Shown here: piece after piece, positions 1-64,000 of the stretch
How positions within the stretch are numbered: position 1 is the stretch's first letter
Layout: every line of letters starts with the position of its first letter
Assembly: GCF_000208385.1 (NCBI RefSeq)
Contig: NC_015436.1
Coordinates: 1,860,001 to 1,924,000, forward strand
Reading direction: 5' to 3'
Origin: Parasphaerochaeta coccoides DSM 17374
GTDB taxonomy: Bacteria; Spirochaetota; Spirochaetia; Sphaerochaetales; Sphaerochaetaceae
DNA length: 64,000 bases
Notes under the pieces: model-generated
Databases searched by the model: none
Told to the model about the DNA's origin: nothing
Seen by the model: the letters and a program-made list of their open reading frames with translations, nothing else
Translations under genes and position numbers: made by a program

Positions 1-1
1 G

Positions 2-562
2 ATTGGAGGCAGACCGGCCATCATAGGCATCATGTCTTTCCTTTTCATGGGCGGCAGCATGGGCACCGTGGTGGGAGAACGCATCACACGGCTCCTGCTT
101 GATGGCGCACAAACCCGAACTCCGGTGATACTTTTTACCGCTTCAGGTGGAGCGCGGATGCAGGAAGGCATCTTTTCTCTGATGCAGATGTCCCGTACCA
201 GCGCGGCGGCTGCCCTTCTGGAAGAAGCAAAAGTTCCTTTGATCATTGTCCTCACCCATCCCACCACCGGCGGTGTGACCGCGTCCTTTGCCATGCTGGG
301 GGATATCACCCTGGCGGAACCTGAAGCCTTGATAGGCTTTGCGGGACCCAGGGTAATTGAAGGCACGATAGGACAGAAGTTGCCGGAAGGCTTTCAGACG
401 GCAGAATTTCAGATGGAACATGGCTTCATTGATTCCATTGTACCCCGTTCCCGATTGAAGGACACTCTTGCATGGCTTTTGAAGGTACATACGACAAAGC
501 CACACGCGACAAAGGAACACGCAACAAAGCCCCATGTGACAGAGGAGGCGAACCATGACTGA
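2..562 (+). CDS. accD: Acetyl-CoA carboxylase carboxyltransferase beta subunit (partial, 5' end outside window)
   Basis: This is the C-terminal 186 residues of the beta subunit of the acetyl-CoA carboxylase carboxyltransferase. With AccA it transfers the carboxyl group from carboxybiotin to acetyl-CoA in fatty acid synthesis. The reading frame is open from base 2 and includes the family blocks [12 protein letters not shown] and [10 protein letters not shown], followed by the [14 protein letters not shown] oxyanion region. The last ~25 residues are an unusual His/Thr/Lys-rich tail built from four 15-bp units. The stop overlaps the accA start by 8 bp (555-562), so the two subunits are translationally coupled. 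The N-terminal zinc finger expected in AccD would lie upstream of the window. Confidence 0.95.
488..547 (+). repeat. 15-bp tandem repeat x4 at 3' end of accD
   Basis: Four imperfect 15-bp units encode [15 protein letters not shown] and HVTEE. They form a low-complexity tail beyond the conserved AccD fold. The last unit also supplies the GAGGAGG Shine-Dalgarno sequence of accA. Confidence 0.85.
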
Positions 563-1517
563 AAACAAAGGTTCCATAGCACACGACGCAACCGATGTTC
601 CGGTTGATGATACGGCCAATGTGCCTGTGGAGAAAATCCATCCCGGCGTAATCCATTCAGGCATTGACGAAGCCACCATGAACGCGCGTTCCGCGTGGGA
701 ATGCGTCACACTCTCCCGTCGTCCGGGACGACCGGGAGCCGCAACCTACATTGACCTGATATGTGATGGATTCATGGAACTGCACGGTGACAGGCTCTAC
801 GGAGATGATCCGGCAATGCTCGGCGGTATCGGTACTGTAGACGGCATACCTATGACTTTCATAGGTAATCGCAAAGGCACGAACCTGAAAGAAAACATTG
901 CCGCCAACTATGGCATGAGCAACCCGGAGGGATACAGAAAAGCATTGCGGCTTGCGCGTCAGGCTGAGAAGTTCCAGCGTCCGGTAATCTGCTTCATAGA
1001 CACTCCGGGCGCCTATCCCGGCCTTGGCGCGGAGGAAAGAGGCATTGGTGAAGCGATTGCCGCCAACCTCAAGGTTTTCTCAACGCTGAAAACCATTGTC
1101 CTCTGCTTCATCCTGGGAGAAGGAGGCAGCGGAGGAGCCTTGGGCATTGGTGTCGGAGACAAGCTCTACATGCTGGAGAACTCGGTGTATTCAGTGATTA
1201 CGCCGGAAGGCTTCGCCTCCATTTTGCTTCGTGATGCATCCAGAGCCAAGGAAGCGGCTGTGACGATGAAGATGACGTCCAAAGACCTGAAACGCTTCAA
1301 TCTGATTAACGATATCATCCCTGAAGCCCCTGAAGGAGCGCATGCCAATCCTGGACTTTCAGCACAGGCGATAAAGAAGATAATCCTGCGTGATGTCGCC
1401 ACCCTGTCCGCGCACCCCGTCAGCTCCATTGTCAGATACCGCATGAGAAAAATCACCGGCATGGGCGCTACTGTGTGTCCCGTGATAATCCTCGACCATC
1501 CTGAAATCCATGACTAG
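555..1517 (+). CDS. accA: Acetyl-CoA carboxylase carboxyltransferase alpha subunit
   Basis: 320 aa, the usual AccA length. It is the alpha half of the carboxyltransferase that makes malonyl-CoA. Conserved blocks are [13 protein letters not shown] (residues 151-163) and [12 protein letters not shown] (188-199), the crotonase-fold oxyanion loops, followed by TPEGFASIL. The first ~45 residues are a variable linker. The ATG lies 6 nt after GAGGAGG and overlaps the accD stop. The carboxylase/biotin carrier genes (accBC) are not in the window. Confidence 0.96.
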
Positions 1518-1534
1518 CCTGATAAGGAAGCACC

Positions 1535-3190
1535 ATGCTTGAAAAATTCCTGGACAAGACACGTTTCAGTTCCACCGGAGATTTCGCGGGGAACTTTCAT
1601 ATACATGTGCCGGACAACTTCAACTTCGCTTATGATGTCGTCGATGAGTGGGCAAGAACAAACCCCAATAAAAATGCCCTCTACTGGACGAATGACAGGG
1701 GAAAAGAACGTATATTTACCTTTCAGGACATCAAGGACTACAGTGACCGAACCGCCGCCTACCTCCAAAGCCTGGGCGTTGGCAAGGGTGACATGGTGAT
1801 GCTGATGCTCAAACGCCGTTATGAGTTCTGGTTCGCCATCCTCGCCCTGCACAAGATTGGCGCGGTCGCCATCCCCGCCACGCATCTGCTGTCAGTCCAC
1901 GACATAGTATACCGCGCCAATGCCGCCAGCATAAAGGCAATCATCTGCACGGAAGATGATGAGCTTCGCCGCACGATTGACATTGCCTTGCAGGAGTCTC
2001 CCACCGTGAAAGTGAAAATCACGCTCCATGATGCGCCAGAAAGCTGGCTCGACTTCCACAAAGGCATTGAAAACGCGGGTTCCTTCATCCGTCCTGCCCA
2101 GGTGAATGCCAACGAGGACATATTCCTGCTCTACTTCACCAGCGGCACGACTGGCGAACCCAAGATGGTCATTCATGACTTCACGTATCCTCTGGGACAC
2201 ATCGTCACCGCTTCATACTGGCACAACATCCATGAGGACAGTCTTCACCTGACGGTAGCGGACACCGGATGGGCCAAGGCTGTGTGGGGAAAGCTCTACG
2301 GTCAGTGGATTGCGGGAGCCTGTGTCTTCGTCTATGACCATGAACGCTTCAACCCCGGCATCTTTCTTCACCTTGCGGAAAAATATCGCATCACTTCTTT
2401 CTGCGCTCCTCCTACCGTCTATCGCTACCTGATACGTGAAAATTTGGGGCGGTACGACCTTTCCTCCCTAAAATACTGCACGACAGCCGGAGAAGCGCTC
2501 AATCCATCAGTGTATGAAGCCTTCCTCAAGGCGACGGGCATCAGAATCATGGAAGCCTATGGTCAGACTGAGACTACCGTCACCGTCGTGACTTTTCCGT
2601 GGATGAACCCGAAACCTGGTTCAATGGGCGTGCCTAACCCGGCCTATGACATCCGCCTTGTCGATGAAAAGGGAAATCCCGTGGGAACCGGACAGCAGGG
2701 TGAAATAGTCATACACACACAGAGAGGAAAACCTTTGGGGTTGTTCATGGGGTACTATCGTGATTCCGTCCTGACCCAATCAGTCTACCATGAGAACGTA
2801 TACCACACGGGAGACGTGGCCACGATGGATGAAGACGGTTATCTGTGGTTCGTCGGACGGCTCGATGATGTGATAAAGAGTTCCGGCTACAGGATTGGCC
2901 CGTTTGAAGTGGAGAGTGCCGTAATGACGCATCCTGCCGTGGTGGAATGCGCGGTGACAGGCGTCCCTGATGACAAACGGGGACAGGTCATCAAGGCAAC
3001 CGTCGTGGTATCATCAAAACATTCCGGGTTACGCGGGCTTGCCCTTGCGCATGACATCAAGGCTCATGTGAAGAAGATAGCGGCATCGTACAAATGTCCC
3101 CGGATCATTGAGTTCGTCGAGCATCTCCCCAAGACTATCAGCGGGAAAATCAGACGGAGAGAAATCAGGGACACCCCAAAGAAGGAATGA
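1535..3190 (+). CDS. AMP-forming acyl-CoA synthetase (medium-chain/acetate type)
   Basis: 551 aa ANL-superfamily enzyme that activates a carboxylic acid with ATP to an acyl-adenylate and then to the CoA thioester. Visible motifs are the P-loop FTSGTTGEPK (201-210), AYGQTE (341-346), HTGD (424-427), the hinge/C-terminal motif GRLDDVIKSSGYRIG (441-455), and the catalytic lysine in SGK (about 538). It starts 17 bp after accA with GATAAGGAAG upstream, so it probably belongs to the acc operon. Overall similarity is to medium-chain acyl-CoA synthetases rather than long-chain FadD. The true substrate cannot be read from sequence. An acyl-CoA thioesterase faces it at 3268-3708. Confidence 0.9.
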   Translation: MLEKFLDKTRFSSTGDFAGNFHIHVPDNFNFAYDVVDEWARTNPNKNALYWTNDRGKERIFTFQDIKDYSDRTAAYLQSLGVGKGDMVMLMLKRRYEFWFAILALHKIGAVAIPATHLLSVHDIVYRANAASIKAIICTEDDELRRTIDIALQESPTVKVKITLHDAPESWLDFHKGIENAGSFIRPAQVNANEDIFLLYFTSGTTGEPKMVIHDFTYPLGHIVTASYWHNIHEDSLHLTVADTGWAKAVWGKLYGQWIAGACVFVYDHERFNPGIFLHLAEKYRITSFCAPPTVYRYLIRENLGRYDLSSLKYCTTAGEALNPSVYEAFLKATGIRIMEAYGQTETTVTVVTFPWMNPKPGSMGVPNPAYDIRLVDEKGNPVGTGQQGEIVIHTQRGKPLGLFMGYYRDSVLTQSVYHENVYHTGDVATMDEDGYLWFVGRLDDVIKSSGYRIGPFEVESAVMTHPAVVECAVTGVPDDKRGQVIKATVVVSSKHSGLRGLALAHDIKAHVKKIAASYKCPRIIEFVEHLPKTISGKIRRREIRDTPKKE

Positions 3191-3267
3191 GAGAAAGGAA
3201 TGAGCAAAAGGGATGACCGGAAGGAAATGAAAATCTTCATGGTACGTTGCAACCATCCAGGGGTGAG

Positions 3268-3708
3268 TTATACTTTTTGCTCCATCATCAGGTCTTGAGT
3301 CTTCTCCTTGGTCTTTTCCATAGTCTTCTTCATGAAAGCCTCCCTGTCTACAATGAAACGTGTGTGAACTCCTGAACCGACCTGACCGCAAGCATCACGA
3401 GCTTCGACGGCAAAATCCACGCGGCGACGGTCGATGCCGGTGACCGTAGCCGTTATGGTGACATCCATTCCTTCAGGAGTGGCCGATGTATGTCTGATGT
3501 CCACTCCCGCGCCTACGGACGCCTGTCCTTCCTCCATGTAATCTTCCAACAGAGAAGACGCGCTCAACTCCATGAAAGCTATCATCTGGGGAGTAGCGAA
3601 TACTTCCAGCAGTCTGTCATCATAGATGGTCGCCATGTTCGTCCCGTCAACCCGGACGACAAGCGTCCTGCTTGCGCCTATTTCCAGTGCGCCAATTCCC
3701 AATGTCAT
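3268..3708 (-). CDS. FlK-like hot-dog acyl-CoA thioesterase
   Basis: 146 aa hot-dog fold protein of the fluoroacetyl-CoA thioesterase/YbgC-like family, hydrolysing an acyl-CoA thioester. The candidate catalytic triad follows the FlK pattern: Thr in ATPQM, Glu in AFMEL and His in DIRHTSATPEG. Its role next to an acyl-CoA synthetase is probably housekeeping removal of a dead-end CoA ester (inference). The ATG at 3708 follows GAGAGGG; an in-frame ATG at 3720 and a TTG at 3774 are alternatives. The C-terminal ~25 residues are charged and Lys/Met/Glu-rich beyond the fold. It is convergent with the synthetase and divergent from the MFS gene. Confidence 0.82.
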   Translation of the reverse strand: MTLGIGALEIGASRTLVVRVDGTNMATIYDDRLLEVFATPQMIAFMELSASSLLEDYMEEGQASVGAGVDIRHTSATPEGMDVTITATVTGIDRRRVDFAVEARDACGQVGSGVHTRFIVDREAFMKKTMEKTKEKTQDLMMEQKV

Positions 3709-3817
3709 ACGCCCTCTCATCCTCCTGATGCCATCCTCTTGATGAGAGATATCATATTCATCCGTGTTTTCCAACCCGTTTGTCTTCCTATGCCTTCCCC
3801 CGGCATGGGAAATATTC

Positions 3818-3823
3818 TATGCT
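3818..3823 (+). promoter_or_regulatory. -10 element immediately upstream of MFS gene (leaderless candidate)
   Basis: TATGCT ends 6 nt before the ATG at 3830, so a start site at the usual distance would fall on or next to the ATG. No Shine-Dalgarno sequence is visible, and no good -35 was found. Confidence 0.4.
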
Positions 3824-3829
3824 CGACAT

Positions 3830-5083
3830 ATGAATCAGAACGTGGAAAACAGAACTGCCCCTTTGCCGCCCCCCGCAGTGACTCCTTCAGTGACTCCCTC
3901 CGCAACACCCTCAATAACGCCAGATCCGATATGGACACGGAACTTTCTGCTGGTCACGTTGGTCAATCTTTTCATCTTCCTTGCCCACCAAATATTGCTC
4001 CCGACAACCCCTCTGTATGCCCGGACGCTGGGGGCTTCAGATACCACAATCGGCTTGATGGCGGGGCTGCTCACCGTCGCCGCCGTCCTGTTCCGTTACA
4101 TAGCTGGTACGGCAGCCGACAGGTTCGGTCGCAGCGTGGTTCTTTGGATTGGACTTGCCTCATTGTCCGTCGTGACTGTCTTGTACGGCATCCTGCCCGG
4201 CCTCGCTGCTTTTTTTCTGCTCAGGATAGCCCATGGAATTGGATGGGGCGTTGTGAGTACCGCCACAGCAACTGTCGCCACTGACTTCATCCCTTCATCA
4301 CGCTTCGGCTTGGGAATGAACTATTTCAGCCTGTCCACCAGCCTGGCCATAGCTTTCGCTCCCGTGGTTGGCATTTTCCTTTTCACCCGTTCCGGTTCCG
4401 GTGCGCTCTTTGCCGCCGCTTTTGTCATGATGGTCGCGGCAACTGTCTTTGCTTTCCCCATCCGCCATATATCCCTGGGAGTCCGTCCCGGAAGGCAGGC
4501 AACGGAAGTCCGGTATTCACCATGGAAAACCATACGTCCGTCCCTCACCATGGCCATCATCTGCATAGGATATGGCGCAGTCATCAGTTTCCTCCCGCTT
4601 TTCGCACAGGAAAAAGGCATTGAAAACATAGGTTCCTATTTTACCGTATACGCTCTTTCCATGGTTTTTCTCCGTCCATGGTTCGGACGGCTGGCCGACC
4701 GTCATGGGTATGGCAGGATTCTCTATCCCGGTATCATCCTCTTGGGCGGCGGGCTTCTCATCCTTGCGTTCAGTACTAGCTATGGAGCTTTCATGGTCAG
4801 CGCTTTGCTTTATGGCATAGGTTTCAGCGCCACTCAGGCTACATTACAGACTTTATCCGCCATACATGTCCCTGTCGCCCGCCTTGGGGTGGCCAATGCT
4901 ATTTTCTTCATGCTTTTTGACGGAGGTCTGGGCATAGGGTCAATCATCGCGGGCTTCTTGGCCGCATGGACAGATTACAGGACAATGTTCCTCATCATGG
5001 CCTTCATGCTTGTCGCGGCGGTCATCTTCCATGCCGTCAGTGACAGGTTTTCCGCGGACTTTTCCGCAGCACGGAAAAGATAA
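3830..5083 (+). CDS. Major facilitator superfamily transporter
   Basis: 417 aa, about twelve hydrophobic helices, with the MFS loop 2-3 signature as GTAADRFGRSVVLWIG and the repeat in the second half as GRLADRHGYGRILYPG. The family moves small molecules by proton coupling; here the substrate is unknown, and the closest resemblance is to drug/metabolite exporters. The ATG at 3830 is chosen because upstream in-frame codons are non-hydrophobic filler and a -10 hexamer lies just before it. The cytoplasmic N-terminus carries a 12-bp/4-residue repeat (VTPS, VTPS, ATPS, ITPD at 3878-3925). A perfect 8-bp inverted repeat (5059-5079) sits at the 3' end. Confidence 0.88.
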   Translation: MNQNVENRTAPLPPPAVTPSVTPSATPSITPDPIWTRNFLLVTLVNLFIFLAHQILLPTTPLYARTLGASDTTIGLMAGLLTVAAVLFRYIAGTAADRFGRSVVLWIGLASLSVVTVLYGILPGLAAFFLLRIAHGIGWGVVSTATATVATDFIPSSRFGLGMNYFSLSTSLAIAFAPVVGIFLFTRSGSGALFAAAFVMMVAATVFAFPIRHISLGVRPGRQATEVRYSPWKTIRPSLTMAIICIGYGAVISFLPLFAQEKGIENIGSYFTVYALSMVFLRPWFGRLADRHGYGRILYPGIILLGGGLLILAFSTSYGAFMVSALLYGIGFSATQATLQTLSAIHVPVARLGVANAIFFMLFDGGLGIGSIIAGFLAAWTDYRTMFLIMAFMLVAAVIFHAVSDRFSADFSAARKR

Positions 5084-5205
5084 TGTCCTTTTCCATTATA
5101 CTGACACCCCCGCTTTTCCATTTGCCGAGGCACCTGGCCAGATAGTATCTTCCAATAGGAAGAATACAACATGCAACGGAATGCATGTCCCAAAGGAAGG
5201 ATGTT

Positions 5206-5691
5206 ATGAAAGTAGTTTTCAAAGGCCAGCCCATTACGTTGAAAGGTACGCACCTCAAGGTCGGTGACAAGGCTCCGTCCTTCACCGCGGTAGCGAACAA
5301 TCTTGATACGTTTGAATCCAGGAGTGTCACGGGCAAGAAGCTGTTTGTGTCCGTCCCTTCAATTGATACGAGCGTCTGCGACATGGAAGTGCGCCGCTTC
5401 AACCAGGAAGCCGCCTCCCTCAAGGACACTACTGTCATCACTATCTCCATGGACTTGCCTTTCGCCCAGGCTCGCTGGTGCGGCGCGGCGGGCATTGACA
5501 AGGTGATGACTGTCAGTGATTACCGTGACCGTGAGTTTGCCGAAAAATATGGCGTGGAGCTTTCTGGCTACGGGTTACTTGCCCGCGCAATCTTTGCGGT
5601 GGATGAAAACGACATAGTCACCTATGTGGAATACGTGGCTGATGTCAGCACCCATCCTGATTACGAGAAGGCGCTGGCAGCTGTCAGGTAG
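5206..5691 (+). CDS. tpx: Thiol peroxidase (atypical 2-Cys peroxiredoxin)
   Basis: 161 aa Tpx that reduces hydrogen peroxide and alkyl hydroperoxides with electrons from thioredoxin in the cytoplasm. The peroxidatic Cys58 lies in VPSIDTSVCD and the resolving Cys92 in RWCGAAG, the Tpx spacing. The start at ATG 5206 has AAGGAAGG 7 nt upstream; an upstream alternative at 5185 lacks a ribosome site. It stands alone, convergent with the cupin gene. A weak promoter candidate is TTGCCG (5122-5127)/TAGTAT (5143-5148) with a short 15-bp spacer. Confidence 0.94.
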   Translation: MKVVFKGQPITLKGTHLKVGDKAPSFTAVANNLDTFESRSVTGKKLFVSVPSIDTSVCDMEVRRFNQEAASLKDTTVITISMDLPFAQARWCGAAGIDKVMTVSDYRDREFAEKYGVELSGYGLLARAIFAVDENDIVTYVEYVADVSTHPDYEKALAAVR

Positions 5692-5728
5692 ACAAAATGG
5701 AATGTACGTCTCCGTCACGGAGGAACCG

Positions 5729-6109
5729 TCAGACTCTGCCCGCCTGTTCCTCCGCCCAATGCGCGACAACCATCTTGGGAGCATAGACGAACATCATATG
5801 CAAGTCTTCATCTCCCGTGTTCACCAACTCATGCTCCTTGTGGCTGTCGATATACACGAAATCCCCTTCCCGCACTTCCGACACTTCACCATCGACAGTC
5901 ATCCGTCCTGATCCCTTGAGGATAGTATATGTTTCGACAGTCTCATGTTCGTGCATGGGAATGGAACCATCAGGATAGATGACTACGTAACCCTGGCAGA
6001 AATACTCCCCGTCAATTGCCCCGTTTGAGCCAATCATGACACGAGTCCTGCGTCCCGCGGGCATTTCCATACCATCGATATCAAACACATTATGCTTCTT
6101 CACCTTCAT
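5729..6109 (-). CDS. Single-domain cupin protein
   Basis: 126 aa small beta-barrel protein. The first cupin motif is PMHEHETVETYTILKGSG (two His and Glu as metal ligands) and the second is GDFVYIDSHKEHELVNTG. Cupins of this size are metal-dependent isomerases, dioxygenases or ligand-binding proteins; no precise function can be assigned. It is the last gene of the ten-gene minus-strand array starting at livK, 41 bp after the flavoprotein, so it probably acts on the same substrate. ATG 6109 follows AAGGAGAG. Confidence 0.85.
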   Translation of the reverse strand: MKVKKHNVFDIDGMEMPAGRRTRVMIGSNGAIDGEYFCQGYVVIYPDGSIPMHEHETVETYTILKGSGRMTVDGEVSEVREGDFVYIDSHKEHELVNTGDEDLHMMFVYAPKMVVAHWAEEQAGRV

Positions 6110-6149
6110 CTCTCCTTGGTTGCGTAGTTCTTTTCCACGCGACAGCACC

Positions 6150-8117
6150 CTACCAGATATTCTGATTTTCACGGTACATGCGCCACACATTCTCAAAGAA
6201 AGAATCATCATGAGGAATCGGACGAACCGTACGCCAGTGGATGGAACATGAGGGCAACCCGTAGCTTATTTCCTGTACATCCCCCTGACGAAAACCATCA
6301 TCAATGATGAACCGGAATCCTTCGGATAATCCTGGATAGGGAATCTCTCCGGCGGAATCAGCATACAGAGCGCTTCCCCTGCTCTTTCCGCCTGTATCTA
6401 CATAATCGATCATGGCAGATACATACGTGAACTGACTAATCAGGACATCCCTCAACCGGAAGACCCAGGCAAGATACGAAGGATGCGTGACATGAACTTC
6501 ATGAGGAAACGCGGCAAGCTTCTTCTCTATCAGCGTCCTGAAAACCTCAAGTTTTGACTTGGTTCGGAATGGCCCCGCGGCGGCACTCATTTCCAACGCT
6601 TGGCTGTGGAGAATAGTACGCGCGGTCTCCGGTTCAGTTTTTTTCACAGCCTTCCTGCCAAGCTCTATCATCTCAGAAATAGCGCCAGTACACGCAGAAA
6701 CCACCTCTGCCGCTTCACGCGGTGTTTCAGTGCGATGAGCGGATATGAAAAGGGCGGCACGTTGGGAGCCTGCCTGACCAGCATTCAACGCCGCTCCTCC
6801 CGGACGATAGACACCATGAGTACCCGCGACTTCTCCAACAGCGAAAAAACCAGCAATGTTCGTCTGCCACCACAGGTCGGTCGCCAGTCCCCCGTTGTTA
6901 TGCTGGGCGCAAAGAGAAATCTCCAGCGGAGATAGTGCCAAATCTATGCCATGAGTCCGGTAGAAGTCCACTGCCGGCCGGTTCATATGAGAAAGCCGCT
7001 CAAAGGGAGTGCCGAAACAAGCCCCCGCTTTTTCCATATAATCACGTGCTTCCGGCTCCAAAACTGAAAAATCTATAGCTCCACTACCCGGATTGCTCCG
7101 GTAATCAAGGAAAACCCTGCGCCCTTTCTGCTTTTCCAGATAGACCAGGATGTCTACGATGGATGATTGACTGGATTGACCGGAAACCTTGCGCGCGTCA
7201 AACGGCCACTGGTATCCTTTGAGAAATACCCTGGAAAGCATTTCTTCCCTGGAAGGAAAGAAATCCAAAAGAAATTCCTTTTCATCTTTTCCGGCGGAGT
7301 CAGTAGAGATGAAACGGGGCATGGCCTGCATGTATGTCCCGGAGACATTCCAGCGCGGACGCACCGAAGCCAGACCATATTGCCATTCAGTCAGATTCTT
7401 CCCCTTCACTCCAGCTTCAAAAGCCAGTCCGCTGGCACCAAACTGCACGCCGGGGAATACGCTCTCAGCGTACATGGCCGCAGGGCCTCCAGTGGCATAC
7501 ACCACATTGCGACAATTAAAAACAACATACTGTGGTTCTTCATTTCCGGACTGGACAAGACAAAGAAGCCCGCGAACCTCATTGTCATGAGTCAGGACAC
7601 GAATCACCTGATGGCCGTCAAAAATCGGAATGCCCTTGCTCATGACCTCGGCTTCAAGTCTTTCGGTCATCATCCTGGAAGTATACGGCCCCACACTGGT
7701 CGCCCGACGGTACGGATCATGGTCAGTCTTGTATCCAATGAACTCACCATATCGATTGCGGGGAAACGGCACTCCAAGCTGCACGAGACGCATGAAACTT
7801 TCAGAGGACGATGCAGCTTCACACAAAGCTATGTCTCCGTCCATGCTTCCCCCTGAAAACAAAGTCTCAGCCATGGAATAGACGCTATCAGCATCATTGC
7901 CCGACAGACTTACCTTATAATATGTCTGTTTATCAGATCCGGTATTCCGGGACGTACCACCCGTCTGTTTCTCGGTAACAATGGCACAGTCTTTCACCCC
8001 ATAGTCAAAAAGCCGGGAAGCAGCGTTAAAGCCAGCCGCTCCGCTCCCGACTACGATTGTATTGCAGGAATATAGGGAAACCTCATGCTCATTAATGGAT
8101 ACTGTCTCGTTTTTCAT
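6150..8117 (-). CDS. FAD-dependent fumarate reductase/dehydrogenase-type flavoprotein
   Basis: 655 aa soluble flavoprotein of the succinate dehydrogenase/fumarate reductase flavoprotein superfamily. The N-terminal FAD fold is VVGSGAAGFNAA (about residues 22-33) with GGTSRNTGSD, and the C-terminal FAD block is FAVGEVAGTHGVYRPGG, preceded by QHNNGGLATD where the active-site His of the family lies. It has no signal peptide, no lipoyl/FMN-binding domain and no adjacent iron-sulfur or membrane subunit, so it is not respiratory FrdA. Relatives reduce or desaturate a C=C bond in an organic acid or ring. ATG 8117 is chosen because GGAGG lies 7 nt upstream. It sits between the SDR and the cupin gene in the array. 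Confidence 0.85.
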   Translation of the reverse strand: MKNETVSINEHEVSLYSCNTIVVGSGAAGFNAASRLFDYGVKDCAIVTEKQTGGTSRNTGSDKQTYYKVSLSGNDADSVYSMAETLFSGGSMDGDIALCEAASSSESFMRLVQLGVPFPRNRYGEFIGYKTDHDPYRRATSVGPYTSRMMTERLEAEVMSKGIPIFDGHQVIRVLTHDNEVRGLLCLVQSGNEEPQYVVFNCRNVVYATGGPAAMYAESVFPGVQFGASGLAFEAGVKGKNLTEWQYGLASVRPRWNVSGTYMQAMPRFISTDSAGKDEKEFLLDFFPSREEMLSRVFLKGYQWPFDARKVSGQSSQSSIVDILVYLEKQKGRRVFLDYRSNPGSGAIDFSVLEPEARDYMEKAGACFGTPFERLSHMNRPAVDFYRTHGIDLALSPLEISLCAQHNNGGLATDLWWQTNIAGFFAVGEVAGTHGVYRPGGAALNAGQAGSQRAALFISAHRTETPREAAEVVSACTGAISEMIELGRKAVKKTEPETARTILHSQALEMSAAAGPFRTKSKLEVFRTLIEKKLAAFPHEVHVTHPSYLAWVFRLRDVLISQFTYVSAMIDYVDTGGKSRGSALYADSAGEIPYPGLSEGFRFIIDDGFRQGDVQEISYGLPSCSIHWRTVRPIPHDDSFFENVWRMYRENQNIW

Positions 8118-8159
8118 GTACATTCCTCCATCCGTTTCCCGCCAGTCTTTCTACTCATT

Positions 8160-8933
8160 TTATAGGCGCTGTATATGGAAACCTCCATCGATATCAATGT
8201 AATTGCCCGTCGAGTACAGGAATTTATCACTGACAAGGGCAGATACGGCATGAGCGACATCCTCTGGACGCCCCCAGCGTGCTATGGGAAATAATCCGGA
8301 AGAGAACAAGTCGTCATACTTTTCCTTGACCGTCCGGGTCATGTCCGTTTCAATGACTCCCGGACGCACCTCATGCACCAGAATCCCTTCCCGTGCCAGC
8401 CTGTCGGCATACAATGTCGTAAGCATCGACATGCCTGCTTTCGAGATACAGTATTCACCCCGGTTTATTGAAGAAACTACGGAAGAACAGGAAGAAACAT
8501 TCACGATGGTCCCTCTTTTCCCCACGCCATCGGGAATCTCTTGGGAAATCATCTGGCGGGCGACAAGCTGTGTCAGGAACATCGTACCCTTTGTATTGAT
8601 ACCAACTACCCTGTCAAAACTTTCCTCGGTCATGTCGAGCAGATCATTGCGTGTCAGAGGCGCGACTCCCGCATTGTTAACCAAGACATGGATGGCGCCA
8701 AAGCGGCCGACAGCTGCCGTGACAAGCCTTTGGCGGGCATCGCTGTCACCCAAATCTCCCTGGACGTACTCCCAGTCTATGGAAAGCGCGGTCAGTTCAT
8801 TGAGCGCAGCCTGGTTAGCCTCCTGAGACTGGCGTGCAAAGATTACGACATTGTAACCATCCAGTCCCAACTGGGTGCTTATTGCATATCCTATGCCCTT
8901 GCTGCCGCCCGTCACAATTGCTGTCTTCTTCAT
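8160..8933 (-). CDS. Short-chain dehydrogenase/reductase
   Basis: 257 aa classical SDR that interconverts a hydroxyl and a keto group with NAD(P). The cofactor motif is TGGSKGIG (8-15), followed by NNAG, the catalytic Ser in NVSSCSS and YxxxK as YCISK; the C-terminus is GGFHIQRL. It resembles 3-oxoacyl-ACP reductases, 7alpha/3alpha-hydroxysteroid dehydrogenases and sugar-acid SDRs, which cannot be separated by eye. It lies between the OYE-type and FAD-type redox enzymes, so a multi-step redox pathway on one substrate is likely (inference). Confidence 0.9.
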   Translation of the reverse strand: MKKTAIVTGGSKGIGYAISTQLGLDGYNVVIFARQSQEANQAALNELTALSIDWEYVQGDLGDSDARQRLVTAAVGRFGAIHVLVNNAGVAPLTRNDLLDMTEESFDRVVGINTKGTMFLTQLVARQMISQEIPDGVGKRGTIVNVSSCSSVVSSINRGEYCISKAGMSMLTTLYADRLAREGILVHEVRPGVIETDMTRTVKEKYDDLFSSGLFPIARWGRPEDVAHAVSALVSDKFLYSTGNYIDIDGGFHIQRL

Positions 8934-8966
8934 CTTACTTTATCCTTTGCCGTCGTTTTTCTTCGG

Positions 8967-9003
8967 GTTCACATTCTCCGTTCATATTCTCCGTTCACGT
9001 TCC
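8967..9003. repeat. 13-bp tandem repeat (about 2.8 copies)
   Basis: GTTCACATTCTCC, GTTCATATTCTCC and a partial third unit lie between the SDR start and the OYE stop, reaching into the OYE 3' end. One of several short tandem duplications at gene boundaries in this window. Confidence 0.8.
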
Positions 9004-10374
9004 AGCCGCACGGGATTCAGCATCCTGACGTGCTTCCTTGTACAATGGCGCATAGACCGCACTGTCCTTGATGACACATCCTGTCCGTCCATGGTCTCTC
9101 ATGATCTGGGTACACTTGGAACACGTGATGCAACATTTTCCAGACTCCATCTTACCTTTCATGATGATATCCCTCGGCGCGTCAGGATAAGCAATCGCCA
9201 TCCTCCCCAGACCAATGAAAGAACAAGATTTCGCGGCAATGTTCGCTGCCCCGGCGTATGGCAGGTAGTGCCTGAGCCATGTATAACCGTTGCCCACGAC
9301 AGGTACGGAACCTGCCGCTTCCTGGACAAGACGGGAGAAACGGAAAAGCCGGGCAATGCTTTCCAGTGGATGTTCATTGGGAACCGGGATTCCCTGACTG
9401 GAGATATCGAAAGGCCGGGTCACTTGAGGGTAAATGTAGTAAGGGTTCCCAGCGGAATTGGAAAGGAGTCCGACTCCCGCCGCGCACATTTCCTTGACAA
9501 GGCGCACAGGTTCATCAGGATTGAACTTCCAGAAATCCTGGGCATCCTCGCCAAAACCATAGGGATACGGGTGGGCGTCAAAGATGTTGAAGCGGGACGC
9601 AATGATAAAATCATCTCCTGCCGCTTCCTTCACTCCCCTGATGATATCAAGAAGCAGCCTGGTACGATTTTCAAAGGATCCACCGTATTTTCCTGCCCGC
9701 GTATGGCTGGCAAGCAGTTCGCTGATGAGATACCTGTGACATGCCTTGATATCCACCCCATCGAACCCTGCTTCACGAGCCATGAGCGCTGACTGAATAT
9801 AATGCGGGACAAGGGAATCAATATATTCATCCGTGACTATGACCGAATCATCATGGCTGTCAATGCCGACACGGGAATCAAGCAATGGATCATGCTGCGG
9901 CACGAGAGGAGCTGCCTTATGTCCGATTGGACGGGAATAACGTCCGGAATGAGTCAGCTGCAAGATATGGAGAGGCCGATGATTCTTTCCGTTCGCCTCG
10001 GACGCAGCGTTGTTGACCACGGAAAGAAGGTGGGCAAAAGCAGAAAGATTGTCCTTTGTCAGCATCATCTGCAAAGGATTCGCCCGCCCTTCAGGAACCA
10101 CAGCATTCGCTTCCCACCAGATCAGCCCCGCTCCCCCCTTGGCAAAACGTGTATAACGGCGGGTGACTAGCTCGCTGGGACTACCGTCAGGTTCAGAATC
10201 ACAACCTTCCATCGGCAAAATGGCTATGGAATTGGAAGCCCGTTTCTTCCCTGCAACAACAGGGGACGCCAGCACAGACAAATCCTCCTGCAAGGTTATG
10301 TCCACACCCAGTTCCTCAATTCTCTTTTCCAGGTCCTCATACAATGGAAAACAAAACCGTTCATGTCCTGGCAT
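8995..10374 (-). CDS. Old Yellow Enzyme-family NADH:flavin oxidoreductase
   Basis: 459 aa FMN-binding TIM-barrel protein of the OYE/2,4-dienoyl-CoA reductase family. Recognisable blocks are LVTRRYTRFAKGGAGLIWWEANAV near the N-terminus (quoted only in part by family convention: RYTRFAKGGAGL), LQLTHSGRYSRP, GFDGVDIKACHRYL, GGSFENRTR and VVGNGYTW. A C-terminal cysteine cluster (CxxCxxC then GC about 12 residues later) resembles the 4Fe-4S site of dienoyl-CoA reductases, but the usual C-terminal FAD/NAD domain is absent. Family members reduce activated C=C bonds. ATG 10374 has GAGGAG 6 nt upstream. Confidence 0.87.
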   Translation of the reverse strand: MPGHERFCFPLYEDLEKRIEELGVDITLQEDLSVLASPVVAGKKRASNSIAILPMEGCDSEPDGSPSELVTRRYTRFAKGGAGLIWWEANAVVPEGRANPLQMMLTKDNLSAFAHLLSVVNNAASEANGKNHRPLHILQLTHSGRYSRPIGHKAAPLVPQHDPLLDSRVGIDSHDDSVIVTDEYIDSLVPHYIQSALMAREAGFDGVDIKACHRYLISELLASHTRAGKYGGSFENRTRLLLDIIRGVKEAAGDDFIIASRFNIFDAHPYPYGFGEDAQDFWKFNPDEPVRLVKEMCAAGVGLLSNSAGNPYYIYPQVTRPFDISSQGIPVPNEHPLESIARLFRFSRLVQEAAGSVPVVGNGYTWLRHYLPYAGAANIAAKSCSFIGLGRMAIAYPDAPRDIIMKGKMESGKCCITCSKCTQIMRDHGRTGCVIKDSAVYAPLYKEARQDAESRAAGT

Positions 10375-10435
10375 TGGTAACTCCTCATTGGAAAGATGGC
10401 AGCACAATCAAAAGGTGAACATCACTGTATCCATG

Positions 10436-10452
10436 CCTGCCTGTCCGGCAGG
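10436..10452 (-). other. Small hairpin between lacI-type gene and OYE gene
   Basis: CCTGCC and GGCAGG flank a 5-nt loop just after the repressor stop codon. No T-tract follows, so it is not a convincing terminator; it may be an mRNA-processing or stabilising structure. Confidence 0.35.
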
Positions 10453-10455
10453 ACA

Positions 10456-11472
10456 TCATGTCGATTGCCTGATAAGCAGATGTGTTTCCAGTTGCTCGAC
10501 CACAGGAGGATCAAGAACCCCAGTGTTCCGAACCGCCCGTATCTGGTGAATCAAGCGTCTTGTCGCAGTCGCGCCAATGTCATAAAGCGGTTGTGATACC
10601 GTAGACAAGGGTGGCTCAACGAGTGAACTGAAATCAACGTTGTCAAATCCCATCACCGCAATATCATCCGGGATACGGAAACCCATATCATAGAGCGTGC
10701 GCATAATGACAATTGCCCGGTTATCCGTGCTGGCAAAGACCGCATCAGGTTTTCCCTGCTCCTCTATCATTTTTCTGATGAGACCAGCAAAGGAGTTCAC
10801 CCCATCTGTCTCATGCATGACCAAGCGCTCATCAAAGGGAATGCCGTTTTCCTTGAGAGCATTGCAATAGCCCTGGAACCTGTCCTCATACAACTGGAAA
10901 TCAGGGCCCATGGCAAAAGCTATGCGTCGATATCCCTTGCCAATCAGATAGCATGTCGCATCATATGAGGCCGATACGTTGTCGATGACAACGGCATCTA
11001 TCGTCTTGTCATATGCACGGGATGTCAGGACTACAGGAAATCCCGACTGCCTCAATTCCCGAATATAGTGGGAGTCAGGAAGCATGGTCGCAAAAATCAT
11101 GCCATCGACCCAGGAATTACGCAACTTCGTGATATATCCTTTCTCGGCATCTGTATCTTCATCAGTATTACAGAGTATGACCATGTAACCATTCTTGCGG
11201 GCAGTATCTTCCACCCCACGGGTCAAGACGGGAAACATCAGGTTGTGGATGCTGGGAATCACCAACGCTATCATATTACTCTGACCTGACTTCAGGCCGC
11301 GTGCCATGGCGTTGGGAGAATAATTCATCTCCGCCACGGTCGCCATGACTTTCTGACGAGTCCGGGGAGAAATATATTCTTTGCCCGCCAAGACACGGGA
11401 GACAGTGCTGACCGAGACCCCTGTCTTGTTTGCTACATCATGCAAAGTGACCGCTGCTTTCTTTTTTCCCAT
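10456..11472 (-). CDS. LacI-family transcriptional repressor
   Basis: 338 aa. The N-terminal helix-turn-helix is TLHDVANKTGVSVSTVSRVL (about residues 9-28), with the hinge helix SPNAMARGLKSG, followed by a periplasmic-binding-protein-like effector domain (IALVIPSIHNLMFP ... VMGFDNVDFS). It sits between livF and the OYE gene in the same orientation, so it is probably the local regulator. The 22-bp palindrome at 16101-16122 upstream of livK is a fitting operator. The effector is unknown. Confidence 0.93.
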   Translation of the reverse strand: MGKKKAAVTLHDVANKTGVSVSTVSRVLAGKEYISPRTRQKVMATVAEMNYSPNAMARGLKSGQSNMIALVIPSIHNLMFPVLTRGVEDTARKNGYMVILCNTDEDTDAEKGYITKLRNSWVDGMIFATMLPDSHYIRELRQSGFPVVLTSRAYDKTIDAVVIDNVSASYDATCYLIGKGYRRIAFAMGPDFQLYEDRFQGYCNALKENGIPFDERLVMHETDGVNSFAGLIRKMIEEQGKPDAVFASTDNRAIVIMRTLYDMGFRIPDDIAVMGFDNVDFSSLVEPPLSTVSQPLYDIGATATRRLIHQIRAVRNTGVLDPPVVEQLETHLLIRQST

Positions 11473-11495
11473 ACTTCCCCTTCCGTGTCATGCTC

Positions 11496-11524
11496 CATGC
11501 CATACTTCATGCCATACTTCATGC
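11496..11524. repeat. 12-bp tandem repeat upstream of the LacI-type gene
   Basis: CATGCCATACTT occurs twice perfectly plus a partial third copy, filling most of the 55-bp gap between livF and the repressor gene. Confidence 0.85.
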
Positions 11525-11527
11525 AGG

Positions 11528-12232
11528 TCACTGTCCCAGGTACGCCTTCTTCACCAAATCAGAGGACAGAAGCTCGCCGCCCGTACCGGTGGCACGTATC
11601 TCGCCGTTCTCCAGCACATAGGCTTTGTCGCAGATGGAAAGTGCCTTACGCGCATTCTGTTCCACCAGGATTATCGTGATGTCGGAATCACGGATTCTCC
11701 GGATTACATCATATACTTGGTTGACGACAAGTGGCGCAAGCCCAAGACTTGGCTCATCAAGAAGCAAAATCTTCGGTTTGCTCATTAATCCACGGCTAAT
11801 CGCAAGCATTTGCTGTTCTCCACCGGACAGAGTACCCGCGAATTGTGTCTTCCTGTGTTTCAGGAGTGGAAAAAGTTCATATTGCTCAACCAAATCCTGA
11901 TGAAGCTGACCGCCGCGGAACCGATATCCTCCGACCAGCAGGTTATCCTGGATAGTCAGCCCGGAGAAGGTTCCTCTCCCCTCAGGGACATGAACAATAC
12001 CAAGGCCGACAATTTTGTGGGCCTGATGAGGCAACGCCTTGTCCATGAATGTGATTCTCCCGTGGACAGGCTTCACCAGACCGGATATTGTACGAAGCAG
12101 TGATGTCTTTCCGGCGCCATTGGAACCAATGATGCTGACTATCTGCCCACGTTCAGCAGTCAGGGACACATTCTTGAGTGCCGTGACATACCCGTAATGT
12201 ACTGACAGGTCTTCTACGCTGAACATTGCCAT
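11528..12232 (-). CDS. livF: Branched-chain-type ABC importer ATPase LivF
   Basis: 234 aa ATPase, one of two for the HAAT-family importer. Walker A is GSNGAGKTS, the ABC signature LSGGEQQM, Walker B KILLLDEPS and the switch His is replaced in LVEQNA as is normal for LivF. The start at ATG 12232 follows AGGAGG and is 1 nt past the livG stop; the longer frame to 12262 has no ribosome site. It works with LivG, LivM, LivH and LivK. Confidence 0.95.
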   Translation of the reverse strand: MAMFSVEDLSVHYGYVTALKNVSLTAERGQIVSIIGSNGAGKTSLLRTISGLVKPVHGRITFMDKALPHQAHKIVGLGIVHVPEGRGTFSGLTIQDNLLVGGYRFRGGQLHQDLVEQYELFPLLKHRKTQFAGTLSGGEQQMLAISRGLMSKPKILLLDEPSLGLAPLVVNQVYDVIRRIRDSDITIILVEQNARKALSICDKAYVLENGEIRATGTGGELLSSDLVKKAYLGQ

Positions 12233-12233
12233 C

Positions 12234-12992
12234 CTACTCCTCCTTCCCCAGATACGCTTCAATGACCGCAGGATTTGCCTTGACTTCCTCCGGCGTACCT
12301 GTCGCTATTGTCTTCCCGAAATTCTGGACATGGATCAGCTGGGAAATACTCATGACCAACTCAAGGCGATGTTCAATCAACAGAACCGCGAAATCTTTGC
12401 TTTCCGCCAGACTGACAATCAGATCCGAGAGTTCTGACACTTCAGTCGGGTTAAGCCCCGCCGCGGGTTCATCCAAAAGAAGGATGGAGGGATGACAGGC
12501 CAAGGCACGCGCTATCTCCAGCCGACGTTGATGCCCATACGGAAGATTTTCCGGCATCTCATCCGCGTATTTTTCCATGCCGACACGGGCAAGGCAAGCC
12601 ATGCATACGTCATGTCCGTGCTTTTCTTCCTCTCTGCGCAACCGGGTGGGAATGAACGCGCCCAGGATGCTGTAGCGCGTCTGGGAATCAAAGGCGCACA
12701 TGACATTGTGCAGGACGGAAAGCCCTTTGAAAAGCCTGATGTTCTGGAAAGTCCTGGCTATGCCCTTCCGGGCAATCTTATGCTGTTCCAAACGAGTGAT
12801 GTCGTGGCCATCAAGAATCACTGTGCCCTGGTCAGCGGCATAGATGCCTGAAATGACATTGAAGATAGTCGTCTTGCCAGCGCCATTCGGGCCAATGATT
12901 CCATGTATCTCACCTTGGCTGGCAGTGAGGGAGAAATCCTGTACTGCGACGATTCCTCCGAAATTTTTGTGTATTCTGGTTATTTCAAGCAT
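12234..12992 (-). CDS. livG: Branched-chain-type ABC importer ATPase LivG
   Basis: 252 aa ATPase of the HAAT importer. Walker A is GPNGAGKTT, with the LivG-typical FNVISG and GIARTFQNIRLF blocks; the signature region is LPYGHQRRLEIARAL and Walker B SILLLDEPAAGLNP. ATG 12992 is preferred over a GTG at 13001; the gene overlaps livM by 8 bp. Confidence 0.95.
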   Translation of the reverse strand: MLEITRIHKNFGGIVAVQDFSLTASQGEIHGIIGPNGAGKTTIFNVISGIYAADQGTVILDGHDITRLEQHKIARKGIARTFQNIRLFKGLSVLHNVMCAFDSQTRYSILGAFIPTRLRREEEKHGHDVCMACLARVGMEKYADEMPENLPYGHQRRLEIARALACHPSILLLDEPAAGLNPTEVSELSDLIVSLAESKDFAVLLIEHRLELVMSISQLIHVQNFGKTIATGTPEEVKANPAVIEAYLGKEE

Positions 12993-13866
12993 TCTTTCCA
13001 CCCTTCTTCATGAACAGTGATATATCCCTTGCAAGCTTTCTTAAGTTCTTCGGAGTGAGTTCCCAACTGCCCAGAAGTCCTGATGGTTTGAAATTGATAA
13101 TCAAAAGGACAAGCGCGGCGTAGAAGATGCTCCTATAATCCGCAAGGAAACGCAGGATTTCAGGAAGTCCTGAAAGAATGAATGTCGCAAGGACAGCACC
13201 GGTAAGACTGCCGGAACCTCCAAAGAACACCATGATGACCCAGTCGGCGCTTTTTCTCCATCCGAAAATCGAGGGATCCACATAGGTTGTGTAAAAAGCA
13301 TACAGGCAGCCGCTGTAGGCAGTGACAGCCACCGAGAACAGGAATGCTGTCATCTTAATCCAGGGAACATTGATTCCCACAGCTCTGGCGGCAAGCTCAT
13401 CCCCACGGAGAGCGGAACATTGTCGTCCGAACTTGGACACCTTGAACATGGCCACTGCCGCAATGATGATGACAGCGGATACAAGTACCAGAGTGAAGGA
13501 TGTATATGGCGGTATGCCCACAAATCCCGCGGCTCCGCCAGTGAGCGGAGTAGCGCGGTTCAGTATTGCGGTAATCGCCTCCCCGAATCCCAACGTGACC
13601 AACGAAATGTAGTCACGCCTCAGTCGAACGGTAGGCAAACCCACAATCCAGCCGACAAGAACGGCCAGGAAAATGGCTATCAGACAAGCAAGGGGAAATG
13701 GCAGTCCCCACTTGACGACAAGGAGACCGGAGGTATATGCTCCGATAGCCATGAAAGACGCCTGTCCCAGGCTGAACAATCCCGTCATGCCGGTCAGGAT
13801 ATAGATGCCGATGACTGCTATCAGAGTGATGAGCGTCGATGTAAGTATGGAAATCAATAATGCCAT
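12985..13866 (-). CDS. livM: Branched-chain-type ABC importer permease LivM
   Basis: 293 aa integral membrane protein with about eight hydrophobic helices and the family motif GLFSLGQASFMAIGAYTSG near the N-terminus. It also carries the EAA-like GDELAARAVGINVPWIK cytoplasmic loop that contacts the ATPase. GAGGAG lies 10 nt before ATG 13866. It pairs with LivH to form the channel. Confidence 0.94.
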   Translation of the reverse strand: MALLISILTSTLITLIAVIGIYILTGMTGLFSLGQASFMAIGAYTSGLLVVKWGLPFPLACLIAIFLAVLVGWIVGLPTVRLRRDYISLVTLGFGEAITAILNRATPLTGGAAGFVGIPPYTSFTLVLVSAVIIIAAVAMFKVSKFGRQCSALRGDELAARAVGINVPWIKMTAFLFSVAVTAYSGCLYAFYTTYVDPSIFGWRKSADWVIMVFFGGSGSLTGAVLATFILSGLPEILRFLADYRSIFYAALVLLIINFKPSGLLGSWELTPKNLRKLARDISLFMKKGGKNA

Positions 13867-13884
13867 TTTATCTGCTCTCCTCTC

Positions 13885-14757
13885 TCATGCCTTTTCCTGT
13901 ACGTTGCTTCCGGCTATTCCGCGGGGGCGGACAAGAAGGAATACAAGCATAATCAGGAAAGTGACGACAGGAGCATAACCCGAACCGATGAGATGTATCA
14001 GGAACGTCTCCATCATGCCAAGAAGCACAGCTCCAATGACAGCGCCGGACAAGCTGCCCAAGCCACCAATGACCGACGCAATGAATCCTTTGACGACAAG
14101 ACTGCCCAACGTGGGATACAAAGTATAGTTGATGCCCAGGAATACCCCGGACAAACCGGCAAGGGCGCCGGATACCATGAACGTCAACCGGATGATCATG
14201 GTGACATTGATGCCCATGAGACTGGCATTGTCCCGGTTGAAACTGACGCTCCTCAAGGCACGTCCGATACGTGTGTATTTTATCACATAGGCCAGGAGAA
14301 GCAACGCTATTGCACTCAAGACGAACATCATTGCATCAGACTTTGAAATGATGACCGAGCCAATTTTAAATGTTGAGGATTCAAAGAACCGTGGATAATT
14401 GTAGAAATTGGCACCGACTTTCAGTGTGACAAAGCCCTCAAGCAATGTTCCGAGGGTAATCGAAGATACGAAAAAATAAATCGGCGAGGAATTGTTGTTG
14501 AGAATCCTTTGGAATGCAATGACCTGTCCCAGGAGTCCCAAAACTGCGCCCGACACCATGGCGACAAGCAGCGTAGGAACAAGTCCCCACCCGTTGGCCG
14601 CCGACAGGAAGTACCCGAAGAAGGCTCCGCATGTCATCATTGCTCCATATGCGAAGTTAGAAAACTTCAGCACATTGAACACAAGGGAAAAACCGGTGGC
14701 AATCAGCGCATATACGGAACCAAGGGCCAACCCGTTGATTAGAATTTGGAGAGACAT
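13885..14757 (-). CDS. livH: Branched-chain-type ABC importer permease LivH
   Basis: 290 aa permease with the LivH hallmarks NGLALGSVYALIATGFSLVF and NFAYGAMM, and the coupling loop SFNRDNASLMGINV. The start at ATG 14757 has AAGGAG 8 nt upstream. A frame extension to 14844 merely reads through the livK-livH gap, where a 15-bp duplication (14767-14795) has copied the Shine-Dalgarno region. Confidence 0.94.
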   Translation of the reverse strand: MSLQILINGLALGSVYALIATGFSLVFNVLKFSNFAYGAMMTCGAFFGYFLSAANGWGLVPTLLVAMVSGAVLGLLGQVIAFQRILNNNSSPIYFFVSSITLGTLLEGFVTLKVGANFYNYPRFFESSTFKIGSVIISKSDAMMFVLSAIALLLLAYVIKYTRIGRALRSVSFNRDNASLMGINVTMIIRLTFMVSGALAGLSGVFLGINYTLYPTLGSLVVKGFIASVIGGLGSLSGAVIGAVLLGMMETFLIHLIGSGYAPVVTFLIMLVFLLVRPRGIAGSNVQEKA

Positions 14758-14766
14758 ATTCAAAAC

Positions 14767-14795
14767 TCCTTGTTGGACAATTCCTTGTTGGACAT
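14767..14795. repeat. 15-bp tandem duplication covering the livH ribosome-binding site
   Basis: TCCTTGTTGGACAAT is present about 1.9 times. On the minus strand each copy carries AAGGA, so livH has two candidate ribosome sites 15 nt apart. Confidence 0.85.
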
Positions 14796-14862
14796 CACAT
14801 ACAAGTTTCCCCGGCATACAGGTCATCCGCCGGGGAAGACTCATTCATATCAAGACCGTAAA

Positions 14863-16026
14863 TCAGTATGAAGCACTGTATCTTTCAAGGACGACAGGAG
14901 TGGTACCTTCATACGTGTGCATGACCATTTCCAATCCGAGAGGGAAGTGCGTCTTTGCATCCATGGTAATGACACCGGTCAATCCCTGGTATCCCTTCAA
15001 GTTCTCCACATAGTCACGGATGGCGACAGAATCACTGCCAACAGCCCCAAGAGCTTGAACAAGAATGTTGCCAATGTCATAACCAAGGAAGAATTTGTTG
15101 GTCACATCAATGTTCTGGGTTGCTTTGACAGACTTGGTGATTGCCTCAAGGTGTGGTTCAGTGGTATCGATGTTGTTGATGAAATAGATGTTGTCCGCTG
15201 ATTCGCCAAGCAGATTGTTGAACGGAGGGCCAGCATCCAGACCGTAAATCAAAGCACCCTTGAAGCCCATGGCACGAGCCTGCTGCGTAATGAGAATCAA
15301 TTCTTGGGTGTACCCAGGGGAATAGATTGCATCAACGCCAGCCTGGAGGATGTTGTTCAACAGGGTTTTGAAGTCCTTGTCATTGGCCGTGTAACTTGTG
15401 GTAACGGCTACTGTCTTGCCGTTGGCTTTCACTGTGTCCACGAACGGCGCGAGCAGGGAGACCGCATACGCATTGGATTCATTGTAAATGATGCCGAATT
15501 TCCCGAAGCCGCGTTTTTCAATTGCGTACTGAGCCATGATTGAACCCTGTTGGTCAGCGCTGGGCTGCATACCGAACATGTTCTTGTATGGTGTACCGTC
15601 AGCTTTGATCTGGACTTTGGGATCAATGGCAAGATTCAAGAAAGGAACTGAATAGCGTTCGGAAATCGGAGCGAGCGCCAAAGCGATGTTCGCAACCGGA
15701 GGTCCGATGAGCGCCGAAACTTTGTCCGTTGTGACGGCACGGGTAAAAGCGTTGATAGCTTCGTTGACATCTCCTTTGGTATCGTAGGTGATGATACGGA
15801 TTGTCTTGCCATTCACTCCACCCTTGGCGTTCACTTCATCAATGGCCAGGCGGGCTCCTGAATCAACCATTTTTCCAAGGGAAGACGTAGGGCCGGTTAT
15901 GTCCTGTACGCTTCCAATGACGATTTCCGATGCCGCTGCTTCCTTACTGCCAGCAGCAAATGCCAGGACAGACGCGGTCAGGACAATAAGCATGACAACT
16001 ACAGAAAATTTTTTTCCTTTGCACAT
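14863..16026 (-). CDS. livK: Periplasmic substrate-binding protein of branched-chain-type ABC importer
   Basis: 387 aa type I periplasmic binding protein. A signal peptide (residues 1-25) has a Lys-rich start, a hydrophobic core and a likely cleavage at AFA-AGS. The mature start IVIGSVQDITGPTSSLGKM is typical of Leu/Ile/Val- and aromatic-acid-binding proteins. The ligand is not deducible; the context of redox enzymes argues for an organic acid rather than an amino acid. AAGGAGG lies 11 nt upstream of ATG 16026. It is the first gene of the array and lies behind the LacI-type operator. Confidence 0.92.
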   Translation of the reverse strand: MCKGKKFSVVVMLIVLTASVLAFAAGSKEAAASEIVIGSVQDITGPTSSLGKMVDSGARLAIDEVNAKGGVNGKTIRIITYDTKGDVNEAINAFTRAVTTDKVSALIGPPVANIALALAPISERYSVPFLNLAIDPKVQIKADGTPYKNMFGMQPSADQQGSIMAQYAIEKRGFGKFGIIYNESNAYAVSLLAPFVDTVKANGKTVAVTTSYTANDKDFKTLLNNILQAGVDAIYSPGYTQELILITQQARAMGFKGALIYGLDAGPPFNNLLGESADNIYFINNIDTTEPHLEAITKSVKATQNIDVTNKFFLGYDIGNILVQALGAVGSDSVAIRDYVENLKGYQGLTGVITMDAKTHFPLGLEMVMHTYEGTTPVVLERYSASY

Positions 16027-16100
16027 AGTGTAGTGAGCCTCCTTAAGTTTGTAGATTGCGGGTAAAATCAGCTGAAAATGATAAGTGGATAAAAATAAAG

Positions 16101-16122
16101 TTTATGCAAACGTTTGCATAAA
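16101..16122. promoter_or_regulatory. LacI-family operator: 22-bp perfect palindrome upstream of livK
   Basis: Both 11-bp arms match (TTTATGCAAAC and its complement), with the central AACGTT/CG core typical of LacI/GalR operators. It lies 75 bp upstream of livK on the minus strand; TTACTT and TAAACT flank it at roughly -35/-10 spacing, so binding would block transcription of the array. The cognate repressor is probably the LacI-type protein at 10456-11472. Confidence 0.8.
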
Positions 16123-16216
16123 GTAAGAACCTCAACAAATGTCCTCCTTTTTTCTAAATTTTCAGATGTAGTTTCAGCCCTGTTTTTCTCTTTGTCAATC
16201 TTTTTTTGTTGATTTG

Positions 16217-16251
16217 AAAAAAAGCATCCCTCCCCCACAGGAAAAGGATGC
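16217..16251 (-). terminator. Rho-independent terminator of the aldo-keto reductase gene
   Basis: On the minus strand a GCATCC...GGATGC stem, extended inwards by G-rich/T-C pairing, is followed by seven T. It begins 36 nt after the stop codon of the aldo-keto reductase and separates it from the liv array. Confidence 0.8.
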
Positions 16252-16287
16252 CTTGGTAAAATGCCCTCAAGTCTCTGGAAATTAGCT

Positions 16288-17115
16288 CTAGAAATTAAAA
16301 TTATCCGGATCTGAACCGTAGCGATGGTTTTCATTCAGCCCATCGATTGCATCCAGTTCTTCCTCCGTCAGTGAGAAATCAAATACTCCGGCATTCTCCA
16401 CTATCCTTTCCTTATGGACTGACTTGGGAATGACAATCACATCACGCTGGATATGCCAGCGGATGACGACCTGCGCGGGAGTCTTGGCGTATTTCTTTCC
16501 CAAAGCAACCAACAAAGGCATGTCTACGTTGCCCTTCATGAGGGGACTCCATGCCTCCAGCCAGATTCCCCTGGTTTTCAGGTATGACTTGAGTTCCTTC
16601 TGAACCAGACGGGGATGGCACTCCACTTGGTCAACCACCGGCACGACCGATCCGACAGCAAGGATATCCTCGATATGATGGATATGGAAATTGCTTACCC
16701 CAATGGCCCGCACCTTCTTGTCCCCATAGAGGGACAACAAAGCCTTCCACGTATCGACATACTTGTCCTTCACCGGCCAGTGGATGAGATAGAGATCCAG
16801 ATAATCCAGCCCAAGACGTTCAAGGGAAGCATCATATGCCTTCAAGGTCGAATCATATCCTTGGTCGCCGTTCCAGACTTTCGATGTAATGAAGATATGC
16901 TCGCGGGGGATGCCGCTTGCAGCGACCGCTTCCCCGACTCCGGCTTCGTTGCCATACACCGCCGCCGTATCGATATGGCGGTAACCGACATCAAGCGCCC
17001 AGCGAACGGTATCCTTCACCTGCGACCCTTCCTCAACCCGGAACACGCCCAGCCCCAGACCGGGCATTTTCACCCCATTATTCAAGACAACCGCATCCTG
17101 TAGATTCTGTATCAT
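16288..17115 (-). CDS. Aldo-keto reductase
   Basis: 275 aa NADPH-dependent aldehyde/ketone reductase. The catalytic tetrad is visible: Asp and Tyr in HIDTAAVYGNE, Lys in FITSKVW and His in LYLIHWP; the C-terminal cofactor site is VIPKSVHKERIVEN. Relatives include 2,5-diketo-gluconate reductase and methylglyoxal reductase. The start at ATG 17115 has AAGGAG 9 nt upstream; a longer frame to 18303 is non-coding read-through of the opposite gene. Own terminator at 16217-16251. Confidence 0.93.
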   Translation of the reverse strand: MIQNLQDAVVLNNGVKMPGLGLGVFRVEEGSQVKDTVRWALDVGYRHIDTAAVYGNEAGVGEAVAASGIPREHIFITSKVWNGDQGYDSTLKAYDASLERLGLDYLDLYLIHWPVKDKYVDTWKALLSLYGDKKVRAIGVSNFHIHHIEDILAVGSVVPVVDQVECHPRLVQKELKSYLKTRGIWLEAWSPLMKGNVDMPLLVALGKKYAKTPAQVVIRWHIQRDVIVIPKSVHKERIVENAGVFDFSLTEEELDAIDGLNENHRYGSDPDNFNF

Positions 17116-17189
17116 CGCTACTTTCTCCTTGTCCTTTTTCCGTCCGTTTTTCGTCCGCTTTTCGTCCGCGCTGTCCGAAGTCCGCCAGT

Positions 17190-17218
17190 CATGCCACCGA
17201 CCATGCCACCGACCATGC
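17190..17218. repeat. 12-bp tandem repeat between aldo-keto reductase and YmdB-like gene
   Basis: CATGCCACCGAC occurs twice perfectly with a partial third copy. An 11-bp CGTCCG-based repeat lies just before it (about 17141-17170). Confidence 0.85.
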
Positions 17219-17306
17219 GTCCGCTCAAAACCCAGGGGCGCCTTGCCTCCAGTATACTTTGTGGAACGCCATCCTGAAAAGACACTGCAAGCCTTCTCTC
17301 CGATGC

Positions 17307-17336
17307 TTGCCCAAGACTTGGAAGACACAGTACAGT
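17307..17336 (+). promoter_or_regulatory. Promoter of YmdB-like gene (leaderless candidate)
   Basis: TTGCCC (17307-17312) and TACAGT (17331-17336) are 18 bp apart. The -10 ends 7 nt before the ATG at 17344, and no Shine-Dalgarno sequence is present. Confidence 0.5.
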
Positions 17337-17343
17337 TGTCCCC

Positions 17344-18180
17344 ATGAGCATACGTATTCTGTGCCTGGGCGAAATTGTCGGACGTCCCGGCATCCATACC
17401 GTCAAATCCGTCGTGCGGAATCTCAGGACAGAGAAAAACATCAACCTGGTCATAGCCAACGGAGAAGGCGCGACCAATGGTTTCGGACTGGGGAAAAACC
17501 ATGCCATCCAGCTTCTGAAACTGGGAATCGACATCCTCACCGGAGGAGAAAAGATATATTTCAAGATGGACATGGTCGATTACATTGAACGGAACAGTTC
17601 CATCCTCCGTCCGGCCAACTACCCCATGGGTACGCCGGGACGCGGCATACGGTACGTGAAGCTTCCCGGAAGCGGAGTCACTGTCGCGGTCATCACCCTG
17701 CTGGGCACTACGGACTTCCCCCGTACCCATCTCGCCAATCCCTTTGCTCTCGCTGCGAGCATGGTGGAGAAAGCCCGTCAGGAAACCCCTTTCGTCATCA
17801 TGCAGTTCCACGCCTCCACCACGGCGGAGAAGAACACCATGGCCTTTCACCTGGACGGCAAGGTGACGGCGATGGTCGGCACACATTCCAAAGTACTCAC
17901 GGCGGATGCCCGGATATTTCCCCAAGGCACGGCAATGATTACTGACAATGGCAGATGCGGCAGTACAATGAGCGTCGGAGGCTTTGCTCCTGACAGGGAA
18001 ATTGAGAAACTCATCACCCAGATACCGGTACGTTCCATGGAGTGCTGGGACTCGCTGGAAGCGCAAGGAGTCCTGATTGAAGCGGACGATTCCGGCAAGG
18101 CGGTTTCCATTGAGACACTCCGCATACCCGTGGCGACGCCTGAGCAGCATGCGGACACAGGAGCTTCCGACGAAGAATGA
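17344..18180 (+). CDS. YmdB/TIGR00282-type metallophosphoesterase with altered metal ligands
   Basis: 278 aa, same length and block order as YmdB (a 2',3'-cyclic nucleotide phosphodiesterase). Blocks are GEIVGRPG, ANGEGATNGFGLG, FHASTTAEK and GTHSKVLTADARIFPQGTAM. The family normally shows GDIVG, ANGENA, GNHxW and GTHTHV. Here Asp is Glu, the GNH box is GGEKIY, and the second His of GTHTH is Lys, so several dinuclear-metal ligands are changed. It may be inactive, use different metals, or have become a regulator. It precedes the Lpt genes with a 102-bp gap that contains the lptC promoter. Confidence 0.8.
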   Translation: MSIRILCLGEIVGRPGIHTVKSVVRNLRTEKNINLVIANGEGATNGFGLGKNHAIQLLKLGIDILTGGEKIYFKMDMVDYIERNSSILRPANYPMGTPGRGIRYVKLPGSGVTVAVITLLGTTDFPRTHLANPFALAASMVEKARQETPFVIMQFHASTTAEKNTMAFHLDGKVTAMVGTHSKVLTADARIFPQGTAMITDNGRCGSTMSVGGFAPDREIEKLITQIPVRSMECWDSLEAQGVLIEADDSGKAVSIETLRIPVATPEQHADTGASDEE

Positions 18181-18247
18181 TTTCATTCGGGCGCCTCTCC
18201 TTCCCTGTGACTTCCTTGTGGCTTTTCCATGTAGCCAACATCTTCCG

Positions 18248-18276
18248 TTGCTCAAAAGGATGGGGATATGTATACT
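18248..18276 (+). promoter_or_regulatory. Promoter of lptC-lptA-lptB-rpoN (leaderless candidate)
   Basis: TTGCTC (18248-18253) and TATACT (18271-18276), preceded by TG, are spaced 17 bp. The -10 ends 6 nt before ATG 18283. Confidence 0.6.
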
Positions 18277-18282
18277 TGCCAC

Positions 18283-18882
18283 ATGGCAAAACAGCGCCGA
18301 CAAGCAACTTCCTCGCCATCATGGATCACACAGCTCCGAGGGATGCTGCCCGTCATGCTTACTTTCATGTTCCCCGTTATGCTGAGCGTGGCATTACTGA
18401 GTGCCTGTTCCTTCATGCCTGAAGAAATGCTGACTGAAGAAACCACGGAAGGCGCGCCTTCCGTCGTCCTTTCCGCCGCTGTCTACACCGTCGCGCTCAA
18501 AGGGAAGGAACCCATGACCATGGAAAGCCCCATGATTAGTCTGTACAACAACAGCAGAACTGTCCAAGTCGCAATGCCGGTATTCAGTCATGAAAAGGAT
18601 GATGGTTCACTGGTGCAGGGTTCTGCGCTCAGCGGCAGCTATAACGCGAATACAAAGACTCTTTCGTTAATCGGCTCCGTAATCCTTGATGATGGAGAGC
18701 TTGGCTTGAAGCTTACGGGAAGCCAACTAAGCTGGATGCTTGATGTCCAGCAGATTGTCAGCACTGCTCCTGTCACCGTCGTCTTTGGTTCCGGCAGCAC
18801 CATCAACGGGAATAACCTGTCTGGCAGCCTGGAAAGCGGGCGTTTCGTACTGACAAACGCTGAAGGATGGATTGTACCATGA
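18283..18882 (+). CDS. lptC: LptC-like lipoprotein (LPS/lipid export)
   Basis: 199 aa. A basic N-terminus is followed by a long hydrophobic segment ending in LLSAC, a lipobox, so it is probably a lipoprotein rather than the bitopic LptC of E. coli. The rest is beta-strand rich, as in LptC/OstA folds. Identification rests largely on position directly before lptA and lptB. ATG 18283 is preferred over 18268 because a TATACT -10 element ends 6 nt before it; AAGGA upstream of 18268 is the alternative. It overlaps lptA by ATGA. Confidence 0.7.
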   Translation: MAKQRRQATSSPSWITQLRGMLPVMLTFMFPVMLSVALLSACSFMPEEMLTEETTEGAPSVVLSAAVYTVALKGKEPMTMESPMISLYNNSRTVQVAMPVFSHEKDDGSLVQGSALSGSYNANTKTLSLIGSVILDDGELGLKLTGSQLSWMLDVQQIVSTAPVTVVFGSGSTINGNNLSGSLESGRFVLTNAEGWIVP

Positions 18883-19514
18883 AAAATTTCCGCAGTATCC
18901 TTACTGTAATCTTCCTCATCGGCCTTGCCTCCCCTGTCCTGTGGGCAGCCGATCCCATAGAATTTTCCGGCGGTTCCACAGAGGCAATCATCCGCTCAGG
19001 TGATGAAAGGGTCAAAATTTCGGAGGGAGCCAGGGTGACTACAGGGGACATCACCATCACTGCCCAGGTTATCGATGTATCCGGAGAAGGCTACAGCTAT
19101 TTGGAATGCACGGGAGATGTTGTGCTGAAAGATGCTGGCAAGGGCATAGAGATGTCCGCCGGAACCATCACCTATGACAGGAATGAATCCATCCTCCTGT
19201 CCCGTGAACAGACATCCGTCGAAGACAAGGAAAAAGGCATAACGGCGCAAGCAGGTTGGGTACGCTATCAACAAGAGGAAGGAATCCTCACATTCCAGGA
19301 CAATGTGAACCTGACCCGGACTACTGACGACGGAATCATGGTCTGTACCGCCGAAACAGTGACATACGTCCGTTCTTCCGGCACAGTAATGCTCGATGGC
19401 GGAGCCGTCGTCACATGGAAGAACGACACATACCGGGCGACCACCATCCGCGTGAACCTGGACACTGATGAAATCACCATGAGTGGGGAAATCAGGGGGA
19501 CAATCAATGGCTGA
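18879..19514 (+). CDS. lptA: LptA/OstA-family periplasmic lipid-transport protein
   Basis: 211 aa. It has a signal peptide (ILTVIFLIGLASPVLWA, cleavage near residue 23) and an OstA-type beta-jellyroll with repeated short strands (GDVVLKDAGKGIEMSAGTITYDR and similar; only short blocks are conserved). It would form the periplasmic bridge that carries lipid from the LptB-driven extractor to the outer membrane. The start at 18879 forms an ATGA overlap with lptC; 18867 is possible. It overlaps lptB by 8 bp. Confidence 0.82.
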   Translation: MKNFRSILTVIFLIGLASPVLWAADPIEFSGGSTEAIIRSGDERVKISEGARVTTGDITITAQVIDVSGEGYSYLECTGDVVLKDAGKGIEMSAGTITYDRNESILLSREQTSVEDKEKGITAQAGWVRYQQEEGILTFQDNVNLTRTTDDGIMVCTAETVTYVRSSGTVMLDGGAVVTWKNDTYRATTIRVNLDTDEITMSGEIRGTING

Positions 19515-20250
19515 CACCGCGACAAGCGTCCTGAACATACAGCACTTGATGAAATACTATGGAAAGAAACCCGTGGTGAGGGATATTTCGTTTTCCATGC
19601 GCAGCGGTGAAGTGGTCGGTCTGCTCGGCCCCAACGGCGCGGGCAAGACAACTACTTTCTACATGGTGGTAGGTTTTCTCCGTGCCGATTCTGGCAAAAT
19701 CAGCATTGACGACACGGATGTCACCGAGTTGCCCATGTACCGCCGTTCGCTCCTCGGCCTCTCCTACCTGCCTCAGGAAGCCTCCATATTCCGCAAGCTT
19801 TCGGTGCGCGACAACATTCACCTTGTCTCGGAAAGCAGGTCTGATTTGAGTGCGGTTGAAAAAAAAGAGTTGACGGACAGGCTCATGGAAGAATTCGGCA
19901 TCACCGGAGTGATGTCTCAGAAAGGCTACACTCTTTCCGGAGGAGAACGCCGCCGTACCGAGATTGCCCGTGCCTTGGCGACTTCTCCCCGCTTCCTTCT
20001 GCTTGACGAACCCTTTGCCGGCATAGATCCGAAGGCCGTCTACGAAATACGACAAATCATCCGCCATCTGGCGGCTCAAGGCATAGGAGTCCTGCTTACC
20101 GACCATAATGTTCGTGATGCGCTGGCCATCACCGACTGCTCCCACATCATCCATGAAGGAACCCTGTTGGTGTCCGGTACAAAGCAGGATCTCCTGAATG
20201 ATCCTACGGCGCGTCACATTTACTTCGGTGATGAGTTCGAGGACGTATGA
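19507..20250 (+). CDS. lptB: Lipopolysaccharide-type export ABC ATPase LptB
   Basis: 247 aa cytoplasmic ATPase. Walker A is GPNGAGKTT, the Q-loop region YLPQEASIFRKLSVRDNI is characteristic of LptB, the signature is LSGGERRRTEIARAL, Walker B FLLLDEPFAGIDP, and the switch is LLTDHNVRDAL. It powers extraction of LPS or, in spirochaetes without LPS, another outer-membrane lipid. lptF/lptG are not in the window. It is followed after 1 nt by rpoN, an order conserved in many bacteria. Confidence 0.95.
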   Translation: MADTATSVLNIQHLMKYYGKKPVVRDISFSMRSGEVVGLLGPNGAGKTTTFYMVVGFLRADSGKISIDDTDVTELPMYRRSLLGLSYLPQEASIFRKLSVRDNIHLVSESRSDLSAVEKKELTDRLMEEFGITGVMSQKGYTLSGGERRRTEIARALATSPRFLLLDEPFAGIDPKAVYEIRQIIRHLAAQGIGVLLTDHNVRDALAITDCSHIIHEGTLLVSGTKQDLLNDPTARHIYFGDEFEDV

Positions 20251-20251
20251 C

Positions 20252-21703
20252 ATGCTTGCTCCGCAGCTGACCCTGGAACAGAAACAACTACTCAAGCTTT
20301 CACCCCAGATGCTCCAGTCCTTTGAGCTGATGATGCTTCCCTTGCAGGAATTGCAGGCGCGTATTTCCGATGCCATAGAATCAAACCCCGCCCTTGAGAT
20401 ACCGGAAAGCACAAGCATTTCCTATGAAGACTTCACCCGCATGGGCTTCCGCGACAGAGACTCCATGGATGATTCCCTCACTGACTCCGCGAGCTATGGC
20501 TCGGACATTTATGACGGCCAGCATTACCGTGCGGACGGTGCGACTCCCGGTGAAGCACGGGGATATGATGAAAACGCAATGCAACGCCAGAATCGGATGA
20601 TTGATGGCGTATTGACCCAGAAAGAGAGTCTTCAAGAACATCTTTTCAAGCAATTGAACCTTCATGAACTTACCCGACGCCAAAGGCATATCGCCGAACT
20701 CATCATCAGCAACCTCGATGCCAACGGGTTTCACACGCTACCGGTCGAGACTCTTGAAGATGGGTTGACGCAGGAGGATGTCGCCCCGGTCGTCAGCCTT
20801 CTCCAAAGTTTCGACCCTTCTGGAATCGCAGTCACCGACTTCCGTGAATCCCTGGTCGTCCAGGCACGCAATGACGGACTGGAGGCACAAGTCCTGGATG
20901 ATTTCTCACGGCTTGTCTACGATGCGCTGGAACTGATGCGGCCAGGCAAGGAAGCGGAAGCGGCAAAGATGCTTAAACTTGATCCTGATGAAGTGTCCAC
21001 CTTATACGCCTACCTCAGGAGCCTTACCCCCTTTCCCGGACAGGCGTACAACACGGAGCCTGACCAGTTCGTCATACCGGATCTCAGCATCCATGTCGTA
21101 GACGGTTCGCTGGAGATGCGGCTCAACCAAGACGCGCTTCCCGCTCTGACCATCAATACCCAGTTCACTGGTCTCGGTGAAACCTTGAAGGAACGAAAAG
21201 ACGATCCCTCCAGCAAGGAAACCGTCGAATACATCCAGAAAATGTCGCGCGAGGCTTCTGTCCTCATCAGTCAGATACATCTGAGGAACCAGACTCTTCA
21301 CAAGGTCGGTCTTGCCCTGATTAAGCTCCAGAGTGATTTCTTCTTCAAGGGGCCGCGCTATCTCCGTCCCATGACGTTGAAGAATGTCGCGGAGGAAGTG
21401 GGTGTCCATGAAACCACAATCAGCCGTATCTCCCAGGCAAAATGGATGGATACCGACTGGGGATTCCTGCCCCTCAAGCAGATGTTCAGTACTGGAGTCG
21501 CGACTTCCGGAGGCTCGACGGCGGACATGTCGCGCACATCCGTCAAGGAAATCATCCGTGAAATCATAGATGAGTCGGAGAACAAGCGTCTTTCCGACCA
21601 GAAAATCAGTGACCTGCTTGCCAAAAAAGGAATATCCGTCGCACGCCGTACCGTAGCGAAATACCGCAAGGAACTTGATATCGATTCTTCTTTTGGCCGA
21701 TGA
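20252..21703 (+). CDS. rpoN: RNA polymerase sigma-54 factor
   Basis: 483 aa. Region I is present (LTLEQKQLLKLSPQMLQSFELM), followed by an acidic linker, the core-binding region, a helix-turn-helix TLKNVAEEVGVHETTISRIS and a C-terminal RpoN box ARRTVAKYRKEL, which reads the -24 element. The start at ATG 20252 lies 1 nt after lptB. Enhancer-binding proteins that need it are not in the window, and no clear -24/-12 site was found. Confidence 0.96.
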   Translation: MLAPQLTLEQKQLLKLSPQMLQSFELMMLPLQELQARISDAIESNPALEIPESTSISYEDFTRMGFRDRDSMDDSLTDSASYGSDIYDGQHYRADGATPGEARGYDENAMQRQNRMIDGVLTQKESLQEHLFKQLNLHELTRRQRHIAELIISNLDANGFHTLPVETLEDGLTQEDVAPVVSLLQSFDPSGIAVTDFRESLVVQARNDGLEAQVLDDFSRLVYDALELMRPGKEAEAAKMLKLDPDEVSTLYAYLRSLTPFPGQAYNTEPDQFVIPDLSIHVVDGSLEMRLNQDALPALTINTQFTGLGETLKERKDDPSSKETVEYIQKMSREASVLISQIHLRNQTLHKVGLALIKLQSDFFFKGPRYLRPMTLKNVAEEVGVHETTISRISQAKWMDTDWGFLPLKQMFSTGVATSGGSTADMSRTSVKEIIREIIDESENKRLSDQKISDLLAKKGISVARRTVAKYRKELDIDSSFGR

Positions 21704-21802
21704 CGACCTCCCAATAATCCTCCTGAACCTATCCGTCATGGCATCTTGCAGCTCTTGGGACGCTCCTGGACGCTTATGGGTGCCTTTGACAAGAAAACAT
21801 GT

Positions 21803-21830
21803 TTGACGGGACATCATTCCAGGATATATC
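21803..21830 (+). promoter_or_regulatory. Promoter upstream of hpf
   Basis: TTGACG (21803-21808) and TATATC (21825-21830) are 16 bp apart, about 35 nt before the hpf start. Confidence 0.5.
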
Positions 21831-21864
21831 TTGTATATAGACAACCAGCAATGAGGAGGAACCT

Positions 21865-22161
21865 ATGAACGTTACAATCCGTGGTGTCCGTTACAACCCA
21901 AGCGAGGAAACCCAGCAATTCCTGGATAAAAAGCTTCAGAAGGTCCAATTCGCGGAAGACTATCTGCATGACCTGGATATCGTCATTACGCGTGAAACTA
22001 TTGGACAGGGATTTCATCTTGATGCCAAGATGCATTTTTCCTGGGGTTCCCTGAAGGTCGTCAGCACTGATTGCTATGAGTTGTACGAAGGCATAGAAGC
22101 CCTCGTCGATAAGATAGAAGCCGCCGCCAGCAAGGAAAAAGGCAAGGTGAAAGGGCGATGA
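21865..22161 (+). CDS. hpf: Ribosome hibernation promoting factor, short form
   Basis: 98 aa HPF/YfiA family protein. It has the N-terminal VTIRGVRYNPSEETQQFLDKKL block and the alternating beta-alpha fold that binds the 30S decoding centre and silences idle ribosomes. It lacks the C-terminal dimerisation domain of long HPF. GAGGAGG lies 6 nt before the ATG. It follows rpoN, as in many bacteria, but has its own promoter candidate and a strong terminator. Confidence 0.93.
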   Translation: MNVTIRGVRYNPSEETQQFLDKKLQKVQFAEDYLHDLDIVITRETIGQGFHLDAKMHFSWGSLKVVSTDCYELYEGIEALVDKIEAAASKEKGKVKGR

Positions 22162-22209
22162 CCGCCATCTTCACCAGAATCAGACATTCGCAATTCCCCT
22201 TTTGGGATG

Positions 22210-22243
22210 ACGGGAGCCACAATGGTTCCCGTTCTTTTATTTT
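22210..22243 (+). terminator. Rho-independent terminator of hpf
   Basis: ACGGGAGCC and GGTTCCCGT form a 9-bp stem (one G-T pair) with a 5-nt loop, followed by TCTTTTATTTT. Confidence 0.9.
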
Positions 22244-22255
22244 CAGGGTTGCTGT

Positions 22256-22263
22256 GCTATAGT
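22256..22263 (+). promoter_or_regulatory. Extended -10 promoter of hprK operon
   Basis: TGC-TATAGT (hexamer 22258-22263) lies 43 nt before the hprK start and after the hpf terminator. There is no good -35, consistent with an extended -10 promoter. Confidence 0.4.
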
Positions 22264-22306
22264 CGGTCAAGGATTCGGTCAAAGATAAGATGACGGAGGG
22301 GACTGG

Positions 22307-23284
22307 ATGAAGGCTTTCACTATTCTGGATCTGTTGGATCTCGACCTCAAGGAGCATAATATCCTTGAGCTTTCCTGCATAGCCGGACGCAGCGGTCTTT
22401 CACGCAAGATAACCACGAACAAAATCAGCCGTCCCGGATTGCCTCTCAGTGGATATTTTGATGAATTCAGCGTTGAAAGCATCCAGGTCTTCGGCCGTGG
22501 GGAACAACATTTCCTGGCTCACCTTGAAGTTCTCGGAAACTATGAAGCCATTGAGAAAATACTCTCGTCCAATGTTCCGTGCTGCATCTTCAGCGACATG
22601 GGGACGCCGAGCGCACATTTCATCAAACTTGCGGAGGAAAACAGCTGTGCCATCCTTCAGACGCCTCTGCCCTCCTCCGACTTCTCCCGGCATCTGTATC
22701 AGCTTCTTGACGCGGTTTTCGCGCCGACCATCACTATCCACGCCGTTATGGTCGAGGTATTCGGCATCGGCGTGCTGATAACCGGAGACAGCGGCGTAGG
22801 AAAAAGCGAGACGGCGTTGGAACTGATTGAACGTGGACATCGCCTGATCAGCGACGATACGGTCAAACTCCGTAATATCGGTGACAACCATCTTATCGGC
22901 TCCGGGGAGAATCCTCTCCTTGCCCATCACATGGAAATCAGGGGTCTGGGCATCATCAATGTCGCGCACTTGTTTGGCGTCGGCGCAATCCGCGAACGCA
23001 AGCAGGTGCAACTGGTGGTGAAGCTGGACAAGTGGGAATCCCAGAAAGACTATGACCGCATAGGGAGCGCATTGGAAGAGACCATCCTGGGCATCAGCAT
23101 CCCCATGGTCGAGATTCCGGTGAAACCCGGTCGCAATGTCCCTATACTGATAGAAACCGCCGCCAGAACCGAGAGATTGAAGAAACTGGGCTATTATTCG
23201 TCAAAAGATTTCGACCAGACCGTGGTTCATTGGCTTGAGAGCCAAACGGCGCGCTCGGTGTATTATGATGAGGAAAAACCCTGA
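22307..23284 (+). CDS. hprK: HPr kinase/phosphorylase
   Basis: 325 aa bifunctional enzyme that phosphorylates and dephosphorylates HPr on Ser46. The N-terminal domain is followed by Walker A GDSGVGKSE (160-168), the DDTVKLR block, the family signature MEIRGLGIINV and the C-terminal IPVKPGRNVPILIETAA. GGAGGGG precedes the ATG. The stop overlaps the HPr start. No EI/EII genes are adjacent, so this is probably a regulatory rather than a sugar-transport PTS, as in other spirochaetes (inference). Confidence 0.96.
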   Translation: MKAFTILDLLDLDLKEHNILELSCIAGRSGLSRKITTNKISRPGLPLSGYFDEFSVESIQVFGRGEQHFLAHLEVLGNYEAIEKILSSNVPCCIFSDMGTPSAHFIKLAEENSCAILQTPLPSSDFSRHLYQLLDAVFAPTITIHAVMVEVFGIGVLITGDSGVGKSETALELIERGHRLISDDTVKLRNIGDNHLIGSGENPLLAHHMEIRGLGIINVAHLFGVGAIRERKQVQLVVKLDKWESQKDYDRIGSALEETILGISIPMVEIPVKPGRNVPILIETAARTERLKKLGYYSSKDFDQTVVHWLESQTARSVYYDEEKP

Positions 23285-23547
23285 TGATCGAGCGCACCTT
23301 GACAATCACCAACCGTGCCGGCATACATGCCAGGCCAGCGGCACTCATAGCAAAGGTTGCCAATCGGTACGTCAGTGATGTATTCTTCTTGAAGGATGCC
23401 ATGAAGATAAACGGCAAATCGATTATGGGAGTCATCACGCTGGGAGCCACATACAAGTCGAAGCTCACCATGCAGTGCGATGGGCCTGATGAAGCGGAGA
23501 TGGCGGATGCCATTGAACATGTGTTTGCAAATCATTTCGAGGAATGA
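23284..23547 (+). CDS. ptsH: Phosphocarrier protein HPr
   Basis: 87 aa. His15 in AGIHARPAA is the EI phosphorylation site and Ser46 in NGKSIMGV is the HprK target; both are intact. The start overlaps the hprK stop by one base, which ties kinase and substrate together in translation. lexA follows after 12 bp. Confidence 0.96.
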   Translation: MIERTLTITNRAGIHARPAALIAKVANRYVSDVFFLKDAMKINGKSIMGVITLGATYKSKLTMQCDGPDEAEMADAIEHVFANHFEE

Positions 23548-23559
23548 AGGGAGTCAGCC

Positions 23560-24189
23560 ATGAAGGAACTAACCGCGCGACAGAAAGAAATAGCCTCGTA
23601 CATAAGCTCCTTCATCACTGAGAACGGGTATTCCCCCTCTGTCCGTGATGTGGCTTCCCATTTCCACTTCTCCCCCAAGGCGGCGCATGACCATCTCTGC
23701 GCTTTGGAACGGAAAGGCGTAATCAGGCGCAATGAGGCAGGACTTTCCCGTACCATGGAAGTAATCAGCGAGCAGTATGCGCCTTTCCAGGAAATGATCA
23801 ACGTACCGGTGCTGGGCAACATAGCCGCAGGCAAGCCCATCATGAGCGAGGAAAACATGGAAGACACGGTTCCAATCCCCGCTTCAATGCTCAAACGTAC
23901 CCCTGACCCCTACTATGCCCTGAAAGTACGTGGGGAAAGTATGGTGGGTGCCGGTATATTCGACGGCGACCTTGCCATCATCCGCCATGCTACGACCGCC
24001 CGCAACGGTGACATAGTGGTAGCCAGCGTCGGGGAGATGGAATCCAATGCCATCACCCTCAAACGTTTCTATCGGGATGCCCACATGATTGAACTCCGCG
24101 CTGAAAACCCTGAAATTGGCCCTATCCGCACGACAGACTGCCAGATTCACGGCACGTTGTTCCTTCTCATCAGGAACTACGGCGGATGA
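23560..24189 (+). CDS. lexA: SOS repressor LexA
   Basis: 209 aa. The N-terminal winged helix is LTARQKEIASYISSFITENG with recognition helix SPKAAHDHLCALERKG. Self-cleavage site Ala90-Gly91 lies in GNIAAGKP, the catalytic Ser127 in VRGESMVG and Lys168 in ITLKRF. A pool of RecA-nucleoprotein would trigger autocleavage. It is in an operon with ptsH and holA; no SOS box could be assigned by eye. Confidence 0.95.
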   Translation: MKELTARQKEIASYISSFITENGYSPSVRDVASHFHFSPKAAHDHLCALERKGVIRRNEAGLSRTMEVISEQYAPFQEMINVPVLGNIAAGKPIMSEENMEDTVPIPASMLKRTPDPYYALKVRGESMVGAGIFDGDLAIIRHATTARNGDIVVASVGEMESNAITLKRFYRDAHMIELRAENPEIGPIRTTDCQIHGTLFLLIRNYGG

Positions 24190-25256
24190 CCATGGCCGCT
24201 CCATCCGCCTATCTGTACCTGGGACCTGAAAACGGCGAAAAAGACGCCGCTGTCTCACGTATCCGCAATGCCCTTGCCGGAGCACATCCTGCACTTGACG
24301 AATATCTTTTCATAGCATCGAAGGATGATGAGTCAATCCATGGTTTGTCAGAAGCCCTTACTAACTCAGGATTGTTCTCTGATTATTCTTTCATCCTTCT
24401 CCGGATTGCCTCCGAAGCAAAGGTGTCCACGCTGCAACCTGTCCTTGACTGGCTCAAGGAACCGACCCCAGATGTCACCATAGTCCTGACAAGCGATGAG
24501 ACACGGGTCAGCGCAACGCTCCAGAAACTTGTACCCAAACAGAACCAACAGACGTTCTATGAGATGTTCGAGAACAGGAAACCACAATGGATTCAAGATT
24601 TCTTCCGCTCCCGCCGTATGGGAATCAGCCGTGGCGCGACGGATTTGATTCTCACCCTGGTTGACAACTCCACCGATGAATTGAAAGAAGCCTGCGCACG
24701 CCTTGCCGACTACCTGAGTCAAGATTCCTCCGCGAAACATTCCAGCGTCACGGAGGAAGACGTTGAGGCGTATCTTTCTTTTTCCCAAGGCGTCACTGCG
24801 TTTTCCGTATTCGAACATGTCGCCAGAGGGAACCTCAACGGTGCCTTGCTGACCATCCATTCCTATATGGATGCGGAGCCTAACAAGCTGCCCCAACTGC
24901 TGGCCGCCATGAGTTGGCAGATGAGGCGGTTGCTCTCATTGAGCGAGAACCTTTCCCAGGGGATGAATGAGGATGAAGCCATGCAGTCCGTGGTCACATA
25001 TGGTAAACCTGTCCCCATCAGGAATCTGAAGGATAAAGGTTTGAACAAAGAAGCGGTTCGTCGTTACTCTCCGGAAGATATCAAGACAATTCTGGTTTCA
25101 CTCGCCGACTGGGACAGGGACATTCGTTCATGGCCGGGAGACATGCACCGAACCATCTGTGATGCATACGCCTACCGCATCATCATACGAAAAGGGAAAA
25201 AGACAGGGCTTCCCCGGTTCGCGTCATTGCGTACCGTCGCCCGCTCAAGCTATTAG
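24186..25256 (+). CDS. holA: DNA polymerase III delta subunit
   Basis: 356 aa clamp-loader subunit HolA. The sequence is divergent but has the family pattern: N-terminal AAA+-like domain without a Walker A (YLYLGPENGEKDAAVSRI, VTIVLTSDETRVSATLQKLV), central FFRSRRMGIS and TDLILTLVDNSTDELKEA blocks, and the C-terminal helical domain with LPQLLAAMSWQMRRLL. The start forms an ATGA overlap with lexA; ATG 24192 is an alternative. Confidence 0.86.
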   Translation: MTMAAPSAYLYLGPENGEKDAAVSRIRNALAGAHPALDEYLFIASKDDESIHGLSEALTNSGLFSDYSFILLRIASEAKVSTLQPVLDWLKEPTPDVTIVLTSDETRVSATLQKLVPKQNQQTFYEMFENRKPQWIQDFFRSRRMGISRGATDLILTLVDNSTDELKEACARLADYLSQDSSAKHSSVTEEDVEAYLSFSQGVTAFSVFEHVARGNLNGALLTIHSYMDAEPNKLPQLLAAMSWQMRRLLSLSENLSQGMNEDEAMQSVVTYGKPVPIRNLKDKGLNKEAVRRYSPEDIKTILVSLADWDRDIRSWPGDMHRTICDAYAYRIIIRKGKKTGLPRFASLRTVARSSY

Positions 25257-25322
25257 GAGACCATCAGGAAACTTCCGGCACTTATTCGGCACCATTCATT
25301 CGGCAGTATCTATCCGGGGATC

Positions 25323-27158
25323 CTACAGATTGAGTTTCCTTAAAATCTTGCGTGCGACAATGAGAGGAATCTTCGCTTTGCTGGCTATATCTTCCTCTGA
25401 AGCGGACAGAAGCGCATCCAAAGATCCAAAGGTTCGCATGATGCGGGCACTGCGGGCAGAACCGACACCTTCCACAGATTCCAGGAGTTTGAACGTCGCG
25501 TCCTGGGAACGGAGCCGCTGGTTGGCGTTGGTAGCGAAGCGGTGACACTCATCCCTCACGGCAATCAGGACTCTCAAGGCAGGAGAATCCTCCGGCAGGA
25601 GCAGCGATGGCCGGTCATCATCGAACACGATTTCTTCCAAATCCTTCGCCAGTCCCACCAAAGGGATGTCAGACAATCCAAGAGAATCCAGGATTTCCCG
25701 TGCGGCTCCCACCTGCCCCTTCCCGCCATCAATCATAATGAGACCAGGCTTTTCCAAATTCTCGTTCAAGACGCGCGTATAGCGTCGGGCAATCGCCTCG
25801 CGGACAGCTTCAAAGTCATCAATACGTCCGTCAAGGCTCTTGATATTGAAACGGCGGTAATTCTTTGGATCAGGGTTGCCGTCCCGGAAGGAAATGAGCG
25901 AGGCAACGGTATATTTTCCCGCAAGCTGCGCAATGTCGAAACCTTCAATCAACATTGGCGGAGCTTCCAGCCCCAGCTCCTGCGCCAATTCCTCCAACGC
26001 TCCCGTATTGTCCCGGCTGCGCAGGCGTTTCTCGACATCCCGCGCGGCATTTTCCGCCGCCATCTTCACAATACGGAAATGCTTGCCTTCCATAGGCAGA
26101 GTCACTTCAATGTGCCGGTCATGAGTCTGTGAGAAATACTGGCGGATCAGATCAGTGTCAATTTCATGGGAAACATACAGAGTCTTCGGCAGTTGTTCAC
26201 CGTCCGCATAGTATTGCATCAGGAAGTTCAGAAGCGTCTCCGTCTCATCCCCAAGCGTCTCCGCCCGGTAGAGAGCCCTGCCGATCAGCTTGCCTTCCCT
26301 TATCTGCATGATGGAAACAGTACAAAGCGGCGCACGCATCTCTATGGCGGCATAATCCCGGCTTTCATCAGAGAAATCCTCCACCTGACGTGTTCGGTTC
26401 ACTGATTCCAGGGCAAGAAGCACATCTCTCTTGGCTGCTGCCGTTTCAAAATCCAGTTTCTTGCTCGCAGAAGCCATTTCAGCACGAATTTTTTCTTCCA
26501 GGCTCTCAGAACCATCTTCAAGGAACTTGCGCACCTGGTCAACATAGGTCTTGTACTGTTCCTCTGTGACCGCTCCGATACACGGCCCGGCACACATGCC
26601 AATATGATGGTACAGACAAGGTTTCTCGCGCATCCTCAACGGAGAACCGCATCTGCGCAAAGGAAAAATCTTGGAAATCAACTCCAGACAGGTGTCAAGT
26701 TTATGGGCGTCCGGATAGGGACCGTAATAGGATGAACCGTCCTTGATGACACGTCGTGTCTTGAACACCTTGGGAAATGGTTCGGCGGTAATGCGAATCA
26801 GAGGATAACTTTTTCCGTCTTTCAGCGAAATATTATAATGAGGCGCATATTTCTTGATTAGATTGTTCTCAAGGATCAGAGCTTCATAGTCCGTACCGAC
26901 AATGATATGATCAATGTCGGAAATTTTCCGAACCAGTGCCTCGGTCTTGATGTTCCGTCCTGAAAGAAAATAGCTCGTCACCCGCTTGCGAAGGTCTTTC
27001 GCCTTGCCTACGTAGATGACGTGTCCGGAAGAATCCTTCATGACATAGACGCCGGGGGCATGGGGCAAGGCGCGCGCTTGTTCCCGTGGGGGCATTCCCT
27101 CTACAGCGGAAGCGGCATCCGTTTCGTTTCCAGTCGTTCCGGCATCATCGTCCTTCAT
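25323..27158 (-). CDS. uvrC: Excinuclease ABC subunit C
   Basis: 611 aa nucleotide-excision repair nuclease. It carries the GIY-YIG domain (PGVYVMKD ... VIYVGKA, about residues 36-52), the UvrB-binding UVR motif around KLDFETAAAKRD, the RNase H-like 5'-incision domain (GFDIAQLAG, MIDGGKGQVGAA) and a C-terminal helix-hairpin-helix VEGVGSARSARIMRTFGS. The start at ATG 27158 is supported by a promoter whose -10 ends 6 nt upstream; a GTG at 27236 gives 26 extra unlikely residues. Convergent with holA. Confidence 0.95.
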   Translation of the reverse strand: MKDDDAGTTGNETDAASAVEGMPPREQARALPHAPGVYVMKDSSGHVIYVGKAKDLRKRVTSYFLSGRNIKTEALVRKISDIDHIIVGTDYEALILENNLIKKYAPHYNISLKDGKSYPLIRITAEPFPKVFKTRRVIKDGSSYYGPYPDAHKLDTCLELISKIFPLRRCGSPLRMREKPCLYHHIGMCAGPCIGAVTEEQYKTYVDQVRKFLEDGSESLEEKIRAEMASASKKLDFETAAAKRDVLLALESVNRTRQVEDFSDESRDYAAIEMRAPLCTVSIMQIREGKLIGRALYRAETLGDETETLLNFLMQYYADGEQLPKTLYVSHEIDTDLIRQYFSQTHDRHIEVTLPMEGKHFRIVKMAAENAARDVEKRLRSRDNTGALEELAQELGLEAPPMLIEGFDIAQLAGKYTVASLISFRDGNPDPKNYRRFNIKSLDGRIDDFEAVREAIARRYTRVLNENLEKPGLIMIDGGKGQVGAAREILDSLGLSDIPLVGLAKDLEEIVFDDDRPSLLLPEDSPALRVLIAVRDECHRFATNANQRLRSQDATFKLLESVEGVGSARSARIMRTFGSLDALLSASEEDIASKAKIPLIVARKILRKLNL

Positions 27159-27164
27159 GCATTG

Positions 27165-27193
27165 AAAATACCCGTAGGAAGTTTTTTTTGCAA
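27165..27193 (-). promoter_or_regulatory. Promoter of uvrC (leaderless candidate)
   Basis: On the minus strand TTGCAA (27193-27188) and TATTTT (27170-27165) are 17 bp apart. The -10 is 6 nt before ATG 27158; no Shine-Dalgarno sequence exists. Confidence 0.55.
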
Positions 27194-27546
27194 CAGTGAA
27201 GTATGGCAAGGGATAAAGAGAGCAAACATCCCTCACCGTGAATGGTTGATGATAATATTCAAATATAATATTCCTAATTAGGATTTATATATTCGTATGC
27301 AATATTCATATTTTTCTTTAAATCTTACCCTGCTCCTCCATTCGCCTCCTTTTATTCAAAAATAAATACTGCCAACAGGGAGAGAGTCACGAGAAACGGG
27401 GAACAAAACGCGGGATAAATCACTATGCTTGCGCTGTGAATGCAAAACAAGTAAACTAGACACGGTGTACAGAACCCATAGAAACGCTATTCCATGGAAG
27501 GGAAAAGAAAACCGTCCTGTGGAAGACATGGAAGAAAGGTAAACCA
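27194..27546. other. AT-rich intergenic region between uvrC and E2-like gene
   Basis: It holds no convincing gene. AT-rich inverted short words (ATATTCAAATATAATATTC) occupy about 27250-27300. A promoter candidate for the downstream gene is TTGCGC (27429-27434) with TAAACT (27452-27457), 17 bp apart. Confidence 0.5.
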
Positions 27547-28518
27547 ATGGCAAGAAGAAATGACGCGGCACGTGTTGCCGATATTACATCATTAAAAAAA
27601 ATTTTCCCCTACATCATGAAGAAAAGGTCAGAAAGCCTTGTCTATCTTGATATTACCATAGACTTGACCAGAGCTTTGCAGTTCGTCAAGGAATTTAACA
27701 AGACGCCTGACAATGGATGTGACCACCAACTGAGAGTCTTTGAGCTGATTGTGGCCGCTCTCATGAGAACCATTGCAGTCCGTCCACAGATGAACAGGTT
27801 CATCAGCAAGGGCAAATACTGGCAGCGCAATGAACTGTCCTGCAATTTCATTGTGAAGGAAAGTTATGATGACGATGCTCCTGAACATGGAGTACTCCTC
27901 TATGTAAAGCCTGAAATGCGTCTTCATGAGATTGCCAACAAGATAAACAAGGGCATTGTCGAAGTGACTCAACCCGCAGCCGAAACCAATGTCGATTCCC
28001 TCATAGACGCAGTCATGAAGCTCCCCCACTGGCTGTTATCGGCATGTGTCGGAGTACTGAAGTGGCTGGATTCAATCGGCAAGGCACCAAAAGCACTGCG
28101 TGACTTGGATGGGCTGCATACATCCATCTTCATAGCGAACATGGGAAGCATTGGCATGGGCCCCAGTCCGAAACACCATCTTTATGAATGGGGTACTACC
28201 AGCCTCTTTGCCGCCCTGGGAAAACTGAAACGCAAACGTAATTACCATACTCCCAGCGGTGTACCTGAGTTCCAGGATACAATGGAAGTGTCCTTTACCA
28301 TTGATGAGCGCATTTGCGATGGATATTATTCCATGAAGTCAATCAGAACTTTCCAGGAAATCCTATATACTCCTGAAATCTTGCTGGAAGGCCCGCAGCT
28401 TCCTCCCCCGCTCAAAACCGCGCGGCAGGTAAGGCAAGAGAAGAAGACTGTCCGCAAGAAGAAAAAACAGGAATTGAAACTGGCACGCAAGGCAGCAAGA
28501 AGGAAATCCGCCGCCTGA
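27547..28518 (+). CDS. Stand-alone E2-type acyltransferase domain (2-oxoacid dehydrogenase/CAT fold) with altered active site
   Basis: 323 aa. The sequence matches the catalytic core of dihydrolipoamide acyltransferases and chloramphenicol acetyltransferase-like proteins (FELIVAALMRTIAVRP, MEVSFTIDERICDGYYSM), but has no lipoyl domain and no E3-binding domain. The catalytic HxxxDG motif reads ERICDG, so the general-base His is Glu. The C-terminus is a very basic tail (RKKKKQELKLARKAARRK). Similar stand-alone proteins exist in gut anaerobes; the function is unknown. GAAAGG precedes the ATG. Confidence 0.75.
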   Translation: MARRNDAARVADITSLKKIFPYIMKKRSESLVYLDITIDLTRALQFVKEFNKTPDNGCDHQLRVFELIVAALMRTIAVRPQMNRFISKGKYWQRNELSCNFIVKESYDDDAPEHGVLLYVKPEMRLHEIANKINKGIVEVTQPAAETNVDSLIDAVMKLPHWLLSACVGVLKWLDSIGKAPKALRDLDGLHTSIFIANMGSIGMGPSPKHHLYEWGTTSLFAALGKLKRKRNYHTPSGVPEFQDTMEVSFTIDERICDGYYSMKSIRTFQEILYTPEILLEGPQLPPPLKTARQVRQEKKTVRKKKKQELKLARKAARRKSAA

Positions 28519-28530
28519 TTTACTCCTGGC

Positions 28531-29352
28531 CTATTTCAACTTGGCTTCAAACTGCTCACGGGCACGGCCAGTCAAAGGATTCTCCTTGCCCGCAAGCATC
28601 TCCTTGAGCGCCGCGAACTCGCTTGCGCTGAATTTCCGCCCGCCAAGAGTATGCTCACGAAAAGCCTCGACCGTCATAGGGCAGACTTTCTCCACAATAT
28701 CAAGCATGACATCGGCATAAACACGTATTTCATACTGGGCATGCGCATCAGTACGGAGCATCAGGAAACGGAGGAGATTGTGCAGATCCATCTGCCAGTA
28801 CCATTCGGTGTACGCGCTCAATGGCAGATTTATCCGGGCAAGTTCCCGCGCGACTCCCTGCTCCAGAACATTGTGGTATGAAGCGAAAGCTCGCCTCTGA
28901 TCTTCCGCCAACATGCCGCATATCTTTTCCGCCATCTCCGGAGGAACAGGCTCCGACGCCCTGCCCTGCTTGTTGTCCTCGCTCTGAAGATTGACATGGT
29001 GCGGTTGCGGAAGATATGCCTCATCCTTGAGGATGCTGTACCGGCCTGATATCTCATTGATACGGGCGGTACGATGCCGCACCCATTGCCGCGCGACGAA
29101 TATGGGCATTTTCACATGAAAGGTGAAATTCACCTGTTCAAAAGGGGAAGTATGCTCATTGCGCAACAGGTAGCTTATGAGTCCCTTGTCCTGACGGTAC
29201 GTCTTCGTTCCTTCCCCATAGGACACCCTGGCAGCCTGTACAATGCGCTCATCGCTTCCCAAGTAATCAACAAGCCGTACAAACCCGTGGTCAAGGACGA
29301 GAAACTCTTTATCCAGTATTTCTTCAGCCGCAGGAACAATGCAGTGCGCCAT
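28531..29352 (-). CDS. thyX: Flavin-dependent thymidylate synthase
   Basis: 273 aa ThyX that makes dTMP from dUMP with FAD, NADPH and methylene-tetrahydrofolate. The ThyX motif RHRTARINEIS (RHRx7S) and FARQWVRHR-type flavin loop are present, with SGRYSILKDEAYLP and the C-terminal RTDAHAQYEIR dUMP site. GAGGTG lies 6 nt before ATG 29352. The gene is convergent with the E2-like gene (12 bp between stops). Confidence 0.95.
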   Translation of the reverse strand: MAHCIVPAAEEILDKEFLVLDHGFVRLVDYLGSDERIVQAARVSYGEGTKTYRQDKGLISYLLRNEHTSPFEQVNFTFHVKMPIFVARQWVRHRTARINEISGRYSILKDEAYLPQPHHVNLQSEDNKQGRASEPVPPEMAEKICGMLAEDQRRAFASYHNVLEQGVARELARINLPLSAYTEWYWQMDLHNLLRFLMLRTDAHAQYEIRVYADVMLDIVEKVCPMTVEAFREHTLGGRKFSASEFAALKEMLAGKENPLTGRAREQFEAKLK

Positions 29353-29379
29353 TCTATCACCTCGCAAAATATGTCCTCT

Positions 29380-29408
29380 ATTATGCATCGGCATGCCAGT
29401 ACGGACAA
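29380..29408 (-). promoter_or_regulatory. Promoter of thyX
   Basis: On the minus strand TTGTCC (29408-29403) and CATAAT (29385-29380) are 17 bp apart, about 28 nt before the start. Confidence 0.45.
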
Positions 29409-29473
29409 GTAGTCGTGAAGTTCCAGGAAATCATACCGCACGATTCTCGCACAATGTCACGCGACATCCGTAT

Positions 29474-29483
29474 GGGGGGGGGG
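29474..29483. repeat. Homopolymer of ten G
   Basis: An uninterrupted G10 tract in the gap between thyX and rsmE. It is outside both coding regions and about 20 nt after the rsmE stop on the minus strand. It could be length-variable, but no coding frame depends on it. Confidence 0.9.
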
Positions 29484-29505
29484 AGAACGATGCATGAGAA
29501 AACGG

Positions 29506-30231
29506 TTACAGCACTCCCAGCCGATGCATTGCCATAGCGACTGCTACGACGCAGGCTGTCTCGGTACGCAGCACGCGCCCCCCCAGGGAAAAGACGGAGA
29601 AGCCTGATTCCAGGAAAAACTGCCTCTCCCTATCGCTCCAGCCCCGTTCAGGACCGATTGCAACGGTACAGGCTTTCGTTATGGCATCACCGGCAGAAAA
29701 GAGAGGCGCGTTCTCCGTATTGTCCAAGAGGAAATGCGCGGCATGCGGAGAAAGAAGCCTGGCGGCATGATTGACAGAAGGAGTGAGGAAAAATTCTGGG
29801 AATCCCGTGCCAACCGCCTGCATCGCTCCGTCCAGGAGATATTTCATGTATTCTCCGTCACTCCATAGACCGGCTGCCTGGTACGATTTCTCCGCGGTAT
29901 CAGCCCCGCTGACAATCAGGCGGGAAACTCCCAGCATGGCCGCGTCACGCAGGATACGCTTCATGCAAATCGGACGGACTTGGGCGACAAGCAACGTCAC
30001 GGGAACCTGCCCCCGCGCCTCATCGCCTTCTTTTTCCTGTGTCCATGAGAACCTGATGCCGCTTTCGTCAAGACTCTCTATCTTGGCATGACCGGAGGCT
30101 CCGTTCACGATGCCCGCGGAAAAACTATCTCCCTCATGGAGCCTGAGTACGTGGATGATATGTCCATACCGGAAATCGGAAGCGGGAAGAAAGGAGTCCG
30201 CGTCAAGGTTTTCAAACAAGACAATGTTCAT
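29506..30231 (-). CDS. rsmE: 16S rRNA m3U1498 methyltransferase
   Basis: 241 aa SPOUT-class enzyme that methylates U1498 of 16S rRNA with SAM. It has an N-terminal PUA-like domain (RYGHIIHVLRLHEGD) and the C-terminal trefoil knot with VAIGPERGWSDRE and LGGRVLRTETA. ATG 30231 has no ribosome site; an extended -10 lies 7 nt upstream. Confidence 0.93.
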   Translation of the reverse strand: MNIVLFENLDADSFLPASDFRYGHIIHVLRLHEGDSFSAGIVNGASGHAKIESLDESGIRFSWTQEKEGDEARGQVPVTLLVAQVRPICMKRILRDAAMLGVSRLIVSGADTAEKSYQAAGLWSDGEYMKYLLDGAMQAVGTGFPEFFLTPSVNHAARLLSPHAAHFLLDNTENAPLFSAGDAITKACTVAIGPERGWSDRERQFFLESGFSVFSLGGRVLRTETACVVAVAMAMHRLGVL

Positions 30232-30238
30232 GGTTTCT

Positions 30239-30247
30239 ACTATAGCA
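30239..30247 (-). promoter_or_regulatory. Extended -10 promoter of rsmE (leaderless candidate)
   Basis: Minus-strand TGC-TATAGT (hexamer 30244-30239) is 7 nt before ATG 30231; the -35 region is weak, which suits an extended -10. Confidence 0.5.
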
Positions 30248-30328
30248 TGAATCCATGAAAATTACGCCTTCAGCACAATCGACTCCAGGCTTGTCGTCCG
30301 TTTCGTCCCAGACAAAATCCTGCGACGA

Positions 30329-30357
30329 TTGCCGATGACGGTTTCCTTTGGTACTAT
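30329..30357 (+). promoter_or_regulatory. Promoter of solute-binding protein gene (leaderless candidate)
   Basis: TTGCCG (30329-30334) and TACTAT (30352-30357), spacer 17 bp; the -10 ends 6 nt before ATG 30364. Confidence 0.55.
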
Positions 30358-30363
30358 TTAGGC

Positions 30364-31989
30364 ATGGGACACACGGCGCGTATTCTGACATTGCTTCTCT
30401 GCTCGGTTCTCCTGCTCCCGGCCACGGCAATAGCTAACGGTCGCATGGAGGCGAAAATCTCCATTGAAACGGAAATACGTCATCCTGTACCATCCGCGCC
30501 GCCAATTCCCGATGATGGCATAACGCTTGTCATTGCCCTGGACAAAGGAGAAGATGTCCTGAGCTTTCATCCCCATGAAGCGGCGACTGCCCTATCTTCC
30601 CTTGCCTCATCAGCTGTCGCGGAAGGTTTGACGACTTACTCACGGGATGCCTCGGATGCCGTTCCGGCTCTCGCCAGTTCGTGGATACAGTCCACCGACG
30701 GACTGATGTGGATATTCACCCTGCGAACCGGCATATGCTTTTCAGACGGAACGCCCATCACATCTCATTCCGTCATTGACTCCTGGCTCAACCTGCTGGC
30801 TCCGGGAAACCCCAACTCAAGTTATTCTTCTTTCTTGGACAGCGTCGTCGGCGTCAAGGCATACCGGACAGGAACCGGAGAAACATCGGGCGTCGGTTTC
30901 CGCGCCTTGGACGACACCCATTTGCTCATCTCCCTCAAATATCCGGCGTCCTATCTCCCCATGCTGCTGGCTTCTCCGGGTTTTGCCGTTGTCCATCCTG
31001 CCATCCTGAAGGACAACAACCTCGCCGGAACGTATTCAAGCGGCCCCTTCATCCTCAAGTCGCAGGACAAATACGGCTATACGCTGGTCAGGAATCCTCA
31101 GCATCAGATTGCGGATACGCCGGGTTATGACATCTTGCGTCTGGACATTCGCGGTCCCGGTATAGCCGTCTATGAAGATTACAAGAACGGGAAGATACAC
31201 TGGTCCCAAGTCTATATACCTGAACCGTGGCTGACTGGCGGAGACGTGTTCATGGCTCCCCAGTACTCAACCGATTTCTTTTATTTCAGTACGCAGGAAG
31301 AACCCTACGCCGACCCACGGGTACGCCGTGCGCTGCTCAGCCTGCTCGATGCCAAGGTGATACGCTCCCTGAAACCTTTGATCGCCACAAAGTCGCTGGT
31401 GCCTTTCAGCACGGCAGCTTTCCCGTCTTCGGCAGTGACGGCGGATGAGCGCAGGACACAGGCTCTCTCCCTGCTGGCCGAAGCCGGGTATGGAGACTCC
31501 GGAAAAAGCCTGCCGGAAATCGTCATGGCGGTGCATAGAGGTTCCCAGACACAGCAAACGGCGGAATATATCGCCGATACATGGGCACGGGAACTAGGCA
31601 TCACCGTCATCCTGGATACCGTTCCTTTGTCCGTCTATGCGACACATCCTGAAAATTCCCCTTATGAATTTGCCACGCTCACATGGATCGGGGACTTCCC
31701 CGCGCCACAGGCGTTTCTCTCGCTTTGGCTGTCGGACAGCAGCTACAATCTCGGCAAATATGCCGACAAAGAATATGACGCCTTGGTAAGCCTCGCCAAC
31801 AAGGCAACGGATGAAGAGGAACGTTCACGTTTCCTTAGCCAAGCGGAACAACGTCTGCTTGACCAAGGAGCCGTCTATCCTCTCACTCACGGTTTCTCCG
31901 TCAACTTCGTGAATACCCGTCTTCTCTCCGGATGGGAAGCTAACGCCCTGGACATCCATCCCTGGCGTTACCTTACGCCTGCCCGGTAG
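30364..31989 (+). CDS. OppA/DppA-type periplasmic solute-binding protein
   Basis: 541 aa family 5 extracellular binding protein for oligopeptides or similar solutes. A signal peptide (LLLCSVLLLPATAIANG) is followed by a disordered Pro-rich stretch. The family blocks are SDGLMWIFTLRTGICFSDGTPI, which marks the ligand-entrance domain, and YFSTQEEPYADPRVRRAL. The C-terminus is typical (PLTHGFSVNFVN). No permease or ATPase genes are next to it, so it is an orphan component. It overlaps malQ by 17 bp tail to tail. Confidence 0.88.
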   Translation: MGHTARILTLLLCSVLLLPATAIANGRMEAKISIETEIRHPVPSAPPIPDDGITLVIALDKGEDVLSFHPHEAATALSSLASSAVAEGLTTYSRDASDAVPALASSWIQSTDGLMWIFTLRTGICFSDGTPITSHSVIDSWLNLLAPGNPNSSYSSFLDSVVGVKAYRTGTGETSGVGFRALDDTHLLISLKYPASYLPMLLASPGFAVVHPAILKDNNLAGTYSSGPFILKSQDKYGYTLVRNPQHQIADTPGYDILRLDIRGPGIAVYEDYKNGKIHWSQVYIPEPWLTGGDVFMAPQYSTDFFYFSTQEEPYADPRVRRALLSLLDAKVIRSLKPLIATKSLVPFSTAAFPSSAVTADERRTQALSLLAEAGYGDSGKSLPEIVMAVHRGSQTQQTAEYIADTWARELGITVILDTVPLSVYATHPENSPYEFATLTWIGDFPAPQAFLSLWLSDSSYNLGKYADKEYDALVSLANKATDEEERSRFLSQAEQRLLDQGAVYPLTHGFSVNFVNTRLLSGWEANALDIHPWRYLTPAR

Positions 31990-33505
31990 AACGTCCGTAC
32001 ATTGTCACCATGCCTGAGAATCTCTCCACCATCCAGCCTTGCAGAGCTTCGGGGTTCATCCTCCATCCCCAATTATGGGTACCGCAGGTTCCCGGTGTAT
32101 TGAAACGCGCTTCATCGCCGCATCCCAAGATATCCTGGATGGGGAACACGGCATAGCGGGCACGGCTCATCATGATGACGCGAATCATCTGCCAGACGAC
32201 ATCCCCATCATCACATTGAAGATAGCACCTCACCATGTCCTTGTACTCATGGGAAAGCGAGGAGAACCATCCCCGGCTGGTCTGGTTGTCATGGGTTCCG
32301 GTATAGGCCGCGCTGTCATAGTCATACTCATGGGGAAGATAGTCATGATGGGGATTGAAGCGGCCATCTTTCTTTTCAAAGGCGAATTGGAGGATCTTCA
32401 TGCCGGGGAATCCGTTTTCAACACGCAACTGCTCGACATCGGGAGTAATCACTCCCAAATCCTCCGCTATGATGTCCATGTTTCCCAGCTTCTCACGCGC
32501 AGCGGCGAGCAAACGGGTTCCGGGAGATGCGACCCAGCGTCCGGAGGCGGCTGTAGATGCCGATGCCGGTACTACCCAGCAGGCGGCAAAACCTCGGAAG
32601 TGGTCAAGCCGCAGGATATCCACTTGGGAGAAAGCCGCCGCAAGCCGACGTGTCCACCAAGCGAAACCATCTTCTTCATGCTTTTCCCATGCATACACCG
32701 GGTTACCCCACAACTGCCCCGTGGCAGAGAAGGCGTCGGGCGGAACTCCCCCCAGCTCCGTCTGCACACCATCGGGAGAAAACGAAAGTAGTTCACGATG
32801 ACTCCATGCGTCAGCACTGTCAGCCGCAACATAGATAGGCAGGTCTCCAATGATGGATATACCTTTGCCGTGAGCATAAGAACGGACTGCCTGCCACTGA
32901 CGGAAAAAGAAAAATTGCCTGATCTTGGCATTCTCCAGCTCGACAGCCTTTTTCTCACGCCATGAAACCAGCGCGTCAGGCTTGCGCAGGGCTATGTCCT
33001 TGTCCCATGTTGTGAACCAGCGGGAGTCCCCATAATGGACGCACAATACTTCATACAGGGCGTAATCTTCCAGCCATCCCGCCTGGGCTGCACAGAAGGC
33101 ATGAAATTCCTCCATGAGAGTATCATCAGCGGTCTTCAAGAAACGGGCAGCAGCCAAAGCAAGCAGCGGTTCCTTCCATGCACGCACAGCGGCATAATCT
33201 ACGTAATCAGATGGAAAGGACGGGGCGGAAAGCAAGGCATCAATATCAAGAAATCCCTCAATGGCAAGGGAGCGCAGGTCAATGAGAAGTTCATTGCCGG
33301 CGAAGGATGAGCGGGCGGCATATGGGGAATCCCCGTATCCTGTGGGGCCAAGAGGGAGGATTTGCCAGAGCGAGACTTGCATACGGGAAAGCAGGTCAAG
33401 GAAATCACGGGAACCCTGTCCGAAATCCCCGATGCCATAGGCTCCGGGCAACATGCCGGGATGCAGCAGGATACCTGCCACGCGTCTTTCTGTTTTATTC
33501 TTCAT
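31973..33505 (-). CDS. malQ: 4-alpha-glucanotransferase (amylomaltase)
   Basis: 510 aa GH77 enzyme that transfers alpha-1,4-glucan segments during maltodextrin or glycogen use. Motifs are GSLYGIGDFG-type start (as AYGIGDFGQGS), LPLGPTGYGDSPY, the nucleophile Asp in LRLDHFRGF, acid/base Glu in IIAEDLG and transition-state Asp in THDN. ATG 33505 is used; there is no ribosome site. A weak -10 (TACAGT, 33518-33513) lies 7 nt upstream. Divergent from carD. Confidence 0.95.
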   Translation of the reverse strand: MKNKTERRVAGILLHPGMLPGAYGIGDFGQGSRDFLDLLSRMQVSLWQILPLGPTGYGDSPYAARSSFAGNELLIDLRSLAIEGFLDIDALLSAPSFPSDYVDYAAVRAWKEPLLALAAARFLKTADDTLMEEFHAFCAAQAGWLEDYALYEVLCVHYGDSRWFTTWDKDIALRKPDALVSWREKKAVELENAKIRQFFFFRQWQAVRSYAHGKGISIIGDLPIYVAADSADAWSHRELLSFSPDGVQTELGGVPPDAFSATGQLWGNPVYAWEKHEEDGFAWWTRRLAAAFSQVDILRLDHFRGFAACWVVPASASTAASGRWVASPGTRLLAAAREKLGNMDIIAEDLGVITPDVEQLRVENGFPGMKILQFAFEKKDGRFNPHHDYLPHEYDYDSAAYTGTHDNQTSRGWFSSLSHEYKDMVRCYLQCDDGDVVWQMIRVIMMSRARYAVFPIQDILGCGDEARFNTPGTCGTHNWGWRMNPEALQGWMVERFSGMVTMYGRSTGQA

Positions 33506-33562
33506 GAGATGCACTGTATCGCAAAACCAAGTCCTGTGGCTATCTGGCAGCACGGGTTGCGC

Positions 33563-33591
33563 TTGTACTTAGCGTGATTTTGCTGTATGAT
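33563..33591 (+). promoter_or_regulatory. Promoter of carD-ispD-ispF (leaderless candidate)
   Basis: TTGTAC (33563-33568) and TATGAT (33586-33591), preceded by TG, are 17 bp apart. The -10 ends 6 nt before ATG 33598. Confidence 0.6.
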
Positions 33592-33597
33592 GAACAC

Positions 33598-34104
33598 ATG
33601 AGTTCTTCAGATATAGGCATGAAATTTTCTGTCGGTGACCACATTGTTTATCCTCTCCAGGGGGTCGGCATCATCAAATGTATCGAAGAACGCAACTTCC
33701 AGGGTGAACCTCAGCCGTATTATGTCATCCACATTGCTATCTCGGACATGATTGTCAAGATTCCCATTGCCAAAGCCGCGGAAATGGGCATCCGTGCCAT
33801 TGTCCCTCCCAGCGAGGCACAGGAGGCCATTGATAGCATCTCCAGCAAATATGACCCCCTTCCTGTGGACTGGAAGACACGCTACCAGATGAACGTCGAT
33901 CTTCTCCAGCAGGGTTCCATTGCTTCCATAGCCCAGGTCGTACAGGCATTGTATCACCGAAGCAAGGTCAAGGAGCTTCCCGTCCAGGAACGCAAGCTGT
34001 ACGATGGCGCTCTCAGGCTTCTTATTGATGAAGTGTCCTTCTCACTCAAGAGACCCGAAGACGAGATAGAAAAGCTCATCTTCTCACGGCTGGAGAAAAA
34101 GTGA
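33598..34104 (+). CDS. carD: CarD/CdnL-family RNA polymerase-binding regulator
   Basis: 168 aa. The N-terminal Tudor-like RNAP-interaction domain (FSVGDHIVYPLQGVGIIKCIEE ... YYVIHI; short motif VYPLQGVG) is followed by a helical DNA-binding domain. Proteins of this family bind the polymerase beta subunit and stabilise open complexes at many promoters. ATG 33598 fits the leaderless promoter; ATG 33619 (MKFSVGD) is the alternative. It leads the ispD-ispF operon, a layout seen in spirochaetes. Confidence 0.9.
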   Translation: MSSSDIGMKFSVGDHIVYPLQGVGIIKCIEERNFQGEPQPYYVIHIAISDMIVKIPIAKAAEMGIRAIVPPSEAQEAIDSISSKYDPLPVDWKTRYQMNVDLLQQGSIASIAQVVQALYHRSKVKELPVQERKLYDGALRLLIDEVSFSLKRPEDEIEKLIFSRLEKK

Positions 34105-34107
34105 CCC

Positions 34108-34986
34108 ATGGCTTTCCCTCCTCACGCGGTCGTCGTGACGGCGGCCGGGACAAGCGATAGATTCAGTATATCCAATGACGAAACCCTCTCCGTAAAAAAG
34201 GAATTTCTAACGATCGATGGCAAAACTGTCTTGTACCGGGCAGTTTCTCCTTTCATGGAGGTTCCAGGATGCCGCTTGCTTATCGTGACGTATCCGGAGG
34301 GTATGGAAGCGGATGTCGCCTATGCCCTTGATGACATCATGAACCAGAATCGTATTCCTCTCTTTCTGGTAACCGGTGGCAGGACAAGGCAGTCTTCCGT
34401 ACAGTGTGCCCTGGAGAGGATTGCGTCTTTGGACATTCCCATAGAATATGTAGCCATCCACGACGGAGCTCGCCCTTATGTGACTCCTCAGTTGGTCATA
34501 AACACATTGGCCATGGCTTCCGTGTTCGGCGGAGCCGCTCCTGTGATACCGGTAAATGACGCCCTCACGGAAGTGGATGAAAATGGCCTGATGCGCAACC
34601 ACATCCCCCGTGCCATGACACGAGCCATCCAGACACCCCAGATTTTCCGATTCACGGAAATACTTGAGGCGCACAGACAAGCTGCCCGTTCCGGACACTA
34701 CTCTTATGTAGATGATACCGAGATATACCAGGCGCATGGCGGCCATGTCTGCGCGTCGGAAGGCGACCGCGCCAACAGAAAGATTACCTGGCCGGAGGAC
34801 ATACCGGATTACGCCGCCCAAGTCGCCGCATACAGGGAGGCACGGGACAAGGGAAGGAAACAGATGAAAGCACTCCGTGACTTCGAGGCGCTTCGCACGC
34901 AGACCCGGATGGAAATAATAGCACACCAGCGGAATGCTGAAATCCACGGAGAAAACGGAGAAGACAATGAGCTTCAGGATAGGTAA
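34108..34986 (+). CDS. ispD: 2-C-methyl-D-erythritol 4-phosphate cytidylyltransferase
   Basis: 292 aa IspD of the non-mevalonate isoprenoid pathway, coupling CTP to MEP. The nucleotide loop is TAAGTSDRFS, the basic KKEF block follows, then IHDGARPYV and IQTPQIF, and DDTEIYQAHGG. About 60 extra residues at the C-terminus (charged, Arg/Glu-rich, from RKQMKALRDFEAL onward) exceed the usual ~230 aa. It begins 3 nt after carD and overlaps ispF by 20 bp. Confidence 0.92.
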   Translation: MAFPPHAVVVTAAGTSDRFSISNDETLSVKKEFLTIDGKTVLYRAVSPFMEVPGCRLLIVTYPEGMEADVAYALDDIMNQNRIPLFLVTGGRTRQSSVQCALERIASLDIPIEYVAIHDGARPYVTPQLVINTLAMASVFGGAAPVIPVNDALTEVDENGLMRNHIPRAMTRAIQTPQIFRFTEILEAHRQAARSGHYSYVDDTEIYQAHGGHVCASEGDRANRKITWPEDIPDYAAQVAAYREARDKGRKQMKALRDFEALRTQTRMEIIAHQRNAEIHGENGEDNELQDR

Positions 34987-35488
34987 CGGCTGGGATTTGC
35001 ATCGTCTGACCACTGGACGAAATCTCATGCTTGGCGGGGTTTTGATTCCTCATGACAAGGGAGAAGACGCACATTCTGATGGTGATGTCTTGATTCATGC
35101 CATCATTGACGCCCTGCTCGGTTCCATGGCAAAAGGGGACATAGGAAACCATTTCCCTCCCCATGACGACCGCTGGAAAGATGCCGACAGCAGCTATCTC
35201 CTGACTCTGGTCATGGAAACCCTGAAAGAAGAAGGTCTTTCTGTCGTGAACATCGACACCACTGTCATACTCCAGGAACCACATCTTCAACCGTATATTC
35301 TGGATATCAGGAAAACCCTTGCCCGCTTGATGGGGCTTTCTGTTTCCGTCATCTCCGTCAAAGCCAAGACAGCAGAACACATCTTGGGAGAACTTGGCAG
35401 CGGGGATGCGATAGAAGCCCAAGCAACCGTACTTGTCCATGTCATGGAAAAAACCAGGGAATTGGAAAATCCTGCGGAGACGCCATAA
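34967..35488 (+). CDS. ispF: 2-C-methyl-D-erythritol 2,4-cyclodiphosphate synthase
   Basis: 173 aa trimeric IspF that cyclises CDP-ME-2-phosphate with loss of CMP. Zinc ligands are visible in GWDLHR (Asp, His) and HSDGDVLIHA, with KAKTAEHLGELG-like substrate loop (KAKTAEHILGELGSGDAIEA). The N-terminal GHGxD of most enzymes reads GNGWD here. The ATG at 34967 has ACGGAG 6 nt upstream. Confidence 0.94.
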   Translation: MSFRIGNGWDLHRLTTGRNLMLGGVLIPHDKGEDAHSDGDVLIHAIIDALLGSMAKGDIGNHFPPHDDRWKDADSSYLLTLVMETLKEEGLSVVNIDTTVILQEPHLQPYILDIRKTLARLMGLSVSVISVKAKTAEHILGELGSGDAIEAQATVLVHVMEKTRELENPAETP

Positions 35489-35493
35489 GCTTC

Positions 35494-35531
35494 TCATAAA
35501 AACGACGGCCACCGGATTTCTCCCGTGACCG
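35494..35531 (-). terminator. Rho-independent terminator of the P-loop protein gene
   Basis: Minus-strand CGGTCACGGG and CCGGTGGCCG pair around a 6-nt loop, followed by TCGTTTTTATG, 30 nt after the stop at 35562. It also lies between the two convergent genes. Confidence 0.75.
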
Positions 35532-35561
35532 CCATCCGCACCCGATTCGCCTTACTTCATC

Positions 35562-36269
35562 TCATGCCTTTGCAATGAGCATTGTCTTGGGATCCAGAAC
35601 CACTCCCGTCGGCTTGGGGATGGTGATGCCATGGTTCTTCACCACATTCATGATCACTTTATCAATCTTCTCATCATAAATCAGGCCGATGAGAACATCA
35701 ATCTGACTCATGTACTTACGCACCGTTTCCGGCACACCGTACTCGTCAATATGGGTATCACTTTTCTCAGGAGATACCGCGAACCATGCTTCAAGATTGA
35801 GTTTCTTCACAAATGCCTTAATCTGATTCAAGTCGGTTTCCGACGCAAGCGTAAGCCTGTACCCGTCGAACAGTACGGCATCAGCCTTGAACGAACCATG
35901 GTCAATCAGTGTCTCCAGGCTGTTCAAAACTTTTTCAATAGGCATTTCCTGATTGAAATTCATTACGACACGATTGGCAAGGATTGATGAATATGTTTCA
36001 GAAGGATCATCAATTGGCTTGCCATCGGACAGTTCACGGAAAACCTCTTTGTACCAATTGACTACATGTTCGACATTCCCTGAAAAGGAAACGTGGATTA
36101 CTTGCTCGCCTTTGAAAAGTTTGTCAGTGGCCAACTGGACTAAGCACGCTGTCTTGCCTACACCATGACGGGATACCAAGACACCAAGATTACCACGCCC
36201 CAAACCGCCGCTGATAGACTCGTCAAAGACCCGAAGAGGGCTCAATTCAACCAACTCCTGGATTTCCAT
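35562..36269 (-). CDS. P-loop ATPase-like protein of unknown function
   Basis: 235 aa. Walker A is SRHGVGKTACLVQLA (about residues 31-45), with a likely Walker B DAVLFDGYRL; the RecA/KaiC-like layout fits a soluble ATPase. No domain gives a function. The ATG at 36269 has GGAGG 8 nt upstream, and an extended -10 (TGG-TATACT, 36309-36304) lies beyond. Single gene with its own terminator; conserved-hypothetical in character. Confidence 0.75.
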   Translation of the reverse strand: MEIQELVELSPLRVFDESISGGLGRGNLGVLVSRHGVGKTACLVQLATDKLFKGEQVIHVSFSGNVEHVVNWYKEVFRELSDGKPIDDPSETYSSILANRVVMNFNQEMPIEKVLNSLETLIDHGSFKADAVLFDGYRLTLASETDLNQIKAFVKKLNLEAWFAVSPEKSDTHIDEYGVPETVRKYMSQIDVLIGLIYDEKIDKVIMNVVKNHGITIPKPTGVVLDPKTMLIAKA

Positions 36270-36303
36270 AAGCAGTACCTCCATATCATTCTGTTGTTCC
36301 TCA

Positions 36304-36312
36304 AGTATACCA
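36304..36312 (-). promoter_or_regulatory. Extended -10 promoter of P-loop protein gene
   Basis: Minus-strand TGG-TATACT, hexamer 36309-36304, 35 nt before the chosen ATG. No clear -35. Confidence 0.4.
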
Positions 36313-36504
36313 TGAAACAAGACCGCTGAAAGAAAAATGTCGTCTTTCATCACCTTTCATTATCACCAATCTACCAGATATCATTTTCTTGCATGCAACA
36401 TTACTATCGGAAGATGCCATGTGAGTGCTGACAGTGACATTCAATATCCTATTGTTTAAAACAAGTAGTCTTTAGGACTGTGTTGTCAAGGGCATTTCGG
36501 ATTA

Positions 36505-36864
36505 AATTTTCCAGAAGAATTCAATCTCCATACGGTATTGCGGATGCCGCACAGCGTTTTCTCGCCCTACGCCGGTATTACGACCAACAGCCTTTTCTTC
36601 GAGCATTCCAAACCGACTGTGGAATGGTGGAACGACCGCAATGAAATCACAATAGACGGATTCGATAAGGCAAAACGGTACACGGTTCAAGAGCTTGTTG
36701 ACCGCAACTACAACATCGACCTCTGCGGATTCCCGCACGAGAAAGAAGAAATCCTGCCGCCTTGCGAATTGATTCAACAGTGTCAGGAAAAGCGGGCAAG
36801 CCTGAACGCAGACATTGACCGCATTCTCGCTGAAATTGAGACGATATTGGGGGTGCAAGCGTGA
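36505..36864 (+). pseudogene. C-terminal remnant of type I restriction methyltransferase HsdM
   Basis: About 118 codons with HsdM C-terminal similarity: FPEEFNLHTVLRMPHSVFSP (quoted to 20), then YAGITTNSLFFEHSKPT, WWNDRNE and DRNYNIDLCGFPHEKEE. The homology starts without a start codon, after a stop in frame at 36466-36468. All upstream parts, including the NPPY catalytic motif, are missing. The stretch between SKPT and WWNDR is about 25-30 residues shorter than in intact HsdM, suggesting an internal in-frame deletion. Confidence 0.8.
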
Positions 36865-37250
36865 AGAAGAAAGAGAAATCAAATCTGCCGATGATTCATA
36901 GCTCGACGGCTGAGTACCTTACCTTCGTGGCGGCGACGGGCGACACACCGGACAACGTGGAGATGCGCTACCAAGACGAAAACATTTGGCTTACTCAAAA
37001 GATGATGGCGGCGTTGTATGATGTAAGCGTGGCCGCAGTCAATCAGCATATCAAGCGTATTTACCCCGATGGCGAGCTTGAGCCGGGGGCAACTATTAAG
37101 AAATACTTAATAGTTCAAACCGAGGGAACACGGCAAGTAGAGAGGGAAATCGATCACTATAATCTCCAAATGATTATCGCTGTCGGTTTCAAGGTGAACA
37201 ACGAACGCGCTGTGCGTTTCCGCAAATGGGCGGATGCGCTATGCTTTTAG
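36861..37250 (+). pseudogene. N-terminal remnant of RhuM-family virulence protein
   Basis: 129 codons matching the N-terminal half of RhuM (COG3943): VEMRYQDENIWLTQKMMAAL, then VSVAAVNQHIKRIYPDGEL and HYNLQMIIAVGFKVNNERA. The full family is about 330 aa. After FRKWA the frame diverges and stops. rhuM is often found inside hsdM-hsdS loci, so this and the hsdM piece are two ends of one collapsed type I restriction island. The ATGA-type overlap with the hsdM stop is preserved. Confidence 0.78.
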
Positions 37251-37310
37251 TGGTTCCCTGAATCGGATTATCCGAAGTACCCTTTACAGCATAGCTCTTT
37301 GAGCAAATAC

Positions 37311-37355
37311 TGATAAAACAAAAGAGGTTTTCCCGTACATGCCGGAAAAACCTCC
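37311..37355 (-). terminator. Rho-independent terminator of fusA
   Basis: On the minus strand GAGGTTTTTCCGG pairs with the opposite arm (37324-37354, about 11 bp, 7-nt loop) and is followed by TCTTTTGTTTTATC. It begins 23 nt after the fusA stop. Confidence 0.8.
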
Positions 37356-37377
37356 CATAAAAAGAACAAGGATTGCT

Positions 37378-39495
37378 TTATTTCTGTTCCGCTTTCCTTT
37401 TTTCCTGATACTTCTTCTTCAATTCCTCGGAAACTCCCTGAGGAACACGACCATACTTGGCGACCTCCATGGCAAATTCCGCCTTACCTTGGGTAAGGGA
37501 ACGCAGAACCGTGGAATATCCGAACATCTCTGAAAGAGGAACTTCCGCCTCGACCTGACAGTTGTTGTTATCCTCGGAAGAACTGATGATCACACCACGA
37601 CGCTGGTTGATGCTGCCGAAGATGTTTCCCTGGAACTCCGTAGGACCTTCGACGGACACCTTCATGATAGGCTCAAGGATAATTGGCTTGGCCTTGTCAT
37701 AAACCTCACGGAAAGCACCGAGCGCCGCAGTCTGGAACGCCATGTCAGAAGAATCGACCGGATGCCATGCGCCATCATTGACAAGAGCGCGGACACCAAC
37801 GACAGGGAATCCAACCTGGGTTCCTTTCTTGATTGCAGTCTGGAAGCCCTTGTCGCAGGACGGGATGTACTCGGTAGGAATAGATCCTCCCTTGACCTCG
37901 TTGACGAACTCGTAGTCCTTCGGTTCTCCCTTCTCGTTGGTCTCGCCTTCAGCAATTGGCTCGATGTAACCGGCAACACGGGCATACTGTCCTGAACCAC
38001 CCGTCTGCTTCTTGTGGGTATAGTTGAACTCCGCCCGCTGGCTGATCGCTTCACGATACGCGACTTCCGGCTGCCCTATCTCGACCTCTGCCTTATATTC
38101 ACGCTTCATGCGCTCAATGTAAACTTCAAGGTGCAACTCCCCCATCCCCTTGATGATTGTCTGATTGGACTCAGGATCAACATAGGTCTGGAAGGTCGGA
38201 TCTTCCTTGGTAAAGCGGTTCAACGCCTTTGCCATATTGTCAGCCGCTTTCTTATCCACCGGCTTGATTGCCAGGCTGATGACAGGATTGGGAACATACA
38301 TGGAACTCAGCGAATAGTTCAACGATGGGTGGCAGAACGTATCACCGCTGGCACAGTCAATACCGAACAACGCCGCGATTTCACCGCATCCTGCTTCATC
38401 GATATCTTCCATGGAAGCCGCATGCATCTTGATCAGACGGCCTACCTTGAACTTACGTCTCGTGCGGGTGTTGACCAATTCATCGCCCTTGCGAATCTTG
38501 CCTTGGTAGATGCGGATATACGTCAACTGACCATACTGTCCGTCCTCAAGCTTGAAGCCCAGGATGACAGGAGGCTTGGACTCATCGGATTCCAGGATGA
38601 CCTCTGCTTCTTTCTTATCCAAGTCCAGTGCCTTGTTGACGACATCGGTCGGTTTGGGAAGATAAGCAAGGACTCCGTCAAGCAAAGGCTGGATGCCCTT
38701 GTTCTTGTAAGCGGAACCGACAAACACAGGGACAAGCTCAAGAGCCAAGGTTCCTTTGCGGACGGCATCCACAATCAAGTCCTCGGTCACTCGGTCTTCA
38801 AGCATCGCCTCCATCAACTCATCGCTAAACAAGGAAACGGAATCAAGCATTTCCTCACGCTTGGCTTGAGCCTCGGCAAGCAGGTCAGCAGGAATCTCGG
38901 CTTCCCGTTGCTGATCCATGTTGGGGCCTTCATCAAAATAATATGCCTTCATGCGAACCAGATCCACAACACCCTGGAGTTTGTCTTCAAGGCCAATGGG
39001 AATCTCAAGGAAAACGGCATTAAGCCCCAGCTTGTCAATCAACTGGAGGCGGACACGGTACGGGTTGGCCCCGGTGCGGTCGCACTTGTTGATGAATGCA
39101 ATGCGGGGGATGTTGTAACGTTTCATCTGGCGGTCAACGGTGATGGACTGGGACTGGACGCCAGCAACGGCGCACAGGATCATGATGGCTCCATCAAGCA
39201 CGCGCAGGGAGCGTTCGACCTCAATGGTAAAGTCAACGTGTCCCGGAGTGTCAATAATGTTGATCTCGTGCCCTTTCCACGTGACGTTCGTGGCAGCGGA
39301 GGCAATGGTGATGCCTCTTTCCCTTTCCAGCTCCATGCTGTCCATGGTCGCGCCGACACCGTCCTTGCCACGGACTTCATGAATAGCGTGAATCTTGTTG
39401 CAATAGTAGAGGATGCGCTCGGAAAGCGTTGTTTTCCCTGAGTCGATGTGTGCGCTAATACCGATATTCCTCATCAAATTCATGTCATTGATCAT
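37378..39495 (-). CDS. fusA: Elongation factor G, mitochondrial EFG1-like type
   Basis: 705 aa translational GTPase that moves tRNA and mRNA through the ribosome. G1 is [10 protein letters not shown]2 RERGIT, G3 DTPGHVDF and G4 NKCDR. Switch I region reads [19 protein letters not shown], the pattern of mitochondrial EFG1 and of the spirochaete 'spd' EF-G group rather than the E. coli HEGAATMDxM. Such bacteria often have a second EF-G for ribosome recycling (family knowledge). GAGAGG lies 6 nt before ATG 39495. It stands alone, away from rps12-rps7. Confidence 0.94.
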
Positions 39496-39676
39496 ATAAA
39501 ACCTCTCATCAGAAACTTACGGGACCTCGACCTTCTTTCCGGGCATCCGGCCACCATCCCGGCGCCCACGGAAAAAATACCTTCACGGCATATGACCGAG
39601 GTCTTCCTGCGGATTCATTCCTTTTTCAGGGGAGCAACGCACAGGACACGCTTTTTACCCAAGCGTACAGCGTGCA

Positions 39677-39705
39677 ATACTACAATAAATTGATTAAATA
39701 TTCAA
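39677..39705 (-). promoter_or_regulatory. Promoter of fusA
   Basis: Minus-strand TTGAAT (39705-39700) and TAGTAT (39682-39677), spacer 17 bp. It predicts a 5' leader of about 175 nt. Confidence 0.5.
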
Positions 39706-40020
39706 TCCACAAACAGTAAGGAATATATGAATATCCATCGGATGTCCTGTGGACGGATATAACCACTTTTCGAGAAATTTCTCCAGATGAGAAAATACTG
39801 CTGTATGCCAAAGAAAGCAAGCATCGGTTTCCTTCATGGGGGATGAATTTCCAAACCCCCATTGTCACCGCATTGAGCCGTAAAAAGTCTTGTAAAAAAC
39901 GAATATTGACCTCCCTGAATGCTTGATACGCTGTTCCCTTCCTCTGTAGAATTACTCGATTCATTCAATGACATACATGCCAAACCCGTGGTGACACGGC
40001 AAGGACGAAGGAGTGCGCAT
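39706..40020. other. Intergenic region between fusA and NCS2 permease
   Basis: Non-coding. A promoter candidate for the permease is TTGATA (39923-39928) with TGTAGAAT (-10 39947-39952), spacer 18 bp. Its leader has a small CCGTG-GTGA-CACGG hairpin (about 39988-40001). I saw no purine riboswitch core. Confidence 0.45.
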
Positions 40021-41358
40021 ATGGCAGAAAGCCACACGAAATCGGGATTCTGGGGTATCCTTGGGTTCACCAAGGGAACATCGAACGATGGACTGCTTCC
40101 TTCGGAGGCTCCTGGCCTTGGACGGTTGTTTCTTCTCGCCCTCCAGCAGTTCATTGTCATGTTCCCCGCTACGGTGCTGGTCGCCATTCTCACAGGCTTC
40201 CATGTCTCGACCACAATCTTTGCCAGCGGACTGGCAACCCTGAGCTTCCTCTTGGTTACCAGAGGACAGATACCACTTTATTATGGCAGCTCCTTCTCTT
40301 ATATCGCCGCCATCGTGGCTATCACCGGAGGGGGGCACGCCGGAGGCTATGCTCCCGATCATCTGATTGGACAGGCACAGTTCGGCATCATGATGAGCGG
40401 CCTCGTGTCAATCTTCATTGGCCTGCTGGTCAACAAGCTCGGTTTCAAAAGAATCGAGAAGTTCCTTCCCCCGACAGTCACAGGACCTATTGCCATGATC
40501 ATAGGCGTCTCCTTGATGGGTACAGCCCTGTCACAGGCTTCCGAGGGATGGATTGTCAGCTTGGTCACGCTGCTTGCGACCATAGTGTTCTCCGTCACGC
40601 TCAAGGGGGTTCTGGGACAACTTCCCATCCTCTTTGGCATCCTTGTCGGATACATAGTCGCCCTCATCACAGGACAGGTCGATTTCTCTGCGGTGAACCA
40701 GACAGCATTCTTCGTCTCTCCTCATTTCACTCTTCCCATTCCTACATGGTCGGCGATTCTGGCAATCATGCCCATAGCGGTAGCCACCATCCCCGAATCC
40801 ACCGCCCATCTTTTCCAGATTGACATTTATGTCAACAACCTGACAAAGAAACGCGGAGTACCGGAAATCAGACTGTCGGACAAGCTGGGCACGAACCTGG
40901 TCGGAGACGGCATCGGCGACATTGTGAGCGCGGCATTCGGAGGACCTGCCGGAACCAACTACGGCGAAAACATCTCCACCATGGCCATCACCCGCATCTT
41001 CTCCGTACCGGTTCTGATAGCTGCTGGCGTACTCGCCATCATCATCAGTTTCTTCGGCAAGTTCAGCGCCTTGGTCAATACCATTCCCACGGCTGTAATC
41101 GGAGGGTTGTCCGTCTATCTCTTCGGCGTCATCGCAGTGCAGGGAATAGGCATCATTGTGGAGAAGAAAGTAGACCTGTTTGACAACCGTTCCCTGGCTG
41201 TCATCTCATCCATTTTGGTAATTGGCATAGGAGGAAGTTTTGCCTTCCCCAATGGCATGATTCCCTTCTTCGGCATGGAACTTCCCGCCATTGCAACGGC
41301 GGCCATCTGGGGTATCCTGCTGAACGCGGTACTGCTGTTGACCAAAAAAGACGCGTAA
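40021..41358 (+). CDS. NCS2-family purine/uracil permease
   Basis: 445 aa, about fourteen membrane helices, UraA/UapA fold. Family blocks are YYGSSFSYIAAI (helix 3), PIAVATIPESTAHL with the substrate-binding Glu (helix 8) and GGPAGTNYGENISTMAITRI (the NYGENxGxxAxT-like signature of xanthine/uracil carriers). It probably imports a nucleobase by proton symport. AAGGAG lies 7 nt before ATG 40021; a longer frame to 39919 is unlikely. Confidence 0.92.
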   Translation: MAESHTKSGFWGILGFTKGTSNDGLLPSEAPGLGRLFLLALQQFIVMFPATVLVAILTGFHVSTTIFASGLATLSFLLVTRGQIPLYYGSSFSYIAAIVAITGGGHAGGYAPDHLIGQAQFGIMMSGLVSIFIGLLVNKLGFKRIEKFLPPTVTGPIAMIIGVSLMGTALSQASEGWIVSLVTLLATIVFSVTLKGVLGQLPILFGILVGYIVALITGQVDFSAVNQTAFFVSPHFTLPIPTWSAILAIMPIAVATIPESTAHLFQIDIYVNNLTKKRGVPEIRLSDKLGTNLVGDGIGDIVSAAFGGPAGTNYGENISTMAITRIFSVPVLIAAGVLAIIISFFGKFSALVNTIPTAVIGGLSVYLFGVIAVQGIGIIVEKKVDLFDNRSLAVISSILVIGIGGSFAFPNGMIPFFGMELPAIATAAIWGILLNAVLLLTKKDA

Positions 41359-41406
41359 CACGCTTTCATAAAAGGCAAAATGACGCAAAGGATATAGTGG
41401 AAAATA

Positions 41407-41458
41407 CCAGCGCACGCACCCAACACTTAACAGGGCGTTCCGTTGCGCTGGTTTGTTT
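41407..41458 (+). terminator. Candidate terminator of NCS2 permease gene
   Basis: CCAGCGCA (41407-41414) and TGCGCTGG (41444-41451) form a perfect 8-bp stem with a 29-nt inner region, followed by TTTGTTT. Confidence 0.5.
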
Positions 41459-41732
41459 CCTCCTGCCACTCCCCATGAAGGTGACCGCCTGACCAAGGTC
41501 ATGATGAGTCAACCAACCTCTTTTGCATGAAAACCCCCTCTGTAGTGCGTTTTCTGGGTATAGTGGTTATTTTTAACCATCAGAGCCGTTGGTTCATCCT
41601 GACTATTCCGTCTTGTCTTTTCTCCTTCAAAAACCACAAATTTTGATTGATTCCTACTATAGGAACGGCCTGACTGTTTCCCTATCCTTTATATGACACC
41701 TTTTCCATACCACGGTGTCATGGAGGGCCGAT
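41459..41732. other. Intergenic region before acyl-ACP thioesterase
   Basis: No gene seen. It contains a TATATG word at about 41692 that may serve as a -10 but has no matching -35. Confidence 0.4.
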
Positions 41733-42590
41733 ATGGCGGTAGTCCTGAACAAAGACAATGTACTGAGAATGAAATTCATGACAGGCATGCATAACACAGA
41801 TCCTTTCTTCGTCGCTCGTGAGGAATATCTCTTTCAGATGATGCAGGAAGCAACGAACATCCATGCCCATTTGCGCCAGAGCGATCTTCCTGCCTTGCAG
41901 AGGGAAGGCCACACATGGGTCATTGCACGGGCACAGATGAAAATTGACGCCTACAACCTGTGGACACAGGACGTACATGTGAATACATGGGCACAGGAAC
42001 CTGAACTGTTCTACTTCCCCAGGGTGACTACGGCAAGCGCAAGCTGTGGAAAACCGTTGTTCACCGCCGTCTGCTGGTGGGTGGTACTCGACCTTGCCAC
42101 ATCCCGTCCAATCCAACCTTCTGACATGATTGCACGCTTTGGACTGCCTCCTCATGACGAAACACATCCTCGTTTTCCTGCTCGGTACAAACGTTTCAGG
42201 GCAAATACGACTCCTGAAATCATCCCCCTCCACACCTGTACGCCTGTACCTCGTTATGAGGATACGGACAGCAACAACCACATAAACAATGTTTCCTATG
42301 TACAATGGATGCTGGACTCCCTGCACCGGGAATTCCGTGACACCTACAAGGCGGTGGACATGGATGTATTCTGGCTTCAACAAGTCTATCTGGGTGACAG
42401 GCTCACCATGTGTTCTGGTCCTGCCAGGGAAGCAGCCCAGAATCCTGACGTCCCTCATTATTACCATTATCTGACCCGCACGGAGGCAGACGGAAACAAG
42501 AGCTTGGTCTGGGCGGCTGAAAGCCAATGGAACAGGCGGACAAATCTTATCCATGAAACTGATTCCAAGCGTTTAGGCTGGAATGAGTAG
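41733..42590 (+). CDS. Acyl-ACP thioesterase (FatA/FatB family)
   Basis: 285 aa tandem hot-dog protein that releases free fatty acids from acyl-ACP. The N-terminal hot-dog holds the EATNIHAHL block and the C-terminal hot-dog DTDSNNHINNVSYVQW with the Asn/His catalytic pair, the hallmark of plant FatA/B and bacterial TEs. GGAGGG lies 5 nt before ATG 41733; a GTG at 41715 is an alternative. Such enzymes in anaerobes set the free fatty-acid pool. Confidence 0.88.
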   Translation: MAVVLNKDNVLRMKFMTGMHNTDPFFVAREEYLFQMMQEATNIHAHLRQSDLPALQREGHTWVIARAQMKIDAYNLWTQDVHVNTWAQEPELFYFPRVTTASASCGKPLFTAVCWWVVLDLATSRPIQPSDMIARFGLPPHDETHPRFPARYKRFRANTTPEIIPLHTCTPVPRYEDTDSNNHINNVSYVQWMLDSLHREFRDTYKAVDMDVFWLQQVYLGDRLTMCSGPAREAAQNPDVPHYYHYLTRTEADGNKSLVWAAESQWNRRTNLIHETDSKRLGWNE

Positions 42591-42676
42591 TGTCAAATTT
42601 CCCTAATTTTCTCTCGGAGCGGGTCAAGGCTTCGAATATCGTCTGCCAGAGAGGGATAGCGCATCTGAATATTTCG

Positions 42677-42705
42677 TTGTTTCCATCGTTTGTCAGTGGT
42701 ATAAC
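42677..42705 (+). promoter_or_regulatory. Promoter upstream of aldolase gene
   Basis: TTGTTT (42677-42682) and TATAAC (42700-42705), 17 bp apart. It could start a transcript at about 42712, just before a 52-codon frame, and serve fda with a 170-nt leader. Confidence 0.5.
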
Positions 42706-42714
42706 AATTATACG

Positions 42715-42873
42715 ATGATTTATGTGGATTTTATCGTACGTGCTGGAGCATTCATCATTGTCGGAGTTCCTTTGTTTGTTGTTTGCGTCGAGTTTGGCAT
42801 TGATTATATAGCAACCGGGAAAAAGAAAGATAACGATAAGAAAAATAGCAATGAGTATCCTGCGGGAAGATGA
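42715..42873 (+). CDS. Possible 52-aa single-pass membrane peptide
   Basis: Short frame directly upstream of the aldolase gene. Predicted product has an N-terminal hydrophobic segment (AFIIVGVPLFVVCVEFGI) and a Lys/Asp/Asn-rich hydrophilic tail. It starts 9 nt after a TATAAC -10 with no ribosome site and ends 12 nt before the fda ATG, with the fda Shine-Dalgarno AAGGAGG immediately after its stop. It may be a real small protein or a leader frame affecting fda. A longer minus-strand frame over the same bases (42547-42915) is less convincing. Confidence 0.4.
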   Translation: MIYVDFIVRAGAFIIVGVPLFVVCVEFGIDYIATGKKKDNDKKNSNEYPAGR

Positions 42874-42885
42874 AGGAGGCATATC

Positions 42886-43773
42886 ATGAACAAAGTCCAG
42901 AGAGACCGGATGCATACAGGAAAGGGATTCATAGCCGCGCTTGACCAGAGCGGTGGAAGCACTCCCAAGGCACTCGCCTACTATGGCGTGGAGAAAGATG
43001 CATATTCAACCGATGAAGAGATGTTCGCGCTGGTGCATGAGATGAGGTCAAGGATCATCAAAAGTCCTGCCTTCACATCCGAACATGTCCTTGCGGCCAT
43101 CCTGTTCGAGAATACCATGGACGGAGAAATCGATGGCATCCCCGTCGCGGACTACTTGTGGGAGAAAAAAGGAATAGTCCCGTTCCTCAAGATTGACAAG
43201 GGACTTACGGATCTCAAGGATGGCGTCCAGTTGCTCAAGCCCATTCCCGACCTTGATTCCCTCCTGAAGCGCGCCGCGACCAAGCATATATTCGGAACCA
43301 AGGAACGCTCGGTCATCAAGGAAGCGAATGAGGATGGCATCAGGCAGATTGTTGACCAGCAGTTCGACCTTGCCCTGAAGGTCATCAAGGCAGGTCTGGT
43401 TCCCATCATAGAACCTGAAGTGGACATCCACAGCACGACGAAGAAGGAAGCGGAAGACATCCTGAAGAAACATCTGGCAGCATGGCTTGGTAAGCTGGAT
43501 GCCACGACCCAGGTCATCTTCAAGCTGACCATCCCTACGGTGGATGACTTCTACAGCGACCTGATGGAAGATCCGCATGTTCTGCGCATCGTGGCTCTTT
43601 CCGGCGGGTATAGCCGTGAGGAAGCCAACGAACGGCTGTCGAAGAACCATGGTTTGATTGCCAGTTTCTCCCGCGCCCTTGCGGAAGGACTGAACGTTCA
43701 TCAGACGGATGCACAGTTCGACAAGTTCCTGGGAGCTTCCGTGCAGAGCATCTATCACGCATCAATCACCTGA
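42886..43773 (+). CDS. fda: Class I fructose-bisphosphate aldolase
   Basis: 295 aa Schiff-base aldolase of the FdaB/Fda type that cleaves fructose 1,6-bisphosphate in glycolysis. N-terminal GKGFIAALDQSGGSTPKAL, FENTMDGEIDG and PFLKIDKGL are present; the lysine in VIFKLTIPT is the likely Schiff-base residue, and GGYSREEAN binds phosphate. AAGGAGG lies 7 nt before the ATG. Confidence 0.94.
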   Translation: MNKVQRDRMHTGKGFIAALDQSGGSTPKALAYYGVEKDAYSTDEEMFALVHEMRSRIIKSPAFTSEHVLAAILFENTMDGEIDGIPVADYLWEKKGIVPFLKIDKGLTDLKDGVQLLKPIPDLDSLLKRAATKHIFGTKERSVIKEANEDGIRQIVDQQFDLALKVIKAGLVPIIEPEVDIHSTTKKEAEDILKKHLAAWLGKLDATTQVIFKLTIPTVDDFYSDLMEDPHVLRIVALSGGYSREEANERLSKNHGLIASFSRALAEGLNVHQTDAQFDKFLGASVQSIYHASIT

Positions 43774-43817
43774 TACGCTCCGTCACCATGATAGCATCGT
43801 AGCATTGCACATGCCGG

Positions 43818-43850
43818 GGGATGTTGCAAAAGTTGCGGCATCCCTCTTTT
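43818..43850 (+). terminator. Terminator of fda
   Basis: GGGATG...CATCCC with inner GCAA/TTGC forms an interrupted stem with a 3-nt loop, followed by TCTTTT. The left arm (17 nt, 43817-43833) is identical to the inverted end of the element at 59268-59284. Confidence 0.65.
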
Positions 43851-43925
43851 CCATGGTTCCCATTTTTACGTAATTAACGCTTGAAAATTAATTAATTTAT
43901 AATATTCACGCCTAAAATCACCAAA

Positions 43926-43975
43926 TAACCCGAAAGTATTATATGTTTTTCATGCAAAATCATACCTTTGGGTAA
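43926..43975. repeat. 50-bp dispersed hairpin repeat, copy 1
   Basis: Imperfect palindrome: arms TAACCCGAAAGTAT and ATACCTTTGGGTAA. About 39 of 50 bases match a copy at 59056-59105. It lies in the gap upstream of the RCC1 lipoprotein gene. Confidence 0.75.
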
Positions 43976-44073
43976 TAGCTTTCTGCCATCACCACGTTTA
44001 TACTATTTTCTAATTACTACCATATGCGTAAGCTGGCATGTCATCATCCTCTTCATGGAGAAAGGAAAAGACA

Positions 44074-46358
<2,285 letters not shown>

Positions 46359-46674
46359 CCGGAACCCCGTTCCGCTACACCGGTATGCCTCCCGGCGACA
46401 GCCTGCCGGTCTGACTCTCCGTCCGGATTCTTTCCGTTTTCATCTTTCCGCAGTTCGGCAGGAGAGCAAACCCGGCATGTTCCTTGCGGATGGTTTTCTT
46501 ATGTTTCCGTTCTGTAACCGCACATCCCACCGTTCCTGATTCCTGTTTTTCTCCCTTTCCCGCTGAAAACGAAAAAGAAATTGCTACAAAACTCTCGTTT
46601 TACAACAACCCTTTTTACATTTTCATTGTTAAAAGCATTGCGAAAAATCCTATTGATAAGAAAATCGAAACTTC
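46359..46674. other. Intergenic region after RCC1 lipoprotein
   Basis: No gene or convincing terminator seen. Short inverted words such as GGAAC-CCC-GTTCC (about 46362) lack a T-tract. A 64-codon frame (46484-46678) has no coding character. Confidence 0.5.
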
Positions 46675-46723
46675 TTGACATGATGATATCAATGTTCTAC
46701 TGTACTAGCTGACTAGTACAGTA
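46675..46723 (+). promoter_or_regulatory. Promoter with GntR/YtrA-type operator for ABC operon
   Basis: Consensus -35 TTGACA (46675-46680) and -10 TACTGT (46698-46703), spacer 17 bp. A 26-bp inverted repeat with 11-bp perfect arms (TACTGTACTAG ... CTAGTACAGTA, 46698-46723) starts at the -10. The operon encodes a GntR/YtrA-like regulator, which is the likely autorepressor. Confidence 0.85.
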
Positions 46724-46757
46724 AATTGCTAGCATATCAACCCAAAAAGGAAATGCG

Positions 46758-47609
46758 ATGATACATGTACGCGATTTAGAGTTCCGTTACGGAACCCATC
46801 CCCTGTTCTCCCATCTGGACATGGACATCCGTGGAGGAGCCATCCATGGATTGCTGGGACTGAATGGTGCCGGAAAGACGACACTTCTCCGACTGCTTTC
46901 CGGACAGCTCTTTCCTTCTGATGGCATGATTGACGTTCTGGGATTCACCCCGTCCCAACGCAAGCCTGACTTCCTCAGCGAAATTTTCTTCATCCCTGAT
47001 GAAATAAACCTTCCTGATTTTACAGGAATCCAGTATGTCGAGATGATTTCCCCCTTCTACCCATGGTTCGATGCCGCCGTCTGCGACACCTTGTGCAAGG
47101 ACTTTGAGGTAGATCAACGCCGGAAGTTGACCGAACTTTCCTTTGGTCAGAAAAAGAAGTTCCTCCTGGCCTTCGGTCTGGCAAGCATGACGCCAATCAT
47201 GGTGATGGACGAGCCGACGAATGGACTGGACATCCCTTCCAAGACTCAGTTCCGCCGGGCGGTTGCCGCAGCAATCTCTCCGCAGCGTTGCTTCATCATA
47301 TCCACCCATCAGGTGCGCGACCTTGAGAACCTGATAGATCCAATCATCATCGTCCATAATGGAAAAATCATCTTCAACCAGAGCATCGAGGAAATCTCCG
47401 CGCGTTTCAGCATGAGTCATGAGTATGGGCAGCAGCCTCCGACGGAAGTCCTGTACAGTGAGCAAATCCCAGGAGGATGGGTCTCGGTGCATGAGACACC
47501 AGCCGGGACTGACAGGCAGCCGCTTGACCTGGAAACTCTGTTCAACGCGGTGGTCGCTAACCCTGTGGCATTTGCCCGTCAGACTCAAATCCAGGGAGGT
47601 ACGCTATGA
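46758..47609 (+). CDS. ABC transporter ATPase
   Basis: 283 aa ATPase of the YtrB/CcmA-type exporter group. Walker A GLNGAGKTT, signature variant LSFGQKKKF, Walker B IMVMDEPTNGLD and switch ISTHQ are present, plus a ~70-residue C-terminal extension. It pairs with the permease that overlaps it by ATGA. Genes of this layout (GntR-controlled ATPase and 6-TM permease) often respond to cell-wall-active compounds. Confidence 0.9.
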   Translation: MIHVRDLEFRYGTHPLFSHLDMDIRGGAIHGLLGLNGAGKTTLLRLLSGQLFPSDGMIDVLGFTPSQRKPDFLSEIFFIPDEINLPDFTGIQYVEMISPFYPWFDAAVCDTLCKDFEVDQRRKLTELSFGQKKKFLLAFGLASMTPIMVMDEPTNGLDIPSKTQFRRAVAAAISPQRCFIISTHQVRDLENLIDPIIIVHNGKIIFNQSIEEISARFSMSHEYGQQPPTEVLYSEQIPGGWVSVHETPAGTDRQPLDLETLFNAVVANPVAFARQTQIQGGTL

Positions 47610-48382
47610 GATTCCTGTATACAATGAGACGAGAGATATACATGCAGAAGAAGCGCCTGACCATCTATGTGATTACTGCGCTTATCATCCTTTTCGTTTT
47701 TGAAGTCATGCCGGTCATCATTGCCGCAATCTTTGGTTCACACCTGCCTGAGGCATCCTTATACAGCGAGTTGTTCAGTCTGTTCCTGTTCATCGGAGGG
47801 TGCTTGTACACCAGCACTCTTTTCCAGAAGGACATGTTCAGTAAGGATAACAACCATGGATGGCTGATGCTTCCGGCGTCAACAGCGGAGAAATTCTTTG
47901 CCAAAGGACTTATGAGCATAGCATTCCCCTTTGTCTTGGTCATTTTCTTCTCGGTAGCGTCCGTCTTCATAGAAGGTCTGCTCACCTTGACTGCCAGAAT
48001 ACCCTTCATGCCGTTCTCGCCTTTCTTCCCCGAAGTTTGGGAGATGGTCGCCCATGCCCTCATCGCCCAATCCGTATTCCTGCTGGGAGGGGTATTCTTC
48101 AGGAAAGCTCATTTCAGCAAGACAATCCTTACTTTAGGCATCATCCTTATCGGTCTGAGCATGATAGCTGCTGTTACCACATTCCTTATCTTCCAACCAG
48201 TCATATTGTCAAACGGGGTAACCGTGTATGGTTTTGGAAGAAACGTAAATCTCCTGTCTGATTCGGACTTCTCCCTGCTGAAAACATTCGCAACCGCCTT
48301 CTACTGGGGCATACTCCCCCTGTTCTGCTGGATTACCAGTTATATTCGTGTCGAGGAGGTGCAGTATACTGATGCAGTTTGA
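47606..48382 (+). CDS. ABC transporter permease
   Basis: 258 aa with about six hydrophobic helices, no conserved catalytic motif. It begins in the ATGA overlap with the ATPase gene and ends 11 bp inside the regulator gene. It would form the membrane half of the exporter. Function unknown. Confidence 0.8.
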   Translation: MRFLYTMRREIYMQKKRLTIYVITALIILFVFEVMPVIIAAIFGSHLPEASLYSELFSLFLFIGGCLYTSTLFQKDMFSKDNNHGWLMLPASTAEKFFAKGLMSIAFPFVLVIFFSVASVFIEGLLTLTARIPFMPFSPFFPEVWEMVAHALIAQSVFLLGGVFFRKAHFSKTILTLGIILIGLSMIAAVTTFLIFQPVILSNGVTVYGFGRNVNLLSDSDFSLLKTFATAFYWGILPLFCWITSYIRVEEVQYTDAV

Positions 48383-48809
48383 TAAACACACTTCCATTTA
48401 TCTGCAAATCGCGGATTATATCAGGGATAGGATTCGTGATGGTTCATGGCCGGACGGAGAGAGGATTTCCTCAATCCGTGACATGGCCATGCTGCTCGAA
48501 GTCAATCCCAATACCGTGACGCGGACTTATACGCTCCTTCAGGATGAAGGAACGATTGAGAACCAGAGAGGGATTGGCTATTTCGTCGCTCCCGGAGCAG
48601 TGGAAAACCTGAAACAGATGAAAAAGAGGGCTTTTCTCGATGAAACCCTGCCTCGTCTGTTCACGGAAATGACGGCACTCGGTCTGGGAATAAACGACAT
48701 CATTGCCAGATATAACAATGCCAAGCATGACAATGCCGAGTATGACAAAGGAAAACTCCAGCATGTGGCGGGAGAAAGGAACAACGACAATGCACAAGAC
48801 AAGCAATAA
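48372..48809 (+). CDS. GntR/YtrA-family transcriptional regulator
   Basis: 145 aa. An N-terminal winged helix (YLQIADYIRDRIRDGSWPDGERI, in part; recognition helix VNPNTVTRTYTLLQDEG) plus a short C-terminal effector/dimerisation helix region, the YtrA subfamily size. GAGGAGG lies 12 nt before ATG 48372. The C-terminal codons contain a 15-bp duplication (HDNAEYD-type). It probably binds the 26-bp palindrome at 46698-46723 and represses its own operon. Confidence 0.9.
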   Translation: MQFDKHTSIYLQIADYIRDRIRDGSWPDGERISSIRDMAMLLEVNPNTVTRTYTLLQDEGTIENQRGIGYFVAPGAVENLKQMKKRAFLDETLPRLFTEMTALGLGINDIIARYNNAKHDNAEYDKGKLQHVAGERNNDNAQDKQ

Positions 48810-48993
48810 ACTGATCCTTGGAGCAACAATCTTCCTGGTGGTGACGACCGTCATGACTGTCATCTCCCTGAAAATGATTACCAACGCGGCTCTTTCTCAG
48901 AGAGAAGCCGCAAACGTCAGTACCGTCTTTTTAACCCAGGGCAGCCTCAAGAACGATGGCGTAGTGTGGATTGAGAAAGAGGACATAGTTTGA
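48790..48993 (+). CDS. Small membrane protein of ABC operon
   Basis: 67 aa with one N-terminal hydrophobic helix (LILGATIFLVVTTVMTVISL) and a hydrophilic C-terminus. It overlaps the regulator gene by 20 bp and has GAAAGGAA 8 nt before its ATG, so it is translated as the last gene of the operon. No family recognised; likely an accessory to the permease. Confidence 0.65.
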   Translation: MHKTSNKLILGATIFLVVTTVMTVISLKMITNAALSQREAANVSTVFLTQGSLKNDGVVWIEKEDIV

Positions 48994-49052
48994 GCCGTAT
49001 GGGGTTGTCACAAAATAAAAACAAGCGACGACCACCACATCATGCCCTGTTT

Positions 49053-52850
<3,798 letters not shown>

Positions 52851-53906
52851 ATGAAAGGTTTTGCAATGCTGAAAATCGGAGAAGCCGGTTGGATTGAAAA
52901 ATCACGGCCTTCCTGCGGACCCATGGACGCCATTGTCCGTCCCCTTGCCTTAGCCCCCTGTACGTCCGATGTACATACTGTCTGGGAAGGAGCCGTTGGC
53001 GAAAGAAGCAACATGATCCTTGGCCATGAAGGTTGTGGTGAGGTCGTGGAAGTCGGCGCCCTTGTCAAAGACTTCAAGCCCGGTGACAGAGTCCTCGTCC
53101 CTGCCATCACCCCCGACTGGAACTCCGTGCAGGCACAAGCTGGTTTCTCAATGCATTCTGGCGTGATGCTCGGCGGCTGGAAGTTCTCCAATACAAAGGA
53201 TGGAGTATTCGGCGAATTTTTCCATGTCAACGATCCTGACGGCAATCTTGCCCATCTGCCCAAGAACATATCCGTTGAGGATGCCTGCATGCTCAGCGAC
53301 ATGGTTCCTACCGGTTTCCATGGAGCCGAACTCGCTGATGTCCAATATGGTGATGAAGTCCTGGTCATCGGCATTGGCCCCGTAGGACTGATGTGCGTCG
53401 CCGGAGCCAATCTCCGTGGTGCTTCACGAATCATTGCCGTTGGAACCCGGAAAGTCTGCGTAGACGCTGCCAGGCTCTATGGCGCAACCGATTTCCTCAG
53501 TTATAAAGATGGCCCCATTGAGGAGCAGGTACTGGCCATGACCAAGGGTCAGGGTGTGGACAAGGTCATCATTGCCGGAGGCGACAATGATACCTTCGAT
53601 CCTGCCGTCAAGTGCTTGAAGGCTGGTGGACGGATTGGAAACGTCAACTATCTGGGAAGCGGCACTTTCGTGAAGATTCCCCGCGCTGAATGGGGTGTCG
53701 GCATGGGACACAAGACCATCGCCGGTGGGTTGATGCCCGGCGGACGCCTGCGCATGGAGAAACTCTCCCGTCTGGTTTCCCTCGGAAAGCTGGATGTCTC
53801 CCATTTGCTTACCCACAAGATGAAGGGTTTCGAGAATGTCGAGAAGGCTTTGTTCCTGATGAAGGACAAGCCCGCTGACCTCATCAAGCCCGTCGTGACG
53901 ATCTAA
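52851..53906 (+). CDS. adh: NADP-dependent secondary alcohol dehydrogenase
   Basis: 351 aa zinc medium-chain dehydrogenase very close to the Thermoanaerobacter brockii/Clostridium beijerinckii isopropanol dehydrogenases. Zinc ligands fall at the same positions as in those enzymes: Cys37 (PCTSD), His59 (GHEG) and Asp150; the Rossmann motif is GIGPVG and the NADP-site loop VGTRKVC. It converts ketones such as acetone to secondary alcohols. GGAGG lies 8 nt before ATG 52851. Confidence 0.93.
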   Translation: MKGFAMLKIGEAGWIEKSRPSCGPMDAIVRPLALAPCTSDVHTVWEGAVGERSNMILGHEGCGEVVEVGALVKDFKPGDRVLVPAITPDWNSVQAQAGFSMHSGVMLGGWKFSNTKDGVFGEFFHVNDPDGNLAHLPKNISVEDACMLSDMVPTGFHGAELADVQYGDEVLVIGIGPVGLMCVAGANLRGASRIIAVGTRKVCVDAARLYGATDFLSYKDGPIEEQVLAMTKGQGVDKVIIAGGDNDTFDPAVKCLKAGGRIGNVNYLGSGTFVKIPRAEWGVGMGHKTIAGGLMPGGRLRMEKLSRLVSLGKLDVSHLLTHKMKGFENVEKALFLMKDKPADLIKPVVTI

Positions 53907-53925
53907 GCGGCACTCACCAAGACCA

Positions 53926-53963
53926 CTCTCCCCGCCTCTGGCGCGGGAGGGTGTTTCTCTTTG
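53926..53963 (+). terminator. Terminator of adh
   Basis: CTCCCCGCC-TCT-GGCGCGGGAG with one bulged C, then GGTGTTTCTCTTT. It leaves little room for the next gene, whose ATG is at 53974. Confidence 0.6.
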
Positions 53964-53973
53964 GTTGGATATA

Positions 53974-54933
53974 ATGAAAATCCTGATTATTTCCGGCTTC
54001 CTTGGCGCAGGGAAGACGACATTCATCAAAAGCATGGTCAAGAAGACTGGACGCCAGTTCGTTGTAGTGGAAAATGAATTTGGCGATGTCAGTGTCGATG
54101 GCCCTCTGCTTTCCGCGCGCGAACAGCAGGAGGCACAACCTCCGACCATCTGGGAACTGACCGAAGGCTGCATCTGCTGTTCCATGAAGCTGGACTTCTC
54201 TAATTCCGTGATGACCATTGCCAACTCCTTGAATCCTGATTATCTCATTGTAGAGCCAAGCGGAGTGGCCTTCCTCGGCCCCATCCTGGATAACCTGAAA
54301 AAAATCTGCTACGGGGAAGCCATACAGCTTCTCAAGCCAGTGACGTTGGTAGACTACCAGCACTACAAGAACAGCATGGTGGATTACAAGGATTGTATCA
54401 CTGACCAGGCATCCCATGCGGGATGGGTTCTTCTCAGCAAAAGCGAAAGCTGCCACAAAGATGTCTTCACTGAATTTGCTTCAGAAGTGCATGCCTGGAA
54501 CCCTGCGTCCTCCGTGCCTGACTGTCATTATGAGATGCTTCCCCGCTCTTGGTGGAAGGCTCTTCTGGAAACGCCCTTGGATCCTTCTTCTGTGGAGCCT
54601 GCCCCACAAGTGAACGAAGACAGGCGTCCCAAGCTCCAGCAGATCAGCTTCACCGACGTGAAGATCCCGGACATCCCCACTCTGGTGAGCATCCTGGGTC
54701 GCCTCACATCCCTCATTGAGGGCAAGATCATCCGGGCAAAAGGCTTCTTCCCCATGGGTGATGAATGGATACGCTTTGATGTGGTGGAAAACACCTATGA
54801 AATCCGGGCGACCGATGTCATGGATGATAGTCGGATGATTCTGATTGGCCGGGGACTAAACGTACAGCAACTGGAAGACATGTGGAATGCCACGGCTGTC
54901 GTCGCTGAAGAAGATGAGGACGAAACCACCTGA
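53974..54933 (+). CDS. G3E-family GTPase (CobW/COG0523)
   Basis: 319 aa metallochaperone-type GTPase. P-loop GFLGAGKTT (residues 8-16), ENEFGDVSVDG, and the metal-site CxCC motif in EGCICCSM are intact; the C-terminal domain is divergent from classical CobW and lacks a His-rich tail. Such proteins deliver zinc or cobalt to a client enzyme; the nearby zinc alcohol dehydrogenase is a plausible but unproved client. No good ribosome site was seen before ATG 53974. Confidence 0.85.
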   Translation: MKILIISGFLGAGKTTFIKSMVKKTGRQFVVVENEFGDVSVDGPLLSAREQQEAQPPTIWELTEGCICCSMKLDFSNSVMTIANSLNPDYLIVEPSGVAFLGPILDNLKKICYGEAIQLLKPVTLVDYQHYKNSMVDYKDCITDQASHAGWVLLSKSESCHKDVFTEFASEVHAWNPASSVPDCHYEMLPRSWWKALLETPLDPSSVEPAPQVNEDRRPKLQQISFTDVKIPDIPTLVSILGRLTSLIEGKIIRAKGFFPMGDEWIRFDVVENTYEIRATDVMDDSRMILIGRGLNVQQLEDMWNATAVVAEEDEDETT

Positions 54934-54989
54934 ACCATGCCCCCGCTCGTCACCCCCCGCTCATGATGGTGTCCTCACGGGTTCCTTAC

Positions 54990-55020
54990 GTTGTTCTCAT
55001 GTTGTCCTCATGTTGTCCTA
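54990..55020. repeat. 11-bp tandem repeat upstream of branched-chain aminotransferase
   Basis: GTTGTTCTCAT, GTTGTCCTCAT and a partial GTTGTCCTA lie in the gap before ilvE. Confidence 0.85.
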
Positions 55021-55075
55021 AACCATGATTGTTGATAAAATCCTGCCAATCCGCTACGAATCAAAGGACATGATG

Positions 55076-56095
55076 ATGGCTAAGAAAAACATTGACTGGG
55101 CGCATTTGAGTTTCGGCTACATTCCGACTGACAGCCGGTATGTTTCATATTGGAAGAACGGACAGTGGGATGATGGCCAGATGGTCAACGATTCCACGGT
55201 GACAATCAATGAAAGCGCCGGTGTCCTGCAATATGCCCAGACATGCTTTGAAGGTCTGAAAGCCTATACCACGGAGGATGGCCGCGTTGTACTGTTCCGT
55301 CCTGACATGAACGCCCGCCGTCTCATGGACAGCTGCGACAGGCTGCTGATGCCGTCTTTTCCTGTTGAAAGATTCCTCGATGCGATTGACAAGCTGGTCA
55401 TTGCGAACCAGGACTATGTACCCCCCTATGGTAGCGGTGCATCTCTGTATATCCGTCCTTATATCTTCGGCAGCGGGCCGATTCTCGGCGTAGCTCCCGC
55501 GTCAGAATATACCTTCCGGGTATTCTGCTCTCCGGTCGGGCCTTACTTCAAGGGAGGCATGAAGCCCCTGCGCCTGATGGTCAGTAACTTCGACCGCGCT
55601 GCCCCCCGTGGTTCAGGCCACATCAAGGGAGGTCTCAACTATGCCATGAGCCTCTATGCCGGACACGTTGCCCATGAAGCCGGATACAGCGAGAATCTCT
55701 ATCTGGATTCGACACGCACGTACATAGAAGAAACGGGAGGAGCGAATTTCATCTTTGTGACCAAGGACGGCACGCTCGTGACGCCCAAGAGTCCGACTAT
55801 CCTTCCTTCCATCACCCGCCGTTCCCTCATGCAGGTCGCCAAGGATTATCTGCACATGGAAACAGAGGAACGGCCTGTGAAACTTACGGAATTGAAGAAT
55901 TTTGCTGAAGCGGGGCTGTGTGGCACGGCAGCCGTGATTTCCCCCGTCGGAACCATCCACACCCATGACGGGGACATCACGTTCGGAGACGGCATATCGG
56001 TCGGCCCGGTGGTCACCAAGCTGTACGATACCCTCACGGGAATCCAGATGGGACGCCTGTCGGCTCCGGGGGGCTGGATTCACCAGGTCATCTGA
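55076..56095 (+). CDS. ilvE: Branched-chain amino acid aminotransferase
   Basis: 339 aa PLP fold type IV transaminase (large, eukaryote-like BCAT group) for Leu/Ile/Val. It opens with IDWAHLSFGYIPTDSRY, the standard N-terminus, followed by CFEGLKAY, the PLP-lysine in GHIKGGLNYA and EETGGANFIFV. ATG 55076 is chosen by comparison and the AAAGGAC upstream; ATGs at 55070 and 55025 are possible. Threonine deaminase lies 1.6 kb away. Confidence 0.93.
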   Translation: MAKKNIDWAHLSFGYIPTDSRYVSYWKNGQWDDGQMVNDSTVTINESAGVLQYAQTCFEGLKAYTTEDGRVVLFRPDMNARRLMDSCDRLLMPSFPVERFLDAIDKLVIANQDYVPPYGSGASLYIRPYIFGSGPILGVAPASEYTFRVFCSPVGPYFKGGMKPLRLMVSNFDRAAPRGSGHIKGGLNYAMSLYAGHVAHEAGYSENLYLDSTRTYIEETGGANFIFVTKDGTLVTPKSPTILPSITRRSLMQVAKDYLHMETEERPVKLTELKNFAEAGLCGTAAVISPVGTIHTHDGDITFGDGISVGPVVTKLYDTLTGIQMGRLSAPGGWIHQVI

Positions 56096-56161
56096 AACAA
56101 TCGCCCAATGACAGGGCGTATAGTCCGCAACGACTTTGCTCAGGCGGTATGCCCATGGATA

Positions 56162-56812
56162 TTACAGGAAATACCCCAGTTCACGCGCAAGGATGAGGGA
56201 GCGTTCCAGCACCGGACGGAGGCTGGCGCCTATGCGCGTATAACCCATCAGCCGCGCGGCACGGGTGAATAGTTCATCACGGCCTACGGCTTCACCTTCC
56301 TTCACGCTGGCAGCCATGGCATTGGCGACCTCTATCAGGGGCAGGTCGTAGGTATAGCGTTTGTCCGGAGCATCTTCCGCAGAACAACGGCAGTACAAGT
56401 ACCCAAAGTCTTTTCCTGCGCTGGTCTGTGTCTGGGCGTATGTGGACGGCCAATATACAATCTGCGTCTTCCCGTCATTGCCTTGTTGTTCCGTCGTGAC
56501 AGCAGGGAACACGGAAAACACGGTCTCCAGCTGGGCGGCAATGAAACGTCCGCGCTTGGACAGCCCAAAAAGGGATATCACATGTTTTTCCAGATGATCC
56601 CGGAGGATGGGGCCTCCATCCTCAACCAAAGAGGCGGCACAGGAACGGAGCGTTTCCAGCATTTCCTGCGCACAGAACTGTTCGCTCGATAGAACAAGCT
56701 GCTTCCTTTCCGGCATATAATATCCAATGACCGTGATGTTCGGCAACGGCGTGGCCGCGACCAGCATACGCTTGGTTCTGAACGTGGTAGCCTTTTTTCG
56801 TCTGTCTGCCAT
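56162..56812 (-). CDS. Conserved hypothetical protein with DUF3320-like tail
   Basis: 216 aa, basic N-terminus (MADRRKKATTFRTKR) and no signal or membrane segment. The C-terminal ELFTRAARLMGYTRIGASLR resembles the small DUF3320-type domain found at the end of some helicase-related proteins; the rest is unrecognised. GAGGG precedes ATG 56812. No function can be given. Its neighbours are ilvE and tetR on the other strand. Confidence 0.6.
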   Translation of the reverse strand: MADRRKKATTFRTKRMLVAATPLPNITVIGYYMPERKQLVLSSEQFCAQEMLETLRSCAASLVEDGGPILRDHLEKHVISLFGLSKRGRFIAAQLETVFSVFPAVTTEQQGNDGKTQIVYWPSTYAQTQTSAGKDFGYLYCRCSAEDAPDKRYTYDLPLIEVANAMAASVKEGEAVGRDELFTRAARLMGYTRIGASLRPVLERSLILARELGYFL

Positions 56813-57001
56813 ATCTCCCTCATGATACTGCCACGATGTCTTCTTTTCCTTTCATGATAGCATGATGGGCTTCATCGGGAAATATCATATCCTTTAGTCC
56901 TTTCACATCCCTTTTCTCCGCGCGTCATCCTTTTTCTCCAATTTCTCCAAGGCTTTTTCTCTGAACCATTCATATTGTTGAACAGGTTAAAATGAAGGAT
57001 A

Positions 57002-57697
57002 ATGGCAGAAAGATTTTTCGACTCTGATGACAGGGGAACCGGAAAAAGGAGCAGACGCCTGATGAAGATTGACAAACGGATAACTACTACAAGGGAATCC
57101 CTGAAACGCAGCCTTCTGAAAATCATGCGTGAGGAGCCAATTTTCAGGATTGCCGTCAAAGATATCTGCAAGCGGGCGAATGTCAGCAGAGGAACCTTTT
57201 ACCTGCACTATCGGAGTCCCTATGACCTGCTGGAAGAAATTGAGGATGAACTGTTCGCTGACATCAAGGCGGTAGTGGACAAGGACTTGGGACCGGGCCC
57301 CGACATGGTGCGCTTTTTCCGGGACATCCTGAAAGTCCTCCTGAAGCATCAGGATACCATCATAGTGAACTTCAGCACCCATGGACACCTGCGGGTTCAG
57401 GCAACCATCTCATCGCTCATCCATGACAGGATGGTGGGAATATGGCGATACGAATTCCCCGATGTCGGATTCGACTTGCTTGAATATGCCTATGCATTTT
57501 GCGCAGGAGGCGCACTGGGCATTGTCAACGCTTGGGGACGGGGTGGTTTTGTCGAGAATCCTGATGACGTAGCGCGTCTCATCCTCCTTTTGGGAGGAGG
57601 CATTGATACCACCTTTGCCCATACAAAAGGAAATTGGAATATCCGGACGCTCCAGCAATCCGAGCCTTTCCATGAGCCACAAAACTCCCCCGCATGA
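57002..57697 (+). CDS. TetR-family transcriptional regulator
   Basis: 231 aa. The N-terminal HTH is IAVKDICKRANVSRGTFYLHY (shown as VKDICKRANVSRGTFYLHY), typical of TetR/AcrR, with an unusually long basic N-terminus (GKRSRRLMKIDKRITTTRES). The C-terminal ligand domain is DhaS/TetR_C-like. AAGGAT lies just before ATG 57002. Target unknown; divergent neighbour is the DUF3320-like gene and it is convergent with ilvA. Confidence 0.88.
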   Translation: MAERFFDSDDRGTGKRSRRLMKIDKRITTTRESLKRSLLKIMREEPIFRIAVKDICKRANVSRGTFYLHYRSPYDLLEEIEDELFADIKAVVDKDLGPGPDMVRFFRDILKVLLKHQDTIIVNFSTHGHLRVQATISSLIHDRMVGIWRYEFPDVGFDLLEYAYAFCAGGALGIVNAWGRGGFVENPDDVARLILLLGGGIDTTFAHTKGNWNIRTLQQSEPFHEPQNSPA

Positions 57698-57724
57698 GAG
57701 TAACGGGCATGATGCGTGGAAGAT

Positions 57725-58915
57725 TCACACAAACTTGAAACCGGCATCTCCCAATGCCCGCCGTATTGCCCTGATGTGATCAAAGTCCTTCGTCTCCAAC
57801 GCCAGACGGAGCGTACAGCTATTCAGGTCAGTACCCTCTCCGGAACGGTCATGATGGACAGCCACCACATTTCCTCCCTGACGAGCTATGATCGCAGAGA
57901 CATCGACAAGCTGTCCTGGCTTGTCCAGCAGTTCAATGGTAAATTCCGTAGAGCGGCCGCTTTTGAGCAGACCACGGGAAATGACACGTGAAAGAATGGT
58001 GACGTCAATGTTCCCTCCGGAAAGAAGACAGACAGTGGTACGGCCTTCAATCTCAATTTTATGAAACATTGCCGCGGCGACTGCCACCGCTCCCGCGCCT
58101 TCGGTGACGAGCTTCTGCTTCTCCATCAAGGCGAGAATCGCCGAAGATACTTCATCATCAGTGACTGTGACAATCTTATCAACATACGTGGCGCACATCT
58201 CATAGGTCAGATCACCGGGATGCTTCACTGCAATACCGTCAGCCATGGTGGAAACTTTACCCAAGGTAATCTTCTGGTGTTGCTCCAGTGAATCATACAT
58301 GGATGCTGCGCCGGCGACCTGGACGCCGTACACGGCACATTCCGGCTTGAGTGCCTTGATTGCATAGGCAATGCCGCTGATCAAACCTCCTCCTCCGACG
58401 GGAACAATGACGGAATCGACATCGGGGAGCTGTTCGAGTATTTCCAGGCCAATGGAGCCTTGACCGGCAATGATGTCTTCATCATCAAAGGGATGGATGA
58501 ACACCCCGCCATTTTCCCTCTGGAGTCGCAACGCTTCCTGATAAGCATCATCATAGACGCCAGGCACAAGACGCACGTCAGCCCCATATGCACGGGTCGC
58601 CTCTACTTTGGAAATTGGCGCAACATCAGGGATGCAGATGACAGCCTTCAAGCCTTCATGCTGGGCGGCCAAGGCAACTCCCTGGGCATGGTTTCCCGCG
58701 GAACAGGCAATCACTCCTTTCTGGCGCAGGTCGGACGGCAACTGGGAAATCTTGTAGTAGGCTCCCCGTACCTTAAAGGAACCGGTAATCTGGAGGTTCT
58801 CGGTTTTCAGGAACACGGAAGAATCCGGGAAAATCCGCGGGGCACGTATCAAATCCGTCCTGCGCACCACAGGATCAAGGATGCGTTTTGCGTGATATAT
58901 TTTGTCAATGGTCAT
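57725..58915 (-). CDS. ilvA: Threonine ammonia-lyase with C-terminal ACT domain
   Basis: 396 aa PLP enzyme that deaminates L-threonine to 2-oxobutanoate. PLP lysine in TGSFKVRGA, SAGNHAQGVA and the phosphate loop GGGGLISG are present; a single ACT domain (ELLDKPGQLVDVSAIIARQGG) ends the protein, as in the TdcB/short IlvA type. GGAGG lies 7 nt before ATG 58915. The enzyme can serve isoleucine synthesis with IlvE or threonine catabolism. Confidence 0.94.
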   Translation of the reverse strand: MTIDKIYHAKRILDPVVRRTDLIRAPRIFPDSSVFLKTENLQITGSFKVRGAYYKISQLPSDLRQKGVIACSAGNHAQGVALAAQHEGLKAVICIPDVAPISKVEATRAYGADVRLVPGVYDDAYQEALRLQRENGGVFIHPFDDEDIIAGQGSIGLEILEQLPDVDSVIVPVGGGGLISGIAYAIKALKPECAVYGVQVAGAASMYDSLEQHQKITLGKVSTMADGIAVKHPGDLTYEMCATYVDKIVTVTDDEVSSAILALMEKQKLVTEGAGAVAVAAAMFHKIEIEGRTTVCLLSGGNIDVTILSRVISRGLLKSGRSTEFTIELLDKPGQLVDVSAIIARQGGNVVAVHHDRSGEGTDLNSCTLRLALETKDFDHIRAIRRALGDAGFKFV

Positions 58916-59026
58916 TGTGCTGCCTCCATACATCCGACCCCACACATGTCCGCAGGGTTATCGGCGAGGATACCATGTAATACCGTTCCATGACCATCAT
59001 ATGTCCGTCACATACCCGTCATACAG

Positions 59027-59284
59027 ACATGCCGGAGGTGGGGATGTTACAAAAGTTACCCGAAAATATTATATGGTTCCTCGTCAAAATCATACTTTCG
59101 GGTAACCGTCACTAGTACCGATATCCCTTGCATTAACTCATCAATTCGTCATGTTTTTTCGTAAAACATCATCATTTCGTTATATTGTGATGCCCAATCT
59201 CCGGATTTTCATGAAAAAGTAAGGGTAAAAAGTGAGAAAGAACGGTATTGTGCTTGCAAGTTCTCACACTTTTGCAACATCCCC
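59027..59284. mobile_element. 245-bp element with inverted ends (MITE-like candidate)
   Basis: GGGGATGTTACAAAAGT (59040-59056) at the left is the inverted match (16 of 17) of ACTTTTGCAACATCCCC (59268-59284) at the right. No coding frame lies between. Inside are the 50-bp hairpin repeat (59056-59105) and a GTGAGAA/TTCTCAC pair. The left end, including ACATGCCGG (59027-59035), also matches the fda terminator region at 43809-43833. No target duplication could be confirmed. Confidence 0.5.
59056..59105. repeat. 50-bp dispersed hairpin repeat, copy 2
   Basis: Arms TTACCCGAAAATAT and ATACTTTCGGGTAA pair with one mismatch. It matches copy 1 (43926-43975) at about 39 of 50 positions. Confidence 0.8.
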
Positions 59285-59370
59285 ATTGGACGCAAGCCAT
59301 CGAGTGCTTGTATCCCAAGCCCGCACTTGCTATCCTGTATGACAGGCATGTCGAAAAAGGCAAACGCCTG

Positions 59371-59398
59371 TTGACGATTTCCTTTTAGTTAGTATGAT
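59371..59398 (+). promoter_or_regulatory. Promoter of tandem PII-like gene
   Basis: TTGACG (59371-59376) and TATGAT (59393-59398) with a 16-bp spacer, about 28 nt before the ribosome-binding site. Confidence 0.6.
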
Positions 59399-59432
59399 GA
59401 TTACATGGCCTGTGATGCCAAGGAAGGTAAAA

Positions 59433-60107
59433 ATGACATCGGACATGGTTTTTTATCCCGGCAAGCTGATACTCAGCATCGTAGCTCATGACCAAGGCGA
59501 AGCAGTGGTCAATGCGACGAAAGATGCTGGCGCGCAGGGAGGTACGATCATCCATGGCAGGAGCGACACATCCTCCCTGCTTGACATCCTGGGTCTTCAT
59601 GACCCGGCGCAGGACATTGTCCTGACACTTTCGGGAGATAATGAAGCAGAAGCTATCTTCCAGGCCGTAAAGACATGCAACCCCACCAAGAAGAACCTGG
59701 GAACAACCATGCTCATCGATGTGCGGGGCATCCTCCATCACATGACCGCCGGAACATCCGAGAATATCCATGCCACAAGGAGCGCTACAATGTCCACGAC
59801 TTCATCACACGTCCTGATTTCCTTCATAGTCAACAAAGGCACAGCAGATGATGCCATGGCAGCCGCCCGTAAAGCAGGAGCGTCCGGTGGTACAATCATC
59901 AACGCCAAAGGTACGGCAAAGGAAGACGACGTAAAGTTCTTCGGCATCACCCTCGTCCCTGAAAAGGAAATGCTGTTGACCATAGTCCCCCAGGACAAGG
60001 CTGTTTCAATCATTGACGCCGTCAAGGCCGTCCCTAGCCTGGAAGAACCGGGAGCTGGCATAGCCTTCACCGTCGATATCATGGAGTTCGCTTTCCTGGG
60101 AAGATAA
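59433..60107 (+). CDS. Tandem PII-like (GlnB-fold) signalling protein
   Basis: 224 aa containing two successive PII-type beta-alpha-beta domains (about residues 10-105 and 120-224). Each has the AGAQGGTII/AGASGGTII turn and a hydrophobic strand pair (LILSIVAHD, VLISFIVNK). Classical PII residues for uridylylation or the T-loop Tyr are not visible, so this is a divergent PII-like sensor. No ammonium transporter or glnA neighbours it. The ATG at 59433 has AAGGAAGG 5 nt upstream; earlier in-frame ATGs lack ribosome sites. Confidence 0.75.
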   Translation: MTSDMVFYPGKLILSIVAHDQGEAVVNATKDAGAQGGTIIHGRSDTSSLLDILGLHDPAQDIVLTLSGDNEAEAIFQAVKTCNPTKKNLGTTMLIDVRGILHHMTAGTSENIHATRSATMSTTSSHVLISFIVNKGTADDAMAAARKAGASGGTIINAKGTAKEDDVKFFGITLVPEKEMLLTIVPQDKAVSIIDAVKAVPSLEEPGAGIAFTVDIMEFAFLGR

Positions 60108-60195
60108 GTCAGCCTTGTCGCTCTGCGGGGACAAACCCTGACGACAGAATGCCATCGGATCTCTCCAGTAAGGAATACAAGACAGGAAGGCGGAT

Positions 60196-61176
60196 ATGAT
60201 CGTAGTGGGGATAGACATTGGTGGAACAAAATGTGCCGTCTCATTAGGAGATGTCACTGATGCCACATATGAAATCTTTGTGAAAATGCCTGTTCGCCAA
60301 ACTCGCGATTATACGGTTCAGGGGATGCTTGAGCAATGTGTCAAAGACATACAATCCTGCATTGCGGAACGACCGGACTCCCCTCCTGTTGCTGTCGGAA
60401 TCAGCTGCGGAGGGCCGCTGGATTCTCGTCACGGCCTGATTCTTTCCCCTCCTAATCTCCCCGGATGGGATTCCGTCCCCATACGGGATTTCATTGCTTC
60501 CCGGACTGGCTTACCAACATGGCTTTGCAACGATGCAAATGCCGGAGCTCTCGCTGAATGGCACTACGGAGCCGGTAAAGGCTGTGATTCCATGGTTTTT
60601 CTGACTTTCGGGACAGGTTTGGGAGCCGGTTTGATTTTGGATGGACGCCTCTATGTCGGTGCAAACGACATGGCTGGAGAGGTCGGACATATTCGTCTTG
60701 CTCCGACTGGCCCTCCAGGTTATGGAAAGAAAGGTTCCTTTGAGGGTTTTTGCAGTGGAGGCGGAATTGCTTTGCAAGCCCAGGCACACGCAAGAGAATG
60801 GCTTGCGGAAGGCAAAAAAACTCTGTTATGTACTGATGAAAGTACTATCACAGCCATAAGCGCAAGAACAGTCGGTGAAGCCGCGCAGCAAGGCGACCCC
60901 TTGGCCGTGAGCATCATGACAACAGTCGGCAGAAAGCTCGGACTGGGCTTGTCCGTGATAATGGATATCCTCAATCCTGAAAGGATCATCATAGGTGGCA
61001 TATTCCAGCGTTCATATGATTACATCTGGCCGGAAGCCAGCAGAGTATTGGCGGCGGAATCATTGGCATTGAACGCGGAAGCTTGTACTGTCATGCCGGC
61101 GGCATTAAAAGAAAATATTGGTGATGTTTCCGCCTTGATTTCCGCATATTATCATAGTAAGAAGGAATGGCAATGA
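60196..61176 (+). CDS. ROK-family sugar kinase
   Basis: 326 aa. ATP motif DIGGTKCAV, catalytic Asp in LCNDANAGALAE, and GTGLGAGLI are present. The conserved ROK zinc motif (GHxnCxCGxxGC) is missing: after GEVGHIRL the sequence runs APTGPPGYGKKGSFEGFCSG. It probably phosphorylates a hexose or amino sugar. GGAAGG lies 5 nt before the ATG. It leads a set with a SIS isomerase (1 nt gap) and YesN/YesM. Confidence 0.88.
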   Translation: MIVVGIDIGGTKCAVSLGDVTDATYEIFVKMPVRQTRDYTVQGMLEQCVKDIQSCIAERPDSPPVAVGISCGGPLDSRHGLILSPPNLPGWDSVPIRDFIASRTGLPTWLCNDANAGALAEWHYGAGKGCDSMVFLTFGTGLGAGLILDGRLYVGANDMAGEVGHIRLAPTGPPGYGKKGSFEGFCSGGGIALQAQAHAREWLAEGKKTLLCTDESTITAISARTVGEAAQQGDPLAVSIMTTVGRKLGLGLSVIMDILNPERIIIGGIFQRSYDYIWPEASRVLAAESLALNAEACTVMPAALKENIGDVSALISAYYHSKKEWQ

Positions 61177-61177
61177 T

Positions 61178-61822
61178 ATGGATGACGTAAAATTTCTCAT
61201 GGATGATTTTTTTGTCCGGCATGTCAACCTCGCCCATCTCCGTTTGCAGATATCCGAAGCCTCCAACGCTCTGTCGGACTGTTTCACACACGCCGGAAAA
61301 CTCCTGGTGTGCGGCAACGGCGGAAGCGCAGCCGACAGCGGGCATATCGTCGGTGAATTGATGAAAGGCTTTTTCAAAAAACGACCTTTACCGGAAAGCT
61401 GGAAGAAACGTTTTACCGAACAGTTCAGCGACACAGGGAAAAAACTGGCAGACACTCTCCAGATGCCCCTCCCTGCAATTGCCCTCGGTTCACAGCTTCC
61501 CCTGGCCTCGGCATTCAGCAATGACGTGAATGCGAACATGGAATATGCCCAGGAGGCTTTTGCATATGCACAGGAAGGAGACATTCTTCTCGGAATCAGT
61601 ACGAGCGGAAACTCTGAAAACATCTGCCATGCGGTGCGTGCCGCAAAGGTAAAGAAAGCCCGTACAATATGCTTGACAGGACGCGGAGGCGGACAACTGG
61701 CAGGACTCTGCGATATTTCCATCATTTCACCCGAACAAGAAACATATAGGATACAGGAAGATCATCTGGCGATATACCATCTTCTTTGTAGGGCAGTGGA
61801 ATTACATTTCTTTACGAAGTAA
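61178..61822 (+). CDS. SIS-domain phosphosugar isomerase (GmhA/DiaA-like)
   Basis: 214 aa, with the SIS motif VCGNGGSAADSGHIVGEL and GISTSGNSENI. GmhA makes ADP-heptose precursors from sedoheptulose 7-phosphate; the similar DiaA has no catalysis. The gene follows the ROK kinase by 1 nt, suggesting both act on one sugar phosphate. Spirochaetes of this type lack LPS, so heptose for LPS is unlikely (inference). Confidence 0.82.
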   Translation: MDDVKFLMDDFFVRHVNLAHLRLQISEASNALSDCFTHAGKLLVCGNGGSAADSGHIVGELMKGFFKKRPLPESWKKRFTEQFSDTGKKLADTLQMPLPAIALGSQLPLASAFSNDVNANMEYAQEAFAYAQEGDILLGISTSGNSENICHAVRAAKVKKARTICLTGRGGGQLAGLCDISIISPEQETYRIQEDHLAIYHLLCRAVELHFFTK

Positions 61823-61848
61823 AGGAGTAAAGGAGTAAAGCTGGATAC

Positions 61849-63477
61849 ATGACACACACGATACAGGTCATCATTCTTGACGATGAACCACGGGTCAGCA
61901 AACTGATAGCCAGCCTCATTGACTGGGAGTCCCTGGGCATGGAAATCTGTGCCACCGCTCAAGACGGCATCACTGCGCTCCAGCTCATTAAAGACCTCTC
62001 CCCCGACCTTGTGATCACTGACATCAGAATGCCCGGTCATGATGGACTAGAGCTTATCCAACGGGCACGGGAGATATCAAAGGATCTCGACTTTATCATA
62101 ATCAGTGGATACCGATATTTTGAATATGCACAGACCGCCATCAAATACGGCGTCGGGGACTACCTGCTCAAACCAATAAAAAAACAGGAATTGATGGATA
62201 CACTCTTGAAATTCCTGGCTCGCTATAAAGAAAGAACGGAAAAACAAGATCACGCACAAAAATTGAACCAGCACCTGGACGCCTATTACAGCAAACTGAG
62301 GGAAGATCTTTTCAAGGATTGCATCTTGGGCGCCGAACCAGATTCATTTTCTTCCATGGAAGAAATCAATCAGGCATATCACTATGATTTCCGGCCGGGC
62401 CTTTTCCAAGTATGCATTGTAAAGCTTGATATGCCACAGCAGGAATTTTTCCCTCAAGGCAAGGTTATCCTCAAAGAAAAAGTTGAACGGATACTGATGA
62501 GTTTTTGCAAACCACTCTGCTCTGAGATAGAGTCCTATGCCATGGATTCTCGCTTCTATATATTGCTGAATTATGAACAGGACAAAAAGAACGCCATCCG
62601 GAAAAGTCTGAAAACCATGCTGGATGAGCTTATCATCCACGAAAGCATCTTCCCATCTTCCCGTTTCTTCCTGGCAGTGGGACCCAGCTCCGAAGATTTT
62701 GCCTCCATCCCCCGTTCAGCCCGCAGCGCCTGGAGTGTCTGCTGTCAGAGACTGGTGGCTACCGGAGGTTCTCAGCTTTATGAAGAAGTACCACCGTCAG
62801 CCGGAGAAGATGATATACATGCGCTTTTGAAGATATGGAATGAAGGAATCAGCAAGGCTGTATCAATACTTTCACTTGAAGAAACACAAGCATGCATAGC
62901 TTCGCTTATAGATACGCTTTCCTCAGAAAAATCTTTCTCCGGAGAAAATATTCTGGACTGCCTGCAACAGGCTTTCAGTAATTTCCTGATGCGCATGAAA
63001 ACCACCTATGTTTCCATAGAAGGTCTGGAATCCGCTGAAAGGAATTATGAGGAAGGCCAGGACATGTATTCCAGCGCCGCGGAACTCTATGCGTTTTTTT
63101 CAGAAAAAACACTGAAATTCCTGGAAGAAAATGCAGCCTTGATCAAGGAACAGGAATACAGACCTGTACGGCTTGCCAAGAAATATATAAGTGAACATTT
63201 CAATGACCCTATGATAAGCCTTAATTCCGTCAGTGATGCCATGGGATTCAATTCCAGTTATTTCAGCTCTCTTTTTAAAAAAGAAAGCGGCATGGGATTC
63301 CTGGAGTATCTTTCGGATGTGCGGATGACTCACGCAAAATATCTGTTGAAAACTACGACATTACCGATAGCGGATATCTGTAAGAAAGCAGGATATACGG
63401 ATACAAAATATTTTACACAGGCATTTCAAAAAAATACGGGAATACGACCAAAAGACTACAGGAAACTTTATTCATGA
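61849..63477 (+). CDS. YesN-type response regulator, AraC family
   Basis: 542 aa. The N-terminal receiver has acid pair DD (11-12), phosphoacceptor Asp58 (ITDIRMP) and Lys108 (LLKP). A ~270-residue linker follows, then a C-terminal AraC HTH pair (ISLNSVSDAMGFNSSYFSSL and LPIADICKKAGYTDTKYFTQ). It is paired with the YesM-like kinase that overlaps its stop by ATGA. AAAGGAG repeats precede ATG 61849. Confidence 0.92.
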   Translation: MTHTIQVIILDDEPRVSKLIASLIDWESLGMEICATAQDGITALQLIKDLSPDLVITDIRMPGHDGLELIQRAREISKDLDFIIISGYRYFEYAQTAIKYGVGDYLLKPIKKQELMDTLLKFLARYKERTEKQDHAQKLNQHLDAYYSKLREDLFKDCILGAEPDSFSSMEEINQAYHYDFRPGLFQVCIVKLDMPQQEFFPQGKVILKEKVERILMSFCKPLCSEIESYAMDSRFYILLNYEQDKKNAIRKSLKTMLDELIIHESIFPSSRFFLAVGPSSEDFASIPRSARSAWSVCCQRLVATGGSQLYEEVPPSAGEDDIHALLKIWNEGISKAVSILSLEETQACIASLIDTLSSEKSFSGENILDCLQQAFSNFLMRMKTTYVSIEGLESAERNYEEGQDMYSSAAELYAFFSEKTLKFLEENAALIKEQEYRPVRLAKKYISEHFNDPMISLNSVSDAMGFNSSYFSSLFKKESGMGFLEYLSDVRMTHAKYLLKTTTLPIADICKKAGYTDTKYFTQAFQKNTGIRPKDYRKLYS

Positions 63478-64000
63478 GGAAAAAAACCAAAGCAGAGGGA
63501 AAAGATATCATTCTGTCCGCCAGAGTCTTTTCTTTCCTCTGCATCCTCGCGGCACAGATTATTTTCTGTGTCATTATTTTTCTTTTCATGAGTACACATA
63601 TCACTACAGAAGTGCTTTCCTCCCTCGGCATCCTCATGATTGTTCTCCTCGCCTTGGTTTCCGTATTTTTTTGGAACCTGGTCATCCGTCCTTACCGGCA
63701 GACAGAAAAGCTTTTGAAGCATTTTGGCATCGGATACAGCATTGAAGATATCTACCAGCTTGGCTATTCCTACAGCCCTGCGATGGGCGCGGCTTTGGAA
63801 CATGCCCAATCATTGCTCGACACGGACAAAATTCTCAATGCCAGTAAACAGCAGGCTCAGTTCCTTGCTCTCCAGAACCAGATAAACCCCCATTTCCTTT
63901 ACAACACACTGGAGGGAATCCGTGGGGAAGCCTTGGCATCGGGTTTGGATACTGTCGCGAATATGGCTGAAGCTTTATCCACCTATTTTCGCTACACAAT
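63474..64000 (+). CDS. YesM-type sensor histidine kinase (partial, 3' end outside window)
   Basis: The frame starts in the ATGA overlap with the regulator and runs open to the window edge (175 codons). Two hydrophobic helices (IIFCVIIFLFMS and GILMIVLLALVSVFFW) flank a short loop; the phosphoacceptor His140 lies in QNQINPHFLYNTLE. This is a family-specific PF06580 signature. The very small extracellular loop suggests it senses through a partner, possibly a sugar-binding protein. Confidence 0.9.
   Translation, partial: MRKKTKAEGKDIILSARVFSFLCILAAQIIFCVIIFLFMSTHITTEVLSSLGILMIVLLALVSVFFWNLVIRPYRQTEKLLKHFGIGYSIEDIYQLGYSYSPAMGAALEHAQSLLDTDKILNASKQQAQFLALQNQINPHFLYNTLEGIRGEALASGLDTVANMAEALSTYFRYT

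Follow-up and report, generated by a model that had tools for sequence, protein, structure and literature searches.

The segment at 59027-59284 is very probably the relic of one member of a lipoprotein gene family, its front end doubly deleted. It lies in a window of 64,000 nt, the whole stretch of DNA analysed here, which corresponds to positions 1860001-1924000 of a spirochaete-type genome consisting of one contig of 2,227,296 bp. The segment had been described from its letters as a MITE or a small RNA or regulatory element; of these readings, the regulatory one holds in so far as the segment appears to consist of regulatory leader DNA with terminator-derived ends, but the element is a truncated gene rather than a MITE or small RNA. 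Sequence alignment establishes the order, orientation, homology and truncation of its blocks.

Composition of the segment

The inner 205 bp (59057-59261) are the beginning of a lipoprotein gene: its 5' leader and ten codons of coding sequence (VRKNGIVLAS...). Positions 59054-59261 (query bases 55-262) match other sites in the genome with 76-81% identity over about 207 bp (other members of the family match more weakly and in part), and the matching copies run on into a lipoprotein signal peptide, for example VRKNGIVLASLLMVLFVFASC, and then a long open reading frame. An intact unit begins, in about a third of cases, with a terminator hairpin closing off the upstream gene. It continues with some 110 bp that probably hold a promoter, a facing pair of boxes of the form TTACCCRAARGTAYTATTT, a leader with ribosome-binding site, the start codon, a lipoprotein signal peptide and a protein of 450-1001 residues, and often ends in a downstream terminator finishing ACTTTTGCAACAYCCC. 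Read against this order on the forward strand, the segment starts with a terminator word (59040-59056) and reaches a left junction of the form AGT/T at 59054-59057, where, compared with intact type-B leaders, about 96 bp of leader including the family promoter candidate are missing; in alignments to intact units this appears as a single clean gap, about 96-104 bp long. In the intact copy within the window, the predicted promoter candidate is at 43874-43903 and falls in the part that the relic lacks. There follow a left operator-like box, TACCCGAAAATATTATAT (59057-59074, forward strand), a right one, TACCCGAAAGTATGATTT (59087-59104, reverse strand), and the rest of a type-B leader (59105-59231, forward strand).

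The label 'non-coding' given to the segment is not fully apt, in view of 59232-59261, an intact coding start that is letter-identical to that of the gene at genome position 1803439. The truncated coding sequence (59232-59342, forward strand) opens with GTG AGA AAG AAC GGT ATT GTG CTT GCA AGT (VRKNGIVLAS) and continues in unrelated sequence after these ten codons; it runs for 36 codons to its stop, contains no lipobox cysteine and does not amount to a complete gene. The segment is classed as a relic because no complete lipobox gene is present and the family sequence stops after ten codons. The right junction consists of AAGT and the 3' half of the terminator that lies downstream of family genes, AAGTTCTCACACTTTTGCAACATCCCC (59258-59284, forward strand), which holds the inverted word at 59268-59284. 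The outer part of this end, TTCTCACACTTTTGCAACATCCCC, is found with small changes past the stop codons of the family genes at 376226-, 1707698+, 2209562+ and 194168-, and the right end as a whole equals the 3' flank of family genes such as 376226- (AAAGTTTTCACACTTTTGCAATATCCC).

Within the leader, 59151-59231 has drifted: its identity to the intact copies is 61%, compared with 76% between one intact copy and another. This excess drift is as expected of a dead copy, though the 30 coding bases match one intact copy exactly. A coding start conserved more strongly than the leader is not what plain decay would predict and counts against the relic reading; gene conversion, or chance over 30 nt, could account for it. 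The relic is probably silent since the promoter candidate and the remainder of the gene are absent.

It is very unlikely that the segment works as a small RNA or regulatory element, folded through the 17-bp inverted repeat in its transcript and controlling the P-II-like gene at 59394/59433. The segment does lie upstream of this forward-strand gene, and in its minimum-energy fold (a raw value of −64.6 kcal/mol over 258 nt) the two words pair with each other, but no convincing promoter-like site was found inside it, the sole forward-strand match (59371-59398) lying downstream, and there is no conservation in 40 related genomes. The drift across 59151-59231 likewise speaks against such a function. 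Rfam searches at gathering and relaxed thresholds returned nothing credible for the segment, and no tRNA or tmRNA was found in the window. The neighbouring gene itself (59394-60107) encodes 237 aa with a C-terminal P-II-like domain and adjoins an ilvA-like gene; in several relatives, its homologue adjoins a gene for a multi-pass membrane protein.

Terminator words and the origin of the inverted ends

The 17-nt word GGGGATGTTGCAAAAGT is present at all three sites reported for it: 43817-43833 (forward strand, exact), 59040-59056 (forward strand, one change) and 59268-59284 (reverse strand, exact), so that the segment does have terminal inverted repeats matching at 16 of 17 bp. With up to three mismatches, 0.26 occurrences of such a word are expected by chance in the whole window. 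Searching the genome at up to two mismatches yields 17 copies, compared with none for a reversed-pattern control, and the word is thus a real repeat. The 9-mer ACATGCCGG is also shared 5' of the words at 43817 and 59040, a match of nine letters being weak evidence. At six loci outside the family, the word adjoins ordinary genes, 30-98 bp 3' of the stop codon and on the same strand, and several of these copies are complete hairpins followed by T runs. The word corresponds to the 5' arm, together with the loop, of an intrinsic terminator reused across the genome. The proposed link to the fda terminator is borne out by the word at 43817, which continues as GGGATGTTGC-loop-GCGGCATCCC-TCTTTT; an intact terminator containing the word stands after fda at 43816-43846 (forward strand), at the start of the intact unit in the window.

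In the family, the word stands 110-125 bp upstream of the leader and boxes in 12 of 33 units, and it is found inverted after the stop codon in several. Among the 12 hairpins of this 5' terminator type, 91.5% of stem cells are paired as against 43-64% in slid controls. Co-change in the stem is not clearly above shuffles, 39-369 of 500 of which reach the observed values across the 12 hairpins, so the hairpin is supported by pairing and not by covariation. The copy at 59040-59056 represents this terminator, which precedes about a third of family leaders, as a relic serving no present gene, the closest gene upstream, threonine dehydratase-like, being oriented in the opposite direction. No compact stem-loop with a T run occurs in 58900-59480; the related site at 43816 qualifies as such an intrinsic terminator. 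Near-perfect long-stem terminators of the GGGGATGYYGC type also occur at genome positions 2171370- and 1515384+, the former in intergenic space that does not precede a family gene.

From AGT repeats at the left junction and AAGT repeats at the right, we infer two illegitimate deletions, which would have joined the 5' terminator arm, the boxes with leader and ten codons, and the 3' terminator arm. The inverted ends would then be the arms of two different terminators with common sequence rather than the ends of a transposon. Counting against the relic reading, the left junction requires one point change, GTA to GTT. It is unlikely, if less so than a functional RNA, that a 205-bp leader piece was instead copied by microhomology into the loop of a pre-existing terminator hairpin, with no deletion of a whole unit. 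In favour of this, a near-perfect, short-looped hairpin would result if the two words were combined, and AGT/AAGT is present at both junctions, but the 5' arm of the family's 3' terminators is another sequence (GGGGGCATYGGTTAAAGT), the left arm of the relic matches the family 5' word, and all retained blocks match intact units in order and orientation. Neither flanking gene requires a terminator at this site. Had such an insertion taken place, the ancestral site would have been the unbroken hairpin GGGGATGTTACAAAAGT-TCTCAC-ACTTTTGCAACATCCCC without a lipoprotein gene.

The word might also be regarded as a terminal inverted repeat, with word-bounded lipoprotein units moving as cassettes and 59027-59284 as an internally deleted copy. 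The segment resembles such a derivative in being short with inverted ends; some intact units carry the word 5' and, inverted, 3' (2209448-2212287 and, in weaker form, 1725412 and the window unit), and the homology that units share tends to break off near the word. Both words are present in only about three of 33 units, however, and unrelated genes have this word as their ordinary terminator. Unlike a MITE, the segment has no second two-ended copy in its own genome or 40 related genomes, the related copies matching only the inner part and then running on into coding sequence, and its ends are terminator arms. No target duplication is seen either, the outside sequences ...gccggaggt and cattggacg... 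sharing none. A transposon-like origin is thus highly improbable, and the more general proposition that units bounded by the inverted 17-bp word are mobile or duplicating cassettes moved by some recombinase, with the segment a MITE-like derivative, is to be given just as little credence.

A further point against the relic reading is that the deletions are deduced from paralogues: the nearest genomes compared belong to other genera and differ in the genes next to their P-II-like genes, and neither an intact nor an empty version of the site was found in any strain or close species. A synteny search with the P-II-like neighbour gave matches in 22 of 41 genomes, the organism's own among them, with different neighbours in those inspected, and an empty site is for this reason not readable in relatives. 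Two further leader relics, one at 229376- with a single box fused to family 3' UTR sequence and one at 1166095+ with boxes followed by an unrelated transporter-like gene, support the loss of family members.

Paired boxes upstream of lipoprotein genes

The '50-bp hairpin' of the preliminary description, said to lie near each left end, is real and occurs at 59057-59104 and, in the intact unit of the window, at 43927-43974 (forward strand). Its position is not constant: in the relic it directly follows the word, whereas in the intact unit it lies about 110 bp away, counted from the first base of the word at 43817. The repeat consists of two facing copies of the box described above, and in the relic the pair, starting at 59057 and 59087, keeps the family spacing of 30 bp. 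About 35 box pairs or part-pairs are found in the regions read, with a spacing of 30 or 40 bp only, that is, one helical turn apart; one duplication, passed on by inheritance, could account for the 40-bp class. Upstream of other lipoprotein genes, the box also stands in direct orientation, as repeats 33-34 bp apart (genome 2171119-2171218 and 1571484-1571518, within the stretches 2171119-2171235 and 1571484-1571535). An RNA hairpin is disfavoured for the 50-bp repeat, as direct-repeat boxes cannot form one and the pairs are spaced at 30 or 40 bp only; putative paired DNA-binding boxes, that is, a predicted protein-binding site, are more likely, and we infer protein binding on this basis. The direct repeats suggest a wider lipoprotein regulon. 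The box-pair pattern had no match in all GTDB species contigs, a set from which the organism's own records may be absent.

The lipoprotein gene family and its AG tracts

At least 33 intact genes with these leaders, encoding 450-1001 aa, are present in the 2.23-Mb genome. Nine are of type B, with a GTG start and no repeat, the tract-free type to which the relic belongs, and 24 start with ATG(AG)9-47. In these 24, a short-unit repeat lies at the 5' end, its length differs between copies and the frame depends on that length, as in slipped-strand phase-variable (contingency) genes. In the one assembly from which tract lengths are known, six of the 24 are in frame with the ATG and 18 are out of frame. 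The intact relative in the window is a lipoprotein gene at 44076-46358 (forward strand) with an ATG(AG)16 start, its tract at 44076-44119, in frame (ON). Residues 57-355 of its product match the fimbrillin-like Pfam domain PF13149 (Mfa_like_1; E 2.6e-28), followed by RCC1 repeats, which are encoded by tandem 171-174-nt repeats at 45189-46348. Fimbrillin-like proteins are best known from Bacteroidota. The window member differs from these in being fused to RCC1 repeats and in belonging to a lineage in which the Pfam family is present in only two of 138 genomes, the organism's own and one of the 137 others searched. None of 138 other genomes from this order contains an ATG(AG)9 start. The intact family genes are all on the reverse strand below 0.6 Mb and all on the forward strand above 0.9 Mb; together with the rRNA on the forward strand at 0.25 Mb and the sign change of GC skew, this suggests that all of them are head-on to replication.

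From tract position and established examples, the AG tracts should switch genes on and off (PMC10564699, PMC3498834), though internal ATGs after the tract might permit frame-independent translation. In Helicobacter pylori oipA/bab, CT repeats convey phase variation of outer-membrane protein genes (PMC10564699, PMC4552749), likewise through a dinucleotide tract in the 5' coding part of surface-protein genes whose length sets the frame; here, in contrast, (AG)n stands directly after the start codon and is present in at least 24 fimbrillin-like lipoprotein genes of one genome. The type III methyltransferase of Mycoplasma mycoides subsp. capri also has AG repeats in its coding region, with 12 AG units and translation ending at TAA (PMC3498834), but is a single modification gene and not a surface-protein family. 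Within a single genome, the family described here may rank among the larger sets of genes switched by dinucleotide repeats.

Remnants like that at 59027-59284 show that members are lost from the family as well as gained. The relic is ordinary in itself and matters less than the family to which it points, a species-specific set of large lipoprotein genes, at least 33 in number, of which 24 have AG tracts beside the start codon; their common box motif also precedes other lipoprotein genes.
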